A model generated the notes under the pieces. That model did not search any database. It worked only from the letters and a program-made list of their open reading frames with translations, and was not told where the DNA came from. Of a DNA stretch of 64,000 bases, positions 1-64,000 are shown piece by piece. Positions within the stretch are counted from its first letter, which is position 1, and every line of letters starts with the position of its first letter. The translations under genes and the position numbers were made by a program. Source of the stretch: Patiria pectinifera (lineage: Eukaryota; Echinodermata; Asteroidea; Valvatida; Asterinidae); contig CM057149.1 of the NCBI GenBank assembly GCA_029964075.1, forward strand, positions 5,528,465 through 5,592,464, read 5' to 3'.

Positions 1-1528
1 CCTCCGCCCCCCCCCCGATCCGCCCTTGTACGTACTTTTTAATCATTGAATGTATATATTGTATAAGTTCATCTCTCGGGAATATTTTGCATCTGGGGTA
101 AAAAAAAGTTGTTTTTTTCCCCCTGATTCCTCTATACGTCTTGTCAAGTATCTTTCGAAATATAACATATTTTATATAGTTTTGTTATATAGTTTTGTGG
201 CTTCTCTACATACGTCATGGAGTATCGTACGATCATTGTGTCATTTTAATTTCAGATAAATACCAACCGTGTCTGTGAATATATAATTATTTATGTATGA
301 AATGTCTAAAACTGTACTTTCATAATTTGAATGAAAAAGATTTAACTAAAAAGAGAGAATCTGCGATGTTAACTTGAAATTCAATTGATCATCATACAGT
401 CTTTATACATATCTATTGAAAGATTGAGCATTTGAAGCTATTTTGTCTAGATTGGCCACTATTCCAACGACCGTGTTTTTACCAACAAAGTGCAAGGCCG
501 TTATTGCTAGCATATTTAATGTGGACAGATGAATTTCCACTTGCCTATGATGGCATATGCTTTGCCACACACACATAACTCTCTCGGAAGATAGGAATGT
601 ATTGTCTGTCATCCATTGCGATGGAATGGCTGACGTCACCACACCGATGACGTTTATGACGGCGTTCGGTGACCCCGAATCATGACGTCACCGTAGGGGT
701 CAAGATCATCTGCCGTGTGACGAGCAGGCCTCGCCACATGTTTAGGAAATTGTATTGTATCGATCTGGTGAAACTGAAACACCGTATAAATAATGGAAAG
801 GCTTTGCTGCACTGTAGTTTTAATTACATTGGGTGATGATGAGCCCATTCCCAAGGTAGATATAGGTCATGAATCATCAATTATTACTCACCCTAGTTCT
901 GAAAAAATATACAAACTTTGTTGTGAAACTTGGTATTTCAAATTGACATCACTCAACTGAATAACGTACTATGAATATATGGTATCAAAAGTATTTATAT
1001 TCCTGTCTGCAAGATCATACGACATTGGTAATGAATTGATTTTGGAGCGATCAAAATTACGCACTGAAATACTTATGATGTAGTTTCAAAGTTTGGAATA
1101 TAAGTATCTAAACCTTACGGTTTGAAAGTCCTCTCGAGAAAAGATTTGGATAAGAGGTTTACGAAACTTTTCCTCTCTCGTCTGGCGAACAATGTGGATC
1201 GGACGGCTCGGGCCTTAAAATCTGTCTCGATCTATATCAGTTTCCTTGAAACGTTTACACTTTGTTAAGAAGCGTTTTTCTGTGGCATGCATCAACAAAA
1301 TCATATTACTAATACATTGTTGAGAGCCGCCAATCATTGCCACTGTGTACAATAAGGGAATCGGAGTGGCATATTAGACGGATCTGAATCGGACTTGTTT
1401 GCAAACACGCGTCGTTCATAATAATATACGAAATTGAGTCATGAGTCAAACTGTTTACGAGATTGACGGTAGAAGAGCGGGCAACAGTGATGACGTTATA
1501 GACGTTTGATTTTGTTCATATCAACTGT
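1..1528. other. Intergenic, no gene recognised
   Basis: Only short open frames on both strands, none with a recognisable family motif, codon bias or plausible splice structure. The first 17 bases are C-rich simple sequence. I see nothing functional that I can support here. Confidence 0.6.
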
Positions 1529-1615
1529 CAGTGGCGTAACTGCGGAGGGGAAATCGTAACTAAGAGGGGATGGAGGCACAGACACCCCCCCCCCCCGCCC
1601 CCCTTTGACGCCTGT
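1529..1615. repeat. C-rich repeat beginning CAGTGGCGTAAC
   Basis: Starts with CAGTGGCGTAAC and runs into long C tracts. The same opening (AGTGGCG.AGCCAGG or its reverse complement) recurs at about 2,652, 28,541, 33,625 and 45,828, where better-preserved copies behave as small DNA elements. This copy is probably a degraded member; its right end is not clear. Confidence 0.4.
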
Positions 1616-1715
1616 CTCCTTTTTGCCCGCGCTCCGAAGTTACCACGACCACATTGCCCCATGCAATTGGAATCTGTAAAGTTACGCTGCACAGTGCCCG
1701 TCTAAATTGTGCATG

Positions 1716-1870
1716 TTCGGGAAGGGCAAATTGCTTGGCCGATGGTATTGGTTGCTTTTTGCAGCGTTTTTGAGAACTTCTCGTGCAAACAACGCACTCG
1801 ATTCAATGGTGTTGTTTTCACAGGCTGAACGCACACGCACACTCGCAGGTTGAACGCACATTTTGTTAAT
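1716..1870 (+). repeat. Fragment of LINE 3' region (copy of 37,266-37,385)
   Basis: The stretch GGCAAATTGCTTG..., the TTTTTGAGAAC block and the AGGTTGAACGCA block occur in the same order and similar spacing at 37,266-37,385, directly downstream of a LINE-like ORF end. This is therefore likely a dispersed copy of the same retroelement 3' region, diverged. Confidence 0.45.
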
Positions 1871-2261
1871 GTGGACGTAATTATAGTAAGAAAACGTAGA
1901 AAAAACTGTGCTGTGCTCACATCTTTTAATTTGAGCAAATGTTTAAGTTATGAATGAGGCCTGCGCAGTTGTGCATATCTACAGGGAGGGGGAGGGTAGA
2001 TGTACAGCCTCGATCACCACTACCCTAAATTCGTTTGGAAAAACGGCGGAAGAAAGCACTTGCATTTTCAGAGGTGGGGAGGGGCTGTCGAAAGACCCAT
2101 CCACGTCTCGCCTGGCACTGCTTGCTGTCTGAAATGCTGTATTTAGGCATTGTCTGCTCTCCAAACAGAACTTTATGATTACATTTCTAGAAATTCGTTG
2201 TGAGCTCGCGATAGGTCATGTAGGAGATAATTCCACTTACTCAGATGTTAATGGGTATATA

Positions 2262-2293
<32 letters not shown>

Positions 2294-2297
2294 ACTT
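2262..2297. repeat. Poly-C plus (CA)n microsatellite
   Basis: About 16 C residues followed by about eight CA dinucleotides. Simple sequence. Confidence 0.9.
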
Positions 2298-2494
2298 TTT
2301 GACCGGGGGTGGACTATTTGGATCATCCCCCTTCTTTTTCGTGATGAGAAAAATATGCGGATTTTGAGGTATTTTTCGAACTTGCCAACAACCAGAATGT
2401 ATTCAATAGCACTGAAAAAACGGATAATTTGTTTGAATGCGCTTTAAATGCAAGTATAAACGTATGAAAGTATAAATAAGATGTACCTCTGTTT

Positions 2495-2652
2495 CATGAA
2501 CAGCGCCCCCTAGTGTAATGTGGTGGTCCCTCCGGTCAACCCCCCCCCCCCCCGCCCGCTTTTGGAATTTCCACGACCGTTAATTTTTTTGGGGATTTTG
2601 GTGTGTCCCCCCCCCCAAGTCCCCGGCACAGATGTATACATATTTACGCCAC
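2495..2652. repeat. C-rich MITE-like segment ending TACGCCACTG
   Basis: Contains three C runs of 10 or more and ends in TACGCCACTG, the reverse complement of the CAGTGGCGTA end seen at 1,529. Interpreted as the right end of a small non-autonomous DNA element; its left end is uncertain. Confidence 0.35.
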
Positions 2653-3808
2653 TGTAATGCTACCCCTCCCAGTAGCCGGCTGGCTACGGGCTGTACTACG
2701 AACAGCCCACCAAAAAGGCCGCCATATACCAGTAACATTCATCGTGCCTTTCAAATTCTCATTCATGTGCGTAATTTGGTTGTATGGTGTTTATATAAGT
2801 TACCGATCACTGTCATTGTCACGTTCAACGCTGAGCACACACACAGCCAACTCAATTTCCCATCCGTTTCAACAAAAATAGAACAAGGAATCATACCGCC
2901 CAATTGACCACACAATCTGATTGATTATTAGGAACAAGAATCACCCATTTCTGTAAGCACGCTCTCGATTTCCTCAGCACAAATTAACTCATCACTTACG
3001 TTGTAAAGGTCCTTCACCAATCGAGCGCCATAATATTGAGGTAAATAGCCTCTTATAGTTACCAGGGATTTTTGTTGTATTTTCATTCATTCTCGATACG
3101 TGCGTAGTGTTTACACAGGCATGGTCACATAAAAATGTGGGTATATGATTTACGTCGTGCTGATGAAAGCAATATCAATATAATGCAGTATACACACACG
3201 TGCGGCTATGCGTGCAAACTCTGAACTAGTTTATGAAATATAATCAATTACGGCATGTGGAAATAACTGAATTAATCAACGCTGGAGCTCTTAATTTGTT
3301 GTTTGAACTTGTGCAGATGTACAATTGTAATATGTGAGCCTGACATGATATATAAAAGGCATTGTTTGTTTATTCAAATAGAATGGACGTAATGTACACG
3401 CTGCATGTTACCAAAAGTACCTGCATATTTATTGTGACTGCGAATACGTATGGGCGGGCTAATCAAATGCTTGATAACCGAGGGAGCCATAAACTTCGCA
3501 TCGTCGAATTTCTTACATTTTTATTTCATTCAGACCGCAAGGTAAGCGGTCTGACGCCATGTGGTTTTTAATCAGAAGGCATTGTTCATATCCCTTTGAG
3601 AAACAAGTCGTTTTCTCCCACCATATTTGTCTGTGAATTTGAATATAATATGAGTGGAATAATCGGCCGAATCATAAGGGGCCATTAATGATGCAGACAC
3701 GGAAAATACATTGAGTGTTCCCCCCGAAAAAAGTGCAACATTAAAAAAAAACATAATTAATTTTCAAATTAACCACACAGCGAAACTAACAAGGTGAATT
3801 ATAACAAT
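2653..3808. other. No gene recognised
   Basis: AT-rich sequence with short open frames lacking family features. Nothing supportable. Confidence 0.55.
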
Positions 3809-3945
3809 TCAAAAGTTGAACAAAGAAATTGACTGGAGCTTGAAACTATACACGACCTCCGGATCACCGTTCCGGTGCTCTTACCAACTGAGCTATCCAG
3901 CCATATGTTGGTGGTTCCCCAATATCTTTGTTCAACTTTTCAAAA
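3809..3945 (-). repeat. tRNA-like sequence inside short inverted repeats
   Basis: On the - strand, about 3,905-3,845 reads like a tRNA 5' half: TAGCTCAGTTGGTAAGAGC (A box and D arm), then CCGGA-7 nt-TCCGG (anticodon arm). The T arm is degenerate (AGTTTCAAGCT in place of GGTTCGAATCC). The tRNA-like part is bracketed by inverted repeats: TTCAAAAGTTGAACAAAG at about 3,809 and CTTTGTTCAACTTTTCAAAA at about 3,926. This is a tRNA-derived repeat or pseudogene, not a working tRNA. Confidence 0.6.
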
Positions 3946-3948
3946 CAC

Positions 3949-4748
3949 TTAATTAAAACTGTTTAATGTTTTTTTTTTCAATGAAATTATATATTTCATT
4001 GTGGGGTGCTGTGGTCCAATGGACACAGTGTTCGACTCATGTGCCGTGGTATGGGTTCGATCCTGACTGTGGGAACATGGTGCTTGTGCTCTTGAGCAAG
4101 GCACTTTACCATTATTGCTTCGTCCTTCGGATGGGACGTAAAGCCGTATAGGTCCCGTGTGTTGTGCAATGCACCTTAAAGAACCTAAATAACGCTAAGA
4201 GAAGGGGTTTGCCCCTGTGTTTCTGGCAGTGGCTGCAATATGCGCCGCAGCATCTTGTCAACCCTTATAAGGTGCTACATAATGGGTCTCATATTTCTCA
4301 TAAACTTTATTTACCTTTCTTTAATAATAGACATAATTTGCAGCGCCTTGAGTACCTAATTGTTGGTAGATACGTGCGCTTTATAAGACTCCGGTATGAT
4401 GATTATTATTATATTACATTAACGCCTGACTATATTTCAATCCACTCCTTTTACCGCATTCCACTCGGGTCCCTGTAGCTCCAGAAAGACAATTAATTAA
4501 GTGAAAGGGTGCAAATGTTACTTGGGCCACTCTTACCTGGGATGTCACTAACTTCAGTGCCTGTTCAATGCTTAAACCAGATCAAGCATGTCCAGGTGAG
4601 AGTGGCCCAAGTACAATTTAGACCCTTTCATTTAATCGATTGTATTTCTGGATCTAGGGACCCAAATGGAATGGGTTAAAAAGGAGTAGATTGAGAAATA
4701 GTCACGCTTTAATTTCATTGAAGAAAAACATGAAACAGTTTTAATTAT
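3949..4748. repeat. Foldback (long-hairpin) element split by a SINE
   Basis: The right arm, about 4,560-4,748, is the reverse complement of 4,419-4,540 and then of 3,949-3,987. The pairing includes AATTAAAACTGTTT / AAACAGTTTTAATT, GACTATATTTCAATCC / GGATTGAGAAATAGTC, GTCCCTGTAGCTCCAGAAA and GGGCCACTCTTACCTGG. Removing 4,001-4,418 makes the left arm continuous, so the hairpin element pre-dates the SINE insertion. Arms are roughly 160-190 bp around a short loop. A non-autonomous DNA element is the most likely origin. Confidence 0.75.
4001..4418 (+). repeat. tRNA-derived SINE
   Basis: Head: TGGTCCAATGGAC (A-box-like) and GGGTTCGATCC (B box) at about 4,013-4,065. Then comes a conserved-looking body with GAGCAAGGCACTTTACC and TCGTCCTTCGGATGGGACGT, followed by GCGCCTTGAGTA and an ATT-rich tail. 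The body resembles, from memory, the central domain shared by many metazoan tRNA-derived SINEs (V-SINE type); I cannot assign the family. It sits inside the left arm of the surrounding foldback. Confidence 0.8.
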
Positions 4749-7700
4749 TTGTTTTCTGAATGTTGCTCTTTGTTGGCACTCTCTGTATATGCGGCTCGGG
4801 AAGAAGTAAGTGCCACATATACCAATGGAATCGGTGTCCATCACTAACTTGCCGATGACATCATTATCTACGTGTCTATATTATATACATTCTACATTTC
4901 ATCGGAAAGACTATCAGCAATGTACATGTGGCAGGACTGATGAAATAACTACACGAAATGATGATATCAGAATGATGTTTTGTATATCTCTCGCTGTTTC
5001 CCGAAACACCTCGTTGATGTTGTTGTATAACGCTAAAAGTATTCCTACTAATGTCAGATTTACTATGTCAGAAGCTCTAGCATTCCTATTTTCGGTAAAA
5101 GAATATTTCAATGCGCCACATTTATATTTTTATTTTTTCTTAGTATATGCTGCTGCAGGCAGTCAGCTGAAAACACGTTTCCAAACCCGAATCCAGTTCG
5201 ACAAATTTAATTTTGCCATTTCCTATGGGTTTGTCGTGTCTGCTTTCACTGCATGCAAAATGCACGGTCAGCAAACGGTTTATTCCGTAACATAACAACT
5301 TTAACTCACTGCCGCGGGCCCCAGTTACGTTAGAGTTCTATTAAAATGGAAAATGCATCCCTTAAAAGGTGACCATATAGTTCAGATATGACTAGTATCC
5401 TATTTCTCGTATGTCTGTGACGTGCCTTTAAGGAGCCATCCACCTGGAACCAGGGCCTAGTCCTCATTTTGCATTATGCAGAGACAATCGACATTACCAA
5501 TTCGACCCGTGCTACAAGTATCCCATCGCGTGGGGGTGCAACATATTAAAACTGCATGTTTTAAAGGGGGTGGTAAGATAATCATATTCTTTGTGATTGT
5601 AAGTGTTACTGGTTTGAAAATGACCAAGTCTTACACTTTAAAGCTTGTATGGAAACATGCAGAGCCAACGTTATGTCCTCATGCACATACACAAAGCAAC
5701 AGATACCGTGTCATACGAGTACGAGTATACGAGTACACGAGTGCAAGGCAATAGTTCCATGAGGACGAGTATGATTATATTTTATATAACTGACATACAG
5801 ATCCTTGTCATTTGATTGGTGGAACTCGCATCACGTGACATTCGTTATTGCTCCTATTCACCCCGGGGCTCAAAAGTCCCATTCGCCCATGGGGAATGGG
5901 AAATACTATTGAACAGTTAGGATCGTTCTTGTTCCATGACGTGGTATTTGTGTGCAAAATGCATGCGCGTTCAGCGTTGCGCGCATAAACAACAGAGGGA
6001 CAATACTGGGTCCCCGATTGCAGGCAAATACACACTCATGTGGGCGGGTGGGTTGGATGCTGGACAGTTCACTCGGCCATATATTGTATTTATGCAACTC
6101 AAGTATTACAGTTTTGCTGCCGAAGGCCGGTTTTGATAACACTGATGCGCATGCGTCTAATTTGCAAGTTGTACTCTCTAGGTACCGGCGTAGCGTGAAT
6201 ATCCGACTCCATGAAATATGGACTTATTGGTAGTAGGCCTATTGCGCAGGCGTAAGTGCGATATTGTGCTGTTTTTAGGATCTATTGTGGGAGAGTGACC
6301 TGTCACGTGTGAAGGATTGACCAATAATAGGGAAAAGGAGTCCGATTTTCATAGGTGTCGGATTTTCATATGACACCGATACCGTCGCTCAGGTGCGCGC
6401 ATGGGTGCCGTAAGCCGTCTTCACACGTTACCCGGCCGCCGTGGGTTGTACCACTTAGTAATTGTTCAACAAAAACGTACATGTACTTTCTGTGAGCCAT
6501 CTCTCCTCCCATACAGCACCACAGCGCTTCAGTGCAAAAGGTGCAATGAAAAATGTCACTATAGGATCAACCATAAACAACTTATGGCCCACCCAACCAC
6601 AAACATATTCCGATATATATTTCCGCCGCAGATATTATGAGCTTACAGAAATTAATCCGATTGACTTTTTTTAATGGTATAAGCCGTGATGGCCTAGGTT
6701 GCCTTGAGGAATATATGAGCTTAGGAGCTAGATGGCGCTATAGGACTCCAATTCACAATGCGTAATGTGATAACTGGTATCTTGCTTTTGGCAGTAAGGA
6801 ATTGGGCCTGTGGGTCTAATAAACGGTTACTCAAGGCATACATCCGCTCTTCTCACTTAGGATTGCTGAGAGACCTTTCACTGGTAACCATCGAATATAA
6901 TATTTACTATAAATTATATACAATATATTACTTACCAACGAAGTATCTTTCTTGTGGCACTTGTAATCATACTCACACTCGTGGCAAAGAACTCACACTC
7001 TTACTCATGAGTATAGTCGAGCACAAAACCGAAAAAATTGCTAAACCTTTTAGCCGAGCTATAACTTCCTTTATAGGCAAAGAACAAGTAACAAGACAAC
7101 AGCACGATATCCAAATGCCCTGCACCCATGGACAAATCATATATATTCAAACGTCCATTCACATTATGATTGGTTTCAAAATAACAAGTATATCTGTTTT
7201 ATGTGCGATATTCTTGTCTGATATTGTAAAACACTTGGCTTTCGGTTGCATTATTTACAACCATGTCTGATTTATTCACGTAGAAACTGAAGGGTTCATT
7301 CGAGGTTCTATTTTAACACGTAGAGCTCTATCTTTACATATATCGATGTAGACAAAATGATTGATTACTGCGCATGCATGGCTGATTTTCACCACTGATG
7401 ACTCTCCAGCGTATGAAGTTCCTTGGCTGAAGTCTTTGCACACTGCTAATCATGATATCTTTGCCAGCCCGTTGGAGCATAATTCATAAACCTTCTTCCA
7501 CTTGCATTCTCTAGATATCATGATAAAATATTTATCATATGTCCGATGCTTTGCTGCACTCCGCGATTTGAAACAGCTAGACCTAGATTGTGATACAGTG
7601 AGCCTGTTTTGTGTATAGCCGGATATACCATGTCGATCGTGTGAAATGAGAGTGACGGACATGACCATAATGTAATACGGAGTTAATGAAGGGAAAATAT

Positions 7701-7862
7701 TGATGCTGAGCTTATTAACAACGCTTCAGTGGCCATCAATTCTGTTATTGTACTTCACTTGTTTGTTAATATCGGAGTGGCTGTATTACATGGCACAGTA
7801 AACAACACAAATTTCCAATGTGATATTTGTTCATGCGACTTTGTTCATGCGAGTAGAGCCTG
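4749..7862. other. Intergenic, no gene recognised
   Basis: Several 60-170 codon open frames on both strands, all with low-complexity or ordinary intergenic composition, overlapping each other in several frames, and without a convincing splice context. No family motif was recognised. Confidence 0.5.
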
Positions 7863-7992
7863 CACTGCAAAAACTGTAGTGTTAATTTAACACCATTCGG
7901 TATCTATATAGGACAACATCAGTAAAATTTAACACCAGATGGTCCTATATAGATACCAACGGTGTAAATTTAACACTGCAGTTTTTGCAGTG
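7863..7992. mobile_element. 130-bp near-perfect palindromic MITE
   Basis: Starts CACTGCAAAAACT and ends AGTTTTTGCAGTG. The inverted repeat continues inward through GTGTTAATTTAACACC and GGTATCTATATAGGAC with only a short central loop. This is the form of a foldback MITE; CACTGCAAAAACT ends are common in marine invertebrate genomes (recalled, not checked). Confidence 0.85.
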
Positions 7993-9045
7993 TACAGTGT
8001 GCGATTTTGAAAGTTGGAAATAAAAACATTATATGAAACGGAAGGTTTATTCAATTCTGACGAAGTCACACTAATATCAAACGAACATTATTTAAATATG
8101 AATCTAGTGCACAGAATCAGCATGAAATTTTAATCCCTAAAATCACCCATATCAGTATTTTCATATACATGTACGTCAATTTTATTGCATTTCAATTTCG
8201 CAAGTTGTTATGTTTTTTGTATCGGTGATGTCTGTACATTTCTCCCCATGGCACTGCCATGCACAACATGATCTACTAATTTATTTCACAAACTGTCTGG
8301 TCATGTTCGAATCAACTTTCGTTCGCTGTCACTCGGAAATGTCACTCGCCATAACAGGCACAGACGTTGATGCAGTTATCTGCTAATGTTCTTTTGTTGT
8401 GCAAGTGCTGAAATACTTGGACGTCATAAATCAAAATGTGAACGCAAGCACGTGGCATTGTCGGACAATTATTGCAAGTGGAAATTGACGTCAGAATGGC
8501 AAAACGGGTAGAATGCTTTGAGTGATGTTTTCAATTTTCATCCTTTTATCAATTTTCATCCTTTTTCAATGGACAGCCTCAGGCCGGAAAATATTATTGA
8601 TAGCTATATCCGATCGCGTGGTGATGCTGCATGCTTTGAAAAAAATTTACGCTGCACTAGTGCACTATACAATTTATCAAAATGGGCGTTTGTTAATGGG
8701 TCTATATATAACTTTTACAATATGAAAATTCATGTTATGCAGACTAACATTAGGTTTGTCACTCGCTGAATGGGACAGCTCCGAGGCTGACGACCCTTCG
8801 TATTTTCTGTGATATTTCATTAAAAAAAACACCAATTGATCTAAAAAGAGCACAGCAGGAAGCAAAAAGGAACTTGGCCTTCAAATATTCAAACCGTAAT
8901 TTAGGCCGATGATAATTACATTGGAGTTTAGAATTATGTACTCGGTATAATAATCACTTTAAAAAAATGATCTACGTCCTTCAGTGTATTGGAGGTAAGA
9001 AGCATTTATAGATGCGAAACAACGATTATAAATTTGAAGAAACTG
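7993..9045. other. No gene recognised
   Basis: AT-rich; the overlapping short frames at 8,518-8,769 include a repeated ATCCTTTTATCAATTTTC-like stretch and do not look coding. Nothing supportable. Confidence 0.5.
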
Positions 9046-9323
9046 CACTCTTAAAAAACATTAGTCAGATTTGACTAGAAAAAAAAACAGTTAAACTTGA
9101 CAATAGCCATTCAGGGTCAGCTGGGTGCAACTGAAAATCAGTCAATCTGACTAGATTTTTCCAGTCAGTATTGAAAAGTAGTTATGCAATAGTAAAATTG
9201 GAGTCAAATCCAACTACTAGTTCTCGTCATAGTATAAAACTTTGCATGTTTAACTAAATTCCTTGTCATTTTTCAATAACTAGGAAAACCAGTCAACATT
9301 TGGACGACGTTGTTTTTAGAGTG
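9046..9323. mobile_element. MITE with CACTCTTAAAAAACA termini
   Basis: Left end CACTCTTAAAAAACA, right end TGTTTTTAGAGTG, about 278 bp. Internally it has AGTCAGATTTGACTAG-type motifs in both orientations (about 9,062, 9,140 and 9,290). No ORF. A non-autonomous DNA transposon is the most likely explanation. Confidence 0.7.
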
Positions 9324-12299
9324 TGAACGCAGAAGCACACAACACGTATATACCGCAAATGAAGATCAAAGAAGAGCCAGCTCTTTGCTTATACCTGGTG
9401 TGACGGGTGGTCCTTTTTACCAAAAAATGTTGACTTTTTGTTTTCAGTAAAAGTGGGCAGGTGTACGATCAATGCCGCAATGAGCAGGTGAATATGGAAA
9501 AAAATGTATTTTTTTGACAGTTTTATAACGATTAAAAATGAGCAGCTAAATAAATGACCCTCAAATTTGGTGTTGGTCTCCTACCCGTACCCCCACCTCC
9601 GAAATCCTCCTGGCTGTAGGTTTTTTACATAACACTTGCACAACTATTCCAAGTTAATACTTACAAGTCAATAATGGTCATCTTTGCTCAACCTCCGTGA
9701 AGTTATCAACGCAGTAGAGACAGTTGTAATATTCCCAGTAAACAGTTGTGTACAGGGCAAAACTGAACTAGAGATGCCGAGCACGATCGTATTTCCTTTC
9801 GCTTCAAAATGGATTTGGCATACCAGTCGACTTTATGGAACTATAATATATCCACACCTTCCTCAATGATGAACTAACGTACATGGTGCGCCCCCTGTAC
9901 ATCTCCACACACCCATCTCCAGAAAACTACATCCAAAGTACATCCGTACCGTAGAACTGTCTTACCCCAGAAATTTTGTTCAAACATCGACGTGGGTGAA
10001 TTGATACCATTGCCACACAGAGGCCCGTGAAAACATCTTTATTCCAACTGTGAGGATGCTGTCCACGTTCGGCCGAATTTACTCTTTGAACCAATGCTTT
10101 CTCGTGGGGTTGTCGTCGTCGCTGACTCCTGGAATCCCCGGCATGCGCGTATGGCCGCAGCGTGGGACAGACGAGACGCGTGTGCAGGGGCCTCCCGTTG
10201 CCCAGTTTGTGTGAGATGTCTCGGCCCGGCTAGCTAGCCGCATGTATGCCGTGATAAAGCGATCCTGCAAGGAAGTCATGAATGTCAATGGCATGATATA
10301 AATACATCGTACGGATGCATGCATCCAATCACACGCACACATCAGTCGTGTAGTGTACGGTATTCGGTATATTAGGTTATTGACACTACATGTATGTACT
10401 ATGTACACATGTACATAGATTTGTCTCATATTTTAACACAGGTAAAACTGGAAATATGCCTAGCTGATGGAAGTTGGCTCACCTTATCCTATATATCCGG
10501 CTTGCATTCGAAAAGCATTAGGTACTCTTATTTGCCGCTCAATATAAGCGGCAGGTCCGTTTCAATGACACTTCTCGTAAATGTTGGAAATGATCATTTA
10601 ACGACTTTTGAAATCTGCGACCGTCATTGGGTGGCGCCCCTGTGCATACGTACGTACGCCGGTAGGATTGGCCGGGCCCCTAGGCCTACAAAAGAGGGAG
10701 TGGTTCCTGATGTTCGGGGCAACTTTCAGAACTCTGTGTTTTAAAAAACAGGAAATGGAATCGTCATGAAACGATAATGAAGGAAAACATTACCGATCCT
10801 CATCGTGCGCACGTGTGCGGTTTGTTTATGGTGTCGAGGACACATTTATGAAACACCCTTGTGTAATTGAGGACAGGACTCAACTCGACTGAGACGTCTT
10901 TGATTAGAAAACGTGCACAAAGCAGTGGGAGCTGTTGCAAACTAGTTAAGTATAAACAAAAGATGGATGAAAATTTACACCATAAACAGACAGGGTTCCG
11001 TATGGGATAGAAAACACAATAGAACAATATAGACCCCACAATATAAGGAGAAATTAATATCTACCCCATAAGGGAAATGCTATGGAGTTTGAGATTTCAT
11101 TAAGAACAACGGAGAACAAAAGAAGGGAAACAAAGGTCTTCCACACAATATGTGTGTACGGCTGTTTGACTCGACTCAACGCCCCCCCCCCCCCAAAAAA
11201 AGGAAGTGAGCGGATGTAACGCCCCGTCCTCCAGCACCAAACCCAAAGGATCATCTTTGATACGCCACTTTGAAATAGTTTTTCCCCCGATAATGCAAGG
11301 TGAGCTTTAAAAAAAAAACACATGTTATTGAGTGAAAAATATCCTGAAAATGTGAAGATATCAGTTATCCTACTACGCGTATTTGTAGGCGTATCAGTCA
11401 TTTTTTTCAAATTGCGGTAGCAATTTATTTAATATTGTCAACCTTCTGTCAACTGTCAAATAGGGCGGATGGCATCACTTTAATCAAGGCCACCTACATT
11501 GATCGCAAGAGGGCGTCCTCTTTACTTCGTATAATGCATTTGGTACAATTTTAGGGGCTGTCCAAAGTTTACAATATTTTCACAGTAGCAGGATACTACT
11601 TTTCTTCACCCCGAATGTAGTACTTTTCAACTTTTTTTGAATGACTTAATATATGTTCATTATTGGTTGATTGGTTGGTTGATTTGGTTTATATACAATA
11701 GAAAGTGTTGTGGTTCTCGTGCTCAAAACATTAAAATACATTTGAACTTTATATTTCAAACATTAAATTACCACATAATTTAAATTAATTCCCCCTTAAA
11801 AAATCTTCCCCCCAAGAAAAAAAAATCAAAAGTCATTAACAAGACAAGGAAATTATCACACTGTAAGGTTACTTAATGCCATTCAGTCCCCCGATCCCCT
11901 GAAAAAAAACATTAAAATAATTCCTCAAAAAGTCCGAAGTCATAAAAGATTCTGTTCCTGTATTAAAGCTATGTTTGCTGACAAGGTATAGGCCTACCCC
12001 ATTAGAAACATAAATTACATTTGAAACCCTCCATTATGAATACATGTGACCAATGAAAAAAAGATTGCCATATTAAAAACAAAGAACTGAAACTAGTGAA
12101 ATTCCAGAAAAGCTGCAGGGGAAATATACTATAGTTCATCTTTTTTTTTTCTATAAGACTGTATTTTAATTATTGAAGGGGAAAATGTGGAACGCATAGC
12201 GGGTGTGCTGCGCGCTGACTGGGGTGGGGTGGGGGAGGGGCAAGAGGGGGGCTCCCCCCGGCGGCATTTTGATGGCGTCATAAAACTAAAAACAACCTC
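9324..12299. other. Upstream of TUSC2, no gene recognised
   Basis: Frames at 10,079-10,744 and 11,054-11,410 overlap on opposite strands and show no family features. C and A homopolymer runs occur at 11,181-11,200. Around 12,210-12,260 is a G-rich tract just upstream of the first TUSC2 exon. Nothing else is supportable. Confidence 0.5.
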
Positions 12300-12609
12300 T
12301 TTTTTTTAAGACGGTTCAGATGTCGATACTATACAGTAAAATCCTAATTTTGCTCCCCCACCTCGGCATGGCAAAGCTTGATTTCGCAATATTAATAGTA
12401 ATGGAAAATTATGGCACAAACACACGAACAAATCCAAAATGGCAGCTGCCATGTAGAATTTTTTCCCGAAAGATCAGTGTTCAAAATCCAAAGGAAATTT
12501 GTCTTTATCCACCACCTGGAGGATCCGAAGTGTCAAACACGTGCTGAGGGACACTTTGTCGTACAAACGTTGTCTTTTGGAGACAGAAGAATACAGAGAG
12601 GTCGAAGGA
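12300..12609 (+). promoter_or_regulatory. Probable TUSC2 5' UTR / promoter-proximal region
   Basis: Immediately precedes the TUSC2 initiation codon. It contains CAAAATGGCAGCTGCCATG (about 12,436), which resembles a YY1-type AAnATGGC site of the sort found near start sites of TATA-less housekeeping genes. No TATA box is evident. The frame upstream of the ATG stays open for a further 37 codons, but the TUSC2 family begins at the Met-Gly used here. The transcription start is not determined. Confidence 0.35.
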
Positions 12610-12764
12610 ATGGGTGGTAAGAGTTCGACCGTCGTGAATTCGATTACTTCACCGATCACGAACTATTTTTACGGGAGCGTTAGGAAGGGAGGTGATGGGA
12701 CAGACGGGGAGTGTGTGGCTGTCGGCAAGCTGAGGGTTAACCCCTTTGTACATACAAGGAAAAG
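12610..12764 (+). CDS. TUSC2: TUSC2 coding exon 1
   Basis: Encodes residues 1-51 plus two bases of codon 52. It ends AGGAAAAG|GTAAAT; the split codon AG+T gives Ser with exon 2. It contains the Met-Gly-Gly-Lys-Ser-Ser start, a weakly conserved linker, and the conserved NPF.HTRK segment. Confidence 0.9.
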
Positions 12765-15700
12765 GTAAATAGTTCCTATCTACTTTGTATCTGTATCTGT
12801 ATATTATAGTCCATGTAGTCGATAAAGCATCCCAGGGGATGCACCAACTTAGTTAGAAAGAAGACAATGTCAATGAGAAGAAATTTACAGTTTTAGAGGT
12901 GGGAGGAAAAGCCCAGAAGAATATTCTGGGGAAAACCCACGGAATCAGGAAGGGAATGAAAACCCCATTCCACATATTGGCCCAAGCGGGATTCAAACCT
13001 GGGTCACAGCAGTGGAATTTCAAAGCGAGGAAAGTACCGCTACGCTACGCCAACCTGACACAACAACGAATCACTACTAATGGAGTAATGAAAAGAAAGT
13101 TTACGACAGCGAAATATCCAAAATTTGGGGGTTTTATTAGTGCATAAAGAACTAATTGCAACATTGAGGTTTCTGCCTGATATGACATCACACTTTTGCT
13201 CATGAATACATAGGCCTACATGTATGGAAATTGGCATTAGCATAAAAAAACAAGGAAAGATTTCCATATAAGAAGTTCACTAATTTTCCTCTGTATTGAC
13301 TAACAAGCCCCCAGATAGCAATTTCATGTCATCAAAGTCAATTTGAGCAGTGAGAAAATACAAGCATTTTCTTAGAAAACACTTGGAATTTTTCAGTCCA
13401 TTCTCATAGGGTTTGTACACAGGGTGTTGAGTGAACTTCATATATGGAAATCTTTCCGGTTAAAGGGACACAAAGGTGCATTTTCAAGGATTGCATTAAA
13501 AACAAATTACATTTCATGGCTCTTTAAGCACCGTTGATATATCGATATTACTTGATTATTCCATATTATTTTGATATCGGTATCACCGATTGCAAGTTTT
13601 TAACCCTAACCATCCCAAATCCTCAAGTTTCGATATTGAGGAATGATATCAAAATAAATCTCCCGTTTTACTTTGTGTTTTAATGTTTGCTGTATAATTT
13701 AATATTATTCTGCAGCAACTTGTGCTTGTGACCAAAACTAAAAACATTGTGGAATGCCAAGCGGCGTCGCTTTGTGCTCTACGTTCGCTGTATTTCGCAG
13801 TGCCCCCAATGTAAAAATCTCCAAAGAAACTGCCTGGTCTGGACTAACTGTCAGTGCTGCGATTTGTTTTAAAAAAAATTGAGCAATATGCTCAAGAGAA
13901 AGCCGTAGAAAATTGGAACTTAAGAATGTTTTTGGTGTTTTTGTTTTTGTTTTTGGTCATCTTTTTGGTCTTTTACATTTACATGAGATAATCAATATAC
14001 TGAATATTCTCAATATCAAATTTCCGATATATTGATTATTTAAAATTCTCATATCGATGGTGCTTAGCCCTTCTCAAACATTACAAATTCAAGTTTTAAA
14101 GCTTAAATAAATACATGGAAACAGAAAAAGTGTGTACACAGAAAATTACTGACTAAAATCTTCAGTAATAATAATAGTAACAGGTTCTTATATAACACTT
14201 TTAACTAAGAACAAAACACTTTACATTATTATTACCCCTGATCATTGGGCCAATTAAACATTCCAAATACCATCTCAGCTCCCTGGGGGGTATACATGTA
14301 CAGCTCGATGCTGCCTGTTAGGCGCAAGGAAGCTAATTCAATCACAATAAGCATCTCTGCCCTCACAGATACCCACTTACTCCTGGGTGGAGAGAAGTAA
14401 TGAGTGACAAAGTGCCTTGCCCAAGGGCACACTCACCATGACCCCAGGCTGGACTCGAACCCACAACCTGCAGCTTTACCCACAGACCACGAATCCAGTG
14501 CCCTTAACCATGAGGCCACAGCACTCCATGACACTTGCTGGACTTACATGTATTTCAAGGTGACGATGTCATTCCCGATTTAACTGGTTCCCGCCTTTAT
14601 ACTAGTCTGAGTATCACCTGTTATCCGCTGAGCCAAGTCTCCTGTATATCATACGTCTGATATGTCTAGACATACCGTATGCAAGCCGCGAGTCGATTTT
14701 ACTTAATCGTGACGTCATTTCATTCCTAATTCATTTCAGGACTAATGGTTTGATTGGTCAATTCGAATGCAGTGTTTTGTTATACAACAACAGCGGAGCG
14801 CATATCGCGTAACATGATACAGAGCGTCTGAAACAGGTTTTTTTTATCCATTTCTATGACGCTCAAGTCGCAATGGGTGCATGACCGAAGACCTGACATA
14901 GAAAGCGCTCGCTGATTGGTCAAAATCTAGAGGTGAAGATGCGTTTGTCTTGCCTACATGTAATTAATCAGCGAATATGAAATAGACCATGGCTTTCTCC
15001 CCAGTGCATTACATAGATATACTGTATAACGTTCCAGTTTATCATAATTTGATATATATACATTTGTATGTGCAAATAGCGAGCAATATTTTGCAAGGCG
15101 GAAAAACAATGGCGGTCGATGTGGTGTCGTTGCCGAGGGGAAAAAATGGTCTGACATGTGCTACATGTGCTCTTGATCACGCTCGATGTGAAAGAAGTAT
15201 GACAGGGGTAATACATGTAGTTTTGATGTAAAACATGTTGTTGAGATACATTTTTGATACTAAAGACAAAGGCAATATGGGCGTGTTTTTCATACATGTA
15301 CAAAACTTAATTCAAATCTCATTTCAAATTTTTCATTTCAATTTAGTTCAAAGTTTTGAGCCATTTGAACAATACAATTTCTCATTCATTGCAATTTAGT
15401 TCAAAGTTTTGAGCCATTTGAACAATACAATTTCTCATTCACGCTGTTCTAAGTAGTGGCAATGTGATGTGGCTGGGTTTATTCTGGCATGGGACCCCCC
15501 TGGAAGTTGCTGTCTCCCCAGTGTACAAAATGGTGTACATGTAAATCCTCAATAGAAACTGCCCGTTCTGGACAAACTGTCAGTGCTGAGATTTGTTCAT
15601 AAAAAGTTTGAGCAGTATGTTCCAGAGAAAGCCATGAAAAATTGGGACTAAAGATTGTTCCTTGTTTTTAATCAAAGTGTCAGGAGTATTTCAGGACCCC

Positions 15701-18700
15701 TCTCCTACTTGTATGAGAGAATAAAAAGCCGCTTACCTATTAAATAGCTGGGAATATTACAAACAAACGATATAAAAACAGCAAGTTTTTTTTATTATGA
15801 AAGTAAGAGAAGATGTCAATAAAGCCACTTCAGTTCTCATGGCACCACTGGAAAACAGGGTAAGAAACGCAATGTCTACCAAAGACTGTTAAACAATTCA
15901 AAACACTAGGGTCATCAGCATTGAAGGAAGATTGCTGAAGGTTGTAAAAGTTATTTTAGAAATAAACAAGAACCTTTTCAGTACAAAAAATGTGTACTGT
16001 TTCATATTTATCCTGTGCACTGTTCTACGTTTGGAGCTCATAAAACTATAGGCCTGTTTGAAATAATTAGTTCTTATTTGTTAAGTGTGAAGTTTTAATG
16101 AGATGTGTACGTGTACATGTAGTCATTTACCATGACCTTTATATTAACAAGTGTAATTACAAAAAAAACCACATGTAGCATGGTCAAAGGAATTTTCGTT
16201 TGATGGCCCAGTAAACTTTTATTGTGTTGTACCTCATTGTGTTGTTTTAATTACATCTGTTATCTGACGCACTTGTAGTTGACCCATACACTTATGCCAC
16301 TGTGCCAGTACATTGGATATTCATGGTGGTTGTGTGCAACAACCACCAACAACATATGAATTGTCATGCAGTCATGCAGTCATGTACTATTAGTCATTTC
16401 TGTTGGTCATGAGCCTATGACACGAGATGTACATCAGTACATTGTACGTTATACTATACGTTCGTGTATAATTGTTTTGTCCATTTTTTTCGAGGGAGGG
16501 GGGGGTGTGAAATGAGGCATTCCATTGTACCAAGCACAATAAATAAGAGTTCTGATCAGGACTGATTTTAAGTACACTCATTAGGCATTTAACATTAGTG
16601 AGCATTTTCAGGTCAGATGAAACATTTACGTCAGTGCAAAAGGTTCATCAAGGCCCCTCTTGGCTGGTTGGTCATGTTCGTTTTGGTAAGGATTACCCAC
16701 AATCCTGCATTTTCATCACAAGTGTCTGTGATCTCGCTTACATACATACATACATGTACATGTATACGCCAGCAGTTTCCCTAGTTACGTGATGTACCAT
16801 ATGAGCAAAACTTTCTCTATTTTTTAAAGGTACAATGTACATGTATACGTCTACATGTAGTACCAGTATTATCATTTGTCATTTTTCCTTCTTTTTTTTT
16901 TTGAAGCAACGAAAGTGCTCAAAATCTAAATAAGGGTGCTAAACAACTAACCTGATGAAGTTTTAGCTCAGTGAATGCTGAATATCCCGAGAAAACAATA
17001 TTTCAATTTCAAGTCAAAAGTTGCCGAGTCATGTTTTGAATTGCGCCCGAAATCAGCAACCGGGACATGTTCTCATTCAGCCGATTGCAGCTACGCAATG
17101 TCACGCACTGAACCGACAAATGATAGTTACTGTGCGCGTGCGTGCGTCGTGACAACACTTGCGTGCACCCATTCACGGCTTTGCTGAATTGAAATTGCCC
17201 AAAATGTGTCTTTAGACGCATCTTTGGAAATGACCTTCTTTTATTATTTTCTTCAAAATGACGCATGCCAGAAAGATTAATTTCAAGTTAGCTTTTCAAC
17301 AAAGTTAGCTTTTCAACCAAGTTAGCTTTTCAACAATAATTTCGTCAATTACATTTTGGATAGCTGCAAATACTCTACCGTTAAGATAATCATCAAAGTA
17401 AGACCTTAAATATACCACCTGTGTCACAATAAACTCTGAGCCCATTTTGCTCTAATCGTCAGTATCATGAGCATCTTCAAAATGACGCATGCCAGAAAGA
17501 TTAATTTCACAGGGATTTTACTGCCACTATTTTTAGACCAAGTAAGCTTTTCAACAATAATTTCGTCAATTACATTTTGGATAGCTGCAAATACCCTCCC
17601 TACCTTTAAGATAATCATCAAAGAAAGACCTTAAATATAGACCTTCTGTGTCACAATAAACTCGGAGCCCATTTTGCTCTAATCGTCAGTATCATGAGCA
17701 TCTTCAAAACGACGCATGCCAGAAAGATTAATTTCTCAGGGAGTTTAGTGCCACTATCTTTAGACCAAGTAAACTTTTCAACAATAATTTTGTCAATTAC
17801 ATTTTGGATAGCTGCAAATAATCTACCTTTAAGATAATCATCAAGGAAAGACCTTAAGACCTTCTGTGTCACAATAAACTCTGAGCCCACTTTGCCCTAA
17901 TCATCAGTATCATGAGTCAACCTGTTTCCGTCACCCCGGATCAGATTGATAATCCGACTTGCGCATCGTGGATATTCCAACATGTGCCTGTGTGCTACGC
18001 ACGGTGTCACGTCTGAAAAACAGAAACAGGTGGCGGCAAGCACCCCCTAATCACAACCATCATTCAAAACTCTCATTCAAAGAAATAAAGAAATAAAGAA
18101 ATGATAGATGGTATGACCCCTTTTGACAGTCAATTCAGAGTGCAACATGAAATTAGTACTCGGCCAACCGTGCTATTACTCATACATTTATGATATCAGC
18201 CACCGCACTCAGCTTCACAGAGAGCTGACTGGTCATTGCACTATTCAAAAGCATTCATGTGCTGAAAACATACTACAGACACATGGTTTTAAGTAAACAT
18301 GATTTGTATTCTAACTGAAAAAAACCCCACAACTTCACTTACAGACAAAGGGTGCTGCTTAGTAACGAGACACAGCAAGTCTAGTAGAGCTGGTCCCAGA
18401 GACCACAAAACTCTATTCATTTAATTCAGAATGGCGATTCCAGGGGCGGATCTGGGCATTCTTGCAGGGGGGGAGGTCAGACCCGTCAGATTTTTTTAAT
18501 GTCTGATTGTTGCCGACAGGCAGACATATACTAGTAATGCAGCACATTGTTACTGATGCACTTATTGTTTTAACTTTTTTGGGGGGGGGTGTGTCAGAGT
18601 CAGAGGGGGGGGGGTTTCAATTCACACCCCCCCCCCCCTGAATCCAAGCCTGTATTCACTTAAAATCTTTAGATTTAGCCCATTTATTCATGTTATGGAG

Positions 18701-21700
18701 TAATCCCATACCATAGTACTGCCTTGCAGACAAGTGACACTCAGTCCGCAAAATTAGGCAACCAGCTAAAGTTTCATGTTCATGAAATTTTGATAATTTC
18801 TGGTTATTTCTGGATAATTTCTTGTTACTTTAGTGGAGTGCTGTGGCCTCGTGGTCTTGAGCATTGAACTCGTGATTAAGTGGGTAAAGCTGCAGGGTGT
18901 GGGTTCGAGTCCAGCCTGGGGGTGTGGTGCGTGTACCCTTGGGCAAGGCACTTTGTCACTCATTGCTTCTCTCCACCCAGGAGTAATGTAAATGGGTACC
19001 TGTGAGCGCAGGGTTATTGTGATTGAATTTAGCTGCTTTGCACCGAAACAGCATAGTGCTGTGGCCTCGTGGTTAAGGGATCTGGATTCGTGGTCTGCCG
19101 AGCGGGTAAAGCTGCAGGTTGTGGGTTCGAGTCCAGCCTAGGGTCATGGTGCGTGTGCCCTTGGGCAAGGCACTTTGTCACTCATTGCTTCTCCCCACAC
19201 AGGAGCAAATGGGTACCTGTGAGGGCAGAGATGGTTATGTGATTGATTTAGCTTGCTTGTGCCTAACAGGCTGCATCAAGCTGTATACTCCCCAGGGAGC
19301 TGAGATGGTATTTGGAATGTTTCATGGGTCCAGTGATCAGGGGTAATAATGATGTAGCGCCTTGAGCACCAGTCCTATTATTATTATTATTACAGCGCTT
19401 TAATTTTAGTTCAAAGCACTACATCTGTAAGGACACAATACTGGCTAATTTTAGGGTGGAACTCAATGTTGTCACTCCTGATAACTAAATAGTTGGGTAC
19501 AGTCTGTTTTGGTGGTTTAACATGTTAGGTACACTTATGAACGGATAAATAAAAATTTTAAAAATCCACAAATTTCATTTTTAGTAGTAAAATTCTTGAT
19601 TTTTTGTTGAAAATTTACCTCGAAATACCACTTAAAAACGGGACATAACAAGTAAGCCTTTTTGAATGAATTAAAAACACGCTTACAGTTTATTTCTTCA
19701 GATGAATATTGTATTGAAGTTGTTAGAAATGGAATGAATTTTACAAATACAGGTAACCTGTATTCAAAATATTTCTGGTTTCTGCACAGGGACGCCAGAT
19801 AAACTATTTAACGTAAGTTACGTTTGGTGTCCACCTATTTAGCATATTTACTGGGGTCTGTATAAACCCTCCTTAGTACATCCTACAGTAATTTTAGATG
19901 ATAGAGTCTTCAGAAGCATAATATCAGTTCCTTTATACACAATGACATGCGTTTTTAAACTTGACCTTTCCTTAATTCAGATTTAAGGGTGGGTCACCAC
20001 TTTGGTGTCCATTTTTATTCAACATAATGAATGCCTAATTCATTATGTGTTAGGAGGGAAGGCCAAATACTCTAACAGTGATGTTGTACTCTACATGTGT
20101 ACCAATATATCTAATCACAATTAGGACATTTGATCTACATAAAAAAAATCAGTCATTCTACACTACCACGATAAATGGTGTGCACTAAATGGTGTAACTA
20201 ATGTAAGTATAAAGCTACAGGGGTAAAAAAGTAAATAATAGCTAAGTGGTTTTGAAGAGCACATTACTTTCTAAGGAGTATCTAGCAGTTTAAAATATTT
20301 ACTGTGATATCCAGAGCACTAGGAGTACAAATGCCATGCATGTGATTTAACGTTAGTTACAGCTGGACACCAAAGTTGCATTAGTTACAATGTGCACTTT
20401 GTATAATACGATAGTTAATATCTACAAGCAACAACTTCCCAGTGGAATATTGCTGTTTATTAGTTAAAATGGGTCCCTTTGGTAGTATGGAGAACAACAA
20501 TTTAATATCAGTTTTGGGCTCAATAATAATATAAAGTTATGTAAATGAAGGCCTATGTGGTGTCCACATGTAACTTACGTAACAATTTGATACAGAGATT
20601 GCCAAAAGAGGTCCATATAAGATCGTGAAAGGAACATAATGTTTAATGGATGAATTTCCCTCTGAGGTCCTTACTGTGAGACACTGTGGTCATAAAATTT
20701 TCAATTGATCTGCTATTAAAATGGTTTAACAGCTAAATCTCTCATTTTATTTAACGTTAGTTATATATGAATAGCTTATATTGCAATAAAGAAACTATAA
20801 TAATCTCCATTTCTGACAACTATGGTCTGGTAACAAGCAGGAAGTGGACACCATGTAACTAACGTTAACTATCACCAACATAAAGCTGCTAATAAAGGAA
20901 AGATGCTTTAAAACTTATCTTCTTATTATTATTTTCTATTGACGGAAGGCCGGTCGAGCATTACAAAAGGGAAACAAAATTAATACAACCAATTTTATTT
21001 TTGATCCCCATGTCCCTATTTTATTCTCCAGTATTGTGTTCTTACACACATGTATATAAGTACCTGTTGTTATTATTATTATCAATAATGACTCTCAGCT
21101 GTTATCTTGCTGGGCAAGTACGCATGCGCACTACTCAGAAACAATAAAAAAATAATCAATATAGACACTGCGCAAGTACCCCCTCAATGGTTACAAAGGG
21201 AGAGGGTTGGGGGAAGACCATTGGGAGGGACATTCAAATGCATTGCCGACAATGCCTGACGCTGACACGAAGATGCCCATGGTTATGCACATTGAGAATA
21301 GAATAATTAGTCGTGTGTACCAGTGGGCACAAGCAGTGTGTTCCTTTCACTGGAGTTTTTTAAAGTGGTCAAAGAACGCAATTTGCTGTTCGTGTACTTA
21401 GTCCATAAATTAGACCAAATTTAATTTTTGAATTTTTGATGGCCTATGGGTTTTGTAGAATTGATCGGTAACTTGAAAATGTTTGCTTCTTTAAGAATCT
21501 ATTTTTTTTTTCTGAAAGCCTCCGTTCATCAGCCGAGTTTCTCTGATTGTTTCTGTTTCTCCCGTCGCAGTTCAAAGTTTTACGACGAGGATGGACATAT
21601 AGCCCACGAGTTCTACATTGAAATCCCCGGGTCCAAGAGAAGACGTATGAAGGCAGGAATGATGAGAATATACACCAATCTTAGACCACAGGTACCGTAC

Positions 21701-24612
21701 CCCCTACCCCCCATATCCCCCCCCCCCCAACCAATCCCCAACTTTCTTCTGGTACATGTACTTGTATGTGTACATTTTTCATGTGTTGTGTTCGTAGAAT
21801 TTGCATCTGGGTATTTCACAAATCATAGGTTAAATGATATTCTCAAATATAAAAGTACATCTATTTAGAATGATGAAGGGCAATTCCACACCAAAGTGGA
21901 CATGACACCAAAAAATTCAAATACATGTGATTTAAACAAATTTGGCATCAAATGAAAGCTAAAAGTCTATATTTTCAAGATTTGAAGTCGGAATTTAATT
22001 TTTTATACATTTCGGTACCAAAAACTAGGATTATGTAATAATCCTGTTTTAATCCTAAAAATGTGATTAATAGTGATATGAAAGTATTCTACCAATAGAC
22101 ACACAAAAATATGCACTAATGCCATCAGTTTCTGTCATGAGGAAGTATTGGTCTTGAAAAACCGACTAAAACTTGTTTTTAACATTTTGCGTAATTTGTT
22201 TCGCTTCAGTGACTTCTAATATTTCAGCCTTCGAAAATGTCCTTCCGTTACCGAAAAAATACATATTTTTAATTTATTTTTAAAACTTGCGGTATGAATG
22301 CATTGAAAATTATTGTGCAAAGCAAGTTTAGGTAGGCCTTCAATATGACATTATAACTGGCACTGCTGTACTTCTCGTTTTTAATTACAATTAATTAAAT
22401 CACGTCCTTCCGTTACCAAATTGGTAACGGAAGGACGGTAACGGAAGGACAAATCGTATTTTTATCAAGTGTTACGACATTTGCGCTCATGTTTGAATAA
22501 TGAAAATCACTGCAAATACATGCATGCATAATGAGCATTGAAAGGACATTCATGTGACCCACCTTCACAAAAGCGGGATAAGCAGGGCAAGGTGTTTATT
22601 ACAATTTGAAGGCAGAGGCATGTACAACATGTACAATGTACATGTACATATATGCCGATGTACCAGTACTTGTACATGTATGGAGTTATTGCAGAAAATC
22701 AAATCATAAAGTTGCTGCCATCAGCATTCGTGGACAATAGAGAAAGATACGAATTCTGTGAAGCCATTCCAGAAGCAAATTAAGTCAAAAATGAGATGGC
22801 AGAAAGTACCGGTACTTTGGGGCACTTTCATTCAATTTACATGTGTAAGACATGTGAGGTGCAGTCTTTGACAAATTATGCCCAAGTTAACAACTTCAGT
22901 TTGGATGTTTATACATTAATTGTTACTACTCTAAATCATTGTAATTTGATTTCAAACATTGATTTTAGAGTTCAATTAAAAGCAACACCTACCTGAAGCC
23001 ATCAGTTCTACCGGTAGATGTTTTGACCTTAAATGTACATGTAGGCTGGTTGCCCCCCCCCCCCCACCCTTTAGGTAAACCTTTGAACCTACCGGTATTA
23101 TTATTAAAAGTTGTTGGTGAACATATAACCAATATACTCAAGAGTTCAAATATTGTGTATTTAAACTTTTAAGGATTGAGGTGATGGGTTTGAAGTCAAT
23201 TTCTGTAGTAGTCCTGTGTTCGTGAATTATGTGTTTTGGGTTGTTTTCGTTTTTCTTTTGTTATCATTAATTAGCAGTCTTCTATCTTTATCTCAATAGT
23301 TTCTTGGGTATAATTATTTATGCCAGGTCTGCATATTGTTGATTTCACATTCAGTTACACATTTAAGCAATTTGTTTCACTTGTATAATTAGTGTAAATT
23401 CACATTTTGTAAATGCTATAATTGAGTAAACCTTTTGTCCTTCCGTTACCGTCCTTCCGTTACCAAATTATAATCTGCTTAAAACATTGTAATTATATAA
23501 CCGAAACACTTAAAGTCAAATGAAAGGTGCTATAGTATAGATAAAGCTTCAGGAATTCCATTTCCTACCTTTAAAATATAATTGCCCCATAAAATTCACA
23601 GAGTTTTTGCAAAATACGAGTAAGTTGGAAAACCCTTGTCCATTTTACCGTCCTTCCGTTACCGACCTCATGAATATTCATAATTCATAAACGAGAGGCA
23701 TTCATGCCCCCCAAAAGTGTGGAAAATGAAAGTAGCATTATAGCAATACAATTGTGACATTTGTTTGCTGTAACTATGAACAGTGTCTGTGATACACACA
23801 TTTGAAATTTTGTTTAATGAGTGAAAACGTCCTTCCGTTACCGTGGAATTGCCCTGAAGGAGCACATTTCAAAATCCAAGGTGTAGACAAAAGTGAGTCT
23901 ATTTAAGAAACATCCATGTTCAGGTTTTTTTCACTCATTTCCCATTGATATTTTAAAAAAAAAATAATAAATGTGAAATTGGTGCGCCCTTCAGCAGTTT
24001 TTTTTCTAGAAAATTGAACACTCTGATATTGAGCTTTAATATGATACAAGATAACTAGAAGGTATGTTTATGTCATTAATCCAAACGTACCTGAATCCAT
24101 CAAAATCCACACCCCTGTTTCGGGGGATTTCGGCGGATTCAGGATACCTCCATATTGCACGAACTGGGGGATTTTGATGGATTCAGGATTGTAACCCTTG
24201 CGGAACTGCAGGATTTTGATGGATTCGGGATCCCTCTGTATTGAGCTGTTGGGGGACTTTGGCAGATTCAGGATTTCAACAGATTTACTCCCGCCTAACT
24301 GGAGGATTCTGATGGACTCACTGGCCACCAACATTTTTTTTTTGCATGGCAAAATTGATGGATTTTGGCGGATCAAGGACACTTTCTAGTAAATGAGCCC
24401 AAGGGTTAGTGTTAATTGCTGTCTCCAAAACTGCAATTTCTGCACCATGTTGTAGAGTATGAACCGAAGAGGCAAAACTTTAACTTTGTTTCAAATTTTG
24501 GTGGCATGTTGTGAATTTCATTGTCATTTATCTGTTTGTTCTTCAGGAAGAAATTACCCTGGATCCACCCAGACTTCGTCCAGACCTACCAGTGGTCCTG
24601 CGCCAAGTATGA
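12610..24612 (+). CDS. TUSC2: Tumor suppressor candidate 2 (FUS1), 3 coding exons
   Basis: Small N-myristoylated protein of the TUSC2/FUS1 family. In vertebrates it is linked to mitochondria, calcium handling and tumour suppression (family knowledge). Exons join 12,610-12,764 (phase 2), 21,571-21,691 (phase 0) and 24,547-24,612 to give 113 aa; the human protein is 110 aa. Visible family features: MGGKSS at the N-terminus (Gly2, the myristoylation context); VNPFVHTRK before the first junction, like the PPFVFTRR of vertebrates; SKFYDEDGHIAHEFY at about 52-66; then a basic stretch and IYTNLRPQ; and a C-terminus LDPPRLRPDLPVVLRQV corresponding to the family's LDHPRI.VDFPV end. Both introns are GT-AG with phases that restore the frame. 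The start has G at -3 and G at +4. The introns are large (8.8 and 2.9 kb) and repeat-filled. The assignment rests on matching motifs in the right order across all three exons. Confidence 0.93.
12863..13063. repeat. tRNA-related SINE copy, family shared with 25,100
   Basis: Contains GGTGGGAGGAAAA, TTCTGGGGAAAACCCACGG and CCACATATTGGCCCA, followed by GGATTCAAACCTGGGTCACAG. The last is the reverse complement of a B-box-like T arm. The same blocks occur in the same order at about 25,105-25,282. Confidence 0.65.
14160..14528 (-). repeat. tRNA-derived SINE (same family as 19,055)
   Basis: Read on the - strand: AGTGCTGTGGCCTCATGG, GGTTCGAGTCC (B box), TTGGGCAAGGCACTTTGTC, CTTCTCTCCACCCAGGAGTA, CAGGGAGCTGAGATGG, AGGGGTAATAATAATG, with an ATT-rich tail near 14,170-14,190. 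It is the most complete copy of this family in the window. Confidence 0.85.
15339..15441. repeat. 53-bp unit duplicated in tandem
   Basis: CAATTTAGTTCAAAGTTTTG...CTCATTCA is present twice, starting at 15,339 and 15,392, virtually identical. A recent tandem duplication of non-coding sequence. Confidence 0.85.
16901..17250. repeat. Dispersed repeat, copy 1 (others at 27,540 and 30,290)
   Basis: Blocks such as GAAGCAACGAAAGTGCTCAAAATC, GGGACATG.TTCTCATTC, ATGTC.CGCACTGAACCG and TGACCTTCTTTTATT recur in the same order at 27,550-27,810. The first part also recurs at 30,290-30,360. A multi-copy element without recognisable termini. Confidence 0.6.
17251..17915. repeat. Tandem repeat, three units of about 220-228 bp
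   Basis: Units start at about 17,251, 17,474 and 17,702 with CTTCAAAA.GACGCATGCC. Each contains CAACAATAATTT.GTCAATTACATTTTGGATAGC and GAGCCCA.TTTGC. On the - strand each unit keeps a partly open frame (FAAIQNVID..IVEK) that is interrupted differently in each unit. A related single unit lies at 27,790-27,930. Confidence 0.8.
18437..18655. mobile_element. MITE-like element, CCAGGGGCGGATCTGGG end
   Basis: Left end CCAGGGGCGGATCTGGG. The right end, CCCCTGAATCCAAGCCTG, is a degraded inverted counterpart. G and C homopolymers lie between. Ends of the form CAGGGGCGGATC are typical of short non-autonomous hAT-like elements (recalled). Confidence 0.45.
18833..19052 (+). repeat. Truncated tRNA-derived SINE
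   Basis: Same head and middle as the SINE at 19,055 (GTGCTGTGGCCTCGTGG, GGGTTCGAGTCCAGCCTGG, GGGCAAGGCACTTTGTCAC), but it stops after the ATTGTGATTGAATTTAGC block. It abuts the second copy head to tail. Confidence 0.8.
19055..21090 (+). repeat. tRNA-derived SINE interrupted by a 1.6-kb element
   Basis: SINE sequence runs 19,055-19,426 with an A-box-like head, the B box GGTTCGAGTCC, the conserved middle and ATT repeats. The tail resumes at about 21,046 (ATATAAGTACCTGTTGTTATTATT), matching the uninterrupted tail of the copy at 14,160-14,230. The 19,427-21,045 element therefore inserted into the SINE tail. Confidence 0.7.
19427..21045. mobile_element. 1.6-kb non-autonomous element with reiterated motifs
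   Basis: Terminal inverted repeats GTAAGGACACAATACTGG (19,427-19,444) and CCAGTATTGTGTTCTTAC (21,028-21,045). No ORF of note. TTAACGTTAGTTAC-type motifs, usually paired with GGTGTCCAC or its reverse complement, occur at about 19,808, 20,347, 20,559, 20,751 and 20,844-20,869 in both orientations. No transposase is encoded, so mobilisation in trans is inferred. The family was not recognised. Confidence 0.7.
21571..21691 (+). CDS. TUSC2: TUSC2 coding exon 2
   Basis: Acceptor CCCGTCGCAG|T. The exon completes the split Ser codon and encodes 40 residues including FYDEDGHIAHEFY, the most conserved TUSC2 block, then a Lys/Arg-rich segment and TNLRPQ. Donor CACAG|GTACCG, phase 0. Confidence 0.92.
21878..23854. 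mobile_element. 2.0-kb element with eight GTCCTTCCGTTACC motifs
   Basis: Termini GGGCAATTCCAC (21,878) and GTGGAATTGCCC (ending 23,854) are perfect inverted repeats. They are flanked by TGAA at 21,874-21,877 and 23,855-23,858, a likely 4-bp target-site duplication. The exact 14-mer GTCCTTCCGTTACC occurs in + orientation at 22,239, 22,404, 23,437, 23,451, 23,650 and 23,829, and in - orientation at 22,423 and 22,437. The last + copy abuts the right terminus. There is no long ORF. A non-autonomous transposon, with the 14-mers as candidate transposase or host-factor sites, is inference. A related end lies at 56,366. Confidence 0.8.
24080..24390. repeat. Degenerate tandem repeat of GGATTTTGATGGATTC type
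   Basis: Five or more imperfect copies of GGATTT.G..GGATTCAGGAT at irregular 50-65 bp spacing. Open frames on both strands here are products of the repeat. Confidence 0.6.
24547..24612 (+). CDS. TUSC2: TUSC2 coding exon 3 with stop
   Basis: Acceptor TTTGTTCTTCAG|GAAG. It encodes 21 residues, EEITLDPPRLRPDLPVVLRQ plus Val, then TGA at 24,610-24,612. This aligns with the C-terminal block of the family (LDHPR...DFPVILYEV). The 3' UTR and polyadenylation site are not determined. Confidence 0.92.
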   Translation, partial: EEITLDPPRLRPDLPVVLRQV

Positions 24613-26933
24613 CATCAGGTCATGACCTTAGTCTGACCTTAGTTTAACCTAGGTTAGTTTTAGTGACATCAAGAACCTCTGCCTGAGAAAAAATACTTCC
24701 TACATTTTTTTTTTCCTGAGTACATGTATGGTGCTTATTTTGTCAGCGTGGTCAATGTGTTATGTTGAGAGAGTTTGTGAAATTATTCACTTGACTTTGT
24801 GTGGGTTCGAACCATCCACATTTGGCGTAAAACTTAATGAGTCGCAACTATTTAATAAGTTTGTGACGTTCAGTAATTACTGTAATATCTCCTAAGAATT
24901 AAACAGTAGTGTAAAGCAACCTTTTCACACTACTGTCTCGCACACCCATGTTGAAATCAACACCGGTCTATCACGAACTGAACTGGGTCCAATCGAACAC
25001 AGTTTGATATTAGTAATATTTGTTTATTTCTGGTAATGAAACCAAGGATTCCTCAAAAGCGCCCTAGGCACTATAGCTCACAAGCCTGAAGAAACCTGTA
25101 GAGAGAAGACAATGAGAAGAAATTACATTTAGAGGTGGGAGGAAAACCCCAGACGAATGTTCTGGGGAAAACCCACGGAATCAGGTAGTGACTGAAAACC
25201 CAATCCACATATTGGCCCAGGCGGAAATCGAACCTGGGTCACAGCTGTGGAAAGCGACAAAAGTACCGGTACCGGCTGACAAGGCATTGACTTTAATATA
25301 CCAGTCTGTATACGTGTTGGCCGTGAATTTTGGATTTCTTACCCGGGTAGAGCCTCTTAACCCCGGTCTAAAGTAGGGTTGGAATTTACCTGTGTGGAGC
25401 GCTGGTACCATGTAGAAGCCGTGTTGGATTCTGGCTTTTGTGAAAAGGGATCCCCAAATCTCAGGGTTTGACCCGCATCTAAGACACAGCGATTTTGGAT
25501 CTTTTGAAATGGCCTTCATTCAACTGGAGATCATGAAAAATTTCCACAAGTAAAAGTTCATTGCATGGAAATTACTTGTTCCTGAACAGGAACTTTTCAT
25601 GTAAATAATGTTTACTGTAATTGACTTCCAAATTGATTTCCTTTTCTCAGGCAGACTTTCTTTGATAGATACTTTACCGTATGTACATAAGAGAATATTT
25701 ATGAAGTGAAGCAGAATAATACAGCATGACTGTATCCATACGGTGACGAAGGGCCGACATTGGTCATTCGTCACTGCATGGCAGGTCAAAGGTTAAATAG
25801 AGTCAAGTCATTGAATATTCCGTATTGGGGTCGATGAGTGTGCTCAACGTGTTGATGATGTCATTGGGCTGGCTCCGTGGCAAGAGAGAGATTATGTGGG
25901 AATTTCAAGGGGGAAATGCATTAGCCTTTTTGTGATATGATGGACACAATGGGAGCAGTTTTAAGTAGGAAATTTATTTCGTATTTAAACTGTTTCCCAG
26001 CCCCCCCCCCCTAAAAATATCCATGGGGACGGGCTGCTAGCTCCCACTTAAAGCCATTGATTGGGTCACCTCTGTGCGCGCAGTTTATTTTTGAATGACT
26101 ATTCAGCTTTGAGCATGGACTATAGTTGAACGCGTGGTTATCATAAAACTGACTCTTGTCTTACCACAAAAATTATGCAAAATCGCCAGTGTCTCCATGA
26201 AGGCAACTTTCAAGCATTACAACTGCATAGGTTTTAAATACTGAGCAGTAATTTCCCCCTCTTTATTGATATTTGCCAGAGACACTTTCGCATTCAGCAA
26301 AAATCGAAGCTCAACACCTCCGAAATTGCACATTCGTGGCCTTTTGCCATTTTGCAATAGGCTGGTTGCGCGCAAACATTACCGTTGAGGTTTTGAATGC
26401 ATGTCAGGAGGCGGGATTCAGACCTGGTACGTCATGCATATAATTTGCATACATTAGAAGGAAATCCTCCTAATATATTCAGGATTCACTGCTAGCTACC
26501 TGTCCACATATTTGAAGTCTGAAGGACAATGGGGAGAGGGAACCAGACTACTTTTGTTTACCCAAATTTACCCAAATTTACCCACTCTTAATAGCACTCT
26601 CTTATTCTGTCCACCGTATCTCTAAAAGGCTGATAAAAATTAACTTTAGATCAGAATTTGTTTTGTGAGAGCACCTTTTAAATGTAAAATAATATAAGGT
26701 TGACAAAGAAATTGCAATAGAACGATTTTTCAAGCTGCGATCTGCGGAGGTCGCAGTAATTCAGATCCAACATGGTGAATTTCTGTGTTGAAGTGTACTT
26801 AGTGATTTTCCTGATGATGTCAGTTTTGATCTGCAAAGTCATATCTTTACCAGCCCAATGGGGACTATGGTTGGTAGAGGGATGTACATGTGTATAATTT
26901 CCTGAAAATGAACTGCTGCTGTTGGTTACACCT
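24613..26933. other. Downstream of TUSC2: UTR or intergenic, no gene recognised
   Basis: Contains the SINE-like copy at 25,100-25,285 and ordinary AT-rich sequence. The frame at 26,678-27,013 (-) crosses the telomere-like repeat and is not coding. The early part is likely TUSC2 3' UTR (inference). Confidence 0.5.
25100..25285. repeat. tRNA-related SINE copy, family shared with 12,863
   Basis: GGTGGGAGGAAAACCCCAG, TTCTGGGGAAAACCCACGG and ATCGAACCTGGGTCACAG in the same order as 12,863-13,063. On the - strand the last block is a B-box-like CCAGGTTCGAT. Confidence 0.65.
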
Positions 26934-27051
26934 CTATGTTCCGACACCCCTATGTTCCGACTGCACACATTCCTATTCCTAACCCTAACCCTAACCCTAA
27001 CCGGGAGTAACACAATCTAGGTTGTCGGAACATAGGGGTGTCGGAACATAG
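26934..27051. mobile_element. Small inverted-repeat element with telomere-like core
   Basis: Ends are CTATGTTCCGACACCCCTAT and its near-perfect reverse complement (27,024-27,051), each holding two tandem CTATGTTCCGAC units. Between them lie about four CCCTAA units (26,978-27,002), the animal telomere repeat. About 118 bp, no ORF. Confidence 0.75.
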
Positions 27052-27539
27052 AGCAGTCACCCTGCTGTTCACCGACTGGATTGACCTGAAATTTTCAAAT
27101 CAACAAATTTAGCTGGCCTGATGTTTGGATCTTAATGAGATCTGCTTTAGAGGCAAATGTATAATTTCTCTACGAATTTTTAGTTATTTACTAGGGAAAA
27201 AAGTTGAAACTTCACATTGGCCATGGGGGCAGAAAAGTTTGCATTTCAAATTACCAACCTTGCCCTGAAATTCCCTCAAATGTTTGGGTCATTTTGGAAC
27301 ATGAGCTTACTGAGGTAGAAGGTCAAATGCAGTTTTGTGTGAATCCATGAATATGCATAATGCACACTATAAGATTCTAAAGGGAAGTATTGGAGTCCGT
27401 GTACTTGCTGCTGATATCAAGTTATCCAAGTTTACTGAGTCTACTTGACAGAGTGACTTGAGTCTGATTTCCGATACTGAGAAGTAACCATAGAAAAACT
27501 TTGAACAGAGTATTTGAACACAATATTCTGGTTCTCGAT
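27052..27539. other. No gene recognised
   Basis: AT-rich intergenic sequence; nothing supportable. Confidence 0.5.
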
Positions 27540-27930
27540 TACAATTTAAAAGTTGCCATGCCATATTTTGAATCGGACCCTCTCTCGGCACAATCCCCAA
27601 ATCAGCATTTGGGACATGATTCTCATTCGGTTGATTGTAGTTACGTGATGTCTCACAATGAACCGGCAAATCATAGTAACCGCGCGTGCGTGTGCTTCAT
27701 GTCAACGCTTGTACCATGCATGAATTCGCCCAACTACTAACGAAAATTTCCAAAAATGTGTCACTTGACACATCTTTGGAAATGACCTTCTTTTATTGTT
27801 GTCTTCAAAATGCCAGCATGCCAGAAGGAATAATTTCACAGGGAGTTTAGTGTCATTACTATCTTTAAACCAAGTAAGCTTTTTAACAATAATCGGTCGG
27901 TTATTTTCTGGATAGCTGCAAATGGTCCTC
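27540..27930. repeat. Dispersed repeat, copy 2 of the 16.9-17.9 kb family
   Basis: Same ordered blocks as 16,990-17,350 (GGGACATGATTCTCATTCGG, TGACCTTCTTTTATTG, AGCATGCCAGAAGG, GATAGCTGCAAAT). Only one unit of the part that is tandemly repeated at 17.25-17.9 kb is present. Confidence 0.6.
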
Positions 27931-30009
27931 TCTACCTTTAAGACTGGTGGACTTGTGAGGACTTGTAAGGACTCCACTACTTTCAGTCAAAAGTTCTCTT
28001 GGTTAAATTTTGCTAGCATGAGCATTAAGTGAATACACACAAGCTAGCAATGCTGTACAACTTTGAGGATACTTGCAGATGTGTCATCAAAGTAAACAAA
28101 GGTGTATAATTCTCAATTACAAACCCCCAAAACACTGTCAGTGTCTCACAAGAGATGTCCCGATAGTTATTAGTCTGCTGGCATAACTGAAAGACGGATA
28201 GTCTGCTCGGGTCATTGTGAGGTCACCGAAAGGTCATGAATGCGTGAAGCAGGCTTTTGGGATTTTTGAAATGTCTGCTGAAGCTTGGTTCCATTAACTG
28301 AGATCGTCATGGGACTGTGCAAGGAGCCAAGTCAAGAAACAGGAATGCTTGCGGTTGAAGTCTAGGGCCGTACTATTTCTTTTTCAATTGGAACGCCACC
28401 CACGGCAAAATAGTAAACACATGTCACTGTAATATGATTGTACAGACTAGTCGGCTATTTGTGTCATCCCATATTGGTTGATTGAACTATTTGAAAGACT
28501 TTAAATTAGGCCTGGGCGATTTGGTGCAACAATCAATTACAGTGGCGAAGCCAGGAATTTTTCAGTGGGGGAGGGGGCGCTGGGGGGGCTGGAACATTTC
28601 AGGGGGGGCATCATGTAGATCAATGATAATTTTTTTAGAAACTAAAAATCTCAGTGGGGGCGACAGGGAGGGGGGGGGGGGCGACAAGGTTTTATGGCCC
28701 CCGATCAATTAGATGTAGAATTGATTCCAAGCTAAAATTCCAATCGTGACTCACTTCCCATTGAAGCCAGTTTTAACAACTCGGTGATGAAGAACGGTCA
28801 AGTTTGGGCTTTTCTTGGAAGAAACATATTGGAATGTTGCGGTCTAGTCGTCTGACTCTCATAAACTAGAGATTGCAGGATGTTGATTACAGCCCACCAG
28901 AAGATTGCCTTTCGTTGAGCAAATTGTGTCCTTGAGGAATCCACTCTACCACCATTGCTCCTTGACATAAATCAAATTGGTTCCCATGTAAAAAAAATTT
29001 GGTTAATTTTGAATGACAGCAATTGTGAGTGAGCATCCGATGTTCCAGCAAGCAGAAAATACTTTCCAGCAGGCAGAAAATGATCAGTGGCTCAGTGGTC
29101 AGGGGTAATAATAATAGCTAGATATTATGTGAGGCGTTCTGGTGAATGAGACGGAACTGGGCACAGGCCGTAGTGGAGAAAAATGTAAAACAAATGGGGT
29201 GATTTTTTTGTCGGTTTTCAGATTTATTGATATTTGTAATCTTTGATATGTATACTACACATATTTGAGAGAAATAGTATACAGTTTGTGGAATAAAAGT
29301 GTTTTAAGGGGGAAAAATGGCATTTTTTTCCACGATTACAAAACTTGAAACTTTCATGACCTTTTCTCAGTAATTACCTTCTTGACATGGCGATAAATGC
29401 GAACTTTAAACAGCCATAAGTTGTCGACGGAATATCTGACTGAAGTGCAGCAAACAGTATTGTAAGGAGAATTTTATTCTCTTTCCTAACACCTGCAAAC
29501 CCTCATTTCGACCTCTGCCCAGTTCTGTCTCATTTTGTTAGAATGCCTAGCGTATTACTTCCAAACAGTTATTTTATAGTTCCTGGTATTTATTTATTGG
29601 GGAGGGTTGGAGTTGCACCAGAAGAATGAATTGAATTAAACACTGAATATCATGCTTTTGTCATCTGACCACAATTATACTTACTGGCAGGATTGTCAAT
29701 ATGCATGCAATGTTGATGCCATTGTAAGTATTAAGTTACGCTAATGCAGGTTTATTACATTGTATAAAAGTTTACAATTTTACACTATCAATGTTGTTTA
29801 TTGTACAGTGTAAATGGTAGTCTTGTCAAAACATTAGGTATACCGTGTACATGTGTGAATGGCAAATTGTATACATTTTTAAGATATAGTAAGATAAAGA
29901 AAAAAACCATAAACATTTTGTTAGATAGCTTTTCAAGTGTATACTGTAATGTCCCCTCAAGACACATTCAGAATTACCCTTAAACAGTTCACGCCGGGAT
30001 TATTTTGAC
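27931..30009. other. No gene recognised; G-rich repeat fragment at 28,541-28,690
   Basis: AGTGGCGAAGCCAGGAATTTTTC at 28,542 followed by G tracts is another fragment of the CAGTGGCG... element family. Around 29,090-29,115 is a short SINE-tail fragment (AGTGGTCAGGGGTAATAATAATAG). No coding features. Confidence 0.5.
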
Positions 30010-30290
30010 ATGACCCAACCCAGGCGCGGAGTGGTTTTCACTGACGAACCTCGATGCCAGACGTGTTCAGGCCGTCATCTGTGGGTAGCACACCCTGATA
30101 TTTCCGGCCTCGCTCGCTGCGAGCGCGCTCGAGTGGTTCGCAGACAGATATTTCCGGCCTCGCTCATAACGTGTTTATCCATAATCCGTTCTGAATACCG
30201 CAAAACTTTTGCGTGTATGTACACGTCATCCGACGTGAACTGGGTAAAAGGTATATTGGATCATTTGCTCCTTGTGCATATATTCGTTTG
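30010..30290. repeat. Dispersed repeat, related to the right edge of the window
   Basis: CAGATATTTCCGGCCTCGCTC, GTTTATCC...CTG..CC..AATACC.CAAAAC.TTTGC and TACACGTCATC.GACG.GAA are shared with 63,908-64,000. The open frame across it belongs to the repeat. Termini are not resolved. Confidence 0.55.
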
Positions 30291-30407
30291 AAGAAACAAA
30301 AGTGCACAAAATCTCAAGTAGGGTGCCTAACAACTTACCTGTTAAAGTTTCAGCTTGGTGGATACTGCACAATTTTTGAATTTGAATCTCGTAACTGGAT
30401 TCCATTG

Positions 30408-30883
30408 TTAACCCTAAAAGGGCCGGGGGGGGGGCGGAATCCGCCCCCCCCCCCCTCAACATTTTCCGTGATAGCCTCTAAAAAAAATTTTTTCGCAACC
30501 CGAGCTGTTATGACTTTTTAGCCTCGAGCTTTGCGCATCTTTTGATACCAAAAACATAAACATCGGACCACGGGTTGCCGCGTAGCGAAAAATTTTCCGG
30601 CGCTACGCGCCGTGAAAACTGAATTTTCGCATATACGTCGTGTACACAGAGCAGAATTGCCTTTTGCACAATTGCCTTTTGCACAATTATGAATAATTAA
30701 TTAGCCATTATTCCAAAACCCTTTGACCTATAGTCATGAAATTTCTTGGGTATGTTTAGGAAGAGTTGCTCTATGCATGTGCTGAGCTTCAAAATTTTTC
30801 GTCACTCGATGGCCGAGATCTTAGGGCGGAATCGCCCCTCCGGCTGAGAGATGGTCAAAATAACCCAGCCCCTTTAGGGTTAA
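30408..30883. mobile_element. piggyBac-like MITE, TTAA target sites
   Basis: TTAA at 30,408-30,411 and 30,880-30,883 flanks inverted termini CCCTAAAAGGGCCGGG and its partner (CCCTAAAGGGGCTGGG on the - strand). TTAA duplication with CCC/GGG ends is the piggyBac signature. 476 bp including TTAA, no ORF, so non-autonomous. The right half recurs inverted at 37,935-38,113. Confidence 0.75.
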
Positions 30884-32984
30884 CGCATATAAAAAAAAAA
30901 ATTAAATTTAAAAAATGTGTCCACGGGCCTACTTTTTTTCAAACCACCTTCAATGATTGCCATCTTTTGATCGAAACCATTTCTGGCAGAGTCATTTCAC
31001 AGTGTATTTGGAACCAGCCCTATCTTCACTTTGAGCAAGGATTTTCTCATCAAATCGGTAGTTGCGTTTCTGGGTAATGACCAACATTCCTACTTACCTT
31101 TAAAGGGTGGGGGTTATCCTGCACCTGCCGCACTGTGCATCAGCCATATTACACACATGTACATAAACCTGAGATCTAATACACCGTGCCCTCTGGAGAC
31201 ATGCACACAATAGGGAACAAATGATTGTATACGTCTCCACAGGGCAATTTCTATAGATGAATACGTCTCCACAAGGTTTTCACGAAATAGATATATGGAT
31301 TTTACTCAAAAATTAGGAATTTCCAAGATGGTTGGATTTGTCGCAAATGGAAGAGTTTTAGAAAAGGGATATAAAGTCCGAATTTCAGCCAAGGAAATTA
31401 ATTCTGGTTAAAATAAGAGCATTTTGAATCTACACTTTCAAACTTGAAAACTTCGCTACACGAGAACGAAGAAATGTCTTCACAAGGATACAAATTTCTG
31501 TATGCGAGTACTGACTCATGCTTTGATAGAATCATTGTTTACATTGAAAGAAGTCACGAATCATGCTGATTTAATTTACTGACTCTCCGACTCTACGTGC
31601 TCAAGTGGATGCTACTTCAAGCCAGTATATTGGCTCTTCAACAGACAGAGAATGATAGTGACCGTTTTAGCCGATTTGGGGCTAACTTTGACAGATATTT
31701 TTGTTAAAAAATGAGTTTGACAGAAAATTTGACAGAATGGATTTTTTGGGCAGATTTCTGGCAGAATTCTGCAAAAATGGTTGACAGAAAAAAATTGCAA
31801 ATTTGAAAAAAAATGGAACATTTGTTTCAAAAATCTTCCATCTATTCAAACAAACCCTTGCATAATGGGACAGGTTGGCTGGTCTAGGTGCTGAGGTTCA
31901 CTTGGAACAGGACTGGGAATTTTTGACGCAACCGTGTTTTGCCTGAAATTTACGCAATTTCATAACATCTTTATGTGACTATAGATTGTTTATAATGTAA
32001 TCTGAACCTTAATTAAGGCAATACTGCAACATCTGCATGTATTTTTAAGTGTTTGTAGTGTATTTCGAGTAAGTCTGGGGAATTTGGCAGATTTTTGATG
32101 TATGTGACAGATTTTCGAAGGGCATTTAGCAGAATTTGGCCATGACCTTACGGTCACCCTGCAGAGAACGATATACAAGTATCAATTCATTCACCAACTG
32201 TGGCTGATGTTACCATATGAACCTGCTGCTTTTGATTTTGTCTTTTCAATTTTGTTTTTTTCGGTTTTGCCATATTCAAATTCCTGAGAATCTCATCAGG
32301 AATTATTCCCAAGTGCTGTTTTTTTTCTGAAAGCAGGACTGATCTCATATGTCATAAGCTTATTTGATGTTTTAGCTTGATCAAATTGTGGAGAATAAGC
32401 TAGGTTGAAAGTCAATATGTTTTACTTTTCCAGTGGTCAGATATTAACCAATGATGTATTAGATTTTGAGGATTCCATGACGTGTGTTTCTTGATGTTCT
32501 ATGCATTGCCAGTATGGGCTGCTATTACCAGTATTGTTTTGATGTTTGTTATTCATACCCAGTGATCTGTACTGTGTGCGCATGTTGTAATTTAATCGTT
32601 TGATGGACAGCACAGACAGTTTGTTTATATATTAACGTCATTTTTTTCAAATTTATGAGTTCAGTGTACATGTATGTGTAAATGCAAGGAAATTTTATCT
32701 GGAGAATTGATTAACAGATATTTGCTATCGATGAAATGTGAAAGTGAAACTTCAGAATGGATGTATTAGATGTATTTAAAAAACAGATTAAATCAAATAA
32801 AATTAGGATATGATTTGCTTGTTTTTATGAGGTTAAGATCATGATGAATAAAGCATTTTTATATTAATGTTACATACTTCTACTTTTGTTGAAGGCATAC
32901 ATTTCATTATTAAAGATGTTGGATCTTATTATGTAAAGGAAGTATTTCTCATTAATTCATCATTCACCGTTCTGCCAAACCACC
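30884..32984. other. No gene recognised
   Basis: AT-rich. TACGTCTCCACA.GG occurs twice near 31,227-31,275. TTTGACAGAAAATTTGACAG-like low-complexity sequence lies at 31,680-31,820. A cluster of AATAAA/ATTAAA hexamers at about 32,780-32,860 could belong to a transcript 3' end, but no matching CDS is identified. Confidence 0.45.
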
Positions 32985-33940
32985 CTGTCTGATACTCCCT
33001 GTACCGCCCCAAACCACTCTGCCTGTTACTCCCTGTACTGCCCCAAACCACCCTCCCTGTTACTCCCTGTACTGCCCCAAACCACTCTGCCTGTTACTCC
33101 CTGTACTGCCCCAAACCACTCTGCCTGTTACTCCCTGTACTGCCCCAAACCACTCTGCCTGTTACTCCCTGTACCGCCCCAAACCACCCTGCCTATTACT
33201 CCCTGTACCACCCAAAACAACCCTGCCTGTCACTCCCTGAACTGCCCCAATCCACCCTGCGTGTTACTCCCTATAGCGCCTCAAACTGCCCTGCCTGTTA
33301 CTCCCTGTACTGTCCCAAACTGCCCTGCCTGTTACTCCCTGAACTGCCCCAAACCACCCTGCCTATTACTCCCTGTACCACCCCAAACCATCCTGCCTGT
33401 TACTCCCTGTACTGCCCCAAACAGCCCTGCCTGCCTGTTTGTACTGCCCCCAAACCATCCTGCCTGTTACTCCCTGTACTGTCCCAAACCACCCTAGCTG
33501 CCTGTTTCTCCCTGTACCACCCCAAACCATCCTGCCTGTTACTCCCTGTACTGTCCCAAACCACCCTAGCTGCCTGTTTCTCCCTGTACCACCCCAAACC
33601 ATCCTGCCTGTTACTCCCTGTACTCATGGGCGTCGCCAGGATTTTTTCTAGAAAAAAAAAAAAAAAAAAAAAAAATGCTTGTCAATGTATTTCTCTTTAT
33701 CAGTTTTATTTATCAGTTTAGACATTTGCCCTCATTTCATTTCATTAACTTCTTAACCACTTTGTCTTTTTTTTTTTTGTTTTTTTTTTTTTTTCCTTAT
33801 TTTTTTTTTTTTTTTTTTAAAGTGCCCTCTCCCCCCGCCCCCCCACCTGTACTGTCCCAAACCACCCTAGCTGCCTGTTTCTCCCTGTACTGCCCCAAAC
33901 CACCCTGCCTGTTACTCCCTGTACTGCCCAAACAACCCCG
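32985..33940. repeat. 34-bp minisatellite, interrupted by a MITE
   Basis: Tandem units of about 34 bp with consensus parts CCCTGCCTGTTACTCCC and TGTACTGCCCCAAACCA, at 32,985-33,624 and 33,846-33,940. Some units are shortened or altered, e.g. CTAGCTGCCTGTTTCTCCC. The same unit forms the larger array in WASHC1 intron 1 (54,740-55,905). Long open frames on both strands are a by-product of the repeat. Confidence 0.95.
33625..33845. mobile_element. hAT-like MITE inserted in the minisatellite
   Basis: Begins CATGGGCGTCGCCAGGA and ends in a C-rich run. It is flanked by an exact 8-bp duplication CCTGTACT (33,617-33,624 and 33,846-33,853) taken from the minisatellite unit. An 8-bp duplication fits hAT-type transposition. 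The interior is a long A run and long T runs, able to form a hairpin. The same left end occurs at 45,828. Confidence 0.8.
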
Positions 33941-34288
33941 CTGAAACCACAAAAACACAAAAATGTCCCCTCTTTTTTCGTTTTTCTATACTTCACAGTG
34001 AAAGTCATTACAGAATGCCTACAACTGTAAGTGATTTAAAATCTTTTTTTTTTATCACCCAAAATTTATTAAGCTTGTGGACTGATACTTGGGCATTTTT
34101 CTTTACCTTTTCCTTATAAGCAGAAATAAGTGCTCATTTATCTTCTAAGGAAAATTCGGCAGAGAACCAGTCAAAAACCACATAGAACAAACAGATGGTG
34201 TTTTAGTTGGTAACCTGTTTTTGTGACTTGATTATTTTAAGTCAGGGTTGTACTTCAGCACAATTTGCTTGATGTATAATCCACAACA
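33941..34288. other. No gene recognised
   Basis: AT-rich sequence between the minisatellite and the duplicated block; nothing supportable. Confidence 0.5.
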
Positions 34289-34396
34289 GCTGAGTCAGAT
34301 CTGCTTGTGTGACCTTCCTTTACAACTTAAAATTCCTTCCGTTAATACGATGATTATATTTATCTTACACTCTCAGTTTATCTTATCTCTGTCTAG

Positions 34397-34579
34397 GCCT
34401 TAATGTTGTTTCAATCAAAGCTTCTCTCAGGATTCCTTGAACCCTCGGTCGCTTCCGGAGATGCCAAACAACTTGTCATCATCCATCAAATACAGTGTGT
34501 CGGAAGCCAAAACGTCATCTGGATAAATTCGGCTCCAGACATGGAAGACGTTTATTCAGAGTATTGGAAGAAATTCTGA
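34397..34579 (+). CDS. Candidate terminal exon, unrecognised (copy A)
   Basis: Follows a good acceptor (TATCTTATCTCTGTCTAG) and stays open for 60 codons to a TGA. The peptide begins ALMLFQSKLLSGFLEPSVAS, has a hydrophobic LVIIHQIQCV stretch, and ends DVYSEYWKKF. It is repeated without visible change at 48,244-48,426. No family was recognised and no upstream exon was found, so it may be a true last exon, a duplicated exon remnant, or a chance open frame (a 60-codon open stretch is not rare). Confidence 0.35.
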   Translation, partial: ALMLFQSKLLSGFLEPSVASGDAKQLVIIHQIQCVGSQNVIWINSAPDMEDVYSEYWKKF

Positions 34580-35070
34580 CCATTGTCAGTCGTTGCCACA
34601 GATTGACTAAGATTAATTCCTTCTTTCCGGAACTCGACCCTGAAATTTGAAAATGATTTCCTCTCAGACCAACCGCATTCACTTACGCCCAGTCATCTCC
34701 CCCCCCCCCCCTTGATAATCTGACTCAGTTTGACAGATGTCAAACCATTGGAATTGGTACTGAAATTGTGGAGAGTTGATTTTTCCCAAAAGGCAGATTG
34801 AGGAATTTTATGACGGATGTCAAACCTTGAATTGGTACTGAAATTTGTGGTACGTTAATTTTTCCCAAATGGTAGGTTGAGGAATTTTATTGACTCGATG
34901 ACAAATGACCCCTGATGTTTCATCTGCAGATTTAGGATTTGCGTATTTTTCAGAAGCACCATTTTGTGGTGGGGAAATGCTTGTCCTTCCCCTTTATAGA
35001 CAAAATTCGTTTTTGTCACCCAAATGCATTTCACTGCTTACATGTGCTGATATTTGTTCATGTTGTTATT

Positions 35071-35337
35071 ACCTCCGCCAAGGAGGTTATGTTTTCATTA
35101 GATTTTGTTGGTTGGTTTGTCTGTCAACAAGAGAACTCAAAAAGTTATGGACGGATTTGCATAAGACATTTTTTAGGGGTGGTCCTTGGTACAAGTACAA
35201 ATCGATTAGAGTTTGGAAGTGATCCGGATCTGGGTCTGGATCCAGGATTGTTTTTAAGGATTTTTCACCATTTATGCGAGTATTTCTTTTGGGTGTACTG
35301 ACAATATGGCGGGGAATTGTTTAGCCTTGGCGGAGGT
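35071..35337. mobile_element. Element with ACCTCCGCCAAGG ends (copy A)
   Basis: ACCTCCGCCAAGGAGGTTATG at the left and CCTTGGCGGAGGT at the right are inverted repeats. Between them is AACTCAAAAAGTTATGGACG and a GATCCGGATCTGGGTCTGGA segment. Sequences with these ends are widespread in marine animal genomes (recalled). It lies inside the duplicated block and is present in both copies. Confidence 0.65.
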
Positions 35338-36116
35338 TTGCGCTCTCTGAGTGCTTTATCGTTTGTTCATGCGTAAAACATTAAAAAATAATTAAAAGAG
35401 GAAAAAAAGAGCCAACAGTGTTGCACATGTCCCTTCCCCTCACTTATACACATTTCCATGTTCACGAAGTGCTGTCCAAAAAAGTGATTTTTTTTTCATC
35501 TACTCCAAACCCTTGTTCGATATCGATCATATCATATTTTCTTCTAAAAGAAAATTACGACAAATTTAATTCTGAGATCTTTATTCCTCAGAGGCATTTT
35601 TCCTAGGAATCTTCTCGAATTCAATGGAATGTTCCACTTTACAAGAAACCAATATCACATTCAACATAGTGTAAGGAAATGTAGTCGGCGCTCCATTGTT
35701 TTTATATGTTTCGCTTGCCCACCATAGCTTTTGTGCTATTTTTAGACACGGGTATAAAAAAAGCGTTCGCGCGAATTCTGACCAGACTGTTTTGGCGCAC
35801 CGTTGAGTTCCAGGCTAAAAGAGCTTCGTGGAGACAGCACAGAGCGCTGGGGGCCCGGCCCCACCAGGCCAGCCTTGAAGGAGAGACCGCGTGGCTTTAC
35901 CGTGAGTGTTGTTCAGCTGTATTGTTAATGTTACACACTCATTTTCTTTTATATAAATAGTGGTGCAATTATTGTGGAGTTGATCCTTTGGTAAGTGAAG
36001 CTATACTCGTTCGATTGAAGACAGCATATTTGGGTTTATTATAGCCCGACTGCGTCTGGCCGTACAGTGCTATCGCAAGCTCTGTAGTACGGCTAGACCG
36101 CCAATGCTCCCCTACA

Positions 36117-36739
36117 CGCTGAACTCTGATGTAGCGATTTTGCTACCGATTTTGATCGAGATTATCTTTTCATCCAGGACAGAAATTTCCAAAGTTAAGA
36201 TTCCTAGTCGTAGAAGAACTCATACCTTTTTGAAAAAAAACGTTCTTTTATCCCAAAATCTTCATCCATCTGGCCAAAAGACGACATTCAGTCATCATCG
36301 CCCACGAAAATCGTTCAAAATGGCGGCTGCAATGTAATGTATGCATTATGCGGGCGCGCTTGGGCAAGTTATGAATATGCATTGATTTCATGACGTTTGT
36401 CGGGCGCGCGGCGCGGCTGGCCATACAAACACGAGGTCATGAACTGAATAATGCATATTCATAACCTTACCCAAGCGCGCCCGCATAATGCATACATTAC
36501 AATGCGGCCGCCATTTTAAAATCGCATGGGGGGAAAATTTCGGGACGATTTTCGTGGGCGATGATGACTGAATGTCATCTTTTGGCCAGATGGATGAAGA
36601 TTTCGGGATAAAAGAACGTTTTTCGAAAAGGTATGAGTTCCTCTACAAGTAGGAACCTTAACTTTGGAAATTTCTGTCCCGGATGAAAAGATAATCTCGA
36701 TCAAAATCGGTAGCAAAATCGCTACATCAGAGTTCAGCG
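36117..36739. repeat. Foldback with about 300-bp inverted arms
   Basis: Left arm from CGCTGAACTCTGATGTAGCG and right arm ending CGCTACATCAGAGTTCAGCG. They pair over about 300 bp each, meeting near 36,428 in a GC-rich centre (GGGCGCGCGGCGCGGC). Matching open frames on the two strands (SDVAILLPILIEIIFSS) are the same sequence read from each arm, which argues for a palindrome and not for two genes. Confidence 0.85.
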
Positions 36740-36947
36740 CCACATTTGCATAGGTCACGCGTAAACAACAACATAGGTCAATCTAAATATAACCCTGTAT
36801 CCGGGGAGCCGGACAGTGGATGGAGGTTACGTGCCCCCACACTAACGTAGCAGGAACGACAACTGCCTCGCGAGAGACGACGGGTGGAGCTCATCAGGAG
36901 GATCGGCATCTACCTTCGAGAGACCTCGGAGAGTCGTCTGGAGCATA

Positions 36948-37065
36948 GGAAACCCCCTTCCTGGAAAAACTCCCTTTCCCTTAAGGAAACCGTCCCCTTC
37001 CCTTAAGGAAACCCCTTCCCTTAAGAAACCCGTCCCCTTAAGGAAACCCCATCTTTTAAGTACTT
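36948..37065. repeat. Short tandem repeat CCCTTCCCTTAAGGAAAC
   Basis: Four to five imperfect copies of an 18-20 bp unit built on CCCTTAAGGAAACC. Confidence 0.7.
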
Positions 37066-37121
37066 TCCTTTTCGTGAGGAATTCTTAATAAAGGTAAACA
37101 CAGTTAAATCAGGTAAACGTA

Positions 37122-37650
37122 AATTTGTGGTTCGTGGAGCTTATTCATTCAACGCCCTTCCTACATCTCTTAAATTCCCTTTGGCTGCTTCTCTTGCCAG
37201 CTTTAAAAGCACATACAAAAACCTGCTTTAATGTACTAGTGCAGTACCCATCGATAATGCGCCTGTTAATGGGGCAAATTGCTTGATCTCTGGTTTTGGT
37301 TGCTTGCAGCTTTTTGAGAACTGCTCATGCAGACAATTTATGCGCAGGTTTCAATATTATAGTCCTCTCAGGTTGAACGCAGAGTTTTATGCAGTGCATG
37401 GGTGCTCTTGATTTTTTCAGTGCAATTTTTTTGGGTGTGTGTATCTGTATATTGTTTGTTTTTACTGGCTGGTCCGTGATTATTTTTTATATATTTTAAG
37501 TGTTTTTATGTACCCCGCATTTTACTGTTTACTATTTTTAGTGTTTTCTGTAATTGTAATTTTGAATGAATTGTTCTGTATAATTGCTGGGCACCTCTGG
37601 AAAACAGTGTACCACTGAGAGGTTTCCCCAGGGTAAATAAGAAATAAATA
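37122..37650 (+). mobile_element. 3' end of a non-LTR retrotransposon (LINE)
   Basis: 37,128-37,231 encodes KFVVRGAYSFNALPTSLK followed by a FKSTYKNLL-type end and stop. This is the pattern (aromatic/Asn-x-LP...FK..LK.LL) found at the C-terminus of many LINE ORF2 proteins. About 400 bp of 3' UTR follows, ending GAGAGGTTTCCCCAGGG and TAAATAAGAAATAAATAAA. It is heavily 5'-truncated, as LINEs usually are. CR1/L2-like is my best guess. Confidence 0.55.
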
Positions 37651-37930
37651 AACTATAAAGACATATCAGTTGTTGCATGGCTGAATAAAAAGAGACTTCT
37701 TGAAGCTTGAGCTTGTGTGTCTGGGCCTCATTCCTTGTGTGGTTAGGTAGATTTGTCGTCTCCAAACAGATTATCGCCCTAGGACCATCTGGACTGCCGC
37801 TCGTCTGGAAGGTTCTCGAGACAGTCAAACACTCGAGGAAATCGAGATTCGCCACAATAGCTTTTTATACAATACTGGCTCAGCTCTTCAGGTTCAATCC
37901 TGCACAATACTCCAAAGGTCTTATGAATTC

Positions 37931-38115
37931 TTAACCTTAAAAGGGCCGGGTTATTTTGACCATCTCTCAGCCGGGGGGGATCTCGGCCATCGAGTGACAA
38001 CAAATTTTGAAACTCGCTACATGCATAGAGTGCATAGAGCAACTCATCATGAACATACCCAAGAATTTCATGACTATAGGTCAAAGGGTTTTGGAATTAT
38101 GGCTAATTAATTATT
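37931..38115. mobile_element. Partial piggyBac-like MITE
   Basis: TTAACCTTAAAAGGGCCGGG begins at 37,931, followed by about 180 bp that is the reverse complement of 30,690-30,883. The site in copy B (GGATTCTTAAAGAGG, 49,565-49,579) is uninterrupted TTAA, so this copy inserted at that TTAA. Its other end is missing or degraded. Confidence 0.7.
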
Positions 38116-38139
38116 TATATGTATGAATGGCAACCTCAA

Positions 38140-38358
38140 TTTCCAAATCACAAATAAACTAATGCAATTGCATATGGTTCTGTCTTCTTTGAATCTGGCA
38201 TCTTTATTTCTGCCCAAACTTTTCCAAATACATCACAAATAAAATAATACCATTTCCATCATTTCATATGGTTCTGTCTTCTGTGTATCTGTCTTTTGTG
38301 AATCTGGCATCTTTATTCCTGGCCAAACTTTTCCAAAATAATTCTAAATAAACTTGAT
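38140..38358. repeat. Tandem duplication of about 100 bp
   Basis: ATATGGTTCTGTCTTCT, GAATCTGGCATCTTTATT and CCAAACTTTTCCAAA occur in order in two adjacent units, the second with a small insertion. Confidence 0.7.
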
Positions 38359-39907
38359 TCATGTCATTGGCAGTAGAAGTTTGAGTGGGGCGAATAGCCT
38401 CATACATGTAAATACACTAACGTGTGCTAACTGTGGGTCTAAGACCCACAGTTCTAGGGGTATGCCAAATGAACTTGGAAATTACACGAAATATAGACAC
38501 TCTAAAGCATAACCAGACGCCGTATTCTAATAAATCTAGAGAAAAGCACATGAAAGAGACATGGTGAAGAATAGTAATGAAACTTAATCAACGAAATGAT
38601 TACAAAAATACAACATTAAAATATGCTATAACAAAACGAATTATTATGTAGGATCACCGCTAATCTTGACAACTTTCTTACATGAAGGTGAAATCAAGAC
38701 AAACATGTCCCAAAGAACACAAAGTAAGTTTCTTCTAGCCCACTCCCATAGACCATGCACTGAGTATAAAATATACAAACTTAAGAAAAAATATCCACCT
38801 GTGTTGCAAGGGATTAACGCCTCATAAACTTAAGAAACTGTACAGTCATATGGGGCTCATTAGGTATGCAAATCCTTCTTCTCCTTACCCATTCAAAACA
38901 CATTTTTCTTCTAGCCATAATTTCATTTTTAGAAGTCATGAAATATTGCAAAAATAATCACTCTTTTCTGCCGTTTTATTTCCATCCTTTTTTTTATATT
39001 ATATTCTTGCCTTAGTTGTACCCAAGAATAATTATGGAATGATTACCCGATAATTAATGGCGAAGCAGACTATGTCGATCCTGTTAAAACTAAAATCAAA
39101 GCAGTAGTCCTTTACTGGCAAACGTATTTGATAACAAAACAATGTCTTTGGTTACCAAATTACATAATCACTCTTAGAATTTCACAACAAAATATTCATA
39201 CTCGCATACCCCTCCATTTCTCATGAGTTTTCACCAACACTCATTAAAAAATGTTGTCCTGTAACTTGCAATGCCCCTGTCATTATTTATGATTACAGCT
39301 TTTAACACAAAAAGCTGCAATTGCACAATAACCTTTGGCCGTCTTGCTTGAAAGACTTTTATGAAATGTTTGTGCCTATGCTAAACAAGCCTGGACCGAC
39401 GCGAAAATTGCTCTGAAAATTGACCACAATTATATCCCCTGAGTTTTGTCAAAGTACTACCCTGCAATGAATGCAAATACAATGTATGTACATTATTACT
39501 AAAAAATTTCGTCTATACCTGATTTCATTTTCACAGTTTTGTAATAAATGCATTTAACATTTGGTACTTGACATAATTCTGAGGTGCTCCAATGTGTCCT
39601 TTCTTTTAGTTTTACTCTCTTCTGCTAATAAACGTGTTACAATACTCTGCTCTACAGCCATATCACCATTAACATCAACTGCTATAATGACATTAACTTC
39701 TACTTAATACATAAGAAACACCCCCTCCACCCATAACGAAAATAAATTGTTGCCCACTTCCCCGGAAACGATACAAAACATTTTTTTTTTTTACTTAACA
39801 GTTGTTTTGAGTATAGGTTCATGTTCTGCATTGTGCACTTGACGATCAAAGTATTACGAGGCATATGGCAGTAATCACTTCTGTAAAGCAAAAATTAATT
39901 TCAATGA
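38359..39907. other. Downstream of the Hint gene; short hairpin at 38,429
   Basis: AACTGTGGGTCTAAGACCCACAGTT at 38,429-38,453 is a near-perfect inverted repeat of unknown role. On the - strand the first AATAAA after the Hint gene stop is at 38,980-38,975, so the stretch 39,907-38,955 may be that gene's 3' UTR (inference). No other gene features. Confidence 0.45.
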
Positions 39908-40642
39908 TTACTGAAATATGACTTTTTCGTGATACTTAGTGAAATATTCGCCTATTTCGATAGCCGAAATATCTGAATCTTCGAAAGGGGTTTTGTCGCA
40001 AAGTGCTGTGGTTTGAATGCCATTTACATTAGCCAGGCCATTGGAGGTGCGTAAAGCGACTTTTTCTTGCTTCACGAGTGGTCGGAGTTTTGTTATTTTT
40101 ACCCCGGCACCGTCAGTAGCCACCATTTTATCACTCACTTTCAGATACATAGCGGGTTTCATCCAAAGCGCGCTGCTGTCTTGAACCAGCATCAGGTGGT
40201 TGGCAGTAACGTTGATCGCAACCTCCCGGCCGCGATCCAGCCAGCCGACTTCCACAAACGTGAAGTTGCCCTTTTCTACTGTGATGCCAGTGACGACGGA
40301 ATTGGGGCCAAGGGCGTCGCCAGCAGCCAGGGCCTGTATCGGAAGATTGCCCAGCGGAGTTTGCACCACGGCGTTCGTGTCGAAGCACGTTATCGTCGCA
40401 ATGCCGCCCATCAGTACCATACAAGCCGACCAGCTCGTGGCACCCGCTTCAAGGATCGGTATGATGGCCGCAGCTGCAGCCCCACCCGTAAGAGCGGTTA
40501 TGGCAGCTATTCCAGCAGCACCTAAACCTAGCCATATGCCGCATATGGCTCCTGCCAGAGGCGCTATTGCAACGCCCGAGTTTACTGGGCTGCATGAAAA
40601 GATCAACGTTGCCAGCAAAGCCCCGAAGATGTGACGTTTCAT
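39908..40642 (-). CDS. Secreted Hint-domain (hedgehog/intein-type) protein
   Basis: Uninterrupted 244-residue coding exon. Residues 1-22 look like a signal peptide (MKRHIFGALLATLIF...). Residues 23-85 are Gly/Ala-rich and hydrophobic, with Cys34 and Cys74. A Hint autoprocessing domain follows at about 86-215. Cys86 in ITCFDTNAVVQT is the expected nucleophile; PIQALAAGD is the usual block after it; T146-A-N-H149 is the TxxH motif that activates the scissile bond; and LANVNGIQ (203-210) matches the last strand block of Hint folds. Family knowledge predicts an N-to-S acyl shift at Cys86 and release of residues before it. Only about 30 residues follow the domain, so no hedgehog-type sterol-recognition region is present. 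It is not a Hedgehog: there is no signalling domain. The composition is more GC-rich than the surroundings. An acceptor (CTTTCCTGCAG) 16 bases upstream of the ATG implies a spliced 5' UTR. The identity of the N-terminal domain is unknown. Confidence 0.82.
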   Translation of the reverse strand: MKRHIFGALLATLIFSCSPVNSGVAIAPLAGAICGIWLGLGAAGIAAITALTGGAAAAAIIPILEAGATSWSACMVLMGGIATITCFDTNAVVQTPLGNLPIQALAAGDALGPNSVVTGITVEKGNFTFVEVGWLDRGREVAINVTANHLMLVQDSSALWMKPAMYLKVSDKMVATDGAGVKITKLRPLVKQEKVALRTSNGLANVNGIQTTALCDKTPFEDSDISAIEIGEYFTKYHEKVIFQ

Positions 40643-41960
40643 TGTTTCAAATAAACACCTGCAGGAAAGCGAAACAAAATGTTTGTGTTTTTGTGGGATA
40701 CTTTAAATTTCAGATTTTTTCCTTTCACCGACGTTTATAACACTGTATGCTCAGTGTTTTACTGAGAGCTTGCGAAAAAATTCATAGGCTTACTCGGGTG
40801 GGACTCGAACCCACGACGTCCTGCTTACTAGTGCAGATGAGTAAGCAGGAGGTCGTGGGTTCGAGTCCCATCTGAGTAAGCTTATGAATTTTATCGCAAG
40901 CTCTCCCTCTTACGGTAAAAAACTGAGCATACAGTGTTATTATACGTCGGTCAAAGGAAAAAAAACCTAAAATTTAAATCACATGTCTCCGACACAAAGT
41001 ACATCATTTGAACACGTGTGATACTTATTGTAAAATGAAATGCGTTCTAATAAACAACAATAACGATAAAAAAAAATAGAGCTTCAGTATTATTTTGTTC
41101 AATCACAAATACAAGGTGTTCGGAGTGTACTGACGTCATCAATAAAATCAAAACTGTGCGAATATCTTTTGTAGGTAAGGAGTTATGAATTTTTGAAATA
41201 TGAAAATTTGAATTTATGTTATTCGACACATGATGAGGTAATCATGACGTCAACCGTAGCGCCTAAGGCGCTTTGCTGAACAATGCATGTGACTTGGGTC
41301 GGAAGAAATCATCGGCGAAATTTTCCATGGAGATGTTTCAAATTGTAGCACTAGCGTTTGCAACAACATATGAAGCTGAAATTCGGAATATACTTAGATG
41401 ATATAAGTGTTCAATTGCTCGTGGAAATAACAATGTTGAGAATTTCCTAGAAATATATATAAATACAGAGATTTGGGGAAGTTTTCGAACGATTTCTTCC
41501 AGACTTGAAGGTCAGCTATATCAGTAACCAGTATTGAGGTTTCGGCATCGATGATGGCGATTTTTTTTTCACTGACATGAAGCTAAGAATTTCTTCTTCC
41601 GTTATAATTTAACTTTTCAATCATACTGTGCATATTTTCTGAGAAACACAACGTTCAAAAGGCCATGTTTTTTGTGTGGTGCATAAATTTAGTACTGCTC
41701 TGCTATAGCGTCTAAGTACGTAATCGGATTAGCTTTGCTAACAACGGCAGCCGCTTTGCCTTAGCAACCACATGACTGTGTATACAGGTTACTGCATCTA
41801 GAGTTATACTGTTATATTTCTATATTTCAGAGTGAAACGAGGGGAACTCACCTGGTGCGTTATACGGATAGGTTCTTGGAGGTTCTCTCTGAGCTGGGGT
41901 GAGGTGTCTGTCAGAAGAGCAAGTGGACGATCTGTGGCGATGAAGCAGGCTTTATATTAT
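40643..41960 (-). promoter_or_regulatory. Probable promoter, 5' UTR exon and intron of the Hint gene
   Basis: On the - strand: ATAATATAAAGCC (41,960-41,951) is a good TATA box. About 25-30 bases downstream a transcript could start near 41,925. The exon would end AACGCACCAG|GTGAGT with a consensus donor at 41,851-41,850. The intron runs to the acceptor CTGCAG ending at 40,659, and 16 bases later comes the ATG in GAAACAATGA. The first exon holds no ATG. The combination of spaced TATA, donor and acceptor supports a transcribed gene, but it is inferred from motifs only. Confidence 0.55.
40701..40982. repeat. 280-bp palindrome with tRNA T-arm-like arms
   Basis: CACCGACGTTTATAACACTG... at about 40,728 pairs with ...CAGTGTTATTATACGTCGGT at about 40,932-40,953, and pairing extends outward to TTTAAATTT on both sides. 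Near the centre both arms carry TGGGTTCGAGTCCCA (+ at 40,857, - at 40,800), a B-box/T-arm match, with CTTACT.GT at the loop. It probably derives from a tRNA-like repeat inverted on itself. It sits inside the predicted first intron of the Hint gene. Confidence 0.75.
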
Positions 41961-42819
41961 GCTCGGCCACCGCACCACGGGCTGAGCATTGCATAATAAT
42001 ACATGCCCCGACTCATAGGGCACAATTTCGTGTAGCTAATTTGCGTAAACGTGCCTGGCTTAGTTGGGCTCGGAAATCACGGACGAGGGCGACTGCGATT
42101 GGACAGCGATTGGCTCAGGGCGGGCTTAAACCCTGGCATGGTTGTGGAGCATGGCTATTATTTTGAAGCCTTCAATCAACCTTGACGGTCAAGGTCCCAC
42201 TGTGGTCGCGCGATTTTCCCCGAAAGTTATATAATGCATCACTTGTTTATTATCATCTTTTATTTTCAAAAAGGAATTTACCCTCTCCTCTCGAATGAAC
42301 TTTTTTTCCCCATGTCCCTCCCTTCCAAAAGCATGTAAAAGTCCCACAGTGTGGCCTTACCACTTGGAAAGGGTATATTTTGCATGAAAACATTTTTTTT
42401 GGGGGGGGGGGACACCTCCCACCCGTAAAAAGTCTGGCCAAATATGATTGGAGATCTGCCCTTGCATGGTCGTGGAGCATGGCTATTATTTTGAAGCCTT
42501 CAATCAACCTGACTCTGTGGCAACTGGTTACAGTATTCGTGAGTTATAGCGTGTGTGACTCGAAGAGCCTATAGCTGGGCTGGGACCCCCCCCCCCTTCC
42601 GTGTATTTTGCGTGTATGTTTAGGGATAAAAGGGAGAGATTACAAGGCGACAAATAGAGGTACACGTACACGAACAAAAAATTCTTGAAACATCCCCTGC
42701 CAAAAAAATACTGGATTCCCCATGCACATAACCACAAAAAGTAGTAGATTCGTACACCGAGTATGCAGTACTTTGGGATTTCTTTGCTCGGCAACATAAA
42801 ATTAACATGTTCAAAAAAG
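41961..42819. other. Upstream of the Hint gene; 50-bp direct repeat
   Basis: GCATGGT.GTGGAGCATGGC followed by TATTATTTTGAAGCCTTCAATCAACCT is present at 42,134-42,182 and again at 42,465-42,511, about 330 bp apart in the same orientation. Otherwise poly-G/poly-C tracts (42,399, 42,587) and no gene. Confidence 0.55.
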
Positions 42820-43085
42820 GTTTTAAGGGTTTTTTTCTGTTCTGCGCGGCCCTACCGAAAGTGGCACCCCGGTAGAATGGGTTTTGAAAACTTTCAAAAG
42901 GCACCGACGGATCCGGATTCCGTCTGTCGAGAAAACCATGGTGGGAGCTTTAAGTTGGCAAAACACCATTGCCTGAATGGGAATCGGCTCTATTGTGCTC
43001 GACGGATCCGGATTCCGTCTGTCGAGAAAACCATGGTGGGAGCTTTAAGTTGGGAAAACCCCATGGCCTGAATGGGAATCGGCTC

Positions 43086-43728
43086 TTTTCACGAAGAGCC
43101 ACATAATTATGTCAAAAATTACAATTTTTCCGATTTTGATTTTTTGCAATATTTTGCTTTAAAACAATGTACTTAACCATGTTGACATGTTTCTGTAGGC
43201 AAAACATCATTAATTTCCAAGTTACATTAATGTTCCAAGGGACCAAAATCTCGATAAATGCATTTGGAGTTTTCACGAAGAGCCACATACATTTTGGCCC
43301 TTTGAACGCGTACAAAACCCATTGCACAGAAATACGTAATAGTAGGTCAAATGAGATTTGCGTTTTCACGAAGAGCCACATATCTTTGTTACATTTTCAG
43401 CTGCGCGCGCGTGCTCACGCGCGCTTATGGAAATACACGTTAAACAGAAAGGGCCAATATGTCGGAAACCTGAATTTGCGTTTTCACGAAGAGCCACATA
43501 TCTTTACTAATTAATTTTCACTAATTAACTGCTATATTAAGTCTTATTACTGGGCTCATGTAAAAATTCAGCTCTCGTAGAATCGTGTCATGGTTTCCTT
43601 GCTGCACAAAGTTGTTGCAAAGTGGTATTTTTTGCAGTTTTAAAATATGAGAAACTTCTTTTGCGATTATCTCGAAAACGCTTTTTCTTCAAAATCCACA
43701 TATGTGGCTCTTCGTGAAAACGGTGACG
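43086..43728. mobile_element. Cassette with five TTTTCACGAAGAGCCACATA motifs
   Basis: The exact 20-mer occurs in + orientation at 43,086, 43,270, 43,363 and 43,481 and in - orientation at 43,701-43,720, so it also forms inverted ends of the cassette. Comparison with 48,010-48,030 (CGGCTCTATTGTGCTC, uninterrupted) shows that the cassette lies between CGGCTC and TATTGTGCTC. No clear target duplication and no ORF. It looks like a non-autonomous insertion with terminal motifs repeated internally. Confidence 0.65.
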
Positions 43729-44706
43729 TATTGTGCTCACACTCATCGGTACAAACAACCAACAATGGTCTCTAAATCGAAAGTGACCCGCCGCAGTTAC
43801 ATCCTGGCTTACTTGTACTTTTAATCCGGTTTCCTTTACAAGAAAAAGAAACTAAGGCTTTTAAGGTTTTTTCTGTTCTGCGTGGGCTCACCGTTGTGAA
43901 TTCGATAGCCAATTTATAATCATGCGGCCCTACCGAAAGTGGCACCCCGGTAGAATGGGTTTTGGAAACTTTCAAAAGCCATCGACGGATCCGGATTCCG
44001 GCTGTCGAGAAAACCATGTAGACTGAGAGCTGGATAGTGGTTAATCAAAATTTCGGGAACAAAACCCCTGATTGTCTTAAAGCATAGTATCATCGACCCT
44101 GATCACAGAATGGCCAGTCTTAAGTTTCGCTAGATCACACTTAAGCCCTTTGGCGCAATGCCAAATGTGGCAAATTTTGCATTTAATCAAAATGTTGAGA
44201 ACAAGAACAAAACCAGTATCATTTGATAGCTTAGAACTTGTAGATTATGGAAATATAACTTAAGAGTGATATTAGATAAGGGTGGGCGTGGCCATCACCC
44301 CCCTCTTTTTCTTTTCGCTGATACCGTTGCAACGCAACGGTAGAGGAGAAAATGAAACCAGTTTGTATTGATGCCTTGGCACTTGTGGAACATGAAAATT
44401 AGAGTGTTTTTAGGTCAGACTAATTACCTGAAGAGCGGCGGGAAATGCCCGAAAGGGGCGGGGCCTCAACCCCCCTCCATGTACATTTTAACTCCTATTG
44501 TCGCAATGCACTTATTCAAATCTGCCAAGTTTCTCTGACAGTTGTTCTGATGTCGTGCAGTTATTTTGACACCAAGTTTATGAAAATTGGGCATAACATC
44601 CGTCAAAAATGTCCAAATATCAAAACAGGTATAGGCTTAAATGTTGACTGTTTATTGCACGGAGCTAGCATGCAAGCCTTTAACGTACATCCGAGGACGC
44701 ATGAGA

Positions 44707-45827
44707 GTGCCTTAAATAACCATGACAACAAAACATTTTAAAAGGTTGAATTGAAACTTTACAGATTAACGACAGATGTCCGGAAGTCCTCTCATTACTG
44801 ATATTTGATTATTTGCTTAAAATGATGGGTTGTTATGCGGAAGCACAGGTAGCAGGAGCTGGCGAATTACATGTATCAGTTTTCCGGTTTGAAGCTAAGG
44901 ATTGAATTGAATCTTAGGGGTCCGGCAGTGGCTGGTGGGCTGACAGGGCTGTTAAGGTCAAATATCATAAACAGTTGTGCACTTTGAGACTATAAAAGCA
45001 TAAAACTTCGTACGTTGGTTCTTCATACAATAAATATAATGATCGGATGAGAGAAAATTTCATATTTGCCCTCTGGTGACTTTCGAAAGGTCTATTAACT
45101 GTGTATACCCTGTTATTTGACATTTTAAAGATGTATTATTCAAACCCTACTTTTCCACGACCCATATCTAAACTCTCGATGTGAATTCTTGCCATTACAT
45201 GAATTTTCAAATGTAGGGAAAGTTCATATCTGACCCATGGTGGTCAGCGAGCTTTGTATACCCATTTTCCACTATTACTTTAAACTGCCAACTTTTCATG
45301 TCCCTAGTCTAAATAATGAAACATAAATTTGTTTTTACTATATTGTTCTATACATACATGATGTCATGAATTCAGATCCAGAGACGTTTTTTTTTCTCCA
45401 GGGCATCCATGTCCCCTGTTTTCGTGCCGACGCAGGCGCAACAGAATATAATTTTAAGAGGCAAGCCGGACAAACAATACAACAGTGTAGCATTGAGTTT
45501 GGTAAAAAAAAAAGTTACAAAGTGTGGCTGGTTATCGTGAACTAGAAATAATGTGTCATGGTTGGGTGAAAGCGCTTAGGCTACTTTGATTCCGTGCAAA
45601 AATCATCAGTCAGAATCTGTTGCTTTGAATTTAAACACTCCCATGTACCACAATGACGTCTCATTTTGTAAAATCAATTCTTGGGCGGCATGCCCCCATC
45701 AAGCTAAATCTTATGCTTTAATGCCTTTGCCGCTAGCACTATCTCAAGTTACACCAAGCTTTGAACTTGGCATCTCGGACCGAGGCTCCACAGCCTTCCA
45801 TCCAGTAGTATCATTGTTGCGGCTGCC
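44707..45827. other. Unique-looking interior of the composite element
   Basis: AT-rich sequence between the left arm and the 45.8-kb MITE, without recognisable coding or repeat features. Frame 45,586-45,858 is unremarkable. Confidence 0.45.
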
Positions 45828-46076
45828 CATGGGCGTCACGGGGGGGGGGGGCAATTAAGGGGGCGCTTGCCCCCCCCCCCCCCGGAAAAGCGCCCAAAAA
45901 AAAGGAGAAAAAAAGAGGCGCAAAGTCATAGTGGTGTAAATTTAATGAGTTGGGGGGGGCAAAATGTCCATGCCCCCGTCTAAAACTGAGAAATCGAGAA
46001 TTTGTTCAGAAATACAAGAATCTTTTGGGAAAAAATGTTTTGCCCCCCTCTAGAAAAATTCCTGGCGACGCCCACG
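45828..46076. mobile_element. hAT-like MITE, CATGGGCGTC ends
   Basis: Left end CATGGGCGTCACGG, right end CTGGCGACGCCCACG, inverted to each other. Flanked by GGCTGCC on both sides (45,821-45,827 and 46,077-46,083), with one mismatch if read as 8 bp. G-rich left half, C-rich blocks inside, no ORF. Same family as the insertion at 33,625. Confidence 0.7.
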
Positions 46077-47083
46077 GGCTGCCACTAGAAAAAAGAGAAA
46101 TAGAGGTCAGAGGTCACCCCATTGTCTTTTGGGTCTGATTTTATATTGAGTGTGGAATTATAGTTGCAATGCCGTTCTTTTTCACTTTATAGTTGTGGCT
46201 TGGTTCACGAAACATTTTGCGTTTTGAAGAATAAAAATGATATTGGCGAGATCTAGGGTACACAACGTAATTGACCTGTCCCAGCTGAGGGCAACGGAGG
46301 TCTGATATGCCCTTCCCACATCGGAATTTATTTTAATGGACATCTGAATATGTGTAGTACATCTGTGAAGTTTCAATTCAAACTGTTAAAACGTTTTGTT
46401 GAAGTTGTCAGTTGAAGTCGGCACTCTCATGCGCCCTTCGATGTACGTAATACATGCTCTATAGTAATGGACAAGTTAGCATTTAAGCCTATACCTGTTT
46501 TGGTATTTGGACATTTTGTGACGAAGGTATGCCCTATTTTCATAAACTTGGTGTCAAAATAACTGCAAGACATCAGAACAACTGTCAGAGAAACTTGACA
46601 GAATTGAGTAAGTACATTGCGACAATAGGAGCTAATACATGGAGCAGGGTTGAGGCTCCGCGCTCTTCGCGCCGCTCTTAAGTTAATTAGTCTGACCAAA
46701 AAACACTCTTAAGTTATATTTTCATGTTCCACAAGTGCAAAGACATCAATAAAAATGGTTTCATTTTCCAATTTTAAATTTAAAGTACATTTGCACAGTT
46801 TCAATTTGTCGGCACTCTCATGCACGCTTTCATTTGCATGTACTTTTCAATGGGAAAAGTTAACCTTTGGGTCTACATGTGTCGGAAAATGGACATTTTG
46901 TGACGAAGGTATGCCACATTTTCATAAACCTGGTTTCAAAATAACCGCAAGACATCAGAACAACTGTCAAAGAAACTTGGCGGGATTTTGAAAAATGCAT
47001 TGCGACGATAGGAGCCCAAAATGTACACGGAGGGGGGTTGAGGCCCCGCCCCTTTCGGGCATTTCCCGCCGCCCTTAAGGTAA

Positions 47084-47455
47084 GGCAAAAAAAAATACTC
47101 GGTCTCTGGTCAGCGCGCGCGTCGATTTTAATCATGCGCGTCAACCTTTTTTCCCTTCAAATTAACACGGAAGCTACAACAGCGCCCTCTATTGCCGCAC
47201 CTCCTCAGATTTTTGTACCAAGGAGCACCAAGGAATGGGGAAGTTGCACCAAGGCAAATGATAAAGGGCACCAAGGCAAATTATGGAGGACACCAATGTA
47301 TAATGAGGACACAAAAAAGCAAAATAGTACCCACCTTGTCTGTACAATTCAAGCTTGAAAAAAAAAGCCACCCTCCCCCCCCAAAAAAAAACCGCGTCGC
47401 CGCATCAATTCCGGAACTTCGGTCTGACCAGAGACCGACTATTTTTTTTGGGGCC
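47084..47455. mobile_element. TTAA-targeting MITE, copy 1
   Basis: Ends GGCAAAAAAAAATACTCGG and CCGACTATTTTTTTTGGGGCC; TCTCTGGTCAG / CTGACCAGAGA lies just inside each end. The related arm at 46,670-46,700 reads CTTAAGTTAATTAGTCTGACC without interruption, so this copy interrupts that TTAA. The body shares CAACAGCGCCCTCTATT and GCACCAAGGCAAATGAT with 60,137-60,473. No ORF. Confidence 0.75.
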
Positions 47456-48243
47456 TAATTAGTCTGACCTAAAAGCACTCTTAAGTAATATTTTCATGTT
47501 CCACAAGTGCCAAGGCATCAATACAAACTGGTTTCTTTTTCTCCTCTACCGTTATCAGCGAAAAGGAAAAAGAGGGGGTGACGGCCACGCCCACCCTCCG
47601 CGCTTTTCGGGCCGCTCTTAAGTTAATTAGTCTGATCTAAAATCGCTCTTAAGTTATATTTCCATAATCTACAAGTTCCAAGCTATCAAATGATACTGGT
47701 TTTGTTCTTGTTCTCAAAATGTTGATTAAATGCAAAATTGGCCCCACTTGGCATGGCGCCAATGGGTCTAAGTCTGATCTAGCGAAACTTAAGACTGGCC
47801 ATTCTGTGATCAGGGTCGATGATACTATGCTTTAAGACAATCAGGGTTTTTCCAGCTCCAGCTCTCAGTCTAATGGTGGGAGCTTTAAGTTGGGAAAACG
47901 CCATTGCCTTAATGGGAATCGGCTCTATTGTGCTCGACGGATCCGGATTCCGTCTGTCGAGAAAACCATGGTGGAGCTTTAAGTTGGGAAAACCCCATTG
48001 CCTGAATGGGAATCGGCTCTATTGTGCTCACACTCATCGGTACAAACAACCAACAATGGTCTCTGAAATCGAAAGTGGGGTGCGAAATTTCTTTTCCCAA
48101 ACTTCCGCTCGTGCCCCGGGCCTTGCAAACAGGGCGCTGAGTCAGATCTGCATGTGTGACCTTCCTTTATAACTTAAAATTCCTTCCGTTAATACGATGA
48201 TTATATTTATCTTACACTCTCAGTTTATCTTATCTCTGTCTAG

Positions 48244-48426
48244 GCCTTAATGTTGTTTCAATCAAAGCTTCTCTCAGGATTCCTTGAACCCTCGGTCGCT
48301 TCCGGAGATGCCAAACAACTTGTCATCATCCATCAAATACAGTGTGTCGGAAGCCAAAACGTCATCTGGATAAATTCGGCTCCAGACATGGAAGACGTTT
48401 ATTCAGAGTATTGGAAGAAATTCTGA
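48244..48426 (+). CDS. Candidate terminal exon, unrecognised (copy B)
   Basis: Same 60-codon open frame, acceptor (TATCTTATCTCTGTCTAG) and TGA as at 34,397-34,579; I find no nucleotide difference across the frame. Downstream sequence could be a 3' UTR with an AATAAA near 49,943. Whether either copy belongs to a transcribed gene is unknown. Confidence 0.35.
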   Translation, partial: ALMLFQSKLLSGFLEPSVASGDAKQLVIIHQIQCVGSQNVIWINSAPDMEDVYSEYWKKF

Positions 48427-48917
48427 CCATTGTCAGTCGTTGCCACAGATTTATTAAGATGAATTCCTTCTTTCCGGAACTCGACCCTGAAATTTGAAAA
48501 TGATTTTCTCTCAAACTAACCGCATTCACTTACGCCCAGTCATTCCCCCCCCCCCTTAATAGTCTGACTCAGTTTGACAGATGTCAAACCATTGGAATTG
48601 GTACTGAAATTGTGGAGAGTTGATTTTTCCCAAAAGGCAGATTGAGGAATTTTATGACGGATGTCAAACCTTGAATTGGTACTGAAATTTGTGGTACGTT
48701 AATTTTTCCCAAATGGTAGGTTGAGGAATTTTATTGACTCTGATGACGAATGACCCCTGATGTTTCATCTGCAGATTTAAGACGTGTGTATTTTTCAGAA
48801 GCACCATTTTGTGGTGGGAAATGCAAATCCTGGCTTCTTGTCCTTTTTAGTCAGAATTCGTTTTTGTCACCCAATGCATTTCACATCTTACATGTGCTGT
48901 TATTTGTTCATATTATT

Positions 48918-49193
48918 ACCTCCGCCAAGGAGGTTATGTTTTCATCACATTTTGTGGTTGGTTGGTTGGTTTGTCTGTTAACAAGATAACTCAAAAAGTT
49001 ATGGACGGATTTGCATGAAACATTTTTTTTAGGGGTGGTCCTTGGTGCAAGTACAAATCGATTAGATTTTGGAAGTGATCCGGATCTGGGTCTGGATCCA
49101 GGATTGTTTTTAAGGATTCTTCACCATCTATGCGAGTATTTCTTTGGGGTGTACTGACAATATGGCGGGGAATTGTTTAGCCTTGATGGAGGT
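48918..49193. mobile_element. Element with ACCTCCGCCAAGG ends (copy B)
   Basis: Left end ACCTCCGCCAAGGAGG; the right end CCTTGATGGAGGT has two changes from the perfect inverted repeat kept in copy A. Same interior as 35,071-35,337. Confidence 0.6.
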
Positions 49194-49573
49194 TTGCGCT
49201 CTCTGAGTGCTTTCTAGTTTTCTTCATGTGTTAAAAGTTAAAAAGAGCCGGTTTTGCACATGTAGTTTCCCTTTTCTTCACTTATACACATTTCCATGTT
49301 CACGAAGTGCTGTCCAAAAAAATGCCATTTTCCTTATCTATTGTTGAATATCATGGATAATCTCTCCTTCAGTAAGAAACTTACTACAAGTTTAATTTTA
49401 AAATCCTTATTCCTGAGGCATTTTCCCTTGGAATCCTCTTGAATTCAATGGAATGTTCCACTTTACAAGAAACCAATATCACATTCAACATAGCTTTTTA
49501 TACAATACATGTCATACTGGCTAAGATCCTCTGTGCTCAATCCTGCACAGCCAAAACTCTTGTGGATTCTTAA

Positions 49574-52500
49574 AGAGGATCTCTGAGGTTAAGGCTCAAA
49601 GTAAAGGAATGCAAGATGCACCTTCGGAAGAGAAAATTATTCAGTTTTGCCCCCAACTTTTCAAGGTCTGAAGCTTAATTTTCACAATTTTCTGAAGCAA
49701 CATATTCACAATGTCGACGCACAGTAATACAACCAGACAAGTTAGACTCTAAATGACCATATCCCTGGCAGGAAAATTGTGTCACCTGACGCCAGAACCA
49801 GCTCCATTACACTTAAAGTAAATATTAAGTTAAAACATTGTTTTAATCAAGAGGGTATCGGTGTCTGGTGGGGTATACAGTTTCTTTACTCTGGCGTCAT
49901 GTGTTTTCAGTGGATGTGTCGCATGCCATTTGTTTATTCAGAATAAAGACGCGACAGCTCATAACTAATGCATCTTTCTGGATGCATCTTCTTGTGAGGG
50001 ATTCCCAGTTGGGTCAATTCCCAGTTGGTCAATCACCTCGGCCCAGTTCAGCACTCATATCCTGTTTGCATGAATAATTGAAGTTATCCTGAGATGCCTG
50101 TCATTCCAGTGGCTTGCGTTATGGCTGATATGTCTGCAACGGTGTGGCATATGTCAGTGCCATTACACAACGCCCAATTTCGTGGAAATAATTACGTGCA
50201 TCACCAAGGCAATGTCCTATATCTCTGTGTGAACACAAAGCACAGTAATATCATTTGCAATAACCTGACAAGAGAATGTAAAGTATTTTGAAACCTTCTT
50301 TCCGGGGAATCACGGACAGGGCTGATGCAAAATTGTTACCGATTCAAAGAATTTTTCTTGAAGGAGCCTATCTCTGACTAGCCTAAATGTGAAAATCAAA
50401 ATTTGGCAAAGTGCGACACGTTTTTGTACATGTGGATGTGTGGCCTATGTTTACGGAGGCAGTCCAGTAAATAGGCCACATTTATGGGGCTAATCTCTGA
50501 CTTGAGATATAAAAGCCATCGGCTAAGTATGAGTGGTTTTCCAAACCTCAGCATATTTCTTACTTCAGCTTCAGGAGATATCAGGCCCTTGACTAGGGAA
50601 CCGTTTGTTCAATATCGCTCCATTTTTTTCTGGAGGAATATTAAGTTCAATAATACAAGTCCAATAAGAAATCATAAAACACCATCTGGACGCAATTTGT
50701 TTTTCTGCAGCATGCATCGTATTTTAACCAATCACATCACGCACTCTGACATGAATATTTATCACACTGTGTGGTAGACAGTTAGGTCGGAGTCTTGTTT
50801 TCCCTTAAATTTAAAATAATCCCAATGACAAATTTGTAGAACAACAATAGTCAATGCAAAATTGACACAGGTGGATTTCGAACCAGAGATCTTGCAATCC
50901 ATAGTTCATCTCACTATCCACTAGGCTACTGTGGCAGCTCGACGAATGCTGCTCTTTAAAATGCTTTAATGTACATGTAACTTATTGACTTAGTAACAAT
51001 GGTGTGACGTAATTGTCATTTTCTAATGAAGAAACATAAAGTTCCCATCAACGGAATAAATACTGAACAAAAATGCGGCACCTCTCTTATCACCTTCAAG
51101 CTAACGTCTCATAATACCCTCTCAATCAGTGTACAATTTGTGGACCAACTCGGACCCGATAATTATTTTGTTTTCATTATCAGAGCCTGTCACTATTGCT
51201 TACAGGGTTTTAGTGATGAATTACAGTCTCGCCCTTTTGATTCTTAATTTACCAAGACTGGTAAAACAATCTAGCGATCCTCGCGACTCTGGGGGGATTT
51301 CCACCGAAGTCTTTCCAATTTCCTCTTGCACAGTTGTTCTGCTTCGGGCCTTTTTAATATGATCTCTTGTTTGTGCTTCTCTGGGGGTGTTTCTGCAGCA
51401 TTGACGGGGATCCGCTTGGGCCTTATTAGGGGTGTGGGTGTTGTACTCGTTCTCGGGAAACCAACAAAATATATTTTGTGATGGTACGTTACCCGATGTT
51501 TACTGCACACGTGAATCATGGGTGGAGTATGCATTTCAAACCGTCCTTGGTTTCATTAAACTGACAAAATTCAATGACAGCTTTCAAATAAAAGAAATTG
51601 CATCGATTGATCCATTTTGCAGTTGTTACAAATTAATATACATGCTGTCTTTATTGTATGAGCACAATATTCATATGTGATAAACTTTTAATACAAAGAA
51701 TCTATTCTGACTAATAATATACATGCAATATCCTCCATGCATTCAGCAACTTATACTTTTACTTCTTTCCCGATCTTATAAAATTGTTCATAATTTCATT
51801 TTGATGTAAAAAAAGGTATGAATGTTAGTGGTTAAGTTTTTCCAGAATTGATTTGGGAAAGTTTGATTTTTGTAAGTATATCTTTTAGAATATCTTTAAG
51901 GAATGTTACAGCAACAATGATGGTACATTTGTCCCTAAAATAATTTTACTAAAATGATACTGAAATTTCTTTTTTACTGTGATAAGATTCCAAAAGTAGT
52001 ACCAAAGGCTATTGATTATTGATTACCAGTCAAATCAAAATTGACTGAGTTATCAGACACAGAGGATAATGACGATTTTCAAATGGGACGCAAACATCAC
52101 ACAAAAGCTGGGAGTGTGATAGTGCGAGCCGCATAGCCATCATAATGTAACCTTGGCTGGCCCTGGGGACAAGGGTGTCTCTTTTGGTCCATGGCATTGG
52201 GGGTTGTTTTTACGACCGTAAACCAGAAACATATTTGATTGAACCACCACTGTCATTCACACAGAACCATGCTGCACAGGGCTATACGATCTTTGCGCAG
52301 AACCGAAGTCGCCAAAACGCTTAACCCAAACACGAAAACAACCCCCAAAATGTATTTTTCGAACAATTTATCGCGAGGCGTGTGATTATGATTGTCCGAC
52401 ATGTAAGCGTGTGAATTGACTCCGAGGCATGTGACAAACGCCAGGGGCGTGATCTGGATGTTTACATTATATTTTACTATTTTGCATTATACTTTGAACT

Positions 52501-53486
52501 GTATGTTCTGTGTACGCCACCAGCAGTGAAAATTACCACTACTGACGTCAGTGTAGAAAACTTCCTTTGTTGATGTGTAATAAAACAAAAAAAATAAAGC
52601 TTTCACTTTTCAACTTGTTCAAGAGCCATTTCACTTGCTCTAGCTGCTAGACTAGAGGGCGCCCTCTATAGCCAATGCAAAGAGCCAATAACAATGCTGG
52701 ATTCTACAACTTTCAACAGTGCAGCACTTTTTGGAAATTTTTGAAACTCATGAACCCATGGAAACACAAATATTTGCTCTCAATAAAGGGAGATAAAGCC
52801 AAAATGTTGGGCAATATACACTGCTTATAGGAACGGTTCTCAGGTGAAGAGAACAAAACTTACTTAGCAATATTTCTTTAGAAGATGAAATTATGCCTTT
52901 TGTCTTCCCGTTTGCAACAGATGCAACCAACATGTCTGTTTTTAGAGGGGAACATTGGAACGGGAATTTCAAAGTTTAGGATGTCAAAATTTCTAAGAAA
53001 ATGTACACTTTGAAATACAAAATCTGGCAGTTTCATTCTCTTTAAGGCATCACAACGATTTGATAGAAATAACCTGAATGAAATGTTTTGTACAGTGCGC
53101 GCATTTTAGGCTTTCAGTTATATTCCTTGATATATCAAAGCGACTACAAATTGTCGAGACTCAAAATGTTTTCCTGATTTGTTTAGTTTCAACTTTTCAT
53201 TAAATTCCACAAACTGGAAGTAAAGTTGTTTGAATATAAACCCTCTCAGAAATCATTCGCGAGAACAATTAGCTCCAGCAGACATATGAACATACCTGCT
53301 TTTAGGCTGACATTGTATTTTCTGGACCATTTCTGCAATTTGTTTGCGACTGTCCAGTTTAATGCCACCAATCAACGTTGCGAGTGTTGCATGAATTCTG
53401 TAATTCCAACATGAAATATATCAAGATGTGGAATGTTTAATTTGTAGTTTTTTTTTCCTTCGAATTTGAAACCTGCCTATGAGGGT
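49574..53486. other. Between duplicated block and WASHC1; no gene recognised
   Basis: Contains a tRNA-like repeat at 50,870-50,945. The frames at 50,094-50,291, 50,484-50,777 and 51,432-51,680 are short and unremarkable. About the last 400 bases before 53,487 are likely WASHC1 3' UTR on the - strand; ATTAAA hexamers on that strand near 53,440 and 53,360 are possible polyadenylation signals. Confidence 0.45.
50870..50945 (-). repeat. tRNA-like SINE head
   Basis: On the - strand: CAGTAGCCTAGTGGATAGTG (A-box-like) and TCTGGTTCGAAATCCACC (B box GGTTCGAAATCC), with tRNA-like spacing of about 45 bases. No CCA-adjacent acceptor stem pairing, so a tRNA-derived repeat or pseudogene. Confidence 0.6.
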
Positions 53487-54163
53487 TTAATCCCAGTCAT
53501 CTTCTGAGTTGGCCGTGTTTGATCTATTCCTACTTGGATGAGTAGGCTTAGGCGGTGGTGGTATCATAGCTGATAGTTTGTCCATGGTAGAGGGTGCGTT
53601 GCCATTCATCTTGGTGTCCTCTGATGATCCGCCGCCGCCTCCGGCCTGCCGCGTGCCGGAGATTCCCTTCCGTCGTAGCGACAGCTTGGATGCCAGGTCG
53701 TCCATCAGGCTCATGCCCGTCACCGCCTGGCTCTGCTTCTTCTGCTTCTTCTCAATCTTACGCTCCGCGGCGTTGCGTAGCATGGCCTTCCCCGAGCCGC
53801 CCGCCATGCGGATGGATTCCATCAAATTGGCCCGGCCGTCTTGCTTCGCCGGAGCCGCTGCCGGGACGGACTCCTGGGGAGGAGGAGGTGGTGGGGGTGG
53901 GGGAGCACCACCCCCACCCTCAACACCCGGTGGGGGAGGGGGTGGCGGAGGGGGAGGTGGAGGGGGCGGAGCTGCACCACCAGGAGGAGGAGGCGGTCCA
54001 CTCTGTGGGGCAGGTAAGGCTGGGAGATCCTGTGCAGGGGCGCTGGGGAGGCTGTCCATACCAGATTCTATGACGCTGGGTAGCTCTGGGACGTGACTGC
54101 CGGGTAGGGAGGGTGCGATTGAGGGGCCCAGATCAGCACTGTAGCTCAGGTCATCGGCAACGC
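53487..54163 (-). CDS. WASHC1: WASHC1 coding exon 3 (poly-Pro and VCA)
   Basis: Acceptor TTTCTTTTGATGCAG|GC (54,163). It encodes residues 246-469: the end of the conserved YSADLGP block, two poly-proline runs separated by a Gly-rich linker, then WH2, connector and acidic tail, with TAA at 53,489-53,487. The high GC content comes from the proline runs and explains the long antisense frames. Confidence 0.97.
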
Positions 54164-57152
54164 CTGCATCAAAAGAAACCGTGTGGATTAGTGTGTATTT
54201 GTTAAAGCACTTACTTCTTTTGATGCTTTTCTTCTTTTTTTTTGTGAAAGAAGCATGTAATATTCAAATTCTTTGCTTCTAATCAAGACTTAGTCGGAGG
54301 ATCAGACATGTCATAATTAAATGGGGACAAATCTTTTTGTTGTCTATCAAAGTGAACAACTTTTATATTGCTATCAAAAAGCAATAGAAAAATATACTTT
54401 TTGCGTGAAACTTGAAAATAGAACAAGTTTTCGGATAGCAACTTTAAGATTGATTCCAAGTATGAGTTGATGGCTGTACCTGGTAGATCTGGCAGGTAGT
54501 TAGGCACGTCAATCTCAGGTACATCTCCCAGGTCTGGTACATAGAAGTAGTTCTCCATGCCTTGCCTCTCCATCTGCTCTCGTTGAGTGATGGACATGGG
54601 CGCGGCTCCTATCTCCTCCTGTTCCTCCTCAATGGCCTTCCTTGTCTTGGTGACAGCTCCCAACGGGTCAATCATTGTGTATTTCTTGTACCTGGGAATC
54701 CCCAAAACATACAAGAAATGAGAAATGATTCACCAATATAGTCCCAGTACTGCCCAGAACCACCTATCTGTTATTCCCAGTACCGCCCTGCCTGTTACTC
54801 CCTGTACTGCCCCAAACTGTCCTGCCTGTTACTCCCTGTACTGCCCCAAACCACCCTGTCTGTTACTCCCTGTACTGCCCCAACCACCCTGCCTGTTACT
54901 CCCTGTACTGCCCCAACCACCCTGCCTGTTACTCCCTGTACTGCCCCAACCACCCTGCCTGTTACTCCCTGTGCTGCCCCAACCACCCTGCCTGTTACTC
55001 CCTGTACTGCCCCAAACCACCCCGCCTGTTACTCCCTGTACTGCCCCAAACCACCCTGCCTGTTACTCCTGCACTGCCCCAAACCACCCTGCCTGTTACT
55101 CCCTGTACTGCCCCAAACCACCCTGCCTGTTACTCCCTGTACTGCCCCACACCACCCTGCCTGTTACTCCCTGTACTGCCCCAAACCACCCTGCCTGTTA
55201 CTCCCTGTGCTGCCCCAACCACCCTGCCTGTTACTCCCTGTACTGCCCCAAACCACCCTGCCTGTTACTCCTGCACTGCCCCAAACCACCCTGCCTGTTA
55301 CTCCCTGTACTGCCCCAAACCACCCTGCCTGTTACTCCCTGTACTGCCCCACACCACCCTGCCTGTTACTCCCTGTACTGCCCCAAACCACCCTGCCTGT
55401 TACTCCCTGTGCTGCCCCAACCACCCTGCCTGTTACTCCCTGTACTGCCCCAAACCACCCTGCCTGTTACTCCCTGTACTGCCCCAACCACCCTGCCTGT
55501 TACTCCCTGTACTGCCCCAAACCACCCTGCCTGTTACTCCTGCACTGCCCCAAACCACCCCGCCTGTTACTCCCTGTACTGTCCCAAACCACCCTGCCTG
55601 TTACTTCCTGTACTGCCCCAAACCATCCCACCTGTTACTCCCTGTACTGCCCAAAACCACCCCGTCTGTTACTCCCTGTACTGCCCCAAACCACTCTGCC
55701 TGTTACTCCCTGTACTTTCCCAAACCACCCCGCCTGTTACTCCCTGTACTGCCCCAAACCACCCTGCCTGTTACTCCCTGTACTGCCCCAAACCACCCTG
55801 CCTGTTACTCCCTGTACTGCCCCAAACCACCCCGCCTGTTACTCCCTGTACTGCCCCAAACCACCCTGCCTGATACGCCCTGTACTGCCCCAAACCAGCC
55901 CAGCAATTGTATGGTTTTTGTGGATTTATCAAGGAATAAATTAATTTGTCCCACGGGTGCTAAAGGGTTACCAAAACATTGGGACTAGATTTGAGAAGGA
56001 ATTTCATTCACTGAATAACTATCACGCTGACAACTGTTGGTGCACCAAGTATCAAAAATCTTTGCTTGATCTGAATATCCCAAGACACTTTCTCAAGCAG
56101 CAATAAATTTGATGGCAAGAAACGTGATGGAAATGTTTATTTCACACCATTGAGATTTACTGATCAGATTCAAAACGGCTCATAAAAAATCCAAACAAAA
56201 GCAAAATCCATAACAAAAGGAAGGAAAAAAAGAAGAAAAATCCCACCTCACTCGGAGCAGAATTCTCTATTTCTGCACTAACTGATGTACTTTCTCAACT
56301 GAATTTTGCCAAAGTAAAACAGCATTGTACCTCTCAAGAGTCACACTACATTAAGCTATTCATAAGGGCAATTCCACGGTTACTCACGTTACATTTTTGA
56401 TGTACGTTTGAGTTTCCTTGGGCTGTAATTACCTTACTAAAAAGGTTTAATAACTGTTATCCCCATGGCAGATAGAGTAGACTTAGACCTACTTTGCGTG
56501 TTGGGGTGATGTAAATTCAATATTGGGTGTTGCCTTACACTGACATTGGTGAAAGGCAAAACTCATTATTTATCATACAATATTAGTGTACGATATTCTG
56601 TATTCTATTCTAGGAATTCCCTATCACTTACGGATTTTCAGTGGTGTTAAACAGCAACAGGGAGTTGATAGAATCCACGTGCTTAGGCAGCCCCCCGAGC
56701 CCTTCCCATGAACTCTGGCCATCCTTGTCCTTACGGACGTTCAACTGGACATTGTAGAACTGCAGTTTCTCCCTCAACGCCCGGCTGTCCAGATTCTGAT
56801 GCTTGCTGATGAGTTTCCTGTGCGGCCGGCGTACCTGGCCAAGGCTTGAGTCCTTGGTGTAGACCGACGTGTACGCCTGGTGGCTGTCCGGCGCCGGGTA
56901 CTTGGCGCTCGAGAAGACCTTGATGGCTTTCCGCGTGCCCTTGATTTTCTCCACCTTGGCTTGGGCCACGTCTATCCTCTTATTGATGCCTTCCAGGCGG
57001 GTGTGGTTGGAGTCAACCTGGCTGATGATGTGATCGAAGACATCGTTGGCTACTTTCTCCATGTACTCCAGAGTGTCGGCGATTTGTTGGATTGTTTCTT
57101 CTCGCCGCAAGTCGGGCTGGATGATAGGGATGTTGTAGACCTGGCCCGGCAT
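53487..57152 (-). CDS. WASHC1: WASH complex subunit 1, 3 coding exons
   Basis: WASH, the nucleation-promoting factor that activates Arp2/3 on endosomes as part of the WASH complex (family knowledge). Exons join 57,152-56,632, 54,691-54,480 and 54,163-53,487 to give 469 aa; the human protein is about 465. The N-terminal WAHD1 region at about 1-170 has [31 protein letters not shown] and [16 protein letters not shown] second conserved block at about 176-265 has [26 protein letters not shown] and [15 protein letters not shown]. Proline-rich runs at about 300-342 are followed by a VCA module: WH2-like [13 protein letters not shown] (about 355), connector [18 protein letters not shown] (about 397-415), and acidic end SEDDWD (464-469). 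Both introns are GT-AG and in frame (phases 2 and 1). The start has A at -3. No damage is seen. Confidence 0.98.
54164..54479 (-). other. WASHC1 intron 2
   Basis: Begins GTACAGCC after ...CTACCAG and ends TGATGCAG. 316 bases, AT-rich, no other feature. Confidence 0.9.
54480..54691 (-). CDS. WASHC1: WASHC1 coding exon 2
   Basis: Acceptor GGGGATTCCCAG|G at 54,691; the first base completes a Pro codon and reading continues [16 protein letters not shown]. It contains [20 protein letters not shown] and ends inside the Gly codon of LPDLPG (CTACCAG|GTACAG, 54,480). Confidence 0.97.
54722..55905. repeat. 34-bp minisatellite in WASHC1 intron 1
   Basis: About 34 tandem units, each CCACCCTGCCTGTTACTCCC plus TGTACTGCCCCAAA, with 33-bp variants. 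Rare variants (TCCTGCACTGCC at 55,071, 55,273 and 55,542; CCCACACCACC; GTGCTGCC) recur about every 202 and 269 bp, showing a higher-order structure from block duplication. On the transcribed (WASHC1) strand the unit is G-rich, with GGGG, GGG and GGG runs. The array ends about 30 bp before the exon 2 acceptor. Confidence 0.97.
55906..56631 (-). other. 5' part of WASHC1 intron 1
   Basis: Donor CC|GTAAGTGAT at 56,631. AT-rich. At 56,366 is GGGCAATTCCACGGTTAC, a single end related to the 21,878 element terminus; no matching second end is visible in the intron. Confidence 0.75.
56632..57152 (-). CDS. WASHC1: WASHC1 coding exon 1
   Basis: Starts [19 protein letters not shown] and encodes 173 codons plus two bases. 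It carries most of the WAHD1 region through NTTEN and ends GAAAATCC|GTAAGT. Compared with human WASH1 the start is a few residues shorter, which is normal for invertebrates. Confidence 0.97.
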
Positions 57153-57601
57153 CTTGATAATCCGGCAGGCGATAGTTCAAGTTCTAAGGTTCTTCTCCGA
57201 TCACAATCTGTCTGGCTTTTCTACTGCACACACTACAAATACAATACATAAAGTTTAAAACTGTTCAGTGCAAATCATTCAAGATTGCTCCAAAAATGCA
57301 AATTACGTTTTTGTAGGTCATCTATGACTATGTTTAGTTTCGTCAAGGTGACGGTGCTAAGGTAGTGAGGTTAGTCACACTGACACTGATGTGACTATCG
57401 CCAATTAATAATATATCACCCGTGTATCGGTTTTCGAGGCATAAATAAAACCGGTACATGGTTGAGGACAATACTAGACGGCCTTTCAAAAAACAATTTT
57501 TGAAAATAATTACATTTCAAATTACCAATGTAACAATGTGTGAAAAGATGATCTTGATGTATAATGAGGAGGAATCAAAAGAATATTTTTAAATAATTCA
57601 T
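57153..57601 (-). promoter_or_regulatory. Probable WASHC1 5' UTR / promoter region
   Basis: Directly upstream of the WASHC1 ATG and before the foldback at 57,602. No TATA box at a fitting distance; AT-rich. No specific element can be named. Confidence 0.3.
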
Positions 57602-58599
57602 AGCCCTGTTGTGCCCATTCTTGAAAATCATGCATTCTCGAAAATGGGCAGGCACATTCTCGAAAATGTGCAACTGGATCCTTGCTCAATCTTGGCAAAA
57701 AATAACTCTTCCAGATTGAGCGCACATTCTCGAGAATACGCGACAAGATAACGGTCTTGTCGATGCCGAGCACCGGCTGCGCTTGGCAAGTCTAGCTGAA
57801 TCCTCGTTCACTGATTCTTAATAATTATACTGTTGCAACGCAAGGCCCTGAAAAGTAGAGTGGATATGAAAAGTATACGCGTATTGGGGGAGGGGACCGG
57901 GGGAAAAATAAGAATAAATAAGAAAGAATTCAGATTTTTGGGATAATAAAAGAGGGGGGGGGGGGAGACGTAAGAATGAAGATTGTGAAGAATGAGAATG
58001 AATACTGCGACATCCCATAGTGCTAATGCTATTTCCCATTTAAATTGCCACCAACTTATTGTTCACACCCCACCATAACGTCGCAGAGCTGGATTCTATC
58101 TAGTCAAAAGAGCAATTTTGGCAGCTTCTGGACATCGTTTTTGTTCGTGGCACGCACATGATACATACAGGGACTTGTACTTGTCTAGCCTAAACAAAGC
58201 ACTTCCCAGACTAGTTCCCAATCCTCCGTTATTACAAAACTTCCCAAAGTAGGCAGGAAAAAGCAATAATAACAGGTTTAATTTGATTCAAATTATCGTA
58301 GTTATACGAGTACAGAAGCATGGAACATTTTCTTTCCTCTTTATATGAATTGTTTCCCTTTTAACCGCTATACAATTCATTTAACATAATTATGTCGTGC
58401 AATGTTTGTTAAGATTGGGCAAAATTCATAAATTGTGCACGTGGTATTCCCACCCAATCTTAAGAATGAGCGCTCATTTTTAAGAATGAGCGCTCATTTT
58501 CAAGAATGGGCGCTCATTTTCAAGAATGGGCGCTCATTCTTAAGAATACGCGCTCATTTTCGAGAATGCGTGATTTTCAAGAATGGGCACAACAGCCCC
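57602..58599. mobile_element. About 1-kb foldback-type element with subterminal tandem repeats
   Basis: The left end, 57,602-57,650 (AGCCCTGTTGTGCCCATTCTTGAAAATC...), is the reverse complement of 58,544-58,599. Inside each end are tandem units of about 24 bp built on AAGAATGGGCGCTCATTTTC (five at 58,463-58,570, two or three less regular ones at 57,620-57,745). No ORF of interest. Confidence 0.75.
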
Positions 58600-58620
58600 A
58601 TACTCATAGGCATAGCCTCA

Positions 58621-59083
58621 GTGTGCACAGGTTTGGGCGATCGTGTAGTGCAGGGCCCAGTTCCTAGTATAAGGGAACAAAATCCACTTTAAAATTATTA
58701 TTAGACCTACCAAAGTAGTTGGCAACATTCTCAATAAACAGGTATCATACTCATAGATATAGGGCAGGGTTTTGATTTTTCGAGGGAAATTTGGGGGTAA
58801 AATTACGATGACAGCGCGGCGACAACACGCAACCCGAAAATAAGTGAGCACACACGTCACACGGTGCGCTGAATCAGAAGGCACAAACCGCGCAAGAAAA
58901 TTGTGATTTCTAGTGCCCAAGAAACTGTTCAAAATTGCAAAAGGGGTGTCATTAGAATTGAGAAAAGTCTGCTTTTGATTGTAAAGGTGATTTTTGAGCA
59001 ATAACAAATATTTTTAACTCTAATTTGATCAAAACAAAACAGGGGCCCTACTGTCTCTAGCACGATCGCCCAGGTTTGTGCAC
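58621..59083. mobile_element. MITE with GTGCACA.GTTTGGGCGATCGTG ends
   Basis: 58,623-58,660 pairs with 59,042-59,083 as an inverted repeat (GGGCGATCGTG / CACGATCGCCC, GGGCCC in both). About 460 bp, no ORF with family features. Confidence 0.65.
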
Positions 59084-59386
59084 AAAATGTGCCTGCCTGG
59101 TTGGAATAATCCAGACCATACCCGGCAAGTAGCTAGAGTTACCCAGCTCTGAGTTTTATCATTGGGTTGTCATCTAGAGCTGGAGCTCATTTTTCTCGAA
59201 AACGATAGTATAGTAAAAAAAATTTGGAAAATGTTGAATTTTGTCCCCGTTACACACTAATTGCAACTGCAACTCACCCCAAACTTGCCTGGAATAACCA
59301 TTACACAGGTCCTTGATGTAAAAAACGATCCACGATGAAGATTCAGCCTACAATTGCAGTGAAAACAGGAAGAATAACCGCTAACC

Positions 59387-59819
59387 TGATAACCTTGCGT
59401 GCATAGCCAGGATCGCCGATGGTTTGTGCATAAAAAAAAATTGTGTACGATTGAATGGCGGTCGGTTACAGGTACCAGGCTGTCAACTAGTCGTTTTTTG
59501 CCGGCTGGCGATTGGCTGTTGGCGCATGACGTCGGGCGGAAGCGTAACACCCGATGACTGTTTCATGTACTCATATTAAGTTTACCACTCGCATCACAGC
59601 TGCGGTACTGGAACCGCAACCGATAGTGCATGAAACAGTCATCGGGTGTTACGCTTCCGCACGACGTCATGCGCCAACAGCCAATCGCCAGCCGGCAAAA
59701 ACGACTAGTTGACAGCCTGGTACCGGTAACCGACCGCCATTCAATCGTACACAAATTTTTTTTATGCACAAACCATCGGCGATCCTGGCTATGCACGCAA
59801 GGTTGTCAGGTTAGCGGTT
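59387..59819. repeat. Nested palindrome with about 185-bp arms
   Basis: 59,387-59,567 pairs with 59,629-59,819 nearly perfectly (CCTTGCGTGCATAGCCAGG, CGATTGAATGGCGGTCGGTT, GCCGGCTGGCGATTGGCTGT) around a 61-base loop. It is present only at the left side of the 59.1-62.0 kb foldback; the right side goes directly from arm to array. Confidence 0.9.
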
Positions 59820-60030
59820 AGGTTTCGATCCAACTCGGACCCAAACCAACTCGGACCCAAGCCAACTCGGACCCATGCCAACTCGGACCCACTACCAACT
59901 CGGACCCATGCCAACTCGGACCCATGACCAACTCGGACCCACGACCAACTCGGACCCACTACCAACTCGGACCCACAACCAACTCGGACCCACTACCAAC
60001 TCGGACCCATGCATGACCAACTCGGACCCA
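59820..60030 (+). repeat. Minisatellite CCAACTCGGACCCA, left array
   Basis: Thirteen or so units: an invariant CCAACTCGGACCCA followed by 1-4 variable bases (TG, CTA, CGA and similar). Open frames of PTRTH/QLGPTTNSDP type are repeat by-products. Confidence 0.95.
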
Positions 60031-60136
60031 TCGTTTTCAATCATTCGACATCGTTTTCAATCATTCATTTCATAAAGTTTGTCAACTTCTCATCTGTTTT
60101 TACAGTGATGCTGTTTAGTATAAATTTTCATTGTAA

Positions 60137-60473
60137 GGCCAAAAAAAAAAATATGTCGGTCTCTGGTCAGCGCGCGTCGATTTTAATCATGCGCGTCGAT
60201 CTTTTCCTTTCAAAAATGTTCCGTGGTAGCTCCAACAGCGCCCTCTATTTCCGCACCTCAATTTTTTTTACCAAAGAAAACAAAGGGAAATTGCACCAAG
60301 GCAAATGATCGAAAGCACTAAGGCAAATTATGGAGGACACCAATGTACATGAGGACACCAAAAAAGCAAAATAGTACCCCACCTTGTCTGTACAATCCAA
60401 GCTTGAAGAAAAAAAAAAGAAAAAAAAGCCGCGTGGCCGCGTCAATTCCGGAACTTTGGTCTTTTGGGGGGCC
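60137..60473. mobile_element. TTAA-targeting MITE, copy 2
   Basis: Ends GGCCAAAAAAAAAAATATG and CTTTTGGGGGGCC, with TCGGTCTCTGGTCAGCGCGC inside the left end. The body is collinear with 47,084-47,455; the inner part of the right inverted repeat is lost. Confidence 0.7.
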
Positions 60474-61489
60474 TAATTGTAAGGTGAATTATCTCATATC
60501 TGTAATGCAGCAGTATAACATTTTTGTCGTCGTAAAGCGCATTGAAATGCTATTTTGAAATGCGCTTTAAAAGTGTAATTAATTATTTATTATTTTTATT
60601 TGTTTCCATTAAAACATATTGCGCTTTAAAAGTGTAACCAATTATTTATTTTCATTAAAACATATTAATTGACATCGTTCACACCATCTTGCTAAATTTA
60701 ACAGCAATTTATTTCGTTTTTAATCAAAAAAGTATAAAAAGTTAATCGGATTCGGGAAAAAAACCCCACAAAATTCAAATTCAAGTTTAATCCCCTACAA
60801 ATAGATGCAATGTCAATCATCAAAAAGGAGTATTGGAGCTCTGGGAAGATTATCCTTCAAGGCCTTACAGGTAGCTGCCTGTATGTTCCATGGGGGGAAA
60901 AATTTAAATCAAAAAATTATTAAAAGTTAAACAGATTCATAAAAAAATCCCACAAAATTCAAAACCCAACTACATGAAATGAAAGGCCTAAATGGTTATT
61001 TCAAATTAATAACTTCCTCACTGAAACAAAATGTGCCACTTAAAACCACTTGTTACACGACACAAAGGCCTGCAAAAACAAACAAGTAATTTATTTTTTA
61101 CTGAAAATTATAATCCTTTGAATTTCGTTTGGAAAAGAAAATCGAGATTTTGAAAAAGCACGTATATATCAAGTTGTACAAATGACATACAATATGCCTA
61201 ACCTATACTATACGCTATTAATACCCTCTTGGTTTAGCTTCACAGGTCACGGTTTCAAAAAGCTAAGCACGTTTAGTTTCATGACGTTCAAAACGATAAG
61301 CGTTTAGCAACAGTATTTACTGTACGCATCATAAAATAGCGCTCCACACAGCGGCAATACAAGAAAACAAAACTAAAAGCCCCATTCTGCCCAATGTAAT
61401 TACAGAATATCTTCACTATACATGCTATATAAGCACTAACATTAAGATCACCTATAAATATAATCTCTGAAACTAATGATTGAGTCATT
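60474..61489. other. AT-rich interior of the foldback
   Basis: No gene features. ATGCGCTTTAAAAGTGTAA-like short repeats near 60,557 and 60,620. Confidence 0.5.
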
Positions 61490-61690
61490 GTTGGGTCCGA
61501 GTTGGTCGTGCTTGGGTCCGAGTTGGTAGTGGGTCCGAGTTGGTAGTGGGTCCGAGTTGGTCGTGGGTCCGAGTTGGTCGTGGGTCCGAGTTGGTCGTGG
61601 GGCCGAGTTGGTAGTGGGTCCGAGTTGGCGTGGGTCCGAGTTGGCATGGGTCCGACTTGGCATGGGTCCGACTTGGTTTGGGTCCGAGTT
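61490..61690 (-). repeat. Minisatellite CCAACTCGGACCCA, right array
   Basis: Same unit as the left array, read on the - strand (TGGGTCCGAGTTGG on +), about 12 units with variable 1-4 base spacers and a few substitutions. Confidence 0.95.
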
Positions 61691-61957
61691 GACCTGATAC
61701 CAGCGGTTATTCTTCCTGTTTTCACTGCAATTGTAGGCTGAATATTCATCGTGGATCGTTTTTTACTTCAAGGACATGTGTAATGGTTATTCCAGGCAAG
61801 TTTGGGGTGAGTTGCAGTTGCAATTAGTGTGTAACGGGGACAAAATTCAACATTTTCCAAATTTTTTTTTACTATACTATCGTTTTCGAGAAAAATGAGC
61901 TCCAGCTCTAGATGACAACCCAATGATAAAACTCAGAGCTGGGTAACTCCAGCTACC

Positions 61958-62574
61958 CGGCAAGATGCATTCCAAATTACATTCTTAATTCTTAATTGAA
62001 GCATTATAGGTATATAATAACTTGCTTACCCCTCTTAATTGAAAGCCTCTGTTACTGTACCATAAATTTCAACAAAAGTTACAAAATTCGACAAAATATG
62101 TAAACACTTCTCTCTAGCTCTACTGTCGTGACTTGATCACTCCCCCAAAACAGGTAACTATTAATCGATCCTACAATATCGAAAGACGGACTATCGATAT
62201 GAAAATCAGTCTCGATTATTTCATCCCTAAAAAAATAAGCAAAATGCGCTATATTCTAATTCTACGGATCATAATTTTATAAGTCGATGGCAACAATGTA
62301 ATGTTTGAAGTGTTACGAGGATGCGTGTTCGAGAATAAAAACCCAGATTACAATTTCAACATCAAGCGATACCAAGAATGATTGAGTCGAGAATGTTTTG
62401 TATCGATTTTTAGCGATCATGTGATTGTCGGTATAATCGGCAAACACAACGCTAGAGGGCGGTGTTCAAATTCGAGATTGCGAATCTGAGTCATGTGCGC
62501 TGTGACCACGGACAAATTTTCGCGGGATATTTCAAACATTTTGGTCAAAATAGATTACTAGCAGACGTTTCAAA
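61958..62574 (+). promoter_or_regulatory. Upstream region of FAM185A
   Basis: AT-rich sequence between the foldback and the FAM185A start; it includes the 5' UTR. No TATA box or other named site can be supported. Confidence 0.3.
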
Positions 62575-63259
62575 ATGTTTCGGTTGGTTTGCTCTTCACT
62601 TCAGCCTCTGTTCATTCGGAAATTTCACCGTGTAACATTTTCAAAACGGTTTTTGCTTCAAAACAAGATGATGCTCGCAACAGACCAATGTGCATACTTT
62701 CACTGGCCTCACAGCCACAGTGCCAGTGATGTAGGCCTAACGATGCAGAGTTACCATGGTTACAAAAGACTGAGAACCCAAACAACACTTTGTTGTTCCA
62801 GGATAAGATTAGCAAGCACATCTAATCCTGAGAACCCAACTAGGAGTGTAGACCAGGATTCCCAACAAATGGACAAATCAGTTCCTTCTAATTTTCATCT
62901 CGTCAAATTGCGTTCTTGGGCCTTTGCTGTCGAGCCATTCGGAAGTCTTTCCTTCAAAACCTCCCTGTCAGTCAGGGTCATGCCCATCGACCCCCACGAC
63001 TACCCTGCAGCTGACAGGGCTTTTGTGCATCTACTCCTCTCCAGCAAATCTCAGGACGAGAAAGTCAAGCAAGAAATTGAATCATTTGGAAAACGAAGTG
63101 ATGCAAACGGCCTGCTTGAAAGATTTGTCAGATGCAGTGTGCAGTACAGTGAAGACGTGATTCACGTCAAGGGAGATGCTGTTGATGATGTAAATGACAC
63201 TTTGATTTCAAAGGAGGATGCAAATTACTTGTGGCTTGTTGAAGTGCCTATGTCATATG
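62575..63259 (+). CDS. FAM185A: FAM185A, first coding exon (gene continues past window)
   Basis: Encodes 228 codons plus one base, ending GTCATATG|GTGAGA. The N-terminus MFRLVCSSLQPLFIRKFHRV is rich in Arg, Lys, Phe and Ser and free of acidic residues, as in mitochondrial presequences. The recognisable part is LRSWAFAVEPFGSLSFKT, then VRVMPIDPHDYPAADRA (about 112-145), which matches the W...V.PFG.L.....V.PLDP..YP..DR block of FAM185A, and the end LWLVEVPMSYG, which matches the V.VP..(F/Y)G before the family's beta-repeat domain. The latter (DUF4097-type, predicted beta-helix) must lie in exons beyond 64,000. The long weakly conserved stretch at 20-105 is lineage-specific. Biochemical function is not established. 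The start has A at -3. Confidence 0.85.
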
Positions 63260-64000
63260 GTGAGATGCAATTCAAGACATGATTCCAAGACATATGACAT
63301 GCATGATGGGCTTGGAACATCTTTTTTTTTGGGGGGGGGGTTCTGACTAGTCCCAGTAACTGGGGCGCTAGAACTCTGTCGTACTAGCGTCCCACTAAAG
63401 AAGTATTCTCAATGTTGCAATTTCTAAAATTCCTCAAAAGTTGCCAAAAATTACGCAAAATATTTAACAACAATACCTTTGAAAGCACCTACTGGCTTCT
63501 CCACATGTCAAAGACGAAGTAATGGGGCTTCAATGATAGGATTATTTTTTGGGTTGCAAATTAATCCGTGAAAATTCAACCACTATAGCACAGATCTAGA
63601 CATCATACAGCGATCAACCCACAAAATAAACGGTGGTGAAGGGCAAAACCTAATTTGATTCATGTGCCACCTTACCCTATATTATTTGTCCTCAGTGATG
63701 TGTGCTGCCCGAGGGTGATGGTTCAACCCACCTGGCATGAAGTGGAGTGGAAAAAAAATCCTATGACTAGGTCCAGTCATATCAAAATAATCTGGCATGA
63801 ACTGGTTAAAAAAATCCCAATTTTGTTTTTAATCATGCTTTTTAATTACCCTCAAAAACGTGACCATTCATATTTCCAGCCTTCGTCATTGTCCGTGTGT
63901 TGCTGACAGATATTATCCGGCCTCGTTCGTTGTGTGTTTACCCAACATCTGTTCCAAATACCACAAAACCTTTGCATGTATACACGTCATCTGACGCGAA
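63260..64000 (+). other. FAM185A intron 1 (partial); dispersed repeat at right edge
   Basis: Starts GTGAGATGC. No acceptor followed by an in-phase FAM185A-like exon was found up to 64,000. From 63,908 the sequence resembles 30,145-30,240 (GGCCTCG.TC, CAAAAC.TTTGC, TACACGTCATC). Confidence 0.7.

Follow-up and report, generated by a model that had tools for sequence, protein, structure and literature searches.

The window analysed here, a 64,000-nucleotide stretch of contig CM057149.1 of Patiria pectinifera (assembly GCA_029964075.1), carries a 244-aa open reading frame on its minus strand whose product resembles a secreted precursor with a divergent Hint-like domain. The features of the locus, numbered from the first letter of the window, are as follows.

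40702..40978, no strand assigned: foldback element of 277 bp, which begins 60 nt upstream and is not part of the gene
40659..40669, minus: acceptor-like CTTTCCTGCAG (by eye), 16 nt ahead of the ATG
39908..40642, minus: open reading frame of 244 aa, with its ATG at 40642 and its stop codon at 39908-39910
40577..40642, minus: signal-peptide-like residues 1-22, MKRH and a hydrophobic stretch (by eye, hydropathy)
40388..40576, minus: putative cargo, residues 23-85, 63 aa (composition, low-confidence helix model)
40307..40387, minus: Hint block A, residues 86-112, CFDTNAVVQTPLGNLPIQALAAGDALG, with the proposed nucleophile Cys86 (alignment)
40196..40207, minus: core of Hint block B, TANH, residues 146-149, with Thr146 and His149 (alignment, motif test)
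39995..40027, minus: VNGIQTTALCD, residues 206-216, which may correspond to VNSVAASCYA, the end motif of Hog
39911..39994, minus: C-terminal tail of 28 residues, 217-244 (sequence)

Elsewhere in the window, exons of WASHC1 (WASH complex) lie at 53490-57176 on the minus strand, recognised by PF11945 matches in three pieces, and an exon of a TUSC2 relative lies at 21440-21865 on the plus strand (PF15000, 8.4e-14). Several repeats are also present. Nearly identical copies of a 34-bp minisatellite unit occur at 32975-33624, 33846-33939 and 54782-55897, and 33 of them form the longest array, situated between exons of WASHC1; a 17-bp minisatellite, CCAACTCGGACCCACTA, occurs at 59830-60030 and 61513-61691, in opposite orientations 1.5 kb apart; and a nearly identical 79-bp unit is tandemly duplicated both at 34731-34890 and at 48575-48734, 14 kb apart.

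The coordinates and length that the initial annotation gave for the open reading frame are borne out, and its strand, absent from that annotation, is minus. The frame is nested in a stop-to-stop frame of 264 aa. Not one of 300 simulated sequences, each of 8 kb and with the local composition, had a stop-free run of at least 264 codons (the longest run was 231), and the three-base periodicity of the open reading frame, 9.77, was reached by none of 260 overlapping windows of 732 nt. Since neither the run nor the periodicity was matched, the frame goes beyond what chance would give. Periodicity is high in both parts, at 5.79 for the cargo and 7.04 for the Hint part, the 95th percentile of 2.44 having been taken from 732-nt windows, which are longer than either part. 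The codon-usage score, trained on merely 540 codons from neighbouring genes, was -0.06 and did not call the frame coding, yet it was the highest of its own six frames. Judged on these sequence properties, the open reading frame is very probably a coding sequence. The contrary reading, that it is a chance frame in a GC-rich patch (52% GC vs 35% and 41% in the flanks) holding a fortuitous Hint-like string, could draw on the codon-usage score and on the overlap with two open frames of the opposite strand (149 and 156 aa), but the length of the frame and its periodicity both argue against this reading, which we disfavour as highly improbable.

The gene may be a single coding exon, as first described. 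The 244-aa frame is uninterrupted, but an acceptor-like TTTCCTGCAG followed by G (CAG/G) stands 16 nt ahead of the ATG, and the frame remains open upstream of it (by eye). This site may possibly mark the end of a 5'-UTR intron or of a coding intron. The arms of the foldback element farther upstream (40702-40978) are 89-96% complementary, and both carry a tRNA T-arm or B-box-like GGTTCGAGTCCC. Searches for tRNAs and Rfam families called nothing in the element.

The N-terminus is signal-peptide-like by eye, in agreement with the signal peptide that had been claimed. By the -3/-1 rule for signal-peptide cut sites, applied by eye, the cut is likely to fall after Ser22, where V-N-S precedes G23. 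This would leave residues 23-85 between the signal and Cys86, which matches the cargo of about 63 residues proposed earlier. Within the cargo, 84% of the residues are A, G, I, L, V, M, F, W or C; Glu65 is the sole charged residue and there are two cysteines, at 34 and 74. A low-confidence AlphaFold model places helices at 23-40, 42-65 and 71-87. That the cargo is a membrane-active or membrane-inserted peptide is only a guess. No Pfam family was reported for it, and two families were tried and rejected: as a cysteine-rich "Zys3-like" secreted peptide it was equalled by 3814 of 5000 shuffles, and as an ISG12/Ifi-6-16 core by 2427 of 5000 in local and 3571 of 5000 in global alignment, so that both resemblances are effects of composition. 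Both shuffle tests, made with consensus sequences that we took to represent these families, are weak.

The region from residue 86 to about 216 is, by its sequence, Hint-like, with block A and the TxxH motif in place. The positions proposed for Cys86 at the start of the Hint region and for TANH at 146-149 are both correct; the VNG block is present, but at 206-208, one residue before the 207-209 first given. From Cys86 the protein carries the block A pattern CFxxxxxVxTxxGxxxIxxLxxGD, with the N-terminal Cys of the Hint superfamily; a Hint block A pattern composed with the query in view occurs once across the six frames of the window, at this site. His149 lies 63 residues after Cys86, where the spacing in the superfamily is about 60-75 residues after Cys1, and 2400 of 100000 shuffles (2.4%) produced a TxxH suitably spaced from a Cys. 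With a profile built from eight Hint_2 sequences of bacteria, hhalign brought both Cys86 and His149 into alignment, and none of 200 shuffles did as well, which supports the proposed Hint domain with its TxxH histidine and is a further point against a chance frame; hhalign's own probability for the match was just 33.7%. The Pfam Hint_2 model (PF13403) matched at E 0.027-0.038 and 14.8-15.3 bits, below its curated cutoff of 28.4 bits. Taken separately, the B region was clearly above shuffles for one of twelve references (an intein fragment, 7 of 1000 shuffles), and the C-terminal part likewise for one of twelve (the reference L004, 4 of 1000 shuffles). Two AlphaFold runs without an alignment yielded no usable fold (mean pLDDT 37.4 and 31.4).

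The label "not a Hedgehog" stands. Pfam Hint (PF01079) gave no match to the 244-aa protein at E values up to 10, a search limited by HMMER's filters, which discard most matches above about 0.1, and the place where a Hedge domain would be holds just the 63 hydrophobic residues, again with no Pfam match. The Drosophila control matched PF01079 at 6.2e-53. With a two-sequence Hog profile in hhalign, the score of the protein did not rise above those of shuffles, 73 of 200 being as good in local and 34 of 200 in global alignment, and BLASTP against the Hog domain gave no in-register alignment, with a best E of 0.24. The counterpart of the Asp303-type general base for cholesterol transfer would be Glu123 by spacing or Asp136 by MAFFT. 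TTALC can be placed against the SCYA-type end block both by eye and by program, and the C-terminal part alone was not above shuffles for either Hog. By the PF01079 search and the two-sequence profile, a Hint of the Hog/Hedgehog class is not recognisable, and block A comes nearest to Hint_2. The protein may nevertheless be a diverged Hog-class member of the nematode and cnidarian kind, with a secreted short N-terminus and its Hog identity mostly lost, which might still lipidate its peptide; we regard this as possible but doubtful. Overall, the domain appears to belong to the Hint superfamily while fully fitting none of the classes tested, its block A being nearest to bacterial Hint_2.

That affinity raises the question of origin. 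The collections searched comprised the animal's own genome and bacterial, archaeal, viral and plasmid ones. In the 613.5-Mb genome, a protein search at E up to 10 returned one match, the gene itself, and thus no second copy or relative. Among candidate stretches, 0 of 12 from viral contigs and 0 of 28 from genome contigs were confirmed as homologues, in scans whose reach is limited to close relatives; from phages and plasmids came only weak, unrelated matches (E 7 to 10), with a single plasmid match at E 7. PHROGs held no match to the 244-aa protein, NCBIfam one weak and irrelevant match, and the PDB, by sequence, eight weak matches, 0 of them to Hint proteins. Nothing was confirmed in viral contigs when the Drosophila Hog domain or the Zys3-like consensus served as query. 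A bacterial Hint_2 gene gained by the animal lineage, and later given a signal peptide, would agree with the likeness of block A, with the GC contrast to the flanks and with the want of a second copy or relative in the genome. However, no bacterial relative emerged from the plasmid and genome-contig searches, at the reach just given, the native WASHC1 exons are GC-rich too, and our protein, as aligned, shows no clear counterpart of the later Hint_2 columns (W38/G40, Y113, H121 and G128-E132-S133) that are identical in 8 of 8 bacterial sequences. Such a gain seems improbable to us.

The C-terminal end bears on what the domain could do. Inteins end in a His-Asn followed by Cys, Ser or Thr; by eye this motif is absent from ANVNGIQTTALCDK, and therefore no intein splicing is expected. 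Sterol-recognition regions are longer than the 28 residues that follow the domain here. Since this tail is judged too short, hydrolysis is likelier than a sterol handover of the Hedgehog style.

We propose, with a probability of roughly 0.6, that the gene encodes a secreted precursor, and that the divergent Hint domain of this precursor cleaves the chain ahead of Cys86 to free a hydrophobic, membrane-active peptide. Residues 1-22 would direct the chain into the ER. Cys86 would then act as the nucleophile, assisted by the catalytic pair Thr146 and His149, and turn the peptide bond between Thr85 and Cys86 into a thioester, a step assigned by homology. Hedgehog is reported to use C258 for the first acyl shift and to depend on both the Thr and the His of its TxxH (PMC9163320); attack of Cys86 on the carbonyl of Thr85 is modelled on C258 by analogy. 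Water or another small nucleophile would break the thioester, and the product would be a 63-residue peptide, almost uncharged, rich in Ala and Gly and with two cysteines, whose low-confidence helices may be membrane-embedded. Self-cleavage of the domain is plausible. The Hint fold could instead be catalytically idle, the hydrophobic segment being a membrane anchor and the domain a binding module: residue -1 is Thr85, divergence is extreme, there is neither a second nucleophile motif nor a long C-terminal region, and the composition of the 63 residues would suit a helical hairpin anchor. However, Cys86, Thr146 and His149 are all present in a domain that is otherwise barely recognisable, and we consider an idle fold unlikely. 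Equally tentative is an extension of the self-cleaving precursor, in which the domain would represent an undescribed animal Hint subclass (not Hog, Vint, intein or bacterial Hint_2) used as a release device, so that a toxic or insoluble membrane-inserting cargo would stay attached until it has been secreted. An active domain would mean that Hint autoprocessing in animals extends past Hedgehog and Hog to sequences that standard family models miss, and that it can release a hydrophobic peptide instead of a folded signal. Activity would also suggest that animal genomes contain further genes of this kind that have escaped annotation.

Among known systems, the Hedgehog Hog domain (PF01079, 1at0) differs from our protein, which has no Hedge domain, no PF01079 match, a tail of only 28 residues, and Thr rather than Gly at residue -1. 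The alphaproteobacterial Hint_2 proteins (PF13403) share the block A CFxxxxxxxTPxGxxxxxxLxxGD and a [ST]xxH block that aligns, but they differ in the N-terminal region and are bacterial. Among the literature matches listed, nothing relevant was found for PF13403, Hint_2 or "Hint domain-containing protein" (the name HINT2 is unrelated) or for Hint paired with antimicrobial peptides, and there was no precedent for a Hint missed by the Hog model together with a nearly uncharged cargo. Non-Hedgehog animal genes with a C-terminal Hint domain are described in three papers, as AIG1/GIMAP GTPases fused to Hint domains in corals, snails and lancelets (PMC3723955, PMC7053062, PMC12373286); unlike our protein, these have a GTPase domain, and the snail AIG genes are without a signal peptide (PMC7053062). 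Further background is given in PMC12803021, PMC13353863 and PMC3879662. The closest layout is that of the Hog proteins of nematodes and cnidarians described in 2008, whose secreted N-termini are predicted to have 15, 25, 34, 79 and 86 residues (PMC2362128). Like Trichinella Xhog3, Xiphinema Shog1, Shog2 and Thog, and Nematostella Nv 140260, our protein would combine a signal peptide, a peptide within that 15-86-residue range and a Hint-type domain (PMC2362128). Since a secreted short peptide joined to a Hint-type domain was already described there, the small cargo is, as a principle, not new, and together with the AIG1-Hint genes these Hog proteins make this a known kind of protein. The sea star protein differs from the 2008 short-N-terminus Hog proteins in its Hint subtype and in its nearly uncharged cargo.
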